In this document: positions 1 through 41,488 of the stretch, one piece after another | How the letters are laid out: each line of letters opens with the position of its first letter | Numbering within the stretch: position 1 is the stretch's first letter | Source: an uncultured Eubacterium sp. | Lineage (GTDB): Bacteria; Bacillota; Clostridia; Lachnospirales; Lachnospiraceae | Assembly (NCBI GenBank): GCA_948470065.1 | Contig: CAOKNO010000018.1 | Span: forward strand, 1-41,488 | DNA length: 41,488 nt | Direction of reading: 5' to 3' | Translations under genes and position numbers: made by a program | The notes under the pieces: model-generated | Told to the model about the DNA's origin: nothing | Database searches by the model: none | The model's input: the letters and a program-made list of their open reading frames with translations, nothing else

Positions 1-52
1 TTGTATGGATTGGACAGACGCGTCTGTCCCAGAGAGGGTTTCGCAATTACCT
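1..52 (+). repeat. Right half of the 141-bp inverted-repeat element, cut by the window start
   Basis: This is identical to positions 155-206, the right arm of the complete copy that follows; the identity runs on to position 64, giving a 154-bp tandem period. It contains the 18-bp palindrome GGACAGACGCGTCTGTCC. The same 52 bases end the window in inverse orientation (41437-41488). The left half is missing because the sequence starts inside the element, which suggests a contig boundary. Confidence 0.9.
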
Positions 53-65
53 ATCCTATCTATAT

Positions 66-206
66 AGGCGGTTGCAAAACTCCCTTTCTAGAAACAGCGG
101 ATGTTCAATCTGTACAAAATAAGGGCGACTTGCGACGGCATCTGGAGCCCGCTTTTGTATGGATTGGACAGACGCGTCTGTCCCAGAGAGGGTTTCGCAA
201 TTACCT
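66..206 (+). repeat. Complete 141-bp inverted-repeat (MITE-like) element, copy 1
   Basis: The element starts AGGCGGTTGC and ends GCAATTACCT. The first 53 bases and the reverse complement of the last 53 can be aligned without gaps, most clearly over the terminal AGG-N2-TTGC block and the inner TGT-N-CAATC block. About 35 bases separate the arms, with GGGC and GCCC that could close an inner hairpin. A second full copy of exactly the same length lies at 38431-38571. The 12-mer ATCCTATCTATA lies on both sides (53-64 and 207-218), which could be a target duplication or part of a tandem duplication. It encodes no protein. The family name is unknown to me; MITE or transcribed hairpin repeat are both possible. 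Confidence 0.85.
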
Positions 207-221
207 ATCCTATCTATAGAA

Positions 222-275
222 TAAAAAACACCTCTCAAGTAGATTGTAATAATGCCCATTCTCTACTTAAGAGGT
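222..275 (-). terminator. Intrinsic terminator of the asp23-fakA operon
   Basis: On the minus strand a 13-bp stem (arms 230-242 and 263-275, one wobble) with a 20-nt loop is followed directly by GTTTTTTAT. It lies about 95 bases after the fakA stop codon and is the only strong terminator there. Confidence 0.8.
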
Positions 276-369
276 ATCTTATCCTCTTCCCTTCCCACGG
301 CTTGCCTATCTTCCCATCCTGGTTCGTTACAATCCGCCTTTTTGCTTCCTGCGCTGCATAAGCCAAACC

Positions 370-2079
370 TTATTCTACGGAAATCAAATAGTAATAGATG
401 GGCTGCCCGCCATAGTGCACCTCGATCTCACAGTCTGGGTACTGCGTCTGGATATCCGCTCCTAACTGCCGCGCCGTTGCTTCTTCGATTTCTTCTCCAT
501 AATAAATACTGATAATCGAAGCGTCTTCATCCACAAGCTGTGCTGTTAAGTCCTTTGTCACTTGTTCCATATCCTTCCCAACCGAAAGGATGGAGCTATC
601 GCCCATGCCCATAAAATCGCCTTGTTTGATGGATTTATCGTCAATCAGCGTATCCCGCACGGCATACGTCACCTGCCCGGTCTTTACGCTGGTAAGCTCT
701 TCTGTCATACGCGCCGCGTTTTCTTCCGGGCTGCTGTCCGGCATAAAGTTAATCAGCGCGGTAATCCCCTGCGGCACCGTCTTCGTTGGGATCACAAAAA
801 TATTCTTCTCCTCCATCAAGGATGCCGCCTGGTTCGCAGCCAAGATAATATTCTTATTGTTCGGCAGGATAAAGATATTTTCTGCATTCACTTCCTCAAC
901 CGCGTTCAGCATATCCTCCGTGCTGGGGTTCATCGTCTGCCCGCCGGAAATAATATAATCTACGCCAAGGCCTTTAAATATCTCGTTAATGCCTTCCCCG
1001 ATGGACACGGAAATAAACCCCATCTCCTTCTTCTCCTCCATCTGGGCTTCTTCTAACGCCGCTTTCTCCGAACGTTTCTTCTCGTCTGCTAGCTTCTGCT
1101 GCTCTGCGGCTTTCTGGGCATCCTTAATCAGCTTCTCCTGATGCTCTTCCCGCATATTGTCAATTTTGATCCTGCTCAGTGAACCATAGGTCAATGCACG
1201 CTGGATGGCAAGTCCAGGGTCGTCGGTATGTACATGGACCTTGGTAATCTCATCATCCGAAACAACGACAAGCGAATCCCCAATGGATTCCAGGTAAGCC
1301 TTGAAATCAACTTCCGTTTTCTCATCCATCGGCCGGTTCTGTACAATAATAAATTCGGTACAATACCCAAACGTAATCTCCTGCTCTGCCTGCTGCGAAA
1401 TCTTAACAACCCCGCCGCCTGCCTTCGCGCCTTCTATGACGTAATCGGTTTCTTTCCCAATTAAGGCGTTGTACGCGCCCTTTAAGACCTCGACAAGCCC
1501 CTGCCCGCCGGAATCCACAACGCCTGCCTGTTTCAGGACAGGGAGCATCTCCGGCGTCTGGCTTAAGACGTATTCGCACTCCCCGATCACTTCACCAAGA
1601 AAATGTTCCAGGTCATCCGTTTCCCCAATCAGTTCTAGCGCCTTATCCGCGCCTGCCTTCGCTACGGTCAGGATTGTCCCTTCCTTCGGCTTCATAACTG
1701 CCTTATACGCCGTCTCCACAGCCTTCTGGAGGGCGTCGCTTAAAATAACGGCATCCAATTCCTGGTGTTTGCTGATCCCTTTCGTAAACCCACGGAACAA
1801 CTGGGACAAGATAACGCCCGAATTGCCCCTTGCACCGCGCAAAGAACCAGAGGAAATCGCCTTTGCCAAAGCCTCCATATCCAAAGATCCGCCCAGATTC
1901 TGTACTTCTGCAGCCGCAGCCATAATCGTCATCGTCATATTCGTGCCTGTATCTCCGTCCGGCACAGGGAACACGTTCAGTTCATTGATCCATTCCTTCT
2001 GCGCTTCTAAATTCTTCGCCCCCGCCAAAAACATTTTTGCAAGCATCGGCGCTTTTATCGTAGTTATCGCCACTTCCAT
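370..2079 (-). CDS. fakA: DAK/DegV-type fatty acid kinase, catalytic subunit (YloV/FakA family)
   Basis: The product resembles the ATP-binding subunit that phosphorylates protein-bound fatty acids in Firmicutes, working with a DegV-family FakB protein; no fakB is visible here. The N-terminal DhaL domain has the nucleotide/Mg motif PVPDGDTGTNM near residues 38-48. A charged linker rich in E, K and Q around residues 310-350 leads to the C-terminal domain, and the length of about 569 aa fits the family. The start is uncertain: an upstream in-frame TTG lies at 2094, the ATG at 2079 sits only 2 nt after AGGAGG, and a GTG at 2073 has ideal 8-nt spacing and matches the family N-terminus best. asp23 lies directly upstream with only a few bases between, as in Bacillus yloU-yloV. 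Confidence 0.88.
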   Translation of the reverse strand: MEVAITTIKAPMLAKMFLAGAKNLEAQKEWINELNVFPVPDGDTGTNMTMTIMAAAAEVQNLGGSLDMEALAKAISSGSLRGARGNSGVILSQLFRGFTKGISKHQELDAVILSDALQKAVETAYKAVMKPKEGTILTVAKAGADKALELIGETDDLEHFLGEVIGECEYVLSQTPEMLPVLKQAGVVDSGGQGLVEVLKGAYNALIGKETDYVIEGAKAGGGVVKISQQAEQEITFGYCTEFIIVQNRPMDEKTEVDFKAYLESIGDSLVVVSDDEITKVHVHTDDPGLAIQRALTYGSLSRIKIDNMREEHQEKLIKDAQKAAEQQKLADEKKRSEKAALEEAQMEEKKEMGFISVSIGEGINEIFKGLGVDYIISGGQTMNPSTEDMLNAVEEVNAENIFILPNNKNIILAANQAASLMEEKNIFVIPTKTVPQGITALINFMPDSSPEENAARMTEELTSVKTGQVTYAVRDTLIDDKSIKQGDFMGMGDSSILSVGKDMEQVTKDLTAQLVDEDASIISIYYGEEIEEATARQLGADIQTQYPDCEIEVHYGGQPIYYYLISVE

Positions 2080-2086
2080 TTCCTCC

Positions 2087-2443
2087 TTAATCAATCACTC
2101 TGACACCTTCCACAAAGATGTTGATTTTCTCGATTTCCATACCAGTAAACTCCTCTACCTGATATTTCACCGTACTGATCAAGTTATCAGAAACAGTGGA
2201 AATACTAACCCCATAAGAAACAATCACATGGAAATCTAACGTAATCTTATTGTCATTCAGGGTAACATTGATCCCATGGTTCAAATAATCACGCTTCAAC
2301 AGCCTTACCAGGCCGTCCTTCATATTCACCGCCGCCATCCCCACAATCCCAAAACATTCCACGGCTACAGAACCTGCGTAAATCGCAATCACATCCGTGT
2401 CAATCAACACTTTTCCAAATTGGGTGTCCACTCGTCCTTTCAT
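2087..2443 (-). CDS. Asp23/Gls24 family envelope stress protein (YloU-like)
   Basis: This small cytosolic protein of 118 aa belongs to the Asp23 family, whose members are linked to envelope stress and fatty acid metabolism. The sequence shows the family pattern GKVLIDTDVIAIYAGSVA near the N-terminus and a beta-rich core ending in VEGVRVID. The start was set at the ATG at 2443 because GGAGG lies 7 nt upstream; longer in-frame starts have no ribosome binding site. The gene stops just before the fakA start, so the two are translationally coupled. It is divergent from rpmB, an order also known from Bacillus. The exact biochemical role is not established. Confidence 0.88.
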   Translation of the reverse strand: MKGRVDTQFGKVLIDTDVIAIYAGSVAVECFGIVGMAAVNMKDGLVRLLKRDYLNHGINVTLNDNKITLDFHVIVSYGVSISTVSDNLISTVKYQVEEFTGMEIEKINIFVEGVRVID

Positions 2444-2474
2444 ACCGCAACCTCCATAGTTAAACTTAGTCATT

Positions 2475-2504
2475 ATTATAACCGTTTTCCGCAAAAAATG
2501 AAAC
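2475..2504 (-). promoter_or_regulatory. Probable sigma-A promoter of asp23-fakA
   Basis: A perfect TATAAT (2475-2480, minus strand) precedes asp23 by about 30 bases. The -35 element is weak (TTTCAT at a 17-bp distance). The position in the divergent asp23/rpmB gap supports it. Confidence 0.5.
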
Positions 2505-2540
2505 CTATATTTTTCTTTTTTAAAAAAAATCATTTTTTGC

Positions 2541-2569
2541 TTGCAATAAAGCATCCTATCTGTTAGAAT
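2541..2569 (+). promoter_or_regulatory. Sigma-A promoter of rpmB
   Basis: TTGCAA (2541-2546), a 17-bp spacer and TAGAAT (2564-2569) lie about 40 bases before the rpmB start. An AT-rich run of A and T lies just upstream and could act as an UP element. Confidence 0.75.
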
Positions 2570-2609
2570 ATGGGTGTTGTGATTCTGAGAAGTACAAGGA
2601 GGTGCAATT

Positions 2610-2795
2610 ATGGCAAAATGCAGTGTTTGTGGTAAAGGTGTACATTTTGGGAAAAATGTCAGCCATTCTCATAGAAAAACCAATAAAATGTGGAAACCGA
2701 ACATTAAGTCTGTAAGGTGTAAGGTAAATGGCGGCAACAAGAAGATGTATGTTTGTACTTCCTGCTTAAAAAGCGGAAGGGTAGAAAGAGCTTAA
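2610..2795 (+). CDS. rpmB: 50S ribosomal protein L28
   Basis: This is a structural protein of the large ribosomal subunit. The 61-aa product begins MAKCSVCGKG and carries two CxxC pairs (Cys4/Cys7 and the YVCTSC pair near residue 50), so it is the zinc-binding, cysteine-containing form of L28. The start is supported by AAGGAGGTG six bases before the ATG. It is the only plus-strand gene of the left 38 kb and is monocistronic: it has its own promoter upstream and a terminator right after it. The divergent placement against asp23-fakA is conserved in Firmicutes. Confidence 0.98.
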   Translation: MAKCSVCGKGVHFGKNVSHSHRKTNKMWKPNIKSVRCKVNGGNKKMYVCTSCLKSGRVERA

Positions 2796-2836
2796 TCTGA
2801 TGCATTTATACAATCGATACATTTGGCTCCCACGGG

Positions 2837-2873
2837 GCAATTCATTGGCAGTACGATGGATTGCTCTTTTTTA
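2837..2873 (+). terminator. Intrinsic terminator of rpmB
   Basis: GCAATTCAT (2837-2845) pairs with ATGGATTGC (2856-2864) with one wobble, then TCTTTTTTATT follows. A wider CGGGGCAA/TTGCCCCG pair (2833-2840 and 2874-2881) could form instead. Confidence 0.75.
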
Positions 2874-2882
2874 TTGCCCCGG

Positions 2883-3020
2883 CTAACAGCAGAACAAATT
2901 ATACCCCAACAGCAGCAGCACAAAGATAACCAAGATCCCCAAAGCCTCGTTCGGCAGGAAAATCATAATCGCCATCCCCACCGCAATCCAAAAGAATATA
3001 AAGCCAATCAACCGTTTCAT
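2883..3020 (-). CDS. Small two-helix membrane peptide, 45 aa
   Basis: The peptide starts MKRLIGFIFFW and consists almost only of two hydrophobic stretches (about residues 4-22 and 27-43) parted by PNEAL, so it should sit in the membrane. I do not recognise the family. The start chosen is the ATG at 3020, preceded by GGTGGCGG; longer in-frame starts add a segment that lacks a good ribosome binding site. It lies downstream of ytfJ on the same strand and ends just past the rpmB terminator, so it may be the last gene of the DUF2953-ytfJ unit. Whether it is translated is unproven. Confidence 0.5.
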   Translation of the reverse strand: MKRLIGFIFFWIAVGMAIMIFLPNEALGILVIFVLLLLGYNLFCC

Positions 3021-3172
3021 GCCGCCACCCATAAAAATATATCTTGCTATATAATATATGATATCCCATAAGAAAAATGCAACAGACTTTTCCACGTCGC
3101 GATACCACAACAAAACAGGCAGCCCGCATACAAGGAGCTGCCCTAGAACATGCTATCCAAACGCCGCTTCCT

Positions 3173-3595
3173 TTACTCCTGCCCTACGTGTAACTGCTCC
3201 GCCAGATCCTCAGCGGCAGCCTTCTTGGCAGCGGCGTCTCCCGCAGACTGGCTTTTCCCGGAACCCTTGCCAGCAAACTTATTGACGAAATCCGGCACCA
3301 TATCTAGTATTTTGGTAATGCTGTCCTGGTTTTTGATGTTGACCAATTTCGTGATCCCATCCTGGATGACAAGCACGGCGCTCGGCGAAATCCGCCCGCC
3401 CATCCCGCCTCCGGCGTTGTTTTTCTTTTCCTGGTTGAACGCGCCTGCCCCTACCCCAAAGGATACCTCAATCAAGGGAAGGATAATCGTATCCCCAATA
3501 TGCACGGCGTCCCCAACTACGGTTTTTGTGGTAATAAAGCTGTCCATCCCTTTGAATAAAGACTGCACGGTTGTGTTAAAATTGTTTTCCTGCAT
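3173..3595 (-). CDS. ytfJ: Spore protein YtfJ/GerW family
   Basis: The GerW/YtfJ family is needed in Bacillus for normal spore germination and is found across endospore formers. The 140-aa product has the family core: an N-terminal helix with TTKTVVGDAV, the glycine-rich GVGAGAF stretch, GGGMGGRISPSAVLVI, and an Ala/Lys-rich tail ending in QLHVGQE. The start is the ATG at 3595, with AGGAGG 7 nt upstream; a TTG six bases earlier is unlikely. The DUF2953 gene lies 14 bases upstream, matching the ytfI-ytfJ order of Bacillus. It indicates a sporulating lineage. Confidence 0.9.
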   Translation of the reverse strand: MQENNFNTTVQSLFKGMDSFITTKTVVGDAVHIGDTIILPLIEVSFGVGAGAFNQEKKNNAGGGMGGRISPSAVLVIQDGITKLVNIKNQDSITKILDMVPDFVNKFAGKGSGKSQSAGDAAAKKAAAEDLAEQLHVGQE

Positions 3596-3609
3596 AACCA
3601 AACCTCCTG

Positions 3610-4623
3610 TTATTTCTTTCCTTTTGCTATTATTTTACGTATGCTTTTCTCCCTTATGAGCCGGAACCCGGCCCGCAACAGATGAAAGGCCCGCATATGC
3701 CCTTTCATACATAACGTCCCTTTTACATAAAAAGAATCTGCTACAAAATCCGGCGCAAGATCGATCTTGTATTTCGCCCAAAACGGAAGGATACTGGCCG
3801 CGCCCAACAACAGCCCGGTCTGTGCCGGATCCCCGGTAGAAAACCCCACATTGCCCCATGCCTTTGCCGGGGAATAATGCTTACACAGATACCAGAACTG
3901 CCCAAGTGCAAAACGCAATGCTTCTTTATTAGTTTCTTCCGAAAGCATTTTTTTTATGTTCGCCGGATGTTTTTTTAACTCCCTGATTCGGTCCGCCAGG
4001 CCAGAAATCTTCTGGCGTGCCTCATGCACCCGTTTCTGGACAGAAGCAAACCTCTGCTGCATCCGTTTCACAACCGGAAGCTTCCTTCCTTGCTCCTCTT
4101 CGGGCACGCCCAAGCCGCCTTGCATGCCTGCTCCTTGGCATCCGCTGTCTGGATCCGGGCTCTCCTGTCCGGATTCCTTCCCTTCTTCCCCTTCTCCCTG
4201 CATCCTGTGCTTCTTCTCTTCCTCTGCTCCTTCGTTTTGCATTCCAGGCTTTTTCCCGCTTTGCCGCCCTATGCTGCGCTTCCTTTGTTCCTTCTTCTGT
4301 TTTCTCTTAGAAGCCTTACCTGACCGCCGTTTCCTTTTCCCCTTCTTCTGCTCAGGCTTCCCTTCCTTCCGCCCGAATACCAAAACGCCTAGAATGCGCA
4401 TCCTCCAGGAAAATCCTTCCCTCCGATACCACAGCCGGATATCCACAACATGGAACAGCCAGTGGAATACGGCCATACCCTTTGTTTCATCCTGCGCCTC
4501 AATACAGATCTGGTAACGGACGGGAACGGATACCGCCGCCACAGCCAGCAATACCACGGCTGCTAGAAGAATGCCGATGAGTTTTAAAATCACAAACAGG
4601 ATTCCCATACAAACCCTTTCCAT
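3610..4623 (-). CDS. DUF2953 domain membrane protein (YtfI-like)
   Basis: A 337-aa protein with one N-terminal membrane helix (about residues 8-32) and a C-terminal DUF2953-type region that includes the segment around YSPAKAWGNVGFSTGDP. Between them lies a long, highly charged linker (roughly residues 88-190) rich in K, R, E and Q, with SGQES and GEGEEG runs; it is probably disordered and specific to this lineage. ytfJ follows after 14 bases, so a link to sporulation is inferred from context. The start at 4623 has AAGGGG at about 8 nt; an internal ATG 15 bases later is also possible. The molecular function is unknown. Confidence 0.78.
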   Translation of the reverse strand: MERVCMGILFVILKLIGILLAAVVLLAVAAVSVPVRYQICIEAQDETKGMAVFHWLFHVVDIRLWYRREGFSWRMRILGVLVFGRKEGKPEQKKGKRKRRSGKASKRKQKKEQRKRSIGRQSGKKPGMQNEGAEEEKKHRMQGEGEEGKESGQESPDPDSGCQGAGMQGGLGVPEEEQGRKLPVVKRMQQRFASVQKRVHEARQKISGLADRIRELKKHPANIKKMLSEETNKEALRFALGQFWYLCKHYSPAKAWGNVGFSTGDPAQTGLLLGAASILPFWAKYKIDLAPDFVADSFYVKGTLCMKGHMRAFHLLRAGFRLIREKSIRKIIAKGKK

Positions 4624-4650
4624 GCTACAGCCCCTTCCACTCCCTCACCA

Positions 4651-5013
4651 TCAACGTGCGCGGAAGCGTGAAAAAGGCTGCGGCCGATTCTTATTGTCCT
4701 TCTGCCTTCCCTTAAAATAATCCCTGACATTGAAACCTCCGGTATCACGGTATACATCCATAACGATCCTTCCGGCTAATTCCATCGCGTTCTCATATCC
4801 CTTGTCAATCCCGACAACCACCATCCCTTCCTTGGGATAACATTTCTGGTTCAACTCCCAGGATGGGATAATGTCCAGCAGGTTCTTGGGATTGCTGCTC
4901 AGTGCAATCACATAAACGTCGATCAAGCCTGCCCGATGTAGGATTTTCCATTTTATCTTTTCTTTTTTCGCTGCAATGCCCTCTCCTGCATAATATTGAC
5001 TATCCCAAACCAT
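4651..5013 (-). CDS. Conserved-looking hypothetical protein, 120 aa
   Basis: I do not recognise a characterised family. The product starts MVWDSQYYAGEGIA and is a compact soluble protein: a lysine-rich helix, a hydrophobic segment LIDVYVIALSSNPKNLLDII, a second strand-like segment MVVVGIDKGYENAMELAG, and a basic tail. There is no signal peptide or membrane segment. The start was set at the ATG at 5013, which has AGGAG six bases upstream. It lies 27 bases before the DUF2953 gene and a TTGACA promoter candidate precedes it, so it is probably the first gene of the unit with DUF2953 and ytfJ. Confidence 0.65.
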   Translation of the reverse strand: MVWDSQYYAGEGIAAKKEKIKWKILHRAGLIDVYVIALSSNPKNLLDIIPSWELNQKCYPKEGMVVVGIDKGYENAMELAGRIVMDVYRDTGGFNVRDYFKGRQKDNKNRPQPFSRFRAR

Positions 5014-5039
5014 CCTATTCTCCTGAACCTGATAAATCA

Positions 5040-5068
5040 CGAATATGAAAAACGCTTTTCCATGTCAA
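5040..5068 (-). promoter_or_regulatory. Candidate promoter of the 4651-5013 / DUF2953 / ytfJ unit
   Basis: A perfect TTGACA (5063-5068, minus strand) stands 17 bp before TATTCG, a poor -10 element. The location just upstream of the 120-aa gene fits, but the -10 match is weak. Confidence 0.4.
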
Positions 5069-5071
5069 TAA

Positions 5072-5091
5072 CCCCGCTGCAAGCAGCGGGG
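5072..5091 (-). terminator. GC-rich hairpin after the Nudix gene
   Basis: CCCCGCTGC and GCAGCGGGG form a perfect 9-bp stem with a 2-base loop, about 85 bases after the Nudix stop. The following TTATTG is only weakly U-rich, so termination strength is doubtful. The rest of the 5092-5175 gap holds nothing I recognise. Confidence 0.45.
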
Positions 5092-5175
5092 CATGGAACC
5101 TGAAACTTCCAAGGGGGCGGGATAACGCCTTTCGCACCGCAAATCCTGGCTGCTGTCTGTACTGCAGATACAGTA

Positions 5176-5628
5176 TCAAAAGTATTTCCTGCTGCCCCAA
5201 AGATTACTTTTTTTTAAATCCAGATATTCGTTATAAGCTTTCTCCAGGATCTGCTTCTCATTTGCAAACCGGAGCAAATGATATGCCTCATGGAATTTAT
5301 AATACCCGGAATCAACAAAATATTCTTCCCGTTGTGGTCTGCTGTAATAACTGTCTGCCATCATCAGATACCAATGTACGTCTTTTTCCACGGTATCATC
5401 CGGAACATTAAAAGAATACTGGCTCTTTCCAACATATTTTATAATGGAGGCGTTCACCCCGGTTTCCTCCAATACCTCCCTCGCTGCTGTTTCTCTATAT
5501 TCTTCGCCTGATTCAACCGTCCCTTTCGGAAGCACCCAACCCTCATATTTATTCTTATAATTCTTATACAAGAGCAAGATCTTCCCGCGAAATATTACCA
5601 CACCACCACAACTTGTTGCTTCAATCAT
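5176..5628 (-). CDS. Nudix hydrolase
   Basis: A 150-aa member of the Nudix superfamily, which cleaves nucleoside diphosphates linked to another moiety. The full Nudix box is present, G-x5-E-x7-REVLEETGV, in residues about 36-58 (KGTVESGEEYRETAAREVLE), preceded by the usual CGGVVIF strand and WVLPKG. The substrate cannot be read from the sequence. The start is the ATG at 5628 with AGGAGG 7 nt upstream. It has its own promoter (5666-5694) and a hairpin after it, so it appears to be a single-gene unit between two larger ones. Confidence 0.9.
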   Translation of the reverse strand: MIEATSCGGVVIFRGKILLLYKNYKNKYEGWVLPKGTVESGEEYRETAAREVLEETGVNASIIKYVGKSQYSFNVPDDTVEKDVHWYLMMADSYYSRPQREEYFVDSGYYKFHEAYHLLRFANEKQILEKAYNEYLDLKKSNLWGSRKYF

Positions 5629-5665
5629 TGCAATACCTCCTGATGTGGTTTTTGACCTTACAGAA

Positions 5666-5694
5666 AGTATACCCCTTTTTACCGCTTCTTGCAA
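5666..5694 (-). promoter_or_regulatory. Sigma-A promoter of the Nudix gene
   Basis: TTGCAA (5689-5694), a 17-bp spacer and TATACT (5666-5671) on the minus strand, about 40 bases before the start codon. Confidence 0.75.
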
Positions 5695-5724
5695 GAATTA
5701 TTCAATATTCTTTCAACGCTTCTT

Positions 5725-7185
5725 TCAGCTTCCTGAGAAATACCGATCGAACACCTGCTTTGCAACTGGCACGGCAGCCGTGCTCCCTGCGCCGCCGTTT
5801 TCTACAATTACCGTCACCACTACCGTCCCCTTTTCTTCTGTGGAGGCATATCCGGTAAACCATGCATGGCTTTCCCCTTTCGTATTGCTAAATTCCGCAG
5901 AACCCGTTTTGCCTGCCGCCTGGTAGGCCTGGCCATTTAGGGCGGAAGCCGTCCCGTTTTCCACGGCTGATTCCATAAACCCCTGCAGCTTTTCGGCTTC
6001 TTCCGGCGCCAGCAAGGAACCGTATTCTAAGCTACGGTACTGTTTCACATGGACGCCTTTGTAATTCTCCGTACGGTCAATCACATACGGGCGCATCAGT
6101 TTTCCCTGGTTTGCAACCGCACAAGTGACAAGCGCCATATGCATCGGCGTCATCAGCGTTTCCCCTTGCCCAATGGCAGTCTGCCCCACCTCGTCCCTGT
6201 CGGATTTCCCATCCAAGACAAAGCTGCTCTTATTGGACGGGTAAGGGCCGGGCAGGCTCTTGCCAAACATCATATCGCCGCAAAGCTGGGCAAACCGCTT
6301 CTTATCCAGCCCAAGCCCAATATTCGCATAAGAGGTGTTGCAGGATTTGGCAAACGAGGTTTCTAGATCCTCCGCCCCATGGACTGAGTTGTTATAACAA
6401 TGGATTTCCGTTTCGTCAATCGCAATGCTGCCGGTACATTCATACGCATAAGACTGGTAATCAGGGTGTTCCCGGATATACTGCAAGGTTGTCAATATCT
6501 TAAACGTCGAGCCTGGCGGGTAAAGCCCTTGGGTCGTCCGGTTCACAAGCACGGAATGCTCGCTGTCCGTATTGGATATGATGCTTTCCCACTCGGCAGC
6601 AATGGTATTCGGAGCAAAATCAGGCTTTGATACCATCGCCAGGATTTTCCCGGTCGCAGGATCGAGCGCGATCACCGCCCCGCGGTTTTCCCCCAGCGCA
6701 TGGTAAGCCGCTTCCTGAAGCCCAAAGTCTAAGGTAGTGACAATCCGATCTCCCTGGTTCTTCTTATCCTGGAACCCATTGAGCACTTGTTCTAAGAAAA
6801 AAGCATGGGAGCGCAGCAGGCTGAAATTGCCGAAGGACTCCACCCCGGATTTCCCGTTGCTGTCAAAGCCGACGGCATGGGCGAACATATTGCCATACGG
6901 GTACTGCCTAATCTCTCCGCCATCCTCGGCCACAACCGTTTTGGCCAGGACTTTCCCGTCGGAAGACAAAATATCCCCACGGATGACATGCTCTGCAAAG
7001 GTATTCTGCCTAGTATTGTACGGGCTGTTGATAAAATCCTCGCTTTTCACAACCTGGAAATATACAAAATACGCAATCAGGATTAGGAACAGGCCGACAA
7101 ACAGATAGGTGACTATGGCAAACTCCCGGTTCTTTGCCTGGTTAATCGAAGTCCTGGACTTTCGTTCCATGGATGGTTTCTTCAT
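5725..7185 (-). CDS. Penicillin-binding protein, class B transpeptidase (PbpA-like)
   Basis: This D,D-transpeptidase crosslinks peptidoglycan outside the membrane. The 486-aa protein has a cytosolic N-terminus, one membrane anchor (about residues 24-44) and a penicillin-binding domain with all three motifs: S226-T-F-K, S281-C-N and K426-T-G. It lacks PASTA domains and has only a short N-terminal dimerisation region, resembling the PBP paired with RodA in actinobacteria and Clostridia. Its start overlaps the end of the SEDS gene by 44 bases, and AAGGAGG lies 11 bases before the ATG. The overlap implies that the two are made together as a polymerase-crosslinker pair. Whether it serves elongation, division or sporulation is open. 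Confidence 0.92.
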   Translation of the reverse strand: MKKPSMERKSRTSINQAKNREFAIVTYLFVGLFLILIAYFVYFQVVKSEDFINSPYNTRQNTFAEHVIRGDILSSDGKVLAKTVVAEDGGEIRQYPYGNMFAHAVGFDSNGKSGVESFGNFSLLRSHAFFLEQVLNGFQDKKNQGDRIVTTLDFGLQEAAYHALGENRGAVIALDPATGKILAMVSKPDFAPNTIAAEWESIISNTDSEHSVLVNRTTQGLYPPGSTFKILTTLQYIREHPDYQSYAYECTGSIAIDETEIHCYNNSVHGAEDLETSFAKSCNTSYANIGLGLDKKRFAQLCGDMMFGKSLPGPYPSNKSSFVLDGKSDRDEVGQTAIGQGETLMTPMHMALVTCAVANQGKLMRPYVIDRTENYKGVHVKQYRSLEYGSLLAPEEAEKLQGFMESAVENGTASALNGQAYQAAGKTGSAEFSNTKGESHAWFTGYASTEEKGTVVVTVIVENGGAGSTAAVPVAKQVFDRYFSGS

Positions 7186-8623
7186 AAGCCGCCCCGCCTC
7201 CTTTCCGGCCTTTGGGCTTTTCGCCCCGCTCCTGTGGTTTTTGCCTTGCCTTTGTCCTTCCCGCTCCTGTCTGGCCGCTCTTTCGCGCAGCCTTTTTCCT
7301 GGGACGCAAAAACTCTTCCTCCCCGCGTTCCCGCAGCAGGTAAAGCCCTTGGATCACAGAGAAAATAATCATCGTGCTAAGCAAAGAGCTCCCTCCATAG
7401 CTGACCAGCGGGAGCGTTACCCCAGTCGATGGGATACACTTGATGTCGCCGCCGATGGAAAGGAAGATCTGGAAGCCGTAAATTGTCCCCAGCCCCAGCG
7501 CCACCAGCTTATAAAAGAAATCCTTCATCTGCATTGCGATATTTAAAAACATCAAAAAACAGCTTGCACAGACCAATACCAGGCAGATGGCAAAAATCCC
7601 GCCCAATTCCTCTGAAACTGCAGAAAAGATAAAATCCTGCTTTACTTCTGGTATCTTGTAAGGCATGCCTTGGTTCAGCCCCATGCCGAACCATCCGCCC
7701 GTTCCAATGGCAAACAAGGAGTTCGACACCTGGTTCCCAGCGTTTTCAAACACAGCCAGCGGATCCTGCCATGCTACCACACGCACCCGGACATGGTGGA
7801 ACAGGAAATACGCAGCTACCGACGCTACGGCGCCGCACAGCATCCCACCCCCAAAATAATATAAGTTCCGTGTGGCGACATAGAGCATGACCATGTAGGC
7901 AATAAAGTAAATCAGCCCCGCCCCCAGATCCTTCGATATCACAAGGATCACGACATGAAGCCCCGCGACAATCGTCGCTTTCACGACTTGGGAAAACTCG
8001 GTGGACTCATAAAACATAGACGCCACGAAGAATACAAAAATAATCTTGATAAATTCCGAAGGCTGCACCGTAACCCCAGCCACGGAAAAAGAAAGCTTCG
8101 CCCCATGGGACACCGCGCCAAGCACCGCCACAACGCCAAGCATGGTAATGCCTGCTAACGCATAGATCCAGGTCAGGCTCCGGATAAATTTCAGCCTGCT
8201 GATAAAAAAAGGGATCAGCATCGTTGCCGCCACCGAAATAACGGCAATGGCAAACTGCTTTACCGCATGCTCATACGAGAGCCTTGTCAGCATGACAAAG
8301 CCGATGCACATCAGCATACACATATTATTTACGATAAGCTTAGACACCCTTTTATAAAATAAGGCATAGCATATCTGCACCGCGGCAAAAAACGCTACCT
8401 GCTCTAGGTAAAATTTGATCAAATCCATATTTTTCGTCGCTAATACCATAACGGCGTAGGCATTCAGATGGAACAGGTACATATATACCACCTGCTTCTG
8501 GAATTTCCTTGCCTGCCGCTCGGGATCCACGTTCCGCTTCAACGAAGAAAAGCATTGGTATGTGTACAATGCAAACAAGATAATCATAGTATACTTTGAC
8601 AGTTCCGTTATTAAATGCACCAT
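7142..8623 (-). CDS. FtsW/RodA/SpoVE family (SEDS) peptidoglycan polymerase
   Basis: SEDS proteins polymerise lipid II into glycan strands and need a cognate class B PBP, here the overlapping next gene. The 493-aa product has about twelve predicted membrane helices and family motifs QPSEFIKI, VSEELGG and the signature PSTGVTLPLVSYGGSSLLS near residues 400-420. The N-terminal 110 residues carry extra helices, as in actinobacterial-type RodA. A basic, low-complexity cytosolic tail (RPRKKAARKSGQTGAGR onward) covers the last 60 residues. It starts 3 nt after the U32 stop codon, with GAGGAG about 11 nt upstream inside that gene's end. Confidence 0.93.
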   Translation of the reverse strand: MVHLITELSKYTMIILFALYTYQCFSSLKRNVDPERQARKFQKQVVYMYLFHLNAYAVMVLATKNMDLIKFYLEQVAFFAAVQICYALFYKRVSKLIVNNMCMLMCIGFVMLTRLSYEHAVKQFAIAVISVAATMLIPFFISRLKFIRSLTWIYALAGITMLGVVAVLGAVSHGAKLSFSVAGVTVQPSEFIKIIFVFFVASMFYESTEFSQVVKATIVAGLHVVILVISKDLGAGLIYFIAYMVMLYVATRNLYYFGGGMLCGAVASVAAYFLFHHVRVRVVAWQDPLAVFENAGNQVSNSLFAIGTGGWFGMGLNQGMPYKIPEVKQDFIFSAVSEELGGIFAICLVLVCASCFLMFLNIAMQMKDFFYKLVALGLGTIYGFQIFLSIGGDIKCIPSTGVTLPLVSYGGSSLLSTMIIFSVIQGLYLLRERGEEEFLRPRKKAARKSGQTGAGRTKARQKPQERGEKPKGRKGGGAAYEETIHGTKVQDFD

Positions 8624-8626
8624 AAG

Positions 8627-10867
8627 CTATTCGACTCCTCGTTTCCAATGCCCATTGGTAAAATCAGAAAAATACCCTTCCCGCCTCACCGTCCCAGACG
8701 CTACGGCTTCTTGGTAATACCCAAACACGCGCTGAACCTCTTCCTCCTTCTCGATGGTAAATGCAATGCGTACGGCTGGCACGCCCAGGGAACAGACGTC
8801 CTTATAGTGGTGGAACAGCGAAAGCGGGCTGGTATTATATATCACATTGTAACAGTCCTCACACCAGCTTTTTACGGGGAACTGTTTCCCATACCGGTCT
8901 GTAAGATAGGTAAGCTGCCGCCCCTTGCCGCAGCCTGACGTATTCTTGCGGATACATTGCGCGCTCACCATCAGCGGCTGGTATCCATAGAGGATCCATT
9001 CCCCATCCGCGCACGGAAGCTGCTTTAGTTCCCTATAATTCAATTCGACCGGAAGGGTAAGCTGGGACAGCGGGAGCTTCAAAAGCCCTTCCTGCGCCTT
9101 GCTGGAATATCCATATAACTGGTAATCCCCCTGGATCCTAACACGTCCGACACCCATTTCCTTTAAGAACTGCAGTTCCTCAAAGTTCCGGGCTAGATAC
9201 CCAGACACCCCGGACGCCTCGATCTGCCGCCAATGCTGCAAGAACCGCCTGGCAGTTTCCATCCGGAACACATAAGGCAGCGCCAAGTAACATTCTTTCC
9301 CTGCGTCCCTTGCCTGTGCAACGCACTGGCGCAGCCCCTGGCTCCCTTTGCCCAATGCAAGCCCTTCCACATAAATCCTATGGACGTTTGGCTGTTTTAA
9401 TGCCAATTGGAATTGATCGGCTGTTTCGGTTAAGACGTGAAGCCTTGGGCGTTTGCTCCTTCCTTCTTCCTGGGGGGCAAGCGGCCCGTGGCTTCGGCGG
9501 CCAGGCGTTCTAGCTTCCTGGCTCCCATGCGGCTGATACGTACCGCTATCTTCTTTTTCATTTTTCCCAATCCTGCGGTATTCTTGCAAAATTTTTTCCT
9601 GAAGCGCTGCAATCCCATCCCTGCGCAATTGGTTGAGCGCCCCAATCGGAAGGAACGCGCCGTCCTCCATCTCCACTTCCAGCTTATCAAAAACAAAGGG
9701 CGTATCCCCTGTCTTCCGAAGCTTCTCCAACGCCGTTTCCTTCGTTAACGGCTGTTTTTGGGCTGGCTTTACAATCCCTCCTGTTACTTCCACCTCCATT
9801 CCCTGATATTCTAACACAAGCCTGGCCGCAAATCCTTGCGAAAGCCTTAAATTTCCATTTATTTTTTCTTTCTTTTCTATCCCGTTCTCTTCCGTCCAAA
9901 AAGCTTTGGCGTTTCCTTTCTCCCCCTTCCCATGGGAAGGGCTGGAAAAGGTAATCATATCCTTACCATTGTGTTTCGTATAATAGCCGTTCGTAAACCC
10001 GCACCGGTTCCCAAGCCCCAGCAGATATTCCCGATCCGCCTGGCTCACTTTGTAAGACCGCTTGGGATCGGCTTCGTAACCATCGAGGTACTTGCGGTAG
10101 ATCCTGGTCACGCCCGCCGCATATTCCGCCTGCTTCATCCGTCCCTCAATCTTAAGCGAATGTACGCCGCTTTCTATCAATTGCGGAATCAGATCAACGG
10201 CGCACAAATCCTTTGGGCTTAACAGATACGATTTCCCTTGCTCCCCAGAAACGCCATACAAAAGCCTACATGGCTGCGCGCACCGCCCCCGGTTCCCGCT
10301 TCTTCCGCCGATCATGCTGCTTAACAGGCACATCCCGGAATAACAATAACAGAGGCTGCCATGCACAAAACTTTCAATCTCAGCCCCTGTTACCTGATAA
10401 ATATTTGAAATTTCCGCCAGGGAAAGCTCCCTTGCTACCACAATCCGGCTGCATCCTGCCGATAACATCATCTTTGCCCCATATGCCCCAGTGACCGCCA
10501 TCTGGGTACTGGCATGGATGGGAAGATCCGGAAACCGTTCCCTGATGGTGTCCAGTACGCCAAGATCCTGCACAATTACGGCGTCCAGCCCCCTTTCATA
10601 CAAGGGGGAGAGATAGCCGGGCAATTCTTCCAGTTCTTTTTCCTTCAGCAAGGTGTTGACCGCCAGATACAGCCGCTTCCCCCTTACATGAAGGTAATCC
10701 AACGCCTCTTCTAGTTCCCTTTCTGTAAAATTCTCTGCATAAGCCCTGGCCCCGAATTTACTGCCCGCAGCATATACGGCGTCCGCGCCTGCTTCTGCTA
10801 CAGCCTTTAGCACCTCAAAAGAACCAGCAGGCGATAAAAGCTCCGTTTTCCTGACCGTGCCTCCCAT
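8627..10867 (-). CDS. Peptidase U32 family protein, probable RNA hydroxylation factor
   Basis: U32 proteins were named as collagenases, but characterised members (TrhP, RlhA) help hydroxylate tRNA U34 or 23S rRNA using prephenate-derived chemistry and an Fe-S cluster. The 746-aa product starts with a TIM-barrel half (LLSPAGSFEVLKAAV-like, HASTQMAV) and has the U32 signature ESFVHGSLCYCYSGMC near residues 165-180, followed by cysteines in GRCAQPC. The long C-terminal half has four more cysteines (SGCGKGR and WCEDCYN). Length and tail resemble the RlhA group more than the 400-aa TrhP group. AGGAGG precedes the ATG by 9 nt. The neighbours are wall and division genes; a functional link is not implied. 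Confidence 0.85.
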   Translation of the reverse strand: MGGTVRKTELLSPAGSFEVLKAVAEAGADAVYAAGSKFGARAYAENFTERELEEALDYLHVRGKRLYLAVNTLLKEKELEELPGYLSPLYERGLDAVIVQDLGVLDTIRERFPDLPIHASTQMAVTGAYGAKMMLSAGCSRIVVARELSLAEISNIYQVTGAEIESFVHGSLCYCYSGMCLLSSMIGGRSGNRGRCAQPCRLLYGVSGEQGKSYLLSPKDLCAVDLIPQLIESGVHSLKIEGRMKQAEYAAGVTRIYRKYLDGYEADPKRSYKVSQADREYLLGLGNRCGFTNGYYTKHNGKDMITFSSPSHGKGEKGNAKAFWTEENGIEKKEKINGNLRLSQGFAARLVLEYQGMEVEVTGGIVKPAQKQPLTKETALEKLRKTGDTPFVFDKLEVEMEDGAFLPIGALNQLRRDGIAALQEKILQEYRRIGKNEKEDSGTYQPHGSQEARTPGRRSHGPLAPQEEGRSKRPRLHVLTETADQFQLALKQPNVHRIYVEGLALGKGSQGLRQCVAQARDAGKECYLALPYVFRMETARRFLQHWRQIEASGVSGYLARNFEELQFLKEMGVGRVRIQGDYQLYGYSSKAQEGLLKLPLSQLTLPVELNYRELKQLPCADGEWILYGYQPLMVSAQCIRKNTSGCGKGRQLTYLTDRYGKQFPVKSWCEDCYNVIYNTSPLSLFHHYKDVCSLGVPAVRIAFTIEKEEEVQRVFGYYQEAVASGTVRREGYFSDFTNGHWKRGVE

Positions 10868-10914
10868 AGGCTCCTACCTCCTACTTACCCTAGGACTCCC
10901 TTCCTGTTCGCACA

Positions 10915-11409
10915 TTATGCCTGCGCTTCTCCCCCTTCTGCATGGTTCCCGTCCGCCTTATCCTGCGCCGGCTTTCCTTCTGCCGCAGGCGCTTTGCCCC
11001 GTCCTGCCAATGCGTCTGCTAACGCCGCGTCTAACTTCGACTTTGCCAAAAGCAGTTCCCGGTTTTCTTTCTCAAGCCGCGCCACGGTTTCTTGCATGCT
11101 CTCTTCCCGGATCTGGACAGAAATCAGTTCATGTTTTAAATCATAAATCTCTTTCTCACGCTCCTTGGCGTCCCATTCTAACTTTTGCGCCTGATCCTTC
11201 GCCTTAAAATAATCGTCCGCAATATTCACTTCTATCAGGATGTTCTTCATCTCCGCTGGCAAGCGGCGGAATTTCTCCATCCCTTCAATCTCATTTATCT
11301 TACCGTTGATATAACTGGCCACCCTCTGTAAGTACTCTTCGCTTTCATAACCGCTTATTGTAATAATCTTTTTTCCGATAATGACTTGTGCACTGGTCTT
11401 TGCTGACAT
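10915..11409 (-). CDS. zapA: Cell division protein ZapA
   Basis: ZapA binds FtsZ and promotes Z-ring bundling in the cytosol at midcell. The 164-aa protein has the short N-terminal beta-hairpin domain (VIIGKKIITISGYESEEYLQRVASYI) and a long coiled coil (about residues 60-130, heptad-like LEKENRELLLAKSKLD). The C-terminal 35 residues are an Ala/Gly/Lys/Glu-rich disordered tail, longer than in typical ZapA. The start at 11409 has GAGGTG 5 nt upstream. It is probably the first gene of the zapA-U32-SEDS-PBP unit, with a promoter candidate at 11479-11506. Confidence 0.88.
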   Translation of the reverse strand: MSAKTSAQVIIGKKIITISGYESEEYLQRVASYINGKINEIEGMEKFRRLPAEMKNILIEVNIADDYFKAKDQAQKLEWDAKEREKEIYDLKHELISVQIREESMQETVARLEKENRELLLAKSKLDAALADALAGRGKAPAAEGKPAQDKADGNHAEGGEAQA

Positions 11410-11478
11410 AAATCCACCTCTCCATTGGCCTAACCCGTCATTTCCATCCTTTTCGCCAATTTTCGTCCTAATAGGTTC

Positions 11479-11506
11479 ATTATACCTGTTTTTCCCAGAA
11501 AAACAA
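11479..11506 (-). promoter_or_regulatory. Candidate sigma-A promoter of the zapA unit
   Basis: TTGTTT (11501-11506), a 16-bp spacer and a perfect TATAAT (11479-11484) on the minus strand, about 70 bases before zapA and just after the ruvB stop. Confidence 0.6.
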
Positions 11507-11516
11507 TACTAAATTA

Positions 11517-12503
11517 TTACTTACCAAAATGGCGGTAGGCGAAATCTGTCGCCACCCTGCCCTTGGGCGTCCGGTTGATAAAGCCATTTTTTACAAGATA
11601 CGGCTCAAGCACATCCTCAATCGTGCCGGGATCCTCGCCCAGCGCCGCTGCTAACGTATCCAGCCCTACGGGGCCTCCCTGGAATTTCTCAATCATAGCC
11701 AGCAGCAGGTTCCTGTCGCTCTGGTCTAGCCCAAAGGTATCGACTTCCAAAAGATCCAATGCAAATACCGCCACTTCCTTTGTAATCCTGCCTTCATACT
11801 TCACCTGGGCAAAATCACGTACGCGCTTTAACAGGCGGTTTGCAAGCCTTGGCGTCCCCCGTGAACGCCTTGCAAGCTCGAACGCGCCTTCTGGATCCAC
11901 TTCCACCGACAGCTTTTTGGCAGAATGGGTGATAATCGTCTTCAATTCCTCGGGCGTGTAAAATTCCAAATGGTCTACCACGCCAAACCGATCCCGCAAT
12001 GGAGCCGACAAAAGCCCTGCCCGCGTCGTCGCGCCTACCAAGGTAAAACGGGGGAGATCCAGGCGGATCGAACGTGCCGTCGCGCCTTTCCCAATCATAA
12101 TATCAATGGCGTAGTCTTCCATTGCCGGATAGAGCACCTCCTCTACCTGGCGGTTCAGCCTGTGGATTTCATCTACGAACAGGATATCCCCTTCCTGCAG
12201 GCCGCTTAAAATCGCCGCCATCTCCCCAGGCTTCCCTATGGCAGGCCCTGACGTAATCTTCATATGCACGTTCATTTCATTGGCAATAATCCCAGCCAGC
12301 GTCGTCTTCCCCAGCCCGGGCGGCCCATAAAACAGGACGTGATCCAACGGCTCGCCCCGCTGCTTTGCCGCTTCAATATAGACCTTCAGCATCTTCTTCG
12401 CTTTTTCCTGCCCAATATACTCGTCCAGCCTCTGTGGCCGCAGGCTGGTTTCAATCGCCTGGTCTTCCTCTTGTATCTGGGTAGAAATCACACGTTTTTC
12501 CAT
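11517..12503 (-). CDS. ruvB: Holliday junction branch migration ATPase RuvB
   Basis: RuvB is the hexameric motor that, with RuvA, drives branch migration of Holliday junctions in recombination repair. The 328-aa protein has Walker [10 protein letters not shown] (residues 60-68), Walker B DEIH (111-114), sensor motif GATTRAG, the arginine finger region APLRDRFG, and the C-terminal winged helix with [10 protein letters not shown]. The start was set at the ATG at 12503, because the upstream TTG in frame would overlap the AAGGA ribosome binding site. ruvA, usually adjacent, is absent from this window; pnp and its terminator are upstream and zapA follows. Confidence 0.97.
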
Positions 12504-12542
12504 GAAAACCAATCCTTCCTAAACCAAACAAATCTCGCGGGA

Positions 12543-12590
12543 ATAAAAAGAACCGCCGCATTAAGCAATAGACAGTCTTAATGCAGCAGC
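12543..12590 (-). terminator. Intrinsic terminator of pnp
   Basis: Arms 12577-12590 and 12552-12565 form a 14-bp stem (GCTGCTGCATTAAG with CTTAATGCGGCGGT, one mismatch or wobble) followed by TCTTTTTATTC on the minus strand. It stands directly after the pnp stop and leaves only about 40 bases before ruvB. Confidence 0.85.
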
Positions 12591-12606
12591 CCCATGTGTT
12601 GCTTTA

Positions 12607-14706
12607 CTATTTTGCAGCGTGCTTCGGCACATCCTTGATAGAAAAGCTAATCCTTCCCATCTTATCCTTCCCAAGGCAGACTACCTTCACCATATCGCCT
12701 AAAGTCAGGACGTCCTCTACCCGGTTGATCCGTTCCCTGGAAATCTTAGAGATATGGACCATGCCTTCCTTCCCTGGGGCAAACTCTAAGAACGCGCCAA
12801 ATTCCTTGATGCTGATAACCTTCCCTGTGAAAATCTGCCCAGCTTCAAAATCCGTCGTAATAATCTCTATCAGGCGTACCGCTTCATCCATCATCTCTTT
12901 CTCGGTCCCGCAGATGGATACGGCGCCTTCGTCGCTGATGTCGATCTTCACCCCGGTCTGGTCGATAATCGCATTGATCGTCTTGCCTCTCTGGCCGACT
13001 ACATCGCCAATCTTCGCCGGATCAATCTGGATCTGTACAATCTTCGGCGCATATTCGCCGACTTCCTTCCTCGGTTCTGCAATTGCCTTGGACATTACCT
13101 CATCCATAATATAAAGCCTTGCTTCCTTGGTCCTTCGGATGGCTTCTTCCACAATCGGGCGGGTCAGGCCATGGATCTTAATATCCATCTGGATCGCCGT
13201 AATCCCTTCATGCGTCCCAGTCACCTTAAAATCCATATCCCCGAAGAAATCTTCCAGCCCCTGGATATCGGTCAGCACCAGGTAATCGTCATCGGTATCC
13301 CCAGTCACAAGCCCGCAGGAAATACCAGCCACCATCTTCTTAATCGGTACGCCCGCAGCCATCAGCGCCATGCACGATGCACAGGTAGACGCCATAGAGG
13401 TCGAACCGTTGGATTCAAACGTTTCCGATACGGCGCGGATTGCATACGGGAACTCCTCTTCGCTTGGAAGCACTGGGATCAACGCCCGTTCCGCCAACGC
13501 CCCATGGCCGATTTCACGCCTGCCTGGCCCTCTGCTCGGCTTTGTTTCACCCACGGAATACGATGGGAAATTATAGTGGTGCATATAACGCTTATTCACT
13601 TCATTTTCATCCAGCCCGTCAATCCTCTGGACTTCCGACAGAGGCGCCAGCGTCACCACGTCGCAGATCTGGGTCTGCCCCCTGGTAAACATTGCGGAAC
13701 CGTGCACGCGCGGGATCAAATCCACCTCTGCCGCCAATGGGCGGATCTGGTCGATGGCGCGCCCGTCCGGACGCTTGTGATCCTTTAATATCATCTTACG
13801 GACCGTCTTTTTCTGGTACTGGTAAATGGCTTCGCCCAATACCTCCAGCCAGTCTTCCTGCTCTGCAAAGGCTTCTTCTAGCTTCTCCGTGATCTTGCGG
13901 ATATTCTCTTCACGCACTTGTTTTTCATCGGTAAAGACAGCTTCCTCCATCTCTTCTGGGGGAACGAGCTCTTTTATCGCTGCAAATAATTCTTCCGGTA
14001 CTGCACAGCTTGTATATTCATGCTTGGGCTTTCCAACTGCTTCCACAATCTGATTGATAAATGCAATAATCTCCTGGTTGATCCCATGCGCCATATAAAT
14101 CGCTTCGATCATTTTCTCTTCCGGGATCTCATTCGCCCCCGCCTCGATCATAATGACCTTTTCACTGGTCGATGCAACCGTCAGGTTCAGATCCCCATTT
14201 TTCCACTGTTCCTGGGATGGGTTGACTACAAACTCCCCGTCTACCATACCTACCTGGGTCGTCGCGCAAGGCCCGGCAAATGGGATATCGGAAATGCTGG
14301 TTGCAATCGCAGAACCAAGCATTGCCACCAATTCCGGGCGGCATTGCGGATCCACGCTCATCACCAGGTTATTCAAGGTCACATCGTTCCGGTAATCCTT
14401 CGGGAACAGGGGACGCATGGGACGGTCGATCACACGAGACGTCAAGATTGCATTTTCGGAAGCCTTCCCTTCCCTCTTGTTAAACCCGCCTGGGATTTTC
14501 CCAACCGAATACAGCTTTTCTTCATATTCTACGCTCAGTGGGAAAAAGTCAATCCCTTCCCTGGGCTTGTCCGATGCAGTTGCAGTACACAGCACGACCG
14601 TATCGCCGTAATGCATAAAAGCCGCGCCGTTCGCCTGGGCGGCTACCCTTCCGATATCCACCTGCAGCGTCCTGCCTGCCAATTCCATGGTAAATTGTTT
14701 ATACAT
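12607..14706 (-). CDS. pnp: Polyribonucleotide nucleotidyltransferase (PNPase)
   Basis: PNPase degrades RNA 3' to 5' by phosphorolysis and is a core part of the RNA decay machinery. The 699-aa protein has two RNase PH domains (N-terminal, and a central one starting near DGRAIDQIRPL), the helical linker, a KH domain with VGQRGKT and a C-terminal S1 domain (GKVISIKEFGAFLEFAPGKEGMVHIS). Its length is normal for the family. AAGGAG lies 7 nt before the ATG at 14706. It follows rpsO, with a terminator-like hairpin and a long stem-loop between them; the order rpsO-pnp is very widely conserved. Confidence 0.98.
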   Translation of the reverse strand: MYKQFTMELAGRTLQVDIGRVAAQANGAAFMHYGDTVVLCTATASDKPREGIDFFPLSVEYEEKLYSVGKIPGGFNKREGKASENAILTSRVIDRPMRPLFPKDYRNDVTLNNLVMSVDPQCRPELVAMLGSAIATSISDIPFAGPCATTQVGMVDGEFVVNPSQEQWKNGDLNLTVASTSEKVIMIEAGANEIPEEKMIEAIYMAHGINQEIIAFINQIVEAVGKPKHEYTSCAVPEELFAAIKELVPPEEMEEAVFTDEKQVREENIRKITEKLEEAFAEQEDWLEVLGEAIYQYQKKTVRKMILKDHKRPDGRAIDQIRPLAAEVDLIPRVHGSAMFTRGQTQICDVVTLAPLSEVQRIDGLDENEVNKRYMHHYNFPSYSVGETKPSRGPGRREIGHGALAERALIPVLPSEEEFPYAIRAVSETFESNGSTSMASTCASCMALMAAGVPIKKMVAGISCGLVTGDTDDDYLVLTDIQGLEDFFGDMDFKVTGTHEGITAIQMDIKIHGLTRPIVEEAIRRTKEARLYIMDEVMSKAIAEPRKEVGEYAPKIVQIQIDPAKIGDVVGQRGKTINAIIDQTGVKIDISDEGAVSICGTEKEMMDEAVRLIEIITTDFEAGQIFTGKVISIKEFGAFLEFAPGKEGMVHISKISRERINRVEDVLTLGDMVKVVCLGKDKMGRISFSIKDVPKHAAK

Positions 14707-14735
14707 ATTTTTTCTCCTTATATTCCTGATTAAGA

Positions 14736-14794
14736 TTAGCCCGTCAAACCCCCAAAAACCCCCGCATAGGGCTTCTGGGCTTTTGACAGGCTAA
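14736..14794 (-). promoter_or_regulatory. Long stem-loop in the pnp leader
   Basis: Positions 14782-14794 pair with 14736-14748 (13 bp with one mismatch), enclosing a C-rich then G-rich stretch (AGCCC and GGGGG) that can pair further. It lies 30 bases before pnp. In E. coli a comparable double-stranded pnp leader is cut by RNase III and used for PNPase autoregulation; the same role here is inference. Confidence 0.6.
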
Positions 14795-14802
14795 CCTTAC
14801 GG

Positions 14803-14826
14803 AAAATAGAGCGGAAAACCGCTCTA
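14803..14826 (-). terminator. Weak terminator or attenuator after rpsO
   Basis: TAGAGCGG, loop TTTT and CCGCTCTA form a perfect 8-bp stem, followed on the minus strand only by TTTT. Partial readthrough into pnp is expected. Confidence 0.6.
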
Positions 14827-14842
14827 TCCTCAAAAAAAGGAA

Positions 14843-15109
14843 CTACTTCCTGATTCCCAAACGCTCAATTAAGCTACGATACCTCTCGATATCGGATTTC
14901 TTCAGATAAGACAGCATCCCGCGCCTCTGGCCTACCATCTTCAAAAGCCCGCGCCTGGAATGGTGATCCTTTGGATTCACTTTTAAATGATCTGTCAGCT
15001 CCTGGATCCTTGCGGTCAGGATTGCAACCTGGACTTCCGGTGAACCTGTATCGCCTGGCGTCCTTGCATATTCGGCAATAATTGCCTGTTTCTTCTCTTT
15101 CGCTATCAT
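14843..15109 (-). CDS. rpsO: 30S ribosomal protein S15
   Basis: S15 is a primary 16S rRNA-binding protein of the small subunit. The 88-aa product matches the family end to end, with [10 protein letters not shown], the signature [22 protein letters not shown] and the C-terminal [12 protein letters not shown]. The ATG at 15109 is preceded by AAGGAGG with a rather long 11-nt spacing. It has its own promoter at 15251-15279 and a leader of about 135 nt with a GC hairpin (15146-15161), long enough for S15 autoregulation. pnp follows. Confidence 0.98.
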
Positions 15110-15145
15110 CGTTATGATAACCTCCTTCTCTTCTTATCGCCCGCT

Positions 15146-15161
15146 CCCCAGCCTTCTGGGG
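15146..15161 (-). promoter_or_regulatory. Hairpin in the rpsO leader
   Basis: CCCCAG-AAGG-CTGGGG on the minus strand, 37 bases before the start codon and just upstream of the ribosome binding site. S15 represses its own mRNA in several phyla through different leader folds; I cannot assign this one to a known class. Confidence 0.45.
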
Positions 15162-15250
15162 CCATGAGATATTAAGTAATGGTCGGAGCGTCCGGTTACT
15201 GAATATGGGCTTCCTCATCACTCTTCTGTTACATAAATCCACCAAAGGCT

Positions 15251-15279
15251 ATTGTACCACAGCTCCTGGGAGTTGTAAA
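15251..15279 (-). promoter_or_regulatory. Sigma-A promoter of rpsO-pnp
   Basis: TTTACA (15274-15279), a 17-bp spacer and TACAAT (15251-15256) on the minus strand. It implies transcription from about 15244. Confidence 0.8.
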
Positions 15280-15298
15280 GAAATTATTTCTGGATTCC

Positions 15299-15316
15299 AG
15301 CGATTCCTTAATCGCT
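15299..15316 (-). terminator. Short hairpin over the stop codon of the NlpC/P60 gene
   Basis: AGCGATT-AAGG-AATCGCT forms a 7-bp stem that includes the TAA stop. The U-rich tract after it is poor, so it may be only a weak terminator ahead of the rpsO promoter. Confidence 0.35.
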
Positions 15317-16393
15317 CAGCAGCCTGGTTACGCAGATCGGCGTACGGTAAAATGCATTGGAAATCTTAATGCCTGTCTTTGAAGAGCTTGCATGGACAAC
15401 CTGCCCGTTCCCAATATACATTGCCACATGGTTAATGCCGCCTCCGTTCCCATAGAAGAACAGATCCCCTGGCTTTGCCGCGGAAGCGTCGACCCTCGTG
15501 CCGTATCCTGCCTGCGCCCGGGAAGAATGCGGCAGGTAAATCCCATACTTCTCATAAATCCGCATGGTAAACCCAGAGCAATCCACCCCATCGGTCAGGC
15601 TTGTCCCGCCCCAAACATAGCGGTTCCCTACAAACTGGCATGCATATTGGATCATATCCACACGCACATCCGAAATACCCTCGCCATAGCGGATCTCTGT
15701 CATTGTCATTGCCTTCGGAAGCTGTTCTGACAGTTCTACATATTCCCTTGCCACATAACATGCGTCGCCGTCGATATCGACCTTCACCCAGTCCCCCTGC
15801 TCTTCGATCACCTGCAGTTCTTCGCCTTCTGCAACCATCGTCCAGATCGTGCTGTCCGTATTCGGCTCCACCCGTGCATTGAGCGTCTGCGTTACGGAAG
15901 TAGCGACAATGGATTTTACCTCATCCGCCCGTTTCGCTGCTGCGTCCCCGGTCAGCAGATACTCCCCTTTCACGTATCCGGTCACTTCCCCAGACTTAAT
16001 CTTGTACCATTCCCCTTCTTCTTCTAAGATCTCGCACCCTGCGTCCACGGGCAGCTTACCTGCTAATTCCCCGTCTTCCCCAGCGCTTTCCCGGATATTC
16101 AAGTGGTTCTCTACATCTGCGATCCCTAAGTTTGTATATCCACAGACGGTCTTCTGCTCATCTGTTTCTTCTATAACCCCAGCGGTTCTCTCCCCGCCCT
16201 GGTTCCCAGAAGCCAGCGTCCTGCTTAATTCTGCTGCAATCCCAGCCCTTCCATTGCTGGCAAGGCTGCCGCTGAATACCGCTGCAATCCCGGCGCTTCC
16301 CGTTCCCTTCGCATAAACAGGCGCCGACACGATGCCTACCGCCATCAAACAAGCCATACCTGCCATTACCATTTTATAAAACCGATTCTTCAT
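15308..16393 (-). CDS. Secreted SH3b-NlpC/P60 (C40) peptidoglycan endopeptidase
   Basis: This wall hydrolase should cleave the D-Glu to diamino acid bond in stem peptides outside the membrane. The 361-aa protein has a signal peptide (residues 1-28, APVYA cleavage region), a short Ala/Gly/Ser stretch, two bacterial SH3 domains (about 95-147 and 168-220) and a C-terminal NlpC/P60 domain with catalytic C272 (VDCSGF), H322 (NHVAMY) and H334. GGAGGAGG lies 4 nt before the ATG. The promoter is a perfect TTGACA-N17-TATAAT and carries a perfect WalR-type box just upstream, so control by the WalRK wall-homeostasis system is likely. It is a single-gene unit. Confidence 0.92.
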   Translation of the reverse strand: MKNRFYKMVMAGMACLMAVGIVSAPVYAKGTGSAGIAAVFSGSLASNGRAGIAAELSRTLASGNQGGERTAGVIEETDEQKTVCGYTNLGIADVENHLNIRESAGEDGELAGKLPVDAGCEILEEEGEWYKIKSGEVTGYVKGEYLLTGDAAAKRADEVKSIVATSVTQTLNARVEPNTDSTIWTMVAEGEELQVIEEQGDWVKVDIDGDACYVAREYVELSEQLPKAMTMTEIRYGEGISDVRVDMIQYACQFVGNRYVWGGTSLTDGVDCSGFTMRIYEKYGIYLPHSSRAQAGYGTRVDASAAKPGDLFFYGNGGGINHVAMYIGNGQVVHASSSKTGIKISNAFYRTPICVTRLLSD

Positions 16394-16539
16394 CTTTCCT
16401 CCTCCCGTGCACTAGGCACGCTGTCTTTTCTATTATTACGGTCTTTGTCCTTATCCTGCTCTCTCAGTTCTTATGTAATCCATCTTAACTAGCCGTTTTT
16501 GAAGCAGCCAGCGCGAAACTGTCCCTTCTAAACGCTGCT

Positions 16540-16568
16540 ATTATATCAACTAGATATTACTTTGTCAA
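16540..16568 (-). promoter_or_regulatory. Consensus sigma-A promoter of the NlpC/P60 gene
   Basis: Perfect TTGACA (16563-16568), 17-bp spacer and perfect TATAAT (16540-16545) on the minus strand. The 5' leader would be about 140 nt; I see no known riboswitch in it. Confidence 0.88.
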
Positions 16569-16575
16569 GATTTCC

Positions 16576-16592
16576 GTAACATTTCCGTAACA
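16576..16592 (-). promoter_or_regulatory. WalR-type binding box upstream of the NlpC/P60 promoter
   Basis: TGTTAC-N5-TGTTAC on the minus strand fits the WalR consensus TGTWAH-N5-TGTWAH at every position. It lies 7 bp upstream of the -35 hexamer, the usual place for an OmpR-family activator. The 11-bp unit TGTTACGGAAA is repeated exactly. Confidence 0.65.
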
Positions 16593-16624
16593 TTTTTCAC
16601 GGGAGGAGCGCCCCTTACTTATAT

Positions 16625-18268
16625 TTATCCCAATTGGCGCTGTATCTCGTCCTCTGGATCCTCTTTTAAAATGGAAAATGCAATATTGGTCGCATGGTCT
16701 GCCACACGTTCTAGGCTAGTCGTTAAATCCGTAAATATAATCCCTGCCATTGGAGAGCATTTCCCCTTCGCCATACGCTTTACATGGTTCTGCTGTAATT
16801 CACGCTCCATGCGGTCAATGCTGTTTTCCAATTCCAGGATATCCTGTAAATTCTTTTCATCCAGCGTAACGAACATCTCCATCGACTTTTGCAGGATTTC
16901 CATGGTCTTCTCGTGCATTTCCAGGATTTCCTTATTCCCTTTCTTCGTAAAGGCAAGGCTTTCATCCCTGCTTTTGGAAGCATAATCTGCAATGTTCTCT
17001 GCATGATCGCCAATCCGCTCGATATCGCTTACCACATGGAACAGCCCGCCGATCCGCTGGGCGTCCGCCACAGGGAGCTGGAGCTGGTTGATTTTAACCA
17101 GGTATTCCGTCAGTTCATGGCTTAAGAAGTCAATCTGTTTCTCAACCTCATAAACCTTTGCAATCTTATCTTCCGAACCGTCGAAAAACGCTTCCACCGC
17201 AAGATCCAGGTTGTCGCGCGCCATATTGCCCATACGTTCAATCTCACGCGTCGTATCTACCACAGCCGTAGACGGGGAAAACAGGTTGTGCTTGCCTATG
17301 TACAATAGCTGGTAATCCTTGTCCTCTTGATCCTCCCCACGGATCATATACTTTGTCAACGAGACGAACTGTGCGGACAAAGGAAGGAAGATAAGCGTCT
17401 GGAAACTCTTAAACAGCGTATCGGCATTTGCCACGCAGCGTCCTACGTCCGCCCCGGAAATACGGAGGATAAACGGCTCAAAAAATGGCATCAGGAATGC
17501 CAAAAGGAACCCGATGACCACCATACCGAACACATTGAACATCACATGGATCGCAGCCGCTCGCTGGGCGTCCTTTTTCGTATTCAGGCTTGCTAACACA
17601 GCCGGCGTACAAGAACCGATGTTACAGCCCAAGATCACATAAAAACAGACCGGGAGCGCCACAAGGCCCTGGCTTGCCATCAGAAGCAGTATGCTGACCG
17701 TTACCGAAGAGCTCTGCACAATCACTGTAATCACTGTGCCCATCAAGATCCCAAGGAACGGGTTATCAAGGCTCCCTAACACTTCTAGCACCATTGGATA
17801 CTCCCGCAGCCCTGTCATGGAATCCTTCATCATGCTGATCCCCAAAAACAAGGCGCCAAAGCCCAGGATTGCTTCCCCGACTTTTTTCACCATAGGCTTT
17901 TTGCCAAACACCAATAGCACCGCGCCAATAAACAAGATCAATGGGGCAATGCCTGTTAAGTTAAACGCTACGAGCTGCGACGTAATGGTCGTCCCGATAT
18001 TCGCTCCAAAAATAATCCCAACCGACTGTGACAGCGACATTATGCCAGCGTTTACAAAGCTGACTACCAGCACAGTCGTCGCCCCGGACGACTGTATAAT
18101 CGCGGTAAATAGCGCGCCAAACAGAACCGCGACGATTTTATTTTTCGTCATCGCCTCTAAAATCGTCCGAAGCTTCGCCCCCGCCGCCTTCTGCAGCCCC
18201 TGGCTCATAAAATTCATGCCAAATAAAAATAACCCAAGGCCTCCGAGCAATGTCAATACTAGATCCAT
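16625..18268 (-). CDS. Na/Pi cotransporter family protein with PhoU-like domain
   Basis: The protein resembles NptA/YjbB, which moves phosphate with sodium across the membrane. The 547-aa sequence has two inverted Na_Pi_cotrans repeats with the paired motifs AIIQSSGATT (near residue 55) and VIVQSSSVT (near 190), about eight helices in total, then a soluble PhoU-like helical region from about residue 340 onward (ERIGDHAENIADY, ERVADHATNIAF). The start was chosen at the ATG at 18268 because GGAGG lies 5 nt upstream; an earlier ATG has none. ribF ends about 90 bases upstream with no clear terminator, so cotranscription from the infB operon is possible. The transport direction is unknown. Confidence 0.9.
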   Translation of the reverse strand: MDLVLTLLGGLGLFLFGMNFMSQGLQKAAGAKLRTILEAMTKNKIVAVLFGALFTAIIQSSGATTVLVVSFVNAGIMSLSQSVGIIFGANIGTTITSQLVAFNLTGIAPLILFIGAVLLVFGKKPMVKKVGEAILGFGALFLGISMMKDSMTGLREYPMVLEVLGSLDNPFLGILMGTVITVIVQSSSVTVSILLLMASQGLVALPVCFYVILGCNIGSCTPAVLASLNTKKDAQRAAAIHVMFNVFGMVVIGFLLAFLMPFFEPFILRISGADVGRCVANADTLFKSFQTLIFLPLSAQFVSLTKYMIRGEDQEDKDYQLLYIGKHNLFSPSTAVVDTTREIERMGNMARDNLDLAVEAFFDGSEDKIAKVYEVEKQIDFLSHELTEYLVKINQLQLPVADAQRIGGLFHVVSDIERIGDHAENIADYASKSRDESLAFTKKGNKEILEMHEKTMEILQKSMEMFVTLDEKNLQDILELENSIDRMERELQQNHVKRMAKGKCSPMAGIIFTDLTTSLERVADHATNIAFSILKEDPEDEIQRQLG

Positions 18269-18358
18269 GCTTTCCTCCATTCTGCGCATGATTCCCATAA
18301 CCGCTCGGATCCCTTACGTCCTTCTGGGCGGTTACTGGCTTTTGCACAAACAAAGTCC

Positions 18359-19288
18359 CTACTCCTGTGTAAAATACCGGACTCCATACTGGATATCCTG
18401 TTCCATCTGGGCTTTCAAAGCCTCAAGCGAGCCAAACTTCCGCTCTGCCCGTACCCTCTTTAAGAAACTTACCCTTACTTCCTTCCCATACATATCCTTT
18501 GACACATCAAACAGATGGGTTTCCACCCCCACCGGAAGGCTTCCTGCAATGGTCGGCTTGCGCCCTACGTTCGTGATCCCAGGATAGCGGAGCCCACCGC
18601 ATTCCGTCTCCGTTACATATACGCCGAACGGCGGCAGCAGCTTTTCCTCTGGCGGCAGCAGGTTAATGGTCGGGATCCCAAGTACCGCCTTACCCATTTT
18701 CCTGCCAGATACCACAATCCCATCTACAAAGTAATGGTATCCCAGCAATTCGTTTGCCAATTCAATATTCCCTCCTGATATTTCTTCACGTATATAAGTG
18801 CTGCTGATATCCCGCCCATCCTTCTGCCGTTTTTCCACTACCTTGGCTTGATATCCCAGCTTGTCTGCATAGCGCATTAGCATCTTGTGATCTCCCCTGC
18901 GGTTATGCCCAAACCTGAAGTCCGCCCCCGCTACTAAGTATGCGACACGTAGGTTCTTTACGATGGTTTCGATAAAAACCTCTGGCTCCATGCAACGGAT
19001 CTCTTCTGTAAACGGACATTCCACAAGATAATCCACACCGGCCTGCCCCAGCAGCCGGGCCCGTTCTGGATTCGTTGTAAGCACCTGCGCCAGATGGCCA
19101 TCCATCTGCTCCCTAGGCGGGACGTCAAAGGTGAAGGCTACGGATTTCAGGCCTGGATGCTCCCGCTTCTTCGCTTCCATATACTCCAACAGCAGCCCAT
19201 GCCCTTTGTGCAGGCCGTCAAACTTCCCTAAGGAAAGCGCCGTAGGCCCATTTAGTTCAAATGTCATGCTCTGTTTTATGTATTCCAT
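18359..19288 (-). CDS. ribF: Bifunctional riboflavin kinase/FAD synthetase
   Basis: RibF makes FMN from riboflavin and FAD from FMN. The 309-aa protein has the N-terminal adenylyltransferase domain with GKFDGLHKGH (near residues 20-30) and ISSTYIREEI, then the riboflavin kinase domain with GRKMGKAVLGIPTINL. The usual PTAN motif reads PTIN here, with the catalytically important Thr and Asn kept. The ATG at 19288 has GAGG 5 nt upstream. It follows truB by 19 bases, as is usual in Firmicutes, and is probably the last gene of the rimP operon proper. Confidence 0.96.
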   Translation of the reverse strand: MEYIKQSMTFELNGPTALSLGKFDGLHKGHGLLLEYMEAKKREHPGLKSVAFTFDVPPREQMDGHLAQVLTTNPERARLLGQAGVDYLVECPFTEEIRCMEPEVFIETIVKNLRVAYLVAGADFRFGHNRRGDHKMLMRYADKLGYQAKVVEKRQKDGRDISSTYIREEISGGNIELANELLGYHYFVDGIVVSGRKMGKAVLGIPTINLLPPEEKLLPPFGVYVTETECGGLRYPGITNVGRKPTIAGSLPVGVETHLFDVSKDMYGKEVRVSFLKRVRAERKFGSLEALKAQMEQDIQYGVRYFTQE

Positions 19289-19307
19289 GGTATCCTCACC
19301 TCTAAAT

Positions 19308-20249
19308 TCAGCAATCTGCAAAAATTTTGACTGGCTTTATGACGCCCTTTGCTTCTTCCCAGCGGTAAACCCCAACAAATACTTGTCCGCTGTCATAGAC
19401 ACGGATCATCTGCTTTTGGTACTCCTGCCGCCAGCCGGATAGCCAGCCTTCCTGCAGCGGGTTCCCGTTGTACAGCGCTTTGGTATATTCTGCCTTTACC
19501 GATACTTCTGGATACTGCAAGAAAACGACATCGGTATCTTTTACCAGCCCGTCCAAATCTTCCCTGGATAACTCTGCCTTCGGATCCTTCTTTTGTTCCC
19601 GCGCTTTTTTTACCTGCGCTTCAATTCCATCCAGCCGCCAGGCGTCTTCCAGGGCAAACCCTGCCGCCCGCGTCCGTACCAGAGACTCCATGCATCCGCC
19701 GCAGCCCAGCGCAATCCCGACGTCATGGCACAAGGTCCGGATATAGGTCCCTTTGGAGCAATGGACAGACATCTTCACCTTGGGCAGCGCAATCTCTTGG
19801 ATCTCTATGGAAAAAATCTCTACATCCCTGGGTTTTCGTTCCACTGTGACGCCTGCCCTTGCCAAATCACATAGCTTTTTCCCATTGACCTTTAAGGCAG
19901 AATACATCGGCGGGATCTGCCTGTACGCCCCGACAAACCCCATAATGGCTGCTTCTGCCTGTGCAGGCAGGCAAACGACCTCTTTCTCCTCAAGTACTTT
20001 CCCAGAAAGATCCTGGGTATCCGTCGTCTTCCCGAGCAAAAGCGTCGTCTCATACACCTTATCTTTCTCTGCCAGCATGTCGCAGGCCCTTGCCGCTTTC
20101 CCAAGGCAGATAGGAAGGACGCCTTCTGCATCCGGATCCAGCGTCCCGGTATGCCCGATCCGCTTCTGGCCAAATATCCCACGCAGCTTCGCCACGACGT
20201 CATGGGACGTATATCCTTTTTCCTTGTAGACATTGATAATCCCATTCAT
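19308..20249 (-). CDS. truB: tRNA pseudouridine(55) synthase TruB
   Basis: TruB converts U55 of the tRNA T-loop to pseudouridine. The 313-aa protein has the catalytic motif GTLDPDAEG with Asp38, the KVYETTLLLGK region, YSALKVNGKKLCDLAR and GTYIRTLCHDVG. The C-terminal region (about 230-313) carries the usual PUA-like extension. AGGAGG lies 7 nt before the ATG at 20249. The start overlaps the nrnA stop by 4 nt, so translation is coupled. Confidence 0.97.
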   Translation of the reverse strand: MNGIINVYKEKGYTSHDVVAKLRGIFGQKRIGHTGTLDPDAEGVLPICLGKAARACDMLAEKDKVYETTLLLGKTTDTQDLSGKVLEEKEVVCLPAQAEAAIMGFVGAYRQIPPMYSALKVNGKKLCDLARAGVTVERKPRDVEIFSIEIQEIALPKVKMSVHCSKGTYIRTLCHDVGIALGCGGCMESLVRTRAAGFALEDAWRLDGIEAQVKKAREQKKDPKAELSREDLDGLVKDTDVVFLQYPEVSVKAEYTKALYNGNPLQEGWLSGWRQEYQKQMIRVYDSGQVFVGVYRWEEAKGVIKPVKIFADC

Positions 20250-21217
20250 CGCCTATCCTCCTGCGCACCGTCAAGCTGCCGCTTGATTTCCTTGCAGATA
20301 CTGCAGATCTTCTCCTGCGGGCTGCCTATTACCGTAGCGCCTGCAGCGCGCGCATGGCCTCCGCCGCCAAGCGATACGGCGATTGCAGAAACGTCTACCT
20401 TCCCGTTAGAACGCATGCTTACCTTCCACGCCCCATCTTCCTGTTCATACAGGAATATGGCTGCTTCTACGCCCTTCGTCACCCGCAACTGGCTGGCAAT
20501 CCCTTCTAGATGCTTCGGCAACGCCTGGTTTTCCGCCATCTCTTTTTGGCTGATTACCGTCGCAATTACCTTGCCATCCTCGTACAGCGCACTGTTTTGC
20601 AGGGCGCGCCCTAAGATTTTATTCTGCGCAAACGTCTTAGTAAAAAAGGTTTCGTCTACAATCTTTGGGAAATCAATGCCCTTTTCCATCAAAATCCCCG
20701 CGATACGCATCGTCTTGGCCGAGGTATTGGAATACTGGAATACCCCTGTGTCATGGATAAGGCCTACGTAGATGCATTCTGCAATCTCTTTCGTTACCCG
20801 CTCTTCCCCAATCAGTTCAAATACCAGTTCGGAAGTAGAGCTTGCATGGGGGAAAAGATAATTCTCATCCGCAAAGCTCTGGTTGCTGATATGGTGATCG
20901 ACACAGAACGTCTTTTTGGCAGTTTCAAAATATTTCACCGCCCCGCCTAGCCGTCCGGATTCCCCGCAGTCCTGCACAATACAAAGATCATACGTTTTCT
21001 CTTCTGCAAAGCTGCTGCAGATTTCATCCGCGCCGCGCAGGAATTTAAAAATATTCGGGATTGGCTCTAGAATCACACGCACTGTAATCTCTGGAAACCA
21101 TGTCTTGATATAATTATACGTAGCCAGACAGGAGCCTACGCAGTCGCCATCCGGCCTGATATGGCCTGCAATGGCAACAGAACCCACTCCCTCTAGCAAA
21201 GATGCAAAATCATTCAT
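20246..21217 (-). CDS. nrnA: DHH/DHHA1 phosphoesterase, NrnA-type oligoribonuclease/pAp phosphatase
   Basis: NrnA-type enzymes degrade very short RNAs and dephosphorylate pAp. The 323-aa protein shows the DHH motifs: HIRPDGDCVGS (near residues 19-29), VQDCGES, VDHHISN (DHH 107-109) and HDTGVF, followed by a DHHA1 domain with GGGGHARAAG near the C-terminus. The start is the ATG at 21217, which overlaps the rbfA stop by 8 nt. Its place between rbfA and truB is typical of Clostridia. Oligoribonuclease versus c-di-NMP activity cannot be resolved by eye. Confidence 0.92.
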   Translation of the reverse strand: MNDFASLLEGVGSVAIAGHIRPDGDCVGSCLATYNYIKTWFPEITVRVILEPIPNIFKFLRGADEICSSFAEEKTYDLCIVQDCGESGRLGGAVKYFETAKKTFCVDHHISNQSFADENYLFPHASSTSELVFELIGEERVTKEIAECIYVGLIHDTGVFQYSNTSAKTMRIAGILMEKGIDFPKIVDETFFTKTFAQNKILGRALQNSALYEDGKVIATVISQKEMAENQALPKHLEGIASQLRVTKGVEAAIFLYEQEDGAWKVSMRSNGKVDVSAIAVSLGGGGHARAAGATVIGSPQEKICSICKEIKRQLDGAQEDRR

Positions 21218-21593
21218 TCCGGCCCTGCCCCATGCTTTCATCTCTCTGGTTCACTTCATCGATCAGCTTCGACATCTTCACCCCATATTCAATGGACTGA
21301 TCCATTACAAAACGGATTTCCGGCGTATTCCTCAGATTGATATTCCGGGCAAGCTTACTGCGGATATAGCCTTCTGCGCTTTTTAAGCCTGCCAAGGTAT
21401 CTTCCCTGGAAGCCTCGTCGCCCAGCACGCTGATATAGGCTTTGCAGCTTTTTAAATCCGGCGCTACCTCTACCGATACGACAGAAGTCATGGGATGGAT
21501 CCGCGGATCTTTGATCTCCCCACGGATGATATTGCTTAATTCCCGCATTACTTCTTCGTTGATCCTTGTATTTTTAATACTGTTTTTCCTCAT
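21210..21593 (-). CDS. rbfA: 30S ribosome-binding factor RbfA
   Basis: RbfA helps late maturation of the 30S subunit and 16S rRNA. The 127-aa protein has the KH-like fold signatures INEEVMRELSNIIRGEIKDPRI and RHTPEIRF-like LRNTPEIRFVMDQSIEYG. The ATG at 21593 has AAAGG 6 nt upstream. It lies between infB and nrnA, with the usual close spacing. Confidence 0.96.
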   Translation of the reverse strand: MRKNSIKNTRINEEVMRELSNIIRGEIKDPRIHPMTSVVSVEVAPDLKSCKAYISVLGDEASREDTLAGLKSAEGYIRSKLARNINLRNTPEIRFVMDQSIEYGVKMSKLIDEVNQRDESMGQGRNE

Positions 21594-21638
21594 ATCCTGC
21601 CTTTCTTTATGGCCTTGCGGCCACTTTCCTTATCCCTA

Positions 21639-24600
21639 TTACCTCGGCACCTCAACCATAATATAAGATTCTACGATATCCAACTCCTGGATATCCCCAA
21701 AGCCTTCAAATACCAGGCCGCACTCATAGCCTGCTTTCACTTCCTTCACATCATCCTTAAAGCGCTTCAGCGACGCCAGGTTTCCTTCAAAGATCTGCTC
21801 GCCTTCCCTGGAGATCCGTACCTTACACCCTCTCTGGAACATGCCATCCAGCACGTAAGATCCTGCAATATTCCCAACGCCGGACGATTTGAAGATCTGC
21901 CGTACTTCTGCATGGCCCAGGATCTTCTCTTCAAAGACTGGATCCAGCATCCCCTTCATTGCAGACTGCACATCCTCAATGGCATTGTAGATTACCTTAT
22001 AGAGCCTCATATCCACGCCTTCCCGCTCTGCCGTTGCCTTTGCAGTCGCGTCGGGACGTACGTTAAACCCAATGATAATTGCGTTGGAAGCAGAAGCAAG
22101 GCTTACGTCAGATTCATTGATTGCGCCTACGCCCCCATGGATTACCTTAACCACAACCTCTTCGTTGGACAGCTTTACAAGGCTTTGCTTTACAGCTTCC
22201 ACGGAGCCTTGCACATCGGCCTTCACAATAATTGGAAGTTCCTTGATATTCCCAGACTGGATCTGGGAGAACAAATCGTCTAAGGACATCCTGGATCTGG
22301 TATCTTCAAGCATCTTCTCGCGCCCTTCGGAAATAAAGGTATCTGCAAAGCTCTTCGCCTCTTTTTCGGAATCGGTACATACAAAGATTTCCCCTGCATT
22401 CGGCACATTATTCAAACCTAAAATTTCCACCGGGGTAGACGGTCCTGCTTCCTTGACCCTTCTTCCCTTATCGTCAATCATCGCCCTTACTTTCCCATAA
22501 CAGCTTCCGCAGGCAACGGGCTGGCCTACCTTCAGCGTCCCCTTCTGCACCAGGATCGTAGCTACGGAACCACGTCCTTTGTCAAGCTGCGCTTCAATGA
22601 CAAGCCCCCTTGCATTCCGTTTCGGGTTCGCCTTCAATTCACTGATCTCCGCGGTCAGAAGTACCATCTCTAACAAGTTGTCAATGCCTTCATGGGTATG
22701 CGCAGATACCGGGACAAAAATCGTGCTGCCGCCCCAATCTTCCGGGATCAGTTCATACTCCGCCAATTCTTGCTTAACACGTTCTATATTCGCGCTTGGC
22801 TTATCTATTTTATTGATGGCTACGATAATTTCTACCTCAGCAGCCTTCGCATGGCTGATAGCCTCAACAGTCTGCGGCATCACGCCGTCATCTGCTGCAA
22901 CGACAAGGATTGCGATATCTGTCGCATTTGCGCCGCGCATCCGCATAGCCGTAAACGCTTCGTGCCCTGGCGTATCCAAAAACGTGATTTTCTCCCCATT
23001 GCACTCTACCATATATGCGCCTATATGCTGGGTAATGCCGCCTGCTTCCTTGTCAATCACATGCGTGTCGCGGATTGCGTCAAGCAGGGATGTCTTCCCG
23101 TGATCGACATGGCCCATAACACAGACAACCGGCGGGCGTTTTACCTGCGTAGACGCATCCTCCTCTGCTTCCTTTAAAAGCTCGGCTATCACGTCTATCT
23201 TTTCTTCCTGCTCGCAAATGCAGTTAAATTCCAATGCGATTTCCTCTGCTGTGGCAAAATCAATCTCATTGTTTACCGTTACGACATTCCCCTGCAAGAA
23301 CAGCTTTTTGATAATGGCGGAAGCCTGGACCTTCATACGGTCCGCAAGTTCTTTGATGGTCAGCTTTTCAGGCAGCGTAATATTCTTGATGGTCTCTTCC
23401 TTCGGCTGCTGGGCATGCTGCGGCTGCTGGTTCTTCTTCCCCCTGGTCTTCTTCTCTAAGTTGTCGAAGCGTTCCTTCTTCCTGCCCATCAGTTCCTTTT
23501 CATGACGCTGGCTGCCGCCCTTACGGCTGTCGCGGTCACGGCTTTCTTTGCCCCTTGCCTCATCCATGGATACCGACTGGCTGCCTTGGTTCAGCTTATT
23601 GATTTCCTGTTCAAAACGGTTCCTCTGGTTCGGACGCCCGCCTTGGCCTGGACGCGTATTCTGGCCATTCCTGCCATTCCGATCCCCGCCTGGACGCGTG
23701 TTACGGTCGCGATCCATCCCTGACCTTCCGTTCCGGTCGCGGTTCCCCTGGAAGCGGTTCCCACGATCTCCTTCTGGCCTTCCGTTCCGGTCGCGATCCC
23801 CGCCTGGCCTTCCGTTTCGGTCGCGATCCATCCCTGGCCTTCCGTTCCGGTCGCGGTTCCCCTGGAAGCGGTTCCCACGATCTCCTTCTGGCCTTCCGTT
23901 CCGGTCGCGATCCCCGCCTGGCCTTCCGTTTCGGTCACGATCCATCCCTGGCCTTCCGTTCCGGTCGCGATCCCCGCCTGGCCTTCCGTTTCGGTCACGA
24001 TCCATCCCTGGCCTTGCGCCCTGGGCACGTTCTGCGGCCGGCCTTACGTTACGTTCCTGCTCTTCCTTGGGCTTCTCTGCCTGGCTGCGGCTACGTTCTT
24101 CCAAAGGCCTGCCGCTCTTTTCTTCTGGCGTCCCAGCAGGAAGCTCTGTATTTGGCCTGCTGGCCTTTTCCTGCTGCGTCCCTTGGGGCTTGCCCCCCTT
24201 CTCCTGCTGCATCTCCAAAGGCTTTTTGCCTTCTTGAAGTTTTTCCTGGCGCTCTTCCTTGCCCTTGCGTACATTCTCCCGTACTTTGGCTGCTGGTTCA
24301 TCCGGACGCGCTACAGCGCGTTCTGCCTGGGGTTTATTTGCCCGTTCCCCCTGCGCCTTATTCCGATCCATCCTCTGGCGTTTCGGCGCCGTCTTGCTGT
24401 TCTGCGGGTTATAGACTGCTGTAATGCTCGCTTTTTTCCTTGGGCGCTCCAGCGGCTTCTTCTCCTGGGACGCGCCATCCTTCTTCGGTTCTTCTACTTT
24501 CTTCGGTTTTTCCACTTTCTTCGGCTCCTGTTCTTTTTCTGCTCCCTTTTTCTCTTGTCTTTGTACTTCCGTTTCCGTCTTTGGGGCGATAAATTTATTC

Positions 24601-24740
24601 TTTACCATTGTAATTGTGTCATCTTCAATCGAACTGCTGGCAACCTTGCCTGTAATATTCTTTTCTTTCAGAAATTCTACTACCTCTTTCGGCTGTATTT
24701 TTAATTCTTTTGCAATTTCATAAATTCTGACTTTTGCCAT
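21639..24740 (-). CDS. infB: Translation initiation factor IF-2
   Basis: IF-2 is the GTPase that brings initiator tRNA to the ribosome and promotes subunit joining. The 1033-aa protein is long for the family. It has a first IF2_N domain (residues 1-50), a disordered charged region (60-440) with a [10 protein letters not shown] repeat array (about 242-358), a second IF2_N domain (about 455-510) and the GTPase with GHVDHGKT near 545, [16 protein letters not shown] and NKIDKP. The C-terminal IF2 domains end in EVPR. GGAGG lies 9 nt before the ATG. The core is fully conserved; the repeat array is the unusual part. Confidence 0.98.
23667..24017 (-). repeat. In-frame tandem repeats in infB
   Basis: The region encodes a [10 protein letters not shown] / [10 protein letters not shown] decamer array. 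It contains two identical 38-aa (114-bp) units at 23730-23957, each made of two decamers plus [18 protein letters not shown], flanked by degenerate copies. DNA identity is nearly perfect, so copy number may vary between strains. Confidence 0.85.
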
Positions 24741-24764
24741 ATATTGCTACCTCCACGATTCTGT

Positions 24765-25076
24765 TTACTCTGCATTCTCCAACTTTTCCTTTATGCTGCT
24801 TGCAAATCCTTCATCCAATACTGCAAGGGAAGCACGGAAGCCTTTGCCAAGGGCATGGCCTAAGGATTCCTTCTGCGCATACAAATACATGGGGACTTTA
24901 TAAAATTCACACATATTGCGGAACATTTTCTGCGTATTCTCAGACGCCTCATTTGAAACAATTACAAGATGCGCCTGCCCGGACTTCACCGCCCGCTCTG
25001 TAGAAAATTCCCCGCTTGCAATCTTACCCGCCCTTTTTGCCAGGCCAAGCAGGGACAATATCCTATCTTGCTGCAA
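24765..25076 (-). CDS. ylxQ: L7Ae/L30e family RNA-binding protein YlxQ
   Basis: YlxQ is a small kink-turn-type RNA-binding protein encoded between rnpM and infB in Firmicutes; its exact target is unsettled. The 103-aa product has the L7Ae fold pattern LGLAKRAGKIASGE, HLVIVSNEASENT and the C-terminal LGHALGKGFRASLAVLDEGFA. The start is a TTG at 25076 with AAGGAG 10 nt upstream, overlapping the end of rnpM by 14 nt, so translation is coupled. Confidence 0.88.
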   Translation of the reverse strand: MQQDRILSLLGLAKRAGKIASGEFSTERAVKSGQAHLVIVSNEASENTQKMFRNMCEFYKVPMYLYAQKESLGHALGKGFRASLAVLDEGFASSIKEKLENAE

Positions 25077-25335
25077 TGCTTTCCATCTCCTTTACCATCT
25101 TCTCTATTTCCGCCTTCGGTATAGAAACCTTTAACGAACGTTCCAGCCCCTTTGTCTTTACCGCTTGTTCCAAGCACTCCTTCTTCGGGCACAGGTACGC
25201 CCCCCGCCCGTTCTTTTTGCCAGTTACATCCAATAATACTTCATCCTCCGGCGTTTTAATGACGCGGAGCAGTTCTTTTTTGCTCTTCATCTCTCTGCAT
25301 CCAACGCATTGGCGTATCGGAACCTTCTTATTCAT
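25063..25335 (-). CDS. rnpM: RNase P modulator RnpM (YlxR)
   Basis: YlxR (now RnpM) binds the RNase P RNA and modulates its activity in Bacillus. The 90-aa protein starts [20 protein letters not shown] and has the family motifs GRGAYLCPKKECLEQA. The start at 25335 overlaps the nusA stop by 8 nt, and GAGGG lies upstream inside nusA. A longer in-frame start has no ribosome binding site and would overlap nusA further. Confidence 0.93.
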   Translation of the reverse strand: MNKKVPIRQCVGCREMKSKKELLRVIKTPEDEVLLDVTGKKNGRGAYLCPKKECLEQAVKTKGLERSLKVSIPKAEIEKMVKEMESIAAR

Positions 25336-26659
25336 CTTCCAATCCCTCTTCCTGCAGATCCTCAAACTCATACCCATATCCCTCTTCGGGATCTATGCCT
25401 TCCTCCCCTTGCGTCTCCTCTTCATAACCATCTGCTTCTTCGTAATCCTCCGACGCCCCTACATAACCGTCCGTTTCTTCATAATCCTCCGATGCCCCTT
25501 CGTAACCATCATTTTCTTCATAATCCTCCGGATCCTCTTCGTAGCCGTCTGGCTCCATCAGGCCATCTTCCTCAAATTCATCGTATTCTTCATAGTCGTT
25601 TTCATAATCCATGAAATCCCCGGCTTCCCTTGCCTGGGTTTCACTCTTAATGTCAATCTTGAATCCGGTCAGTTTTGCTGCCAGCCTTGCATTCTGCCCT
25701 TCCTTACCAATTGCTAAGGATAGCTGGTAATCCGGGACTACGACTTTCGCTGTCTTCTCTTCTGCATCGGCAATGACAGAAATCACTTTTGCAGGGCTTA
25801 ATGCATTCTCAATCAGCATCGCTGAATTGTCGCTCCAATTGATGATATCGATCTTCTCCCCACGCAGCTCGTTGACAATGGCGTTGACCCTTGCGCCGTT
25901 TATCCCTACGCAAGCCCCTACTGGATCTACGTCTGGATCATTGCTCCAGACGGCAATCTTCGTCCTGCTGCCGGCCTCCCTGGAAATGCTTTTGATTTCA
26001 ACAATCCCGTCCTTTACTTCTGTCACCTCCGACTCAAACAGCCGCTTTACAAGCTCTGGATGCGTCCTGGATACTAGGATTTTCGGCCCTTTCGACGTGG
26101 ATTTCACTTCCAAGATATAGAGTTTGATACGCTCCGTCGGCTGGAATACCTCGCCTTTCACCTGTTCATTCTCACTTAAGACGGCGTCTACCTTGCCCAG
26201 GTTAATGCTGATGTTGCGCCCGACATACCGCTGCACAATCCCTGTTACGACGTCCCTTTCCTTCTCATAATACTGGTCAAACAACACCTTACGTTCTTCT
26301 TCGCGGATTTTCTGTAAGATAACATTCTTGGCATTCTGTGTAGCGATACGCCCAAATTCCTTAGACTTCACTTCAATATTGACGCAATCCCCCACTTCAT
26401 ATTTAGAGTTTATCATCTTCGCGTTTTCTACACTGATTTCCAAGACGGGATCTTCCACTTCCTCCACCACTGTTTTTTCCGCGTACACATGAAATTCACA
26501 CGTCGTACGGTTGATATCCACCTTGATATTGTCTGATTTGCCAAAATGATTCTTACAGGCAGTTATCAGAGAATTTTCAATTGCCTCTAACAGCGTTTCT
26601 TTGCTGATGTCTTTCTCTTTTTCTAATATATTCAGCGCTTCTAATAACTCGTTATTCAT
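25328..26659 (-). CDS. nusA: Transcription termination/antitermination factor NusA
   Basis: NusA binds RNA polymerase and nascent RNA and controls pausing and termination. The 443-aa protein has the N-terminal domain, an S1 domain (about 135-200, [18 protein letters not shown]) and two KH domains ([38 protein letters not shown]) up to about residue 345. It lacks the AR repeats of E. coli NusA, as usual in Firmicutes, but carries an acidic tail of about 95 residues with three 13-aa repeats ending DGY. AGGAGG lies 8 nt before the ATG. Confidence 0.97.
25424..25540 (-). repeat. Three 13-aa acidic repeats in the NusA tail
   Basis: Residues 374-412 consist of three consecutive 39-bp units, [26 protein letters not shown] and [13 protein letters not shown]. 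They are highly acidic and probably disordered. Confidence 0.85.
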
Positions 26660-26697
26660 TTTTTTATCCTCCTGAATGGTTTTGCTATTTGACGCAT

Positions 26698-27165
26698 TTA
26701 AAAATCGAAGGCCAGGCGAATCAATGCAAGGTCAGTTTTTGCAAATGTCATTTCTGTATGATCTTCTAACTCTATCGTTACCGTAGTTTCATCATATGAT
26801 GTGAGGACGCCATAAAATTCTTTTTCTTTCCCAATCGGGCGGTAGGTCCGGATTTCCAGTTCTTTCCCCATGCTCCTGGCGTAATCCTTCTCCTTTTTCA
26901 AAGGCCTGCCTAAGCCGGGAGAGCTTACTTCGAACACATACGATCCCTCTATAAAATCATGTTCGTCCAGTAAATCGCTCATCCTCCGGCTGATGGCTTC
27001 ACAGTCATCCACAGTAATCCCGCCTTCCTTATCAATATAGGCGCGCAAGTACCAGGTCCCGCCTTCCTTCACATATTCCACATCCACCAGTTCAAAATGG
27101 TATTCTTCCACGATAGGCAGCAGCAGTTCCTCCGTCCGCTGCTCATAACTTTCTTTTCTTGACAT
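26698..27165 (-). CDS. rimP: Ribosome maturation factor RimP
   Basis: RimP is needed for assembly of the 30S subunit, binding with S12. The 155-aa protein has the N-terminal domain pattern FELVDVEYVKEGGTWYLRAYIDKEGGITVDDCEAISRRM and the motif YVFEVSSPGLGRPL, then a C-terminal Sm-like barrel. The ATG at 27165 has AAGG 7 nt upstream. It is the first gene of the operon running to ribF, with the promoter at 27317-27345 and a 150-nt leader. Confidence 0.96.
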   Translation of the reverse strand: MSRKESYEQRTEELLLPIVEEYHFELVDVEYVKEGGTWYLRAYIDKEGGITVDDCEAISRRMSDLLDEHDFIEGSYVFEVSSPGLGRPLKKEKDYARSMGKELEIRTYRPIGKEKEFYGVLTSYDETTVTIELEDHTEMTFAKTDLALIRLAFDF

Positions 27166-27265
27166 ATCTGCACCTTCCTTCTCTCTTCCTCGGACACGGT
27201 ATGGCGTCCCTCAGAGGGTTCCCGCTTGATAAGACGCAATCCTATAAAGCGAAACATAAAATTAA

Positions 27266-27285
27266 GAGTGGGCAACTGCCCACTC
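27266..27285 (-). promoter_or_regulatory. Hairpin in the rimP operon leader
   Basis: GAGTGGGC-AGTT-GCCCACTC is a perfect 8-bp stem on the minus strand, followed by the moderately U-rich TTAATTTTATG. It lies about 30 bases after the promoter and about 100 before rimP, so it could be a partial attenuator for the whole operon. Confidence 0.6.
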
Positions 27286-27316
27286 CCAATCCTGAGTTTA
27301 TCTTGTTATCCTCTTT

Positions 27317-27345
27317 ATCATAGCACTTACAATTTCCAATTGCAA
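27317..27345 (-). promoter_or_regulatory. Sigma-A promoter of the rimP-nusA-infB operon
   Basis: TTGCAA (27340-27345), a 17-bp spacer and TATGAT (27317-27322) on the minus strand, between the dehydrogenase stop and the leader hairpin. Confidence 0.75.
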
Positions 27346-27373
27346 GAGGAAAAAGATTTTTCTTTCTATCCCT

Positions 27374-28633
27374 CTATACCCCGAAATGCTCAAACAGGAT
27401 CCGCTCCGCCTCTGCGTTCCACAGCCCGCGGTTCTTCTTGCATGCCTGGTTTAGCTTCTGGAACAGGGGATCCGTTTTTCCAAGCCCCTCGAAATCCTCA
27501 ATCGCTGTCAGCGGCATATCAAACTGCGTATACGTCAGCTTCTTGCCGCCTGGGATTTCTGGCAGGTGCAGCGTCGCTTCTGCAATACTGTCAATCCCGC
27601 CGACATGGGTGACCATAACGGCTGGCTCAATCCGCCCCTTCGCCGCTAGATCGTTCGCTTCCACCAAATCATCGTTATTCCCTCCGGTCGTCCCTACGAT
27701 ATGCTGGCTGGTGTAATGCACGTCGTATAGATTGATTTCCGCCTTAAACTGGCTGTCCGTAGGCCCTGCAAAGAAATTCATACAGCCGTCAAATGCCAGG
27801 ATCTGATCGCCAAGCTCCGCCACCTTGCGGTTTGGCACATATACAAATACGTCGTCATACCCTTTGCCGCCCGTCAGATCCACCAGTTCTTTCACTGGAT
27901 CCGCCATTTTCGCGGTATTTACATAGAGCAGTTCTACGCCGTTTGCCTCTGCAAAGGACTCTGGGATCACTTCTCTTGCACGTGCAATCTTGGCGTCGTC
28001 GATATCCGTTACGACTATGCGTTTTGGCTTATTCTCAAATTGGATCCCATAGCTGACCGCCCCAAGGCCCATCGGCCCGCATCCGCCCAGGATAATAATG
28101 TCGCCGCCTTCTTTCGTCCCGCCTGACAAGTCATGGTTCCTCTTATTCGTATGGTAATTCCCATGGTAGCCTCCGATAATACAGCTCATCGGCTCTCCCA
28201 GGGACGCTTCAAAAAAGCTCTCCCCTTCGTATGGCATCAAACATCCCAGCTCCATTACCTCATGCGGGATAATGCAATACGTACATGCGCCGCCAAAAAA
28301 TTCATACGAATAGCCTGGGGATGCAAGGCTTCCCTTGTAATTCAGTGCAGGCTGCTGGGCAAACTTCATGCCTGGCTTAAACTGATCCTTCCACTTCTCC
28401 CCCACTTCTACGATAATGCCTGCAAACTCATGCCCGATAATGACTGGGTTCGTATCTATGTTCTTAGGCGCGCGTTTGTGGTTTTTGCCCTGCTCTACTA
28501 ATTTATAAGTAGACATACAGATACTGTCGCTAACCACCTTTACCAGGATTTCGTCATCCTTCATCTCCGGCAACTCAAATTCCTCTAACCTCAAATCCCT
28601 AGTCCCATACATCCTGACTGCCTTTGTCTTCAT
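27374..28633 (-). CDS. Zinc-dependent MDR-family dehydrogenase, similar to L-sorbose-1-phosphate reductase
   Basis: A 419-aa medium-chain dehydrogenase that should interconvert a ketose phosphate or sugar and a polyol with NAD(P). It has the GroES-like domain with Cys in SICMSTYK and IIGHEFAGIIVEVGE, and a Rossmann domain with GGCGPMGLGAV. It is longer than simple alcohol dehydrogenases and resembles the SorE group. The start was set at the ATG at 28633 because AAGGAG lies 7 nt upstream; the longer frame runs through the repeat at 28650-28702 and is not real. It is the last gene of a PTS unit, so the substrate is probably a polyol phosphate produced on uptake. Confidence 0.82.
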   Translation of the reverse strand: MKTKAVRMYGTRDLRLEEFELPEMKDDEILVKVVSDSICMSTYKLVEQGKNHKRAPKNIDTNPVIIGHEFAGIIVEVGEKWKDQFKPGMKFAQQPALNYKGSLASPGYSYEFFGGACTYCIIPHEVMELGCLMPYEGESFFEASLGEPMSCIIGGYHGNYHTNKRNHDLSGGTKEGGDIIILGGCGPMGLGAVSYGIQFENKPKRIVVTDIDDAKIARAREVIPESFAEANGVELLYVNTAKMADPVKELVDLTGGKGYDDVFVYVPNRKVAELGDQILAFDGCMNFFAGPTDSQFKAEINLYDVHYTSQHIVGTTGGNNDDLVEANDLAAKGRIEPAVMVTHVGGIDSIAEATLHLPEIPGGKKLTYTQFDMPLTAIEDFEGLGKTDPLFQKLNQACKKNRGLWNAEAERILFEHFGV

Positions 28634-28649
28634 ATTCATTCTCCTTCTT

Positions 28650-28702
28650 TTTGTACAGATTGTACATCCGCTGTTTCTAGAAAGGGATTTTTGCAATCGC
28701 CT
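28650..28702 (-). repeat. Left half of the inverted-repeat element, isolated
   Basis: These 53 bases match the left arm of the full element (38431-38483) apart from a C-to-A change in the CAAAACTCCC part. The right arm is absent. It sits in the 118-bp gap between EIIA and the dehydrogenase, ending just before the dehydrogenase ribosome binding site. Confidence 0.85.
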
Positions 28703-28751
28703 AATCTCTTTTTCTAGGTAGTTCCCTTTCTTAGATAATTCCCTTTCCTGC

Positions 28752-29222
28752 TTATCCTGCCAAAATACGATATACCAAATCGGCGTCGCCAGACAGCAGC
28801 TGTTCCGTCGCGGTATCATCCAGCATCTTTTCCGCAATATTCGAAAGGATTTCCAGATGGTCGTCCCCTACGCCAGCAATGCCGATAATGACCTGCGCTT
28901 CATTGCCATCCCCCCAGCCGACTCCTTCTTTGCAGATTAAAACGGCAATCCCGGAAGCCTTTACCTCTTTTTTGGCGGCCTCTACCCCGTGCGGGAGCGC
29001 AAGCCCATTCCCCATATAGGTGGAAAAGGATTTCTCACGTTCTACCATAGCGTCCACATAAGACTGTCCGACATAGCCGCTGTCCGCCAGCATCTGCCCG
29101 ACCTGCCGGATGGCTTGTTCTTTGGATTCTGGCTTGCACCCGACTTTGACGTTCTCGCGGTAAAGCAAAGCCTTCTTAGGCTGCTGGGTTTCTGTAGCTT
29201 CTTTTTTCTTTTTAAACAGCAT
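28752..29222 (-). CDS. PTS EIIA, mannitol/fructitol class
   Basis: EIIA takes phosphate from HPr and passes it to EIIB of the sugar transporter. The 156-aa protein has the mannitol-type EIIA fold, with the phosphorylated His78 in NGLALPHGVEAAKKEV and the downstream VLICKEGVGWGDG and QVIIGIAGVGDDHLEILSNIA. The N-terminal 18 residues are basic. AAGGAGG lies 7 nt before the ATG. It follows the activator gene by 13 bases. Its EIIB partner in this locus is destroyed (31331-31669), so it may serve another permease or be idle. Confidence 0.92.
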   Translation of the reverse strand: MLFKKKKEATETQQPKKALLYRENVKVGCKPESKEQAIRQVGQMLADSGYVGQSYVDAMVEREKSFSTYMGNGLALPHGVEAAKKEVKASGIAVLICKEGVGWGDGNEAQVIIGIAGVGDDHLEILSNIAEKMLDDTATEQLLSGDADLVYRILAG

Positions 29223-29235
29223 AGTTTTTCCTCCT

Positions 29236-31317
29236 TTACGACATCCTTGCAATGTATTTCCCAAAATACTTCTTCAAATTCTGGGAAAGCACAGACCGTA
29301 TTTCTTCCTTATCTCCTCTTGCTACGACTTCCATAAATTTATATTCCTCAATCAACATACTGCTGATATAACCCATAATCTCATTGTTGGTTTTCACATC
29401 CCCATCGTCTGGGACAAGCATAACAAACACTTTGGTAATCCTTTTCATATAGGGATCCTCAAACGCGCCCCCATCTTCTGTCAGGCAGATCGAGAATACT
29501 GGCCGTTCCACCCCCTTGGTACGGGCATGGAGCAATGCAAACCCAAATTCAGCAAATACCTGGCTTGCAATCCGCTCCCGCCGGAAGAGATCCTCTTGGA
29601 TCTTTTCCTGGCAGTCCAGATACGGCGATATCTTTTCTGCTACGATAGCTAAAAGCCTATCGAACTGGATCTGGTTCTTTACCCAGAACAAATCCATTGC
29701 CTGGATAATGTTTTTAATCTGCGTCGCCATCCGGTTGATTTCTTCTAACTGCGCTGAAAAGCCGTCTGTTTCCTTTTGCTTCCTGGGAAGCCGCTCATAT
29801 TTGTATACCATCTGTTGGATGCGTTCCACATCCTCTTCATCCAGCAGAGGGTTCACAGACACCACCGGCACATCCTCCACCTCCATCGGGATGCTGGAAA
29901 TAAAGAAATCCGTCCTGCTGGCAATATAAGGCGTAATGTCGTTTCTACTGTAAGAAACTAGCTGCATCCTGTCGCGGAATATTTTTTGAAGCTTGGAAAG
30001 CATCAGGCGGGAAATCCCAATGCCGCTGGAGCACACCACGCCTGCCTGTACCTTGCGTATTTCTTCCTGCCTGCCTTCTAGCCGGATCAGCGCCGCGCCG
30101 AAATGGACCGTCAAAAAGCCGATTTCCTGCTCCGGGACCTTTTTCCCAATATAGCTTCCCAGAACCTCTGCAACCGACGTGCAACGGTTGAATATCTCCG
30201 GATAACAGACCTTGATGTCGTCTAATACTGGGTTTTGGATCTGCATCCCGTGCTCTAGCCGGATCAGCGTTGGCTGAAGATGCGCCAAAAGCCCCTGGAT
30301 AAATTCATCGTCTTGCTTCATCAAGTATGCTTGCCCTGGATCAAAGGCGTCCACCATACCGTTCACAAGCTGCTGAAGCTTCCGTGCCTGCGTTCCCAGT
30401 TCTTTCCTGCCGCCCCACTGGATATCCTGGTGTTTCGCACCCTTTATGTGCAAACAGATATAAGAAACCTCCATCTCCGGGATGGAAACAGGGAACTCTT
30501 TTTCCAGCTCTTCCACAATCTCTTTTGCAAGCTGGTAATCCCTATCCCGTATATCCCCTGGTTCCCAGCCTTCTACGGACTCAATGACTTCATCCTTTAA
30601 AATACGGTTGATTGCAATGGAGATATGGATCACAAGCCCCTGGTAGGCGCTCTCCGTAAATGCCAATACCTTCCCCTGCTCTACTCTGGCAATGCAGTTC
30701 ATAACTCCTTGCACAATCCCATCATCCAGCATCTTCCCAATGCTGTTTTTCCCCCAAAGGCCATGCGATTCGTCCTGATATGCCCCGCGGGCGGCTTTGG
30801 ATTCCAGGTTTTCATGGATAAACGCACGGATCGCCCTCCGGTAACTTTCCTCGCTGCCTTCGATGGAAATACCGCTGCCTGGCTTCCGCACGACCTTAAG
30901 CCCATGCTGCCCAAGCCATCCCTCTACCGCTTCTAAATCATTACTTACCGTCGCTTCGCTGACGCCAAACTGGCTGCTGTAAGCAAAAAGCTTGCGTAAC
31001 CCCTTTTCCCGCAGGATTTCCAAGACCAGCCGTTTCCTGCGCTCCTCCTTGTTGCCTGCATCGTAGGCATCCCCCGCGCCGCAGGCGGCAAGCAGGCGTT
31101 CTTTCCCCTCTTGGCTCCCTGCAATCCAGACGCCCACCCCTGTTTTGGAAGCAAACTCCAGACCATATGGCCTGAGCAGGACGTCAATGGATTCCAGTTC
31201 TCTTTGCACGGTCCGCTTGCTGACCCCAATCTGCCCCGCAAGCCCTTGGATGGACACCGCGCCAGGCGCATGGAGCAATATCTGGAAAATCTGTTTCATC
31301 CTTGGCGTAATTCCCAT
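29236..31317 (-). CDS. PRD-containing transcriptional activator, MtlR/BglG family
   Basis: The 693-aa regulator has the MtlR layout: an N-terminal HTH (VSIQGLAGQIGVSKRTVQREL), a second HTH (QFGVSEATVSNDLEAVEGWL, about 115-135), two PRD domains (about 185-400) with histidines in VIHISIAINRI and GFLTVHFGAAL, an EIIB-like domain with VVCSSGIGISRLML (about 425) and a C-terminal EIIA-like domain (about 545-690). Such proteins are DNA-binding activators switched by PTS phosphorylation; in Bacillus the EIIB part of MtlA also binds MtlR. The EIIA-like domain here reads FGFALLHARTKGV, with the His kept. AGAGGG lies 7 nt before the ATG. It should control this PTS unit. Confidence 0.88.
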   Translation of the reverse strand: MGITPRMKQIFQILLHAPGAVSIQGLAGQIGVSKRTVQRELESIDVLLRPYGLEFASKTGVGVWIAGSQEGKERLLAACGAGDAYDAGNKEERRKRLVLEILREKGLRKLFAYSSQFGVSEATVSNDLEAVEGWLGQHGLKVVRKPGSGISIEGSEESYRRAIRAFIHENLESKAARGAYQDESHGLWGKNSIGKMLDDGIVQGVMNCIARVEQGKVLAFTESAYQGLVIHISIAINRILKDEVIESVEGWEPGDIRDRDYQLAKEIVEELEKEFPVSIPEMEVSYICLHIKGAKHQDIQWGGRKELGTQARKLQQLVNGMVDAFDPGQAYLMKQDDEFIQGLLAHLQPTLIRLEHGMQIQNPVLDDIKVCYPEIFNRCTSVAEVLGSYIGKKVPEQEIGFLTVHFGAALIRLEGRQEEIRKVQAGVVCSSGIGISRLMLSKLQKIFRDRMQLVSYSRNDITPYIASRTDFFISSIPMEVEDVPVVSVNPLLDEEDVERIQQMVYKYERLPRKQKETDGFSAQLEEINRMATQIKNIIQAMDLFWVKNQIQFDRLLAIVAEKISPYLDCQEKIQEDLFRRERIASQVFAEFGFALLHARTKGVERPVFSICLTEDGGAFEDPYMKRITKVFVMLVPDDGDVKTNNEIMGYISSMLIEEYKFMEVVARGDKEEIRSVLSQNLKKYFGKYIARMS

Positions 31318-31330
31318 TCCAATTCCCTCT

Positions 31331-31669
31331 TTATCGGTTGCGTTCCTTCAAGTCTTCTACCAATGCTTCGTACTCTGGCGCAGCCAAAAAATTCGTAATC
31401 AATATCCGCTCTGCATTGGGGTTGCTATGGGCGGCACGCTCGCCCAATTCCCGATGCGTAACCACAATCTCAACATCTGCCGGGATATGCCCTTCCATCT
31501 TCTGGTCAAATTTCTTAATCACCCAGGCGGACGCTGGCCCTGCAACCATCGTTCCTAAGAACATCGGGCTTTCGGATGCTACAATCACCCCCATGGAAAC
31601 AATCGCCCCGATGTTCGGCATCACCATGCCGCTTAAAAACCTACCAAATCTCTGCACGTTCTCTTTCAT
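31331..31669 (-). pseudogene. Mannitol-type PTS EIICB reduced by two in-frame deletions
   Basis: The 112-codon frame joins three distant parts of a normal EIICB of about 470 aa: the N-terminus (VQRFGRFLSGMVMPNIGAI), a middle IIC segment (MGVIVASESPMFLGTMVAGP through FDQKMEGHI) and the end of IIB (DVEIVVTHRELGERA through LVEDLKER). Most of IIC and the IIB phosphorylation cysteine motif (CDAGMGSS in E. coli) are missing. The junctions lie near 31592-31609 and 31475-31492. The frame is open and has GAGGTGG six bases before the ATG, so a peptide could be made, but it cannot be a working permease. Comparison is with E. coli MtlA from memory. Confidence 0.85.
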
Positions 31670-31731
31670 CGTATTCCACCTCTATAAAAAAAGTAATTTC
31701 CCTTCCGCGATCTGCGCATCCTCCCGAAGGG

Positions 31732-31770
31732 TTTTTCTTCTATAGGACGCACTTTCCTATAGAAGAAAAA
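31732..31770. promoter_or_regulatory. Perfect 16-bp inverted repeat upstream of the mini-EIICB
   Basis: TTTTTCTTCTATAGGA (31732-31747) is mirrored by 31755-31770 with a 7-base spacer. It directly follows the asd terminator and shares its T-tract. It may be an operator for the PRD activator or another RNA hairpin. A further GAAGGG/CCCTTC pair (31700-31731) and a run of T (31683-31690) lie before the mini-EIICB ribosome binding site; no clear promoter is visible in this gap. Confidence 0.6.
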
Positions 31771-31818
31771 CAGAACTGCCGCATCCAGGATAAATTCCTC
31801 CCGGATGCGGCAGTTCTG
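31766..31818 (-). terminator. Strong intrinsic terminator of asd
   Basis: A perfect 16-bp stem (CAGAACTGCCGCATCC with GGATGCGGCAGTTCTG, arms 31803-31818 and 31771-31786) is followed by TTTTTCTTC on the minus strand, 24 bases after the asd stop. Confidence 0.93.
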
Positions 31819-31841
31819 CTATTCTACGCCAATAGGCTTTG

Positions 31842-32927
31842 TTATTTTGCTGTAATATATCCCTGTGCCTTTAAAAGTTCCGCGCACAAGATGGCTCCTC
31901 CGGCTGCGCCCCTTACGGTATTATGGGAAAGCCCGACAAATTTCCAATCGTATATCGTATCCTCCCGAAGGCGGCCGACGCTGATCCCCATGCCGTTCTC
32001 GTAATCCACATCCAACGCAACCTGCGGGCGATCCTCCTCTTCCAAATACTGGATGAAATGCTCCGGCGCGCTAGGAAGCTTTAATTCCTGCGGCAATCCG
32101 CTGAACTCCTTTAGCTTCTCGATTAGCTGTTCCTTGGACGGCCGCTTCTTAAACTTCACAAAGACTGCCGCCGTATGCCCGTTTAAGACAGGGACGCGGA
32201 TGCACTGGCAGGTAATCAAAGGACCGTCCGCCGGGACAATCGCGCCGTCTTTGATTTCACCCCAGATACGCAACGGCTCACGCTCTGACTTTTCTTCCTC
32301 TCCCCCAATATATGGGATAACGTTCCCTTGCATTTGCGGCCAGTCCTGGAACGTCTTCCCTGCGCCTGAAATCGCCTGGTAGGTAGTCGCCACGATTTCG
32401 TACGGCTCAAACTCTTTCCAGGCAGTCAGCGCCGGGGCATAAGACTGGATGGAGCAGTTTGGCTTTACCGCCACAAAGCCACGCTTGGCGCCCAGGCGCT
32501 TTTTCTGGAAAGCAATCACTTCCATATGCTCTGGGTTGATCTCTGGTACGACCATCGGCACATCCGGCGTCCACCTGTGGGCGCTGTTATTGGAAACAAC
32601 AGGTGTTTCCGTCTTGGCATACGCTTCCTCAATTGCCTTAATCTCATCCTTTGACATATCCACAGCGCTGAACACAAAATCCACCTTGGATGCGACAGCC
32701 TCTACCTCATTGACATTCATAACCACGATATCCTTTACAGCCTCCGGCATAGGGGTATCCATTTTCCAGCGATCCCCCGCCGCTTCCTCATACCGTTTCC
32801 CGGCAGAACGCGGGCTTGCTGCAATTGTCGTTACTTCAAACCAAGGATGATCCTTGAGCAATGCGATAAAACGCTGCCCCACCATGCCTGTACCGCCTAA
32901 GATCCCTACCTTTAATTTCTGGCTCAT
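31842..32927 (-). CDS. asd: Aspartate-semialdehyde dehydrogenase
   Basis: Asd reduces aspartyl phosphate to the semialdehyde, the branch point to lysine/diaminopimelate, threonine and methionine. The 361-aa protein has GGTGMVGQRF for NADP binding, SNNSAHRW, the catalytic Cys158 in KPNCSIQSYA, GNVIPYIGGEEEKSE and His251 in NGHTAAVF. These are the features of the archaeal/fungal type of the enzyme rather than of the E. coli type. The start was set at the ATG at 32927, with GAGGAG about 10 nt upstream. A strong terminator follows. argH is 190 bases upstream, so asd may have its own promoter. Confidence 0.96.
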   Translation of the reverse strand: MSQKLKVGILGGTGMVGQRFIALLKDHPWFEVTTIAASPRSAGKRYEEAAGDRWKMDTPMPEAVKDIVVMNVNEVEAVASKVDFVFSAVDMSKDEIKAIEEAYAKTETPVVSNNSAHRWTPDVPMVVPEINPEHMEVIAFQKKRLGAKRGFVAVKPNCSIQSYAPALTAWKEFEPYEIVATTYQAISGAGKTFQDWPQMQGNVIPYIGGEEEKSEREPLRIWGEIKDGAIVPADGPLITCQCIRVPVLNGHTAAVFVKFKKRPSKEQLIEKLKEFSGLPQELKLPSAPEHFIQYLEEEDRPQVALDVDYENGMGISVGRLREDTIYDWKFVGLSHNTVRGAAGGAILCAELLKAQGYITAK

Positions 32928-33041
32928 ACTATCTAATCTCCTCACTTTTTCCATTTTTTCTCACTTTTGTCCGTTTACCGCGTACAATTGTCGTTCTGAT
33001 AAATATCCTAATACATTTGAATGAAAAAAGCAATCCAGAAA

Positions 33042-33070
33042 ATTATACAAATTTACCAAGGCATTGCGTT
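33042..33070 (-). promoter_or_regulatory. Possible promoter of asd
   Basis: A perfect TATAAT (33042-33047, minus strand) lies about 115 bases before asd, but no good -35 is found at 16-18 bp. The remainder of 32928-33119 shows no riboswitch that I recognise; the T-run right after the argH stop could be part of a weak terminator. Confidence 0.35.
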
Positions 33071-33119
33071 ACATTCTGTGTATTTTCACCGAAGGACATC
33101 CCTGCCACACCGCAAAAAA

Positions 33120-34541
33120 CTAGGATAACAACCCTGCTTCCCAATCAGAAATCCCTGATTTCCAGTCCTGCGCCAAATATTCTTTGTGAAGCGCAATCAC
33201 TTGTTTCATTGCTTTTTGCCCTGGCGCGCCAATAGTCAGGCGTTTTTCCACACAAGTTTCCAAGGAAACCGCATCAAAAATATCTTTATCGAACACCGGG
33301 CTGATTTTCTGCAGATCCTCCAACGATAACTCGTCAATGGATACGCCCTTCTCAATACAGTGCAGCACAAGCTTCCCGATAATCCCGTGCGCATCGCGGA
33401 ACGGCACGCCATGGTTAACCAGATAATCGGCCGCATCCGTGGCATTCGTAAAGCCATTCTTTGCGCTCGCCTCCATCCGTCCCTTGTGGAACTTCATCGT
33501 TGCAACCATCCCGGAAAACAATGCCAGGCACCCTTTCACCGTATCCATTGCATCAAACGTAAGCTCCTTATCTTCCTGCATGTCCTTGTTGTAAGCCAGC
33601 GGTATGCCTTTCATTGTCGTAAGCAGCGACATCAAAGCCCCATAGACGCGCCCGGTCTTCCCACGGACCAATTCTGCAATATCCGGGTTCTTCTTCTGCG
33701 GCATAATGCTGCTCCCGGTGCTGTACGCATCGTCAATTTCCACAAATTGGTACTCATTGCTGTTCCAGATAATCACTTCTTCGGAAAAACGGCTTAAATG
33801 CATCATTATGGTAGACAGCGCAGACAACAGCTCAATCAGGTAATCCCTGTCCGAAACGCCATCCATACTGTTTAACGTAGGCCCGTCAAACCCCATCTGA
33901 GCCGCCGTGCTATAGCGATCCAAATCATACGTCGTCCCAGCCAGCGCGCCAGAGCCCAGCGGGCAGTAATTCATCCTGCGGTAGATATCCTCCATCCGCT
34001 GGCGGTCACGCTTAAACATTTCAAAGTAAGCCCCAAAGTGATGCGCCAGCGTCACAGGCTGCGCCTTTTGAAGATGGGTGAAGCCTGGCATAAACGTATC
34101 CACATGTTCCTCCATCACGCCTAACATAACCTGTAAGAACTCCTTGAGCAGCCCGTCAATTTCCAAGACCTCCTGCCTGGTATAAAGGCGCATATCCAGA
34201 GCCACCTGGTCGTTCCGGCTCCTGCCTGTGTGCAGCTTCTTGCCCGTATCCCCCAGGCGGTCAATCAGCGTCGCTTCCACAAAGCTGTGGATATCCTCAT
34301 ATTCATGGGAAATCTCTAAGGTCCCATCCTCCACTTCCTTTAAAATCTCACGGAGCGCCGTCACAATCTCCTGCGTTTCGGCTTCTGTCAAAATCCCCTG
34401 CTTCCCAAGCATCTTCACATGGGCGATACTGCCCTCCATGTCCTGCCTGTAAAATTTCTTGTCAAACGATATGGACGCATTGAAACGATACACCAATTCA
34501 TCCGTTTCTTTCGTAAAACGCCCGCCCCATAATTGAGCCAT
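33120..34541 (-). CDS. argH: Argininosuccinate lyase
   Basis: ArgH splits argininosuccinate into arginine and fumarate, the last step of arginine synthesis. The 473-aa protein starts MAQLWGGRFTKETDELVYRF and has HTGRSRNDQVALD (about 104-116), THLQKAQP and the superfamily signature GSSIMPQKKNP (276-286). Its length is normal. The start at 34541 has AGAGGG six bases upstream; a longer in-frame start overlaps queH and has no support. argG and the other arg genes are not in this window, so the gene stands apart from its pathway. Confidence 0.98.
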   Translation of the reverse strand: MAQLWGGRFTKETDELVYRFNASISFDKKFYRQDMEGSIAHVKMLGKQGILTEAETQEIVTALREILKEVEDGTLEISHEYEDIHSFVEATLIDRLGDTGKKLHTGRSRNDQVALDMRLYTRQEVLEIDGLLKEFLQVMLGVMEEHVDTFMPGFTHLQKAQPVTLAHHFGAYFEMFKRDRQRMEDIYRRMNYCPLGSGALAGTTYDLDRYSTAAQMGFDGPTLNSMDGVSDRDYLIELLSALSTIMMHLSRFSEEVIIWNSNEYQFVEIDDAYSTGSSIMPQKKNPDIAELVRGKTGRVYGALMSLLTTMKGIPLAYNKDMQEDKELTFDAMDTVKGCLALFSGMVATMKFHKGRMEASAKNGFTNATDAADYLVNHGVPFRDAHGIIGKLVLHCIEKGVSIDELSLEDLQKISPVFDKDIFDAVSLETCVEKRLTIGAPGQKAMKQVIALHKEYLAQDWKSGISDWEAGLLS

Positions 34542-34578
34542 AAGAATCCCTCTTTCTTTCCTTTGTCCTGATAAAAAC

Positions 34579-35265
34579 TCATCCTGTTTGCTGCTTTTCT
34601 TCTTCCCTTTGCCTGCGCTCCTGCATCGAAAAAATGCACCCGCAATAATCCTGGCGGTACATCCCATATTCCGCCGAAAGCTCTACGGAACGTTTATAGC
34701 CATTTTTTTTCTTAAAATCCGAAGCAAGGTACGCCACCCCATATTCCTCTGCCAATCGCTCCCCGATTTCATTCAGCTTATCTGCACGCTTCAAAGGGCT
34801 GATGGTCAATGTTGTGGTAAAATAATCCATCCCCAGTTCCTTCGCATACCTAGCAGCCTCCCTAAGACGCAGCTCATAGCACCGAAAGCACCGCTCCCCG
34901 CCTTCTGGTATTGCTTCCATGCCCTTTGCCATCTCATAAAAGCGTTCCTTCTCGTAAGCCCCCTCTACAAAGCCAATGGGATAACGCCTGGGCGTCTTCC
35001 CTTCCTCCCCAGCGCATACGCCTGCCTGCTCTGAAAAACGATGGATAAACGATTTCTGTTCCTCCACCCGCTTCACATATTCTTCGTCTGGGTATATATT
35101 GGGGTTGTAATACAAAACGCTAATCTGGAAGTACTGCGACAGATACTCCAAGACATAACTGCTGCAAGGCGCACAACAGCTATGTAGCAAAAGCTTCGGT
35201 ATCCATTGCCGCTTATTTTGCCCTAAGATCCGTTGTTCTAGTTCTTTCTGGTAATTCCGTCCCAC
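34579..35265 (-). CDS. queH: Epoxyqueuosine reductase QueH
   Basis: QueH carries out the last step of queuosine synthesis in tRNA, replacing QueG in many anaerobes. The 228-aa protein has the Fe-S cysteine set: C30-C31-A-P-C34 (LLHSCCAPCSSYVLEYL), C126-F-R-C129 and C208-G-C210, as in the DUF208/QueH family. The start is a GTG at 35265 with AAGGAGG 4 nt upstream; the longer in-frame reading overlaps the M15 gene. The tail from residue 215 is rich in Q, R and E. It lies between the M15 peptidase and argH, spacing 31 and 37 bases, so probably in one transcript with them. Confidence 0.93.
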   Translation of the reverse strand: MGRNYQKELEQRILGQNKRQWIPKLLLHSCCAPCSSYVLEYLSQYFQISVLYYNPNIYPDEEYVKRVEEQKSFIHRFSEQAGVCAGEEGKTPRRYPIGFVEGAYEKERFYEMAKGMEAIPEGGERCFRCYELRLREAARYAKELGMDYFTTTLTISPLKRADKLNEIGERLAEEYGVAYLASDFKKKNGYKRSVELSAEYGMYRQDYCGCIFSMQERRQREEEKQQTG

Positions 35266-35296
35266 TTGCCCTCCTTCCCGAGTACTCTCCCTGGCG

Positions 35297-36328
35297 CTAC
35301 TCCTTTTCAAAATGCTGGTAATCCTTGACCGAAGACCAATTCCCGCCCCAGGAAAAACCATATTCCAAAAACAGCCTGCAGCACAAGTCCTCTTTGTCAA
35401 TCTTATAAGGGAACGCCAAGTCCCTGTCTACATATTCCATACTGGCCGCAGGGCTTACCAATAATTCCCCGCCAGATTCCTGCTTCACATAAGGATTATA
35501 CTTAGGATTGACGTCAATGGCAAGCCCCAAAGCATGTTTAGACAAGCGGCTGCTGCCTGCAATCTCACGGTAATTAAAGGCGCAGGTGTTATTATCTTCC
35601 ATAGACAGCACATCGTCCGCCCCATAAGCATCGACTAAGACCATTTTTTCAATCGGATAAGACTGGCGGTACAATTCCGCCATAATTGCCAACACATCTT
35701 CCGCAATCCTTTCGTTTACAATCAGTTCCCCAATATGCACCTGCCCGTCAAACCCCATATGTAGTACCCTAAGATAACGCAGCTCCTCCATGGAAATAGA
35801 AACGGAACCGCCTTCTGGATACGATACGCCTACGATACGCTGCCTTACATCCTCTGGCAATTCCATACTATAAAACAAGCTGTCCTGCATTTCCCCGCTT
35901 AAGCCAGAAACATCCAAAGACACGCCTGCCTCCATGGCGCGGATATCGGAAAGATCCGGCGGCTGCGCCCTCTCGCTGGATTCCTGCGCGTCTTCTGCCG
36001 CAAGGTTCGATCCTTCCGTTTCTTGTTTTGCACCCTCTCTTCCGACTGAACTAGATCCATCCGTTTCTTGGCTTGCTTGCTCCCTTACCAGAACCTCTGT
36101 CCCATCTGTTTCTTGGCTTCCATGCCCCCTTATTGGAACCTCCGTCCCATCTGTTCCCGCTCCATGCTCTGGCACAGAAAGCCCTGATTCCCTTTCCCAG
36201 ACAGGGTTCTCTCCATGCCATAAGCCACTGGCCCGCCATACCAAAACGCCCATGCCTATCCCGCATACAGACAGGATCCTGACAAGGCGCATAACGTTTT
36301 GGCAGTTCCTTTTCCTCTGATTCCTCAT
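35297..36328 (-). CDS. M15 family D-Ala-D-Ala carboxypeptidase-like protein, membrane anchored
   Basis: M15 enzymes of the VanY/DacY type remove terminal D-Ala from wall peptides. The 343-aa protein has an N-terminal membrane anchor or signal (about residues 13-33), a disordered linker with three 15-aa repeats (residues 61-105), and a C-terminal zinc peptidase domain with the motif SKHALGLAID (His265, Asp272) and the third ligand His339 in DYQHFE. Its sequence is closest to the M15_4 group. GGGAGG lies 7 nt before the ATG. The WYL regulator ends 18 bases upstream. Confidence 0.85.
   Translation of the reverse strand: MRNQRKRNCQNVMRLVRILSVCGIGMGVLVWRASGLWHGENPVWERESGLSVPEHGAGTDGTEVPIRGHGSQETDGTEVLVREQASQETDGSSSVGREGAKQETEGSNLAAEDAQESSERAQPPDLSDIRAMEAGVSLDVSGLSGEMQDSLFYSMELPEDVRQRIVGVSYPEGGSVSISMEELRYLRVLHMGFDGQVHIGELIVNERIAEDVLAIMAELYRQSYPIEKMVLVDAYGADDVLSMEDNNTCAFNYREIAGSSRLSKHALGLAIDVNPKYNPYVKQESGGELLVSPAASMEYVDRDLAFPYKIDKEDLCCRLFLEYGFSWGGNWSSVKDYQHFEKE
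36014..36148 (-). repeat. Three 45-bp in-frame repeats in the M15 linker
   Basis: Residues 61-75, 76-90 and 91-105 follow the pattern G-x-x-x-V-x-R-x-x-x-x-Q-E-T-D/E. They probably make a flexible spacer across the wall. Confidence 0.8.
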
Positions 36329-36346
36329 AAAAGATCCTCCCAGGCG

Positions 36347-37321
36347 TTAGGGGGCTTCCTGGATGGAATCCCCCTGCCCACGCATCCACAGTTCGATTCC
36401 TTTTCTCCCAAATACCTCTGCCCGGATGGTAAATACCCCGTCCTCCTCTTTTATAATCTCTGCGGTCGGAAGACGGTCCAGTACAGCCTCAATATTGTTT
36501 CCATTATAACGGAATGTTACCTTCTGCAATTTCCCGCCATACATAAATGGAACCCTTTTTCGGAACTCCGCCTCATTAAACTCCTTGCTATAGGGGATAT
36601 AGAACTTCTCCTTCAATAGCTTTACGTTTTGGATCCGATCGAGACGGTAAATTGTAGGGAACGCATCATCCATTACTTCAAAATGCTGGCGTGAATCATC
36701 CTTGTCATCCAAAAATGCCGTCAGGTAAAAGTAAAATTCTGAAAACAAAATAGCGACCGGCTTTAATTTCCGGTACACAAGCTTTTGATCCATCCCCCTC
36801 TGGTAGGCAATCTCAATATACTCCTTTTTCTGGATGGCCTGCCCAATCGCCCACATATCGTTTATCACATCCTTTTGGTGCTGCAGTTCTATGTAATATA
36901 ATTCCTCCTTCCGTATCAGCTCTTCTACTGCCTTGTACTGTTCCTGCTCCATACCGCAACACTGAAGGAAACGTTCTAAGATCGACCTCATGGTCTGTCT
37001 CGTAAACGCCCTGCTGTCTAACAGGATTTTACAGACTGCAAGGATTTCCCCACCTGTCAGCCATTCGTTATGGTGCGTTTCCAGATAATATTTTTTCTCC
37101 TTCCTGTCATACTCGATTTCTTCCTTCACTCCAAAGCGAGCCCTATTTGACGCCAATACCGCTTTGATATCTTCGATATCCCTTCGGATCGTCCGCTCGC
37201 TCACACCATAATTCTGCGCTTCCCATGCTTTATCGATCCGATGGCCCTTGTTAAACTTATAATACATTTCAAGAACCCGAATCGCCCTATCTGTCTGTTC
37301 CTTCTCTGTTTGTCTTATCAT
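36347..37321 (-). CDS. YafY-type transcriptional regulator with HTH and WYL domains
   Basis: WYL-domain proteins are transcription regulators that respond to nucleic acid or small ligands. The 324-aa protein has an N-terminal winged helix (about 1-65, with YGVSERTIRRDIEDIKAVL), a central helical part and a WYL domain (about 135-230, YIEIAYQRG, KPVAILFSEFYFYLTAFL, YRLDRI), then the C-terminal WCX extension. The ATG at 37321 has AGAGG five bases upstream, and a consensus promoter lies at 37370-37398. It is the first gene of a run toward M15, queH and argH. Its target and ligand are unknown; no defence genes are adjacent. Confidence 0.88.
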   Translation of the reverse strand: MIRQTEKEQTDRAIRVLEMYYKFNKGHRIDKAWEAQNYGVSERTIRRDIEDIKAVLASNRARFGVKEEIEYDRKEKKYYLETHHNEWLTGGEILAVCKILLDSRAFTRQTMRSILERFLQCCGMEQEQYKAVEELIRKEELYYIELQHQKDVINDMWAIGQAIQKKEYIEIAYQRGMDQKLVYRKLKPVAILFSEFYFYLTAFLDDKDDSRQHFEVMDDAFPTIYRLDRIQNVKLLKEKFYIPYSKEFNEAEFRKRVPFMYGGKLQKVTFRYNGNNIEAVLDRLPTAEIIKEEDGVFTIRAEVFGRKGIELWMRGQGDSIQEAP

Positions 37322-37369
37322 CTGTGCCTCTTTTCTTTCCCATAGTCCACACGATCCCACTCTTACCCT

Positions 37370-37398
37370 ATTGTATCCTGTTTCCCAATGCCTGTCAA
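37370..37398 (-). promoter_or_regulatory. Sigma-A promoter of the WYL gene
   Basis: Perfect TTGACA (37393-37398), 17-bp spacer and TACAAT (37370-37375) on the minus strand, 48 bases before the start codon and 17 bases after the stop of the gene upstream. Confidence 0.85.
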
Positions 37399-37414
37399 TT
37401 TCCCACCAGAAGCC

Positions 37415-37885
37415 TTACCGGCTTACAATCCCATCTTGCAGCATGGTGATTGCATACAGATATCCTTCCATAAATGCCATATTCTGGATCTTATCAAGTA
37501 CCTCGTCCAACTTTTTCTCCAATTCTCCCCATTTCTCCATTTCCATTAAACCAACCAGTTCTTCAATTGCCTGGCCAATCCATACTTCATATTCTTCCTG
37601 TTTTACTTCTGTTGTATGCTGAATGCGCTCGTCTTTGTTTCTTTTATTTTGTCCAACACTAGCGCCTTCCCATTCCCAAAACCCTTCTGGCATCTTTACA
37701 GCTTTCTGGTCCTTCTTTGGCTTACCGTCATCCATATTGTCTCTGTCTAAGAATTTAGAACCATATAATTCCCTTATCCTGTCCGCCTTCAGTCCGCCCT
37801 TTGGCTCCTTATTTTCAATATGATCCCCCATTTTCCTTTTCCCATTTCCATCCATATAGCCCTGTCCTGTTTCTCTCTTATCCAT
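37415..37885 (-). CDS. Hypothetical protein, 156 aa
   Basis: I do not recognise a family with certainty. The N-terminal 85 residues are very hydrophilic and low in complexity (K, D, G, E), with the short block ADRIRELYGSKFLDRDN. The C-terminal 60 residues form an amphipathic helical domain (EEYEVWIGQAIEELVGLMEMEKWGELE and MAFMEGYLYAITML), which looks like small helical proteins common in Clostridia. There is no signal peptide or membrane helix. AAGGA lies 8 nt before the ATG at 37885. A TACAAT box overlapped upstream by a palindrome (38001-38033) suggests that it is regulated. Confidence 0.6.
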   Translation of the reverse strand: MDKRETGQGYMDGNGKRKMGDHIENKEPKGGLKADRIRELYGSKFLDRDNMDDGKPKKDQKAVKMPEGFWEWEGASVGQNKRNKDERIQHTTEVKQEEYEVWIGQAIEELVGLMEMEKWGELEKKLDEVLDKIQNMAFMEGYLYAITMLQDGIVSR

Positions 37886-38000
37886 TTCCTTCGTCCTTTC
37901 TCAATGTACAATCCAATTGCCTTTTGTAACTCCATCTATAGGCGAACCGCCTGTTCCCTATGGTACGGGATATGGGTAGCGGCTCTCCCATTCCTTCCTT

Positions 38001-38033
38001 ATTGTACGAACTGTCCATGACAAAATATGTCAT
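38001..38033 (-). promoter_or_regulatory. Promoter/operator candidate of the 156-aa gene
   Basis: TACAAT (38001-38006, minus strand) has no proper -35; instead the palindrome ATGACA-N5-TGTCAT (38017-38033) covers the -35 region. This is the layout of an activator- or repressor-controlled promoter. The leader of about 110 nt to the gene has no known riboswitch. Confidence 0.45.
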
Positions 38034-38058
38034 TCTACAAATTTTTTTTAATATTCCT

Positions 38059-38139
38059 AAAAAAAGAATCCTGTAAAGTAGGATTCTCCGCCTGCAGCGG
38101 GTTGCTTTTGCAATACAAAAAATCCTGCAATGCAGGATT
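38059..38139 (-). repeat. Two hairpins in a 54-bp repeat, both terminator-like on the minus strand
   Basis: AATCCTGCA-T-TGCAGGATT then TTTTTT (38115-38139) and GAATCCT-N7-AGGATTC then TTTTTTT (38059-38086) are related units 54 bp apart. The 80-aa reading frame across them (38035-38277) repeats NPxLQDxxx with an 18-residue period and has no ribosome binding site, so I read it as an intergenic repeat and not as a gene. The rest of 38140-38290 holds nothing I recognise. Confidence 0.6.
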
Positions 38140-38290
38140 CACCACGCCGGAGTTCCATTCTTCCGGCAACACGTTTCTTTTTGTCCACAGCGCCCTAAAT
38201 TGTAAAGTTGCCAGAGCCAGATACCCCGCAGCAAGCTGGCAGGCATGTTTCATCTTGCCATCTATACAAAAATACAATACACTCGTATTT

Positions 38291-38318
38291 TTTACATTTT
38301 TTTCAATATAAGTAGAAT
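38291..38318 (+). promoter_or_regulatory. Candidate promoter of the XRE gene
   Basis: TTTACA (38291-38296), a 16-bp spacer and TAGAAT (38313-38318) on the plus strand. If used, the transcript would carry the whole 141-bp element in a leader of about 280 nt. Confidence 0.45.
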
Positions 38319-38430
38319 ATAGATAATATTAGGTTTTTTTCTACCGATACCTTGACTGTCACCCATATAACACTTCCACTGTGTCGTTCTCCTATGTTAT
38401 GGATACCCATCCGAAAACTTATCTACAGAT

Positions 38431-38571
38431 AGGCGATTGCAAAACTCCCTTTCTAGAAACAGCGGATGTACAATCTGTACAAAAAAAGGGCGACTTGCGA
38501 CGGCATCTGGAGCCCGCTTTTGTATGGATTGTACAGACGCGTCTGTCCCAGAGAGGGTTTTGCAATTACCT
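38431..38571 (+). repeat. Complete 141-bp inverted-repeat (MITE-like) element, copy 2
   Basis: It starts AGGCGATTGCAAAAC and ends GTTTTGCAATTACCT, so the ends form the best match of the two arms. It has the same length as copy 1 and the same central 35 bases apart from a few changes. The decamer ATCTACAGAT lies immediately before it (38421-38430) and again 4 bases after it (38576-38585), possibly a target duplication. It ends 34 bases before the XRE start codon. Confidence 0.88.
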
Positions 38572-38604
38572 AATTATCTACAGATTATGAAAGGAGATTC
38601 CCTT

Positions 38605-38889
38605 ATGTTTGGCGATATTGTCAGGAAACTACGGACTTCCTATAACTTAAGCCAAGTCCAATTGGCAAAAAAACTGACTGTTTCGAAACAGACTGTTTCA
38701 AATTGGGAGAATAACAACATACTCCCATCCATTGAAATGCTGGTTAAAATATCTAAATTCTTCTCAGTAAGTACAGATTACTTATTGGAACTAGACGGCA
38801 GGCAATACATAGAAGTCACGGATTTGACAGATACAGAACGGGCGCATATTCAGCAAATTATCCAGGATATCCTAGGTAAATCGGCGTAA
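38605..38889 (+). CDS. XRE-family HTH transcriptional regulator, 94 aa
   Basis: A small Cro/CI-type repressor. The HTH_3 domain covers residues about 4-60 (IVRKLRTSYNLSQVQLAKKL, VSKQTVSNWENNNILPSIEML, STDYLLEL), followed by a short C-terminal helix (DTERAHIQQIIQDILGKSA). The start is the ATG at 38605 with AAGGAG 8 nt upstream; the frame is open further upstream only because it reads through the repeat element. The gene has its own terminator. Its target is unknown; nothing next to it is an obvious antitoxin or phage partner. Confidence 0.88.
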   Translation: MFGDIVRKLRTSYNLSQVQLAKKLTVSKQTVSNWENNNILPSIEMLVKISKFFSVSTDYLLELDGRQYIEVTDLTDTERAHIQQIIQDILGKSA

Positions 38890-38900
38890 TTTTGCGAAGG

Positions 38901-38932
38901 CAAGCTACGGTGCATGACCTAGCTTGTTTTTT
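38901..38932 (+). terminator. Intrinsic terminator of the XRE gene
   Basis: CAAGCTA (38901-38907) pairs with TAGCTTG (38920-38926), followed by TTTTTT on the plus strand, 11 bases after the stop codon. Confidence 0.85.
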
Positions 38933-39268
38933 CCGCCCCAAGGGGCGGGGTATTCGCACCCCTAGGGGCAACTTGACTAACTTTATCACGGTAACAAAAA
39001 CGGCATGTATCGTTACAGTATCTTGTTATATTCCAACATACAGAATTTGGCATTTTCATCTTATGTCCCTCCCATAGTAAATAAATACCAGAAATTACCT
39101 ATCGACTATTTTATCAATACTTTCGTATGTTGTAAATACTTTCCAATGTATTTTTTCCTAAAATATAGAAATAACCATACGTACGCCATTCAGGAAAGAC
39201 CGTTTTCCTTTGGCACGTGCTAGGAAATATTTCATACAATAAATTAAGTAATTTCTAAGGAGGAATCC
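38933..39268. other. Intergenic region with two GC-rich hairpins, then AT-rich DNA
   Basis: CCGCCCC-AA-GGGGCGG (38933-38948) and CCCCTAGGGG (38959-38968) follow the XRE terminator. The remaining 300 bases are AT-rich and contain no gene, no clear sigma-A promoter and no riboswitch that I recognise; they should hold the promoter of the truncated ABC gene. Confidence 0.6.
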
Positions 39269-39451
39269 ATGGAAACAATATTGGAAGCCAGCCATGTCAG
39301 CTATTCTTACCATACCATGCAGGGAGAAACGCCTGCTTTATCCAATATAAATTTTACCGTCCAGCGGGGTGATTTCCTAGCGGTTGTCGGTCCTAGCGGG
39401 TGCGGCAATGCAATGGTTCTGCTGTGGAAACAACTTACATTATATTTTTAA
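39269..39451 (+). pseudogene. N-terminal fragment of an ABC transporter ATPase, cut in Walker A
   Basis: The first 46 residues (ASHVSYSYHT, PALSNINFTVQRGDFLAVVGPSGCG) are a normal start of an importer ATPase of the nitrate/sulfonate/taurine type. The expected GPSGCGKST is broken after GPSGCG: it reads GPSGCGN followed by 13 unrelated residues and a stop. The catalytic lysine, Q-loop, signature and Walker B are absent, so it cannot bind or hydrolyse ATP. AAGGAGG lies 5 nt before the ATG, so the 5' end is intact. The break near 39408 marks a join with foreign DNA that leads to the recombinase; the rest of the gene is not in this window. Confidence 0.82.
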
Positions 39452-39762
39452 TCCAGCAATTTCCCTTCCAGATAAGACCACTTTAAATAATCTGGATTGC
39501 TATAATATATATTTGAATTAAAATCCGAAATTTCATCACTGATAAAGGAAGAAAACACATCCATCAAAGCCTGTTGAGTTTCGCAAACGCCTATCTTTTT
39601 CCTATACATGCTCCTATTGTAACACAGGCTAGTTTCTTCTAAAAGATTTTCATAAGAATTTCCGCTATCCCACTCCAATATTACATTACGCAATATCACC
39701 ACGTTTTCAAGTATTTTTTCGCACAGCCGATTCTGGATATAACCTGAAATCCAGATCTGGCT
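39448..39762 (-). pseudogene. C-terminal remnant of an unknown gene downstream of the recombinase
   Basis: The frame is open for 104 codons after a stop at 39763-39765, with no plausible ribosome binding site at any start. The peptide looks like real coding sequence (GNSYENLLEETSLCYNRS, CETQQALMDVFSSFISDEIS, NPDYLKWSYLEGK), but I do not recognise the family. It overlaps the end of the ABC fragment by 4 bases in the opposite direction. The simplest reading is a gene that lost its front when the recombinase region was joined. A translation start at the GTG at 39702 would give 84 aa. Confidence 0.4.
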
Positions 39763-39773
39763 TTATCATTTCA

Positions 39774-41426
39774 TCAGATAAAAATATGCGCTTGTTCGCC
39801 ATCCCAGACAGCTTTGTCTAACACCATCCTCAGATACTCCCTCTTTTCTGGGACGCTGAATGTATGGAACAGGCGTTTGAAAGACGAGAGCTGCTCCATC
39901 AAAAATGCAAGCTGCTGCCTGTCTCCTTGGATATTTGTGGCTTCCGTTCCCAACCTTGCTTTTTCCTTCTCCAATGACGCGCATTCCCTATTTAATTTTA
40001 AGGCCTCCTGCTCAATCTGGCTGATAAACTCCTGATCGCCGCTGGATTTTGCTAAAGTGGAGATTAGGTTTTGCACTTCCTTTTTCCGTTTCTGTATCTC
40101 CCGCTCCAAAAGAGCTGCGGACGTCGCTTTTTCTTCTTTTGTATCTTCCACGTGCTCCATGGCTGTTTGCAGCATTTGCTGGATATCAGAGTATTCCTCC
40201 GTATAACGCAATACCTCCCTACATACCAGTTCATCCAAGGTGTTGCCCTGGATATTGGGCACGGAGCATTTCTTTCCGTGGGTCATGTCTTTATAGGGGC
40301 AGAGATAGGAAAATTTACGTTCTCCCTGTTCTGTCAACTGTTTTGCAGAATAATATTTGGGACGCATCAGATGACCGCAGGAACAATGCAGGATTCCTGA
40401 TAAAAGCGCCACCTGATTCTGTGTCTTATGCCAGGTTTCCCCTTTGGAACTGTTTCTTGCAAGAAGTTTCTGGATTTTGGAAAAATCCTTCCCAGAAATA
40501 ATCCCTGGATGTTTCCCTTTTGCCACAATCCATTTTTCCGGCGCATTCTCTTTCTTCTTATACTGTGACGAGGAAGTCTTCGCATAGGCAATCAAACCGT
40601 ATTTCCCATCCGCCTCTTCTTCATCCATACAGACCTGACAGCCCAAATTCCAGAAATACTGGTAAGCTTCCCGATCTGCCCGGCAGTACACGGGGTTGTT
40701 CAGAATATCGCGGATAGCTGTGGTTGTGTACTCATTCCCACGTTTTGTTTTGATCTTATGATTTAAAAAATACCTTACAATCCCCGTAAGGGACTGCCGT
40801 TTTAAATATTCCTCAAATATAAACCGAACCGTCTCCATCTCTTCTTCATCCACAACAAGACGGAAAAATTTTTTATTCCTTCCATTGGTAACGGCCTTTT
40901 CCTCCGATTCCGCGCGAAACCCCAAAGGCGTGTTTCCACCAAGCCATCTTCCCTTCCTTGCAAGCATAACCATATTGTCCCGGACACGTTCTGCAATCTG
41001 CTCCCGCTCCATCTGCGCCAATACCCCGGCAAAGTATAGCATCGCCTTCCCTATGGGCGTGGACGTGTCAAACCGTTCCTTAATACTAATAAAGGAGACG
41101 TTAAGCTTGTTCAACGTCTCCACCAAATTTGCCAAATCCGCTATGTTTCTCCCCAACCTGTCTAGCTTGTAACAGATAAGGTAATTGCAGCCGCCTTTGT
41201 GAATCTCCTTCATCATTTCCTGGAACTGTGGGCGGTTGGTATCCTTCCCAGAATACCCTTCGTCTTCAAATACCGTAATTTGCGCCTGATTTGCCTCTTC
41301 TATATTGAATTGTATGTAATCCCGGCACATGGCTATCTGGTTCTCCACGCTCTCGCCCCTGCCGGTCCATTTGGATTTCCTGCTGTAGATAAAAATATTC
41401 ACTTTTTCATTTCTCCCTTCCCTCAT
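39774..41426 (-). CDS. Large serine recombinase (resolvase/invertase family)
   Basis: Large serine recombinases integrate and excise mobile elements at attachment sites through a 5' phosphoserine link. The product of up to 550 aa has the catalytic domain with Ser15 in IYSRKSKWTGRGESVENQ, EDEGYSGKDTNRP and YKLDRLGRN (residues 1-150), a recombinase domain (about 165-290), a zinc ribbon (CSCGHLMRPKYY and CPYKDMTHGKKC) and a C-terminal coiled coil (about 420-500). The ATG at 41426 has no ribosome binding site; a GTG at 41402 with GGGAG 10 nt upstream may be the true start. The repeat element's right arm ends 10 bases before 41426. No other mobile-element genes are in the window. Confidence 0.93.
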   Translation of the reverse strand: MREGRNEKVNIFIYSRKSKWTGRGESVENQIAMCRDYIQFNIEEANQAQITVFEDEGYSGKDTNRPQFQEMMKEIHKGGCNYLICYKLDRLGRNIADLANLVETLNKLNVSFISIKERFDTSTPIGKAMLYFAGVLAQMEREQIAERVRDNMVMLARKGRWLGGNTPLGFRAESEEKAVTNGRNKKFFRLVVDEEEMETVRFIFEEYLKRQSLTGIVRYFLNHKIKTKRGNEYTTTAIRDILNNPVYCRADREAYQYFWNLGCQVCMDEEEADGKYGLIAYAKTSSSQYKKKENAPEKWIVAKGKHPGIISGKDFSKIQKLLARNSSKGETWHKTQNQVALLSGILHCSCGHLMRPKYYSAKQLTEQGERKFSYLCPYKDMTHGKKCSVPNIQGNTLDELVCREVLRYTEEYSDIQQMLQTAMEHVEDTKEEKATSAALLEREIQKRKKEVQNLISTLAKSSGDQEFISQIEQEALKLNRECASLEKEKARLGTEATNIQGDRQQLAFLMEQLSSFKRLFHTFSVPEKREYLRMVLDKAVWDGEQAHIFI

Positions 41427-41436
41427 TAAATTCTTT

Positions 41437-41488
41437 AGGTAATTGCGAAACCCTCTCTGGGACAGACGCGTCTGTCCAATCCATACAA
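41437..41488 (-). repeat. Right half of the inverted-repeat element, cut by the window end
   Basis: These bases are the exact reverse complement of positions 1-52. The arm reads toward the recombinase gene, so the element, if complete beyond the window, lies just upstream of it. Confidence 0.9.

Follow-up and report, generated by a model that had tools for sequence, protein, structure and literature searches.

The repeated element of the window, which is the whole of contig C18 (41,488 nt) in a 3.05-Mb draft genome of 142 contigs with an estimated completeness of 85.5%, is a high-copy MITE with roughly ninety copies in its own genome. Comparison of its copies and relatives makes it highly probable that we are dealing with an insertion sequence (IS) lineage whose integration is anchored to the Shine-Dalgarno (SD) sequence of genes, at a fixed distance and in a specific orientation, together with its non-autonomous MITEs. 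This reading is based on the element ends, the target duplications, the fixed distance, the orientation of the IS, a rule common to IS and MITEs and one empty orthologous site, all of which can be read in the sequences. The fixed distance to the SD is a landing rule that was overlooked in the earlier reading of this DNA.

The window contains two complete copies (38430–38572 and 65–207) of 143 bp each, which are 97% identical over 144 nt. The original prediction had described two full inverted-repeat copies, and both are present, but each true end extends a base beyond the predicted one (TAGG...CCTA); the terminal T and A are assigned to the element because the duplicated flanks differ at those bases at several sites. 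The short direct repeats that it had noticed near both copies correspond to target site duplications, TTATCTACAGA and TCCTATCTATA. Three half copies had also been claimed: the one at 28640–28703 is a true deletion remnant, while those at 1–53 and 41436–41488 are only cut by the contig ends. The XRE and recombinase genes predicted behind two of the copies were recognized by Pfam, which also identified a zinc-binding alcohol dehydrogenase gene behind the third copy, the remnant. For the serine recombinase we propose a GTG start at 41402. The coordinates are collected in Table 1.

Table 1. Copies of the element in the window, with their duplicated targets, SD words and neighboring genes.
Feature	Position	Strand	Remarks
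Right part of a further copy	1..53	+	Cut by contig end; tandem with 65–207
Duplicated target TCCTATCTATA	54..64		Between tandem copies 1–53 and 65–207
Complete MITE, subfamily A	65..207	+	In tandem; visible free side without SD word
Second TCCTATCTATA duplication	208..218		After MITE 65–207
Zinc-binding alcohol dehydrogenase gene	27374..28633		Pfam; SD AAGAAGGAG
Remnant, left 64 bp of a copy	28640..28703	-	Remainder gone up to SD AAGAAGGAG
Left target site duplication TTATCTACAGA	38419..38429		Of MITE 38430–38572
Complete MITE, subfamily A	38430..38572	+	Ends TAGG...CCTA
Right target site duplication TTATCTACAGA	38574..38584		Base 38573 separates it from the MITE
SD AAAGGAG	38590..38596	+	Starts 17 nt past MITE 38430–38572
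XRE/HTH_3 regulator, target gene of MITE 38430–38572	38605..38889	+	Pfam HTH_3, E 2.8e-17
Serine recombinase, target gene of copy 41436–41488	39774..41402	-	Pfam Resolvase, E 4.2e-37; Recombinase, E 1e-22
SD variant GAAGGGAG	41413..41420	-	Starts 15 nt from the end of element 41436–41488
Right part of a copy	41436..41488	-	Cut by contig end

Two other features of the window were observed. At 39268–39450 the start of an ABC transporter ATPase-like gene, recognized by eye, stops after the Walker A region and is perhaps a deletion remnant. The initiation factor 2 gene (ORF 21639–24740) contains three 114-nt tandem repeats at 23680–24021, the third of which is just 63% like the first.

At least 17 contigs of the same assembly start at one identical place within the element, and therefore the assembly broke in the repeat. 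A BLAST search with the window element gave at least 48 matches in its own genome (40 of the 155 candidates were scored), and a covariance model gave at least 66 (110 of 1750 candidates scored); in each list a few matches are one place matched on both strands. The stretches fetched from this genome held 127 matched pieces, 53 of them complete: 37 of subfamily A and 16 of a second subfamily, B, whose identity to A is about 85%. The distinct flanks number at least 95 at right junctions and at least 85 at left junctions; the catalogue and the junction counts are lower bounds drawn from a part of the listed contig ends. The element is 143 bp long, contains no gene and has the terminal inverted repeats TAGGCGATTGCAAAAC / GTTTCGCAATTACCTA. 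Derivatives of about 55–68 bp that keep both ends were seen in the same genome (L041, L045) and in genome G021 (L346, L347, L352, L357). Several of them adjoin an SD word, and they perhaps represent the minimal mobile unit.

In the 53 complete MITE copies with both flanks, an SD word within 12–28 nt of the element end (AAAGGAG, AAAGGA, AAGGAG and near variants) is present on exactly one side in 46, on both sides in one and on neither side in six. Forty-six of the 48 words begin 14–17 nt from the element, at about 16 nt, and all six copies that lack a word stand in tandem arrays, including the window copy 65–207. By the same criteria, just one side bears a word at 4.1% of the 40,751 window positions that served as background; in own-genome stretches away from element ends, where overlapping stretches were counted repeatedly, 3.4% of positions have a word on either side. 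The rule extends to genome G021, whose MITEs of 55, 131, about 285 and about 334 bp have the same ends as the window MITE. Its 17 paired sites (three of 20 stretches, without a pair of ends, were dropped) show a strict SD word in 13 cases, a variant recognized by reading in two and a left flank cut short in two; a duplication is found at 14 sites and none at three.

The anchor of this distance was examined in 275 flanks, 95 from the left end of the IS described below and 180 from MITEs, about half of which must face away; duplicate flanks and those shorter than 45 nt were dropped. An SD word occurs in 158 of them (80 MITE, 78 IS). In 117 of these flanks an ORF of 40 codons follows; here the word has its GG 18.79 nt (sd 1.34) from the junction, and the start codon lies at 30.82 nt (sd 2.72); the spacing between word and start has an sd of 2.55 and a correlation of r = -0.13 with the GG distance. 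The word, with the smaller spread, and not the start codon determines where the junction falls. The other 41 words are not followed by an ORF of 40 codons, and some of them may belong to decayed genes or to short flanks. Within the window, the same test places an ORF behind 5 of 9 AAAGGAG words and behind 37 of 95 AGGAG words.

The identification as a MITE is supported by the inverted ends, the high copy number, duplications that vary between sites and an uninterrupted dnaG site in relatives. Target duplications, empty sites and a full-length transposon with the same ends had been named as points to look for in the original prediction, and all three were found. Duplications of 9–12 bp, with at most one mismatch and a sequence that varies by site, flank 42 of the 46 complete copies examined, and are absent in four; the duplicated target is AT-rich. 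For the empty sites, the joined flanks of two sites (of 28 prepared) were searched in 29 genomes of the genus. The joined dnaG leader is crossed by a single alignment in 23 of 28 same-genus genomes, as in G024, where the alignment of 378 nt covers query positions 25–404 with the junction near 203, and it matches its own genome in two pieces as expected. The second joined site gave no alignment across the junction in the same-genus genomes. In the orthologous dnaG leader of G018 (C15:63199-63479), about 210 nt more than in the query lie between two aligned pieces, and this leader may carry an element of its own.

No DNA match to the window element at E <= 0.001 was obtained outside its own genome among 60 relatives, because the interiors of the MITEs differ between species while the ends are common. 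The covariance model gave one match in each of two relatives only, and the pattern of the element ends had 10 or more matches in 10 of the 28 same-genus genomes, with 0–3 for the reversed-pattern control. The plasmid and phage collections contained no match to the window element.

The full-length transposon with the same ends occurs in same-genus genomes and across Lachnospiraceae, and it follows the same landing rule; an intact copy, L253, is present in Roseburia inulinivorans DSM 16841. This IS has 1.62–1.83 kb and encodes an IS1182-like DDE transposase of 484 aa with the DUF772 domain. Among 76 complete distinct copies (two sets pooled; copies were used if both ends were present and each side had at least 30 nt), 65 have the SD word on the left only and none on the right only; one has it on both sides and 10 on neither. 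Four of these ten are internal to tandem arrays, five have left SD variants by reading, and one (L317) has nothing. Target duplications of 9–13 bp are perfect in 53 of the 76 copies, have one mismatch in three and are absent in 20. A looser list of SD words was applied to a named set, which comprises 80 of the 197 transposase relatives: 61 of 65 left flanks contained an SD-like word at 10–29 nt, 60 of them at 13–18 nt, after removal of 14 loci without a usable left end and of one duplicate flank. The 17 of the 95 IS left flanks without a strict word were read one by one and, by our reading, are four tandem neighbors, three other-end matches, one fragment (L299), eight SD variants and one flank with no such word (L317).

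The five copies read from an IS subfamily with 51–53% identity (L243, L244, L245, L207, L221) all obey the landing rule. A distinct IS1182-type transposon of G026, with a 546-aa frame and about 32% identity over the matched part, does not clearly obey it: L246 and L247 have an SD word 10–11 nt from the right end, L249 and L250, with one end each in the stretch, have no SD word, and neither end of L248 was recognized.

Forty-three transposases were aligned, 40 from the 68 intact named loci and three from same-genus genomes. All of them match the NCBIfam IS1182 model at E <= 0.001, with the first member at 65.2 bits, below the curated cut-off of 270 for this model (NF033551). PF05598 (DUF772) was above its cut-off in three of three transposases, and DDE_Tnp_1 in one of three. 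Residues D146, D287 and E426 are invariant in the alignment and are assigned as the putative DDE triad; cysteines 333, 361, 381 and 385 are conserved. The transposase had no PDB match by sequence and was not found in the phage collection; three records of the plasmid collection contain it. The IS adjoins AAAGGAG in a plasmid of Roseburia sp. 831b (L359) and, in pCY360 of Butyrivibrio proteoclasticus (L360), its copies stand in tandem behind the word TGGAGGG; the incomplete plasmid gene table lists no transposase at either locus. A protein search of the 85.5% complete own genome recovered only a 37-aa transposase remnant, 78% identical. The IS partner may belong to the unassembled portion of this genome, may have dropped out during assembly because it is a repeat, or may be extinct there. 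A CTCC(TCA) stretch was also observed 64–65 nt inside the left end in 66 of 68 IS copies (L251–L328), and in 63 of 66 predicted folds of a transcript from the left end it would pair with the transposase's own SD. This pairing is similar to the way in which IS10 and IS50 are shielded from read-through transcription.

The orientation of the IS is strict, with the left end toward the SD in 65:0 and one ambiguous copy, whereas that of the MITEs is loose, with the right end toward the SD in 51 and the left end in 29 (p = 0.018 for the + excess). Tandem arrays have the order element, duplication, element, duplication, SD; in several of them A and B copies have one duplication in common, and full copies of the IS also occur in such arrays (L231, L235, L242, L360). 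Among the MITE pairs that were read, which are not an exhaustive set, twelve have the same direction (C18, C26, C50, C60, C64, C77, C79, C98, C101, C109, C127, C134) and two are opposed (C4, C76), a mostly uniform direction as against the 51:29 split of single MITEs. Slippage is an unlikely source of the arrays, because A and B copies occur together in a single array and have the duplication in common. The arrays are explained by successive insertions at the same SD-anchored site.

Folded as RNA with short flanks, the + strand of the MITE gave -70.2 kcal/mol (z = -8.0) and the other strand -61.9 kcal/mol (z = -6.3); pairing of the arms is imperfect. In the whole structure 93.8% of the cells are paired, and both partners have changed in 8 pairs, compared with an average of 4.4 after shuffling. 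On the + strand, the inner stem has 65 G-U cells (12 pairs) against 6 A-C cells (4 pairs), while the outer arms, with 68 and 51, have hardly an excess; such cells are not independent events, because the copies are related. The compensatory changes and the G-U excess of the inner stem hint at a role for the + strand hairpin at some step, either as RNA or as single-stranded DNA. In this respect the mobile RNA hairpin of the original prediction was in part sustained, but the copies in both orientations speak against it. Rfam gave no match at the gathering score within the window. A CTCCC stretch of subfamily A was considered as an anti-SD guide and rejected, because subfamily B lacks it.

We propose that the transposase would bind the element ends of about 18 bp (TAGGNNNTTGCRAAAC...) and dock in the target on the purine word AAAGGAG/AGGAG. 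The element would then be joined about 16 nt before the word, with 9–12 bp duplicated, and the gene-side copy of the duplication would keep the native leader beside the SD. The left end of the IS would face the SD, and its transposase gene would therefore read away from the target gene, whereas MITEs would use either end. We infer that a protein reads the SD word in DNA, perhaps by means of the conserved cysteine-rich insertion of the transposase. The ends, the duplications and the landing rule suggest that this transposase lineage moved the MITEs of the window and of its genome. The advantage would be a nearly harmless landing place outside coding sequence.

A landing machinery that reads the translation start (ribosome, mRNA or 16S anti-SD) and not a DNA word would account for the fact that the word is the ribosome-binding site and that 117 of 158 words precede an ORF, compared with 37 of 95 AGGAG words in the window. 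We consider it unlikely, since the junction keeps its distance from the word more closely than from the start codon (sd 1.34 vs 2.72), although rRNA pairing predicts likewise, and 41 of 158 words are without a clear ORF, which fits word recognition but also decayed genes. There is little probability that the lineage targets the translation signal itself, finding it via RNA or the translation apparatus (16S anti-SD, nascent mRNA), in which case expressed genes would be preferred. Random or merely AT-biased insertion, with selection removing the copies outside gene leaders, would agree with the AT-rich duplicated target, and copies inside genes would be selected against; but selection should tolerate 30 or 50 nt like 16, while the spread is about 1.3 nt for MITE and IS, and the orientation of 65:0 in the IS, with one ambiguous copy, makes such an origin extremely improbable.

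The target duplications, together with both orientations, the tandem arrays, the different downstream genes, the lack of a window match in Rfam and the existence of an IS that has these ends and obeys this rule, render it very improbable that the element is a cis-acting structured RNA leader for gene regulation spread by duplication, even with its strong hairpin, the 8 two-sided pair changes against 4.4 shuffled, the 65 G-U cells against 6 A-C and the 51:29 excess of + orientation (p = 0.018). Single MITE copies may, nevertheless, have been co-opted as leader elements. We also see little probability that a different transposase, obeying the same landing rule, mobilized the MITEs in this genome. 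No intact partner was found in the genome, the left end of subfamily A differs from that of the IS at several positions, and MITE orientation is loose where that of the IS is strict; on the other hand, most A copies have the same right end, GTTTCGCAATTACCTA, as the IS of G026, left ends of subfamily B, for instance TAGGCGTTTGCGAAACTC, are one letter in 18 off the IS left end, and the sole remnant found in the genome belongs to the IS transposase.

Integration of an IS lineage and its MITEs at the SD word, as preferred here, would have consequences for the host and for annotation. With a fixed place of integration before ribosome-binding sites, an element could gain access to nearly all genes and disrupt few of them. 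In the genome studied, a strong hairpin has been inserted in dozens of leaders, close upstream of the landing place of the ribosome, and these hairpins may therefore readily give rise to changes of gene expression in gut bacteria. The question is raised of how a single DDE transposase would recognize a short word at a distance of about 19 bp from the joint and, if active in the laboratory, the system would be a means to place cargo just upstream of genes. The landing rule also helps to annotate IS and ribosome-binding sites in Lachnospiraceae.

SD-anchored insertion was not recognized in any description in the open-access literature searched, which does not prove its absence. The IS1182 family, for example IS1272, is like the IS partner in the DUF772 domain, the model match at E <= 0.001 and the size. 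IS1272 inserts by replacing targets that are inverted repeats, and no duplication results (PMC5678879); the IS partner, judged by its duplications (56 of 76 copies), does not behave in this way and is SD-anchored. With respect to the fixed landing distance, the closest parallel is the IS1202 family, also a single-transposase IS, in which ISAjo2 lies 5 bp from the XerC site of pdif in one orientation (PMC10132070). It differs in the target, the 5-bp duplications, the TnsB-like transposase and the TGT...ACA ends.

Bacterial MITEs such as Correia, MITEAba12, RUP and SPRITE are, like the window MITE, short and non-coding, with inverted ends and duplications, and are moved in trans. Correia elements are said, in the excerpt consulted, to map immediately upstream of genes (PMC10969869). 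MITEAba12 is described in the accessible section of its report with 9-bp duplications, AT-rich and without sequence trend, and an IS partner with matching ends (PMC6382973). As an example of a MITE that has an IS partner, it comes closest; unlike the window MITE, none of these elements is described with a fixed SD distance in the parts of the sources available. The transposases of Tn5/IS50 and piggyBac have 8–10% identity to the IS transposase, and their ends and targets are other than those of the IS partner. Tn7 at attTn7 and group IIC introns at terminators follow, like the IS partner, a safe-site strategy at the edge of genes, but they use the downstream edge and other machinery. The MITE itself is ordinary in this company, and the targeting system is unusual among DDE insertion sequences with target specificity.
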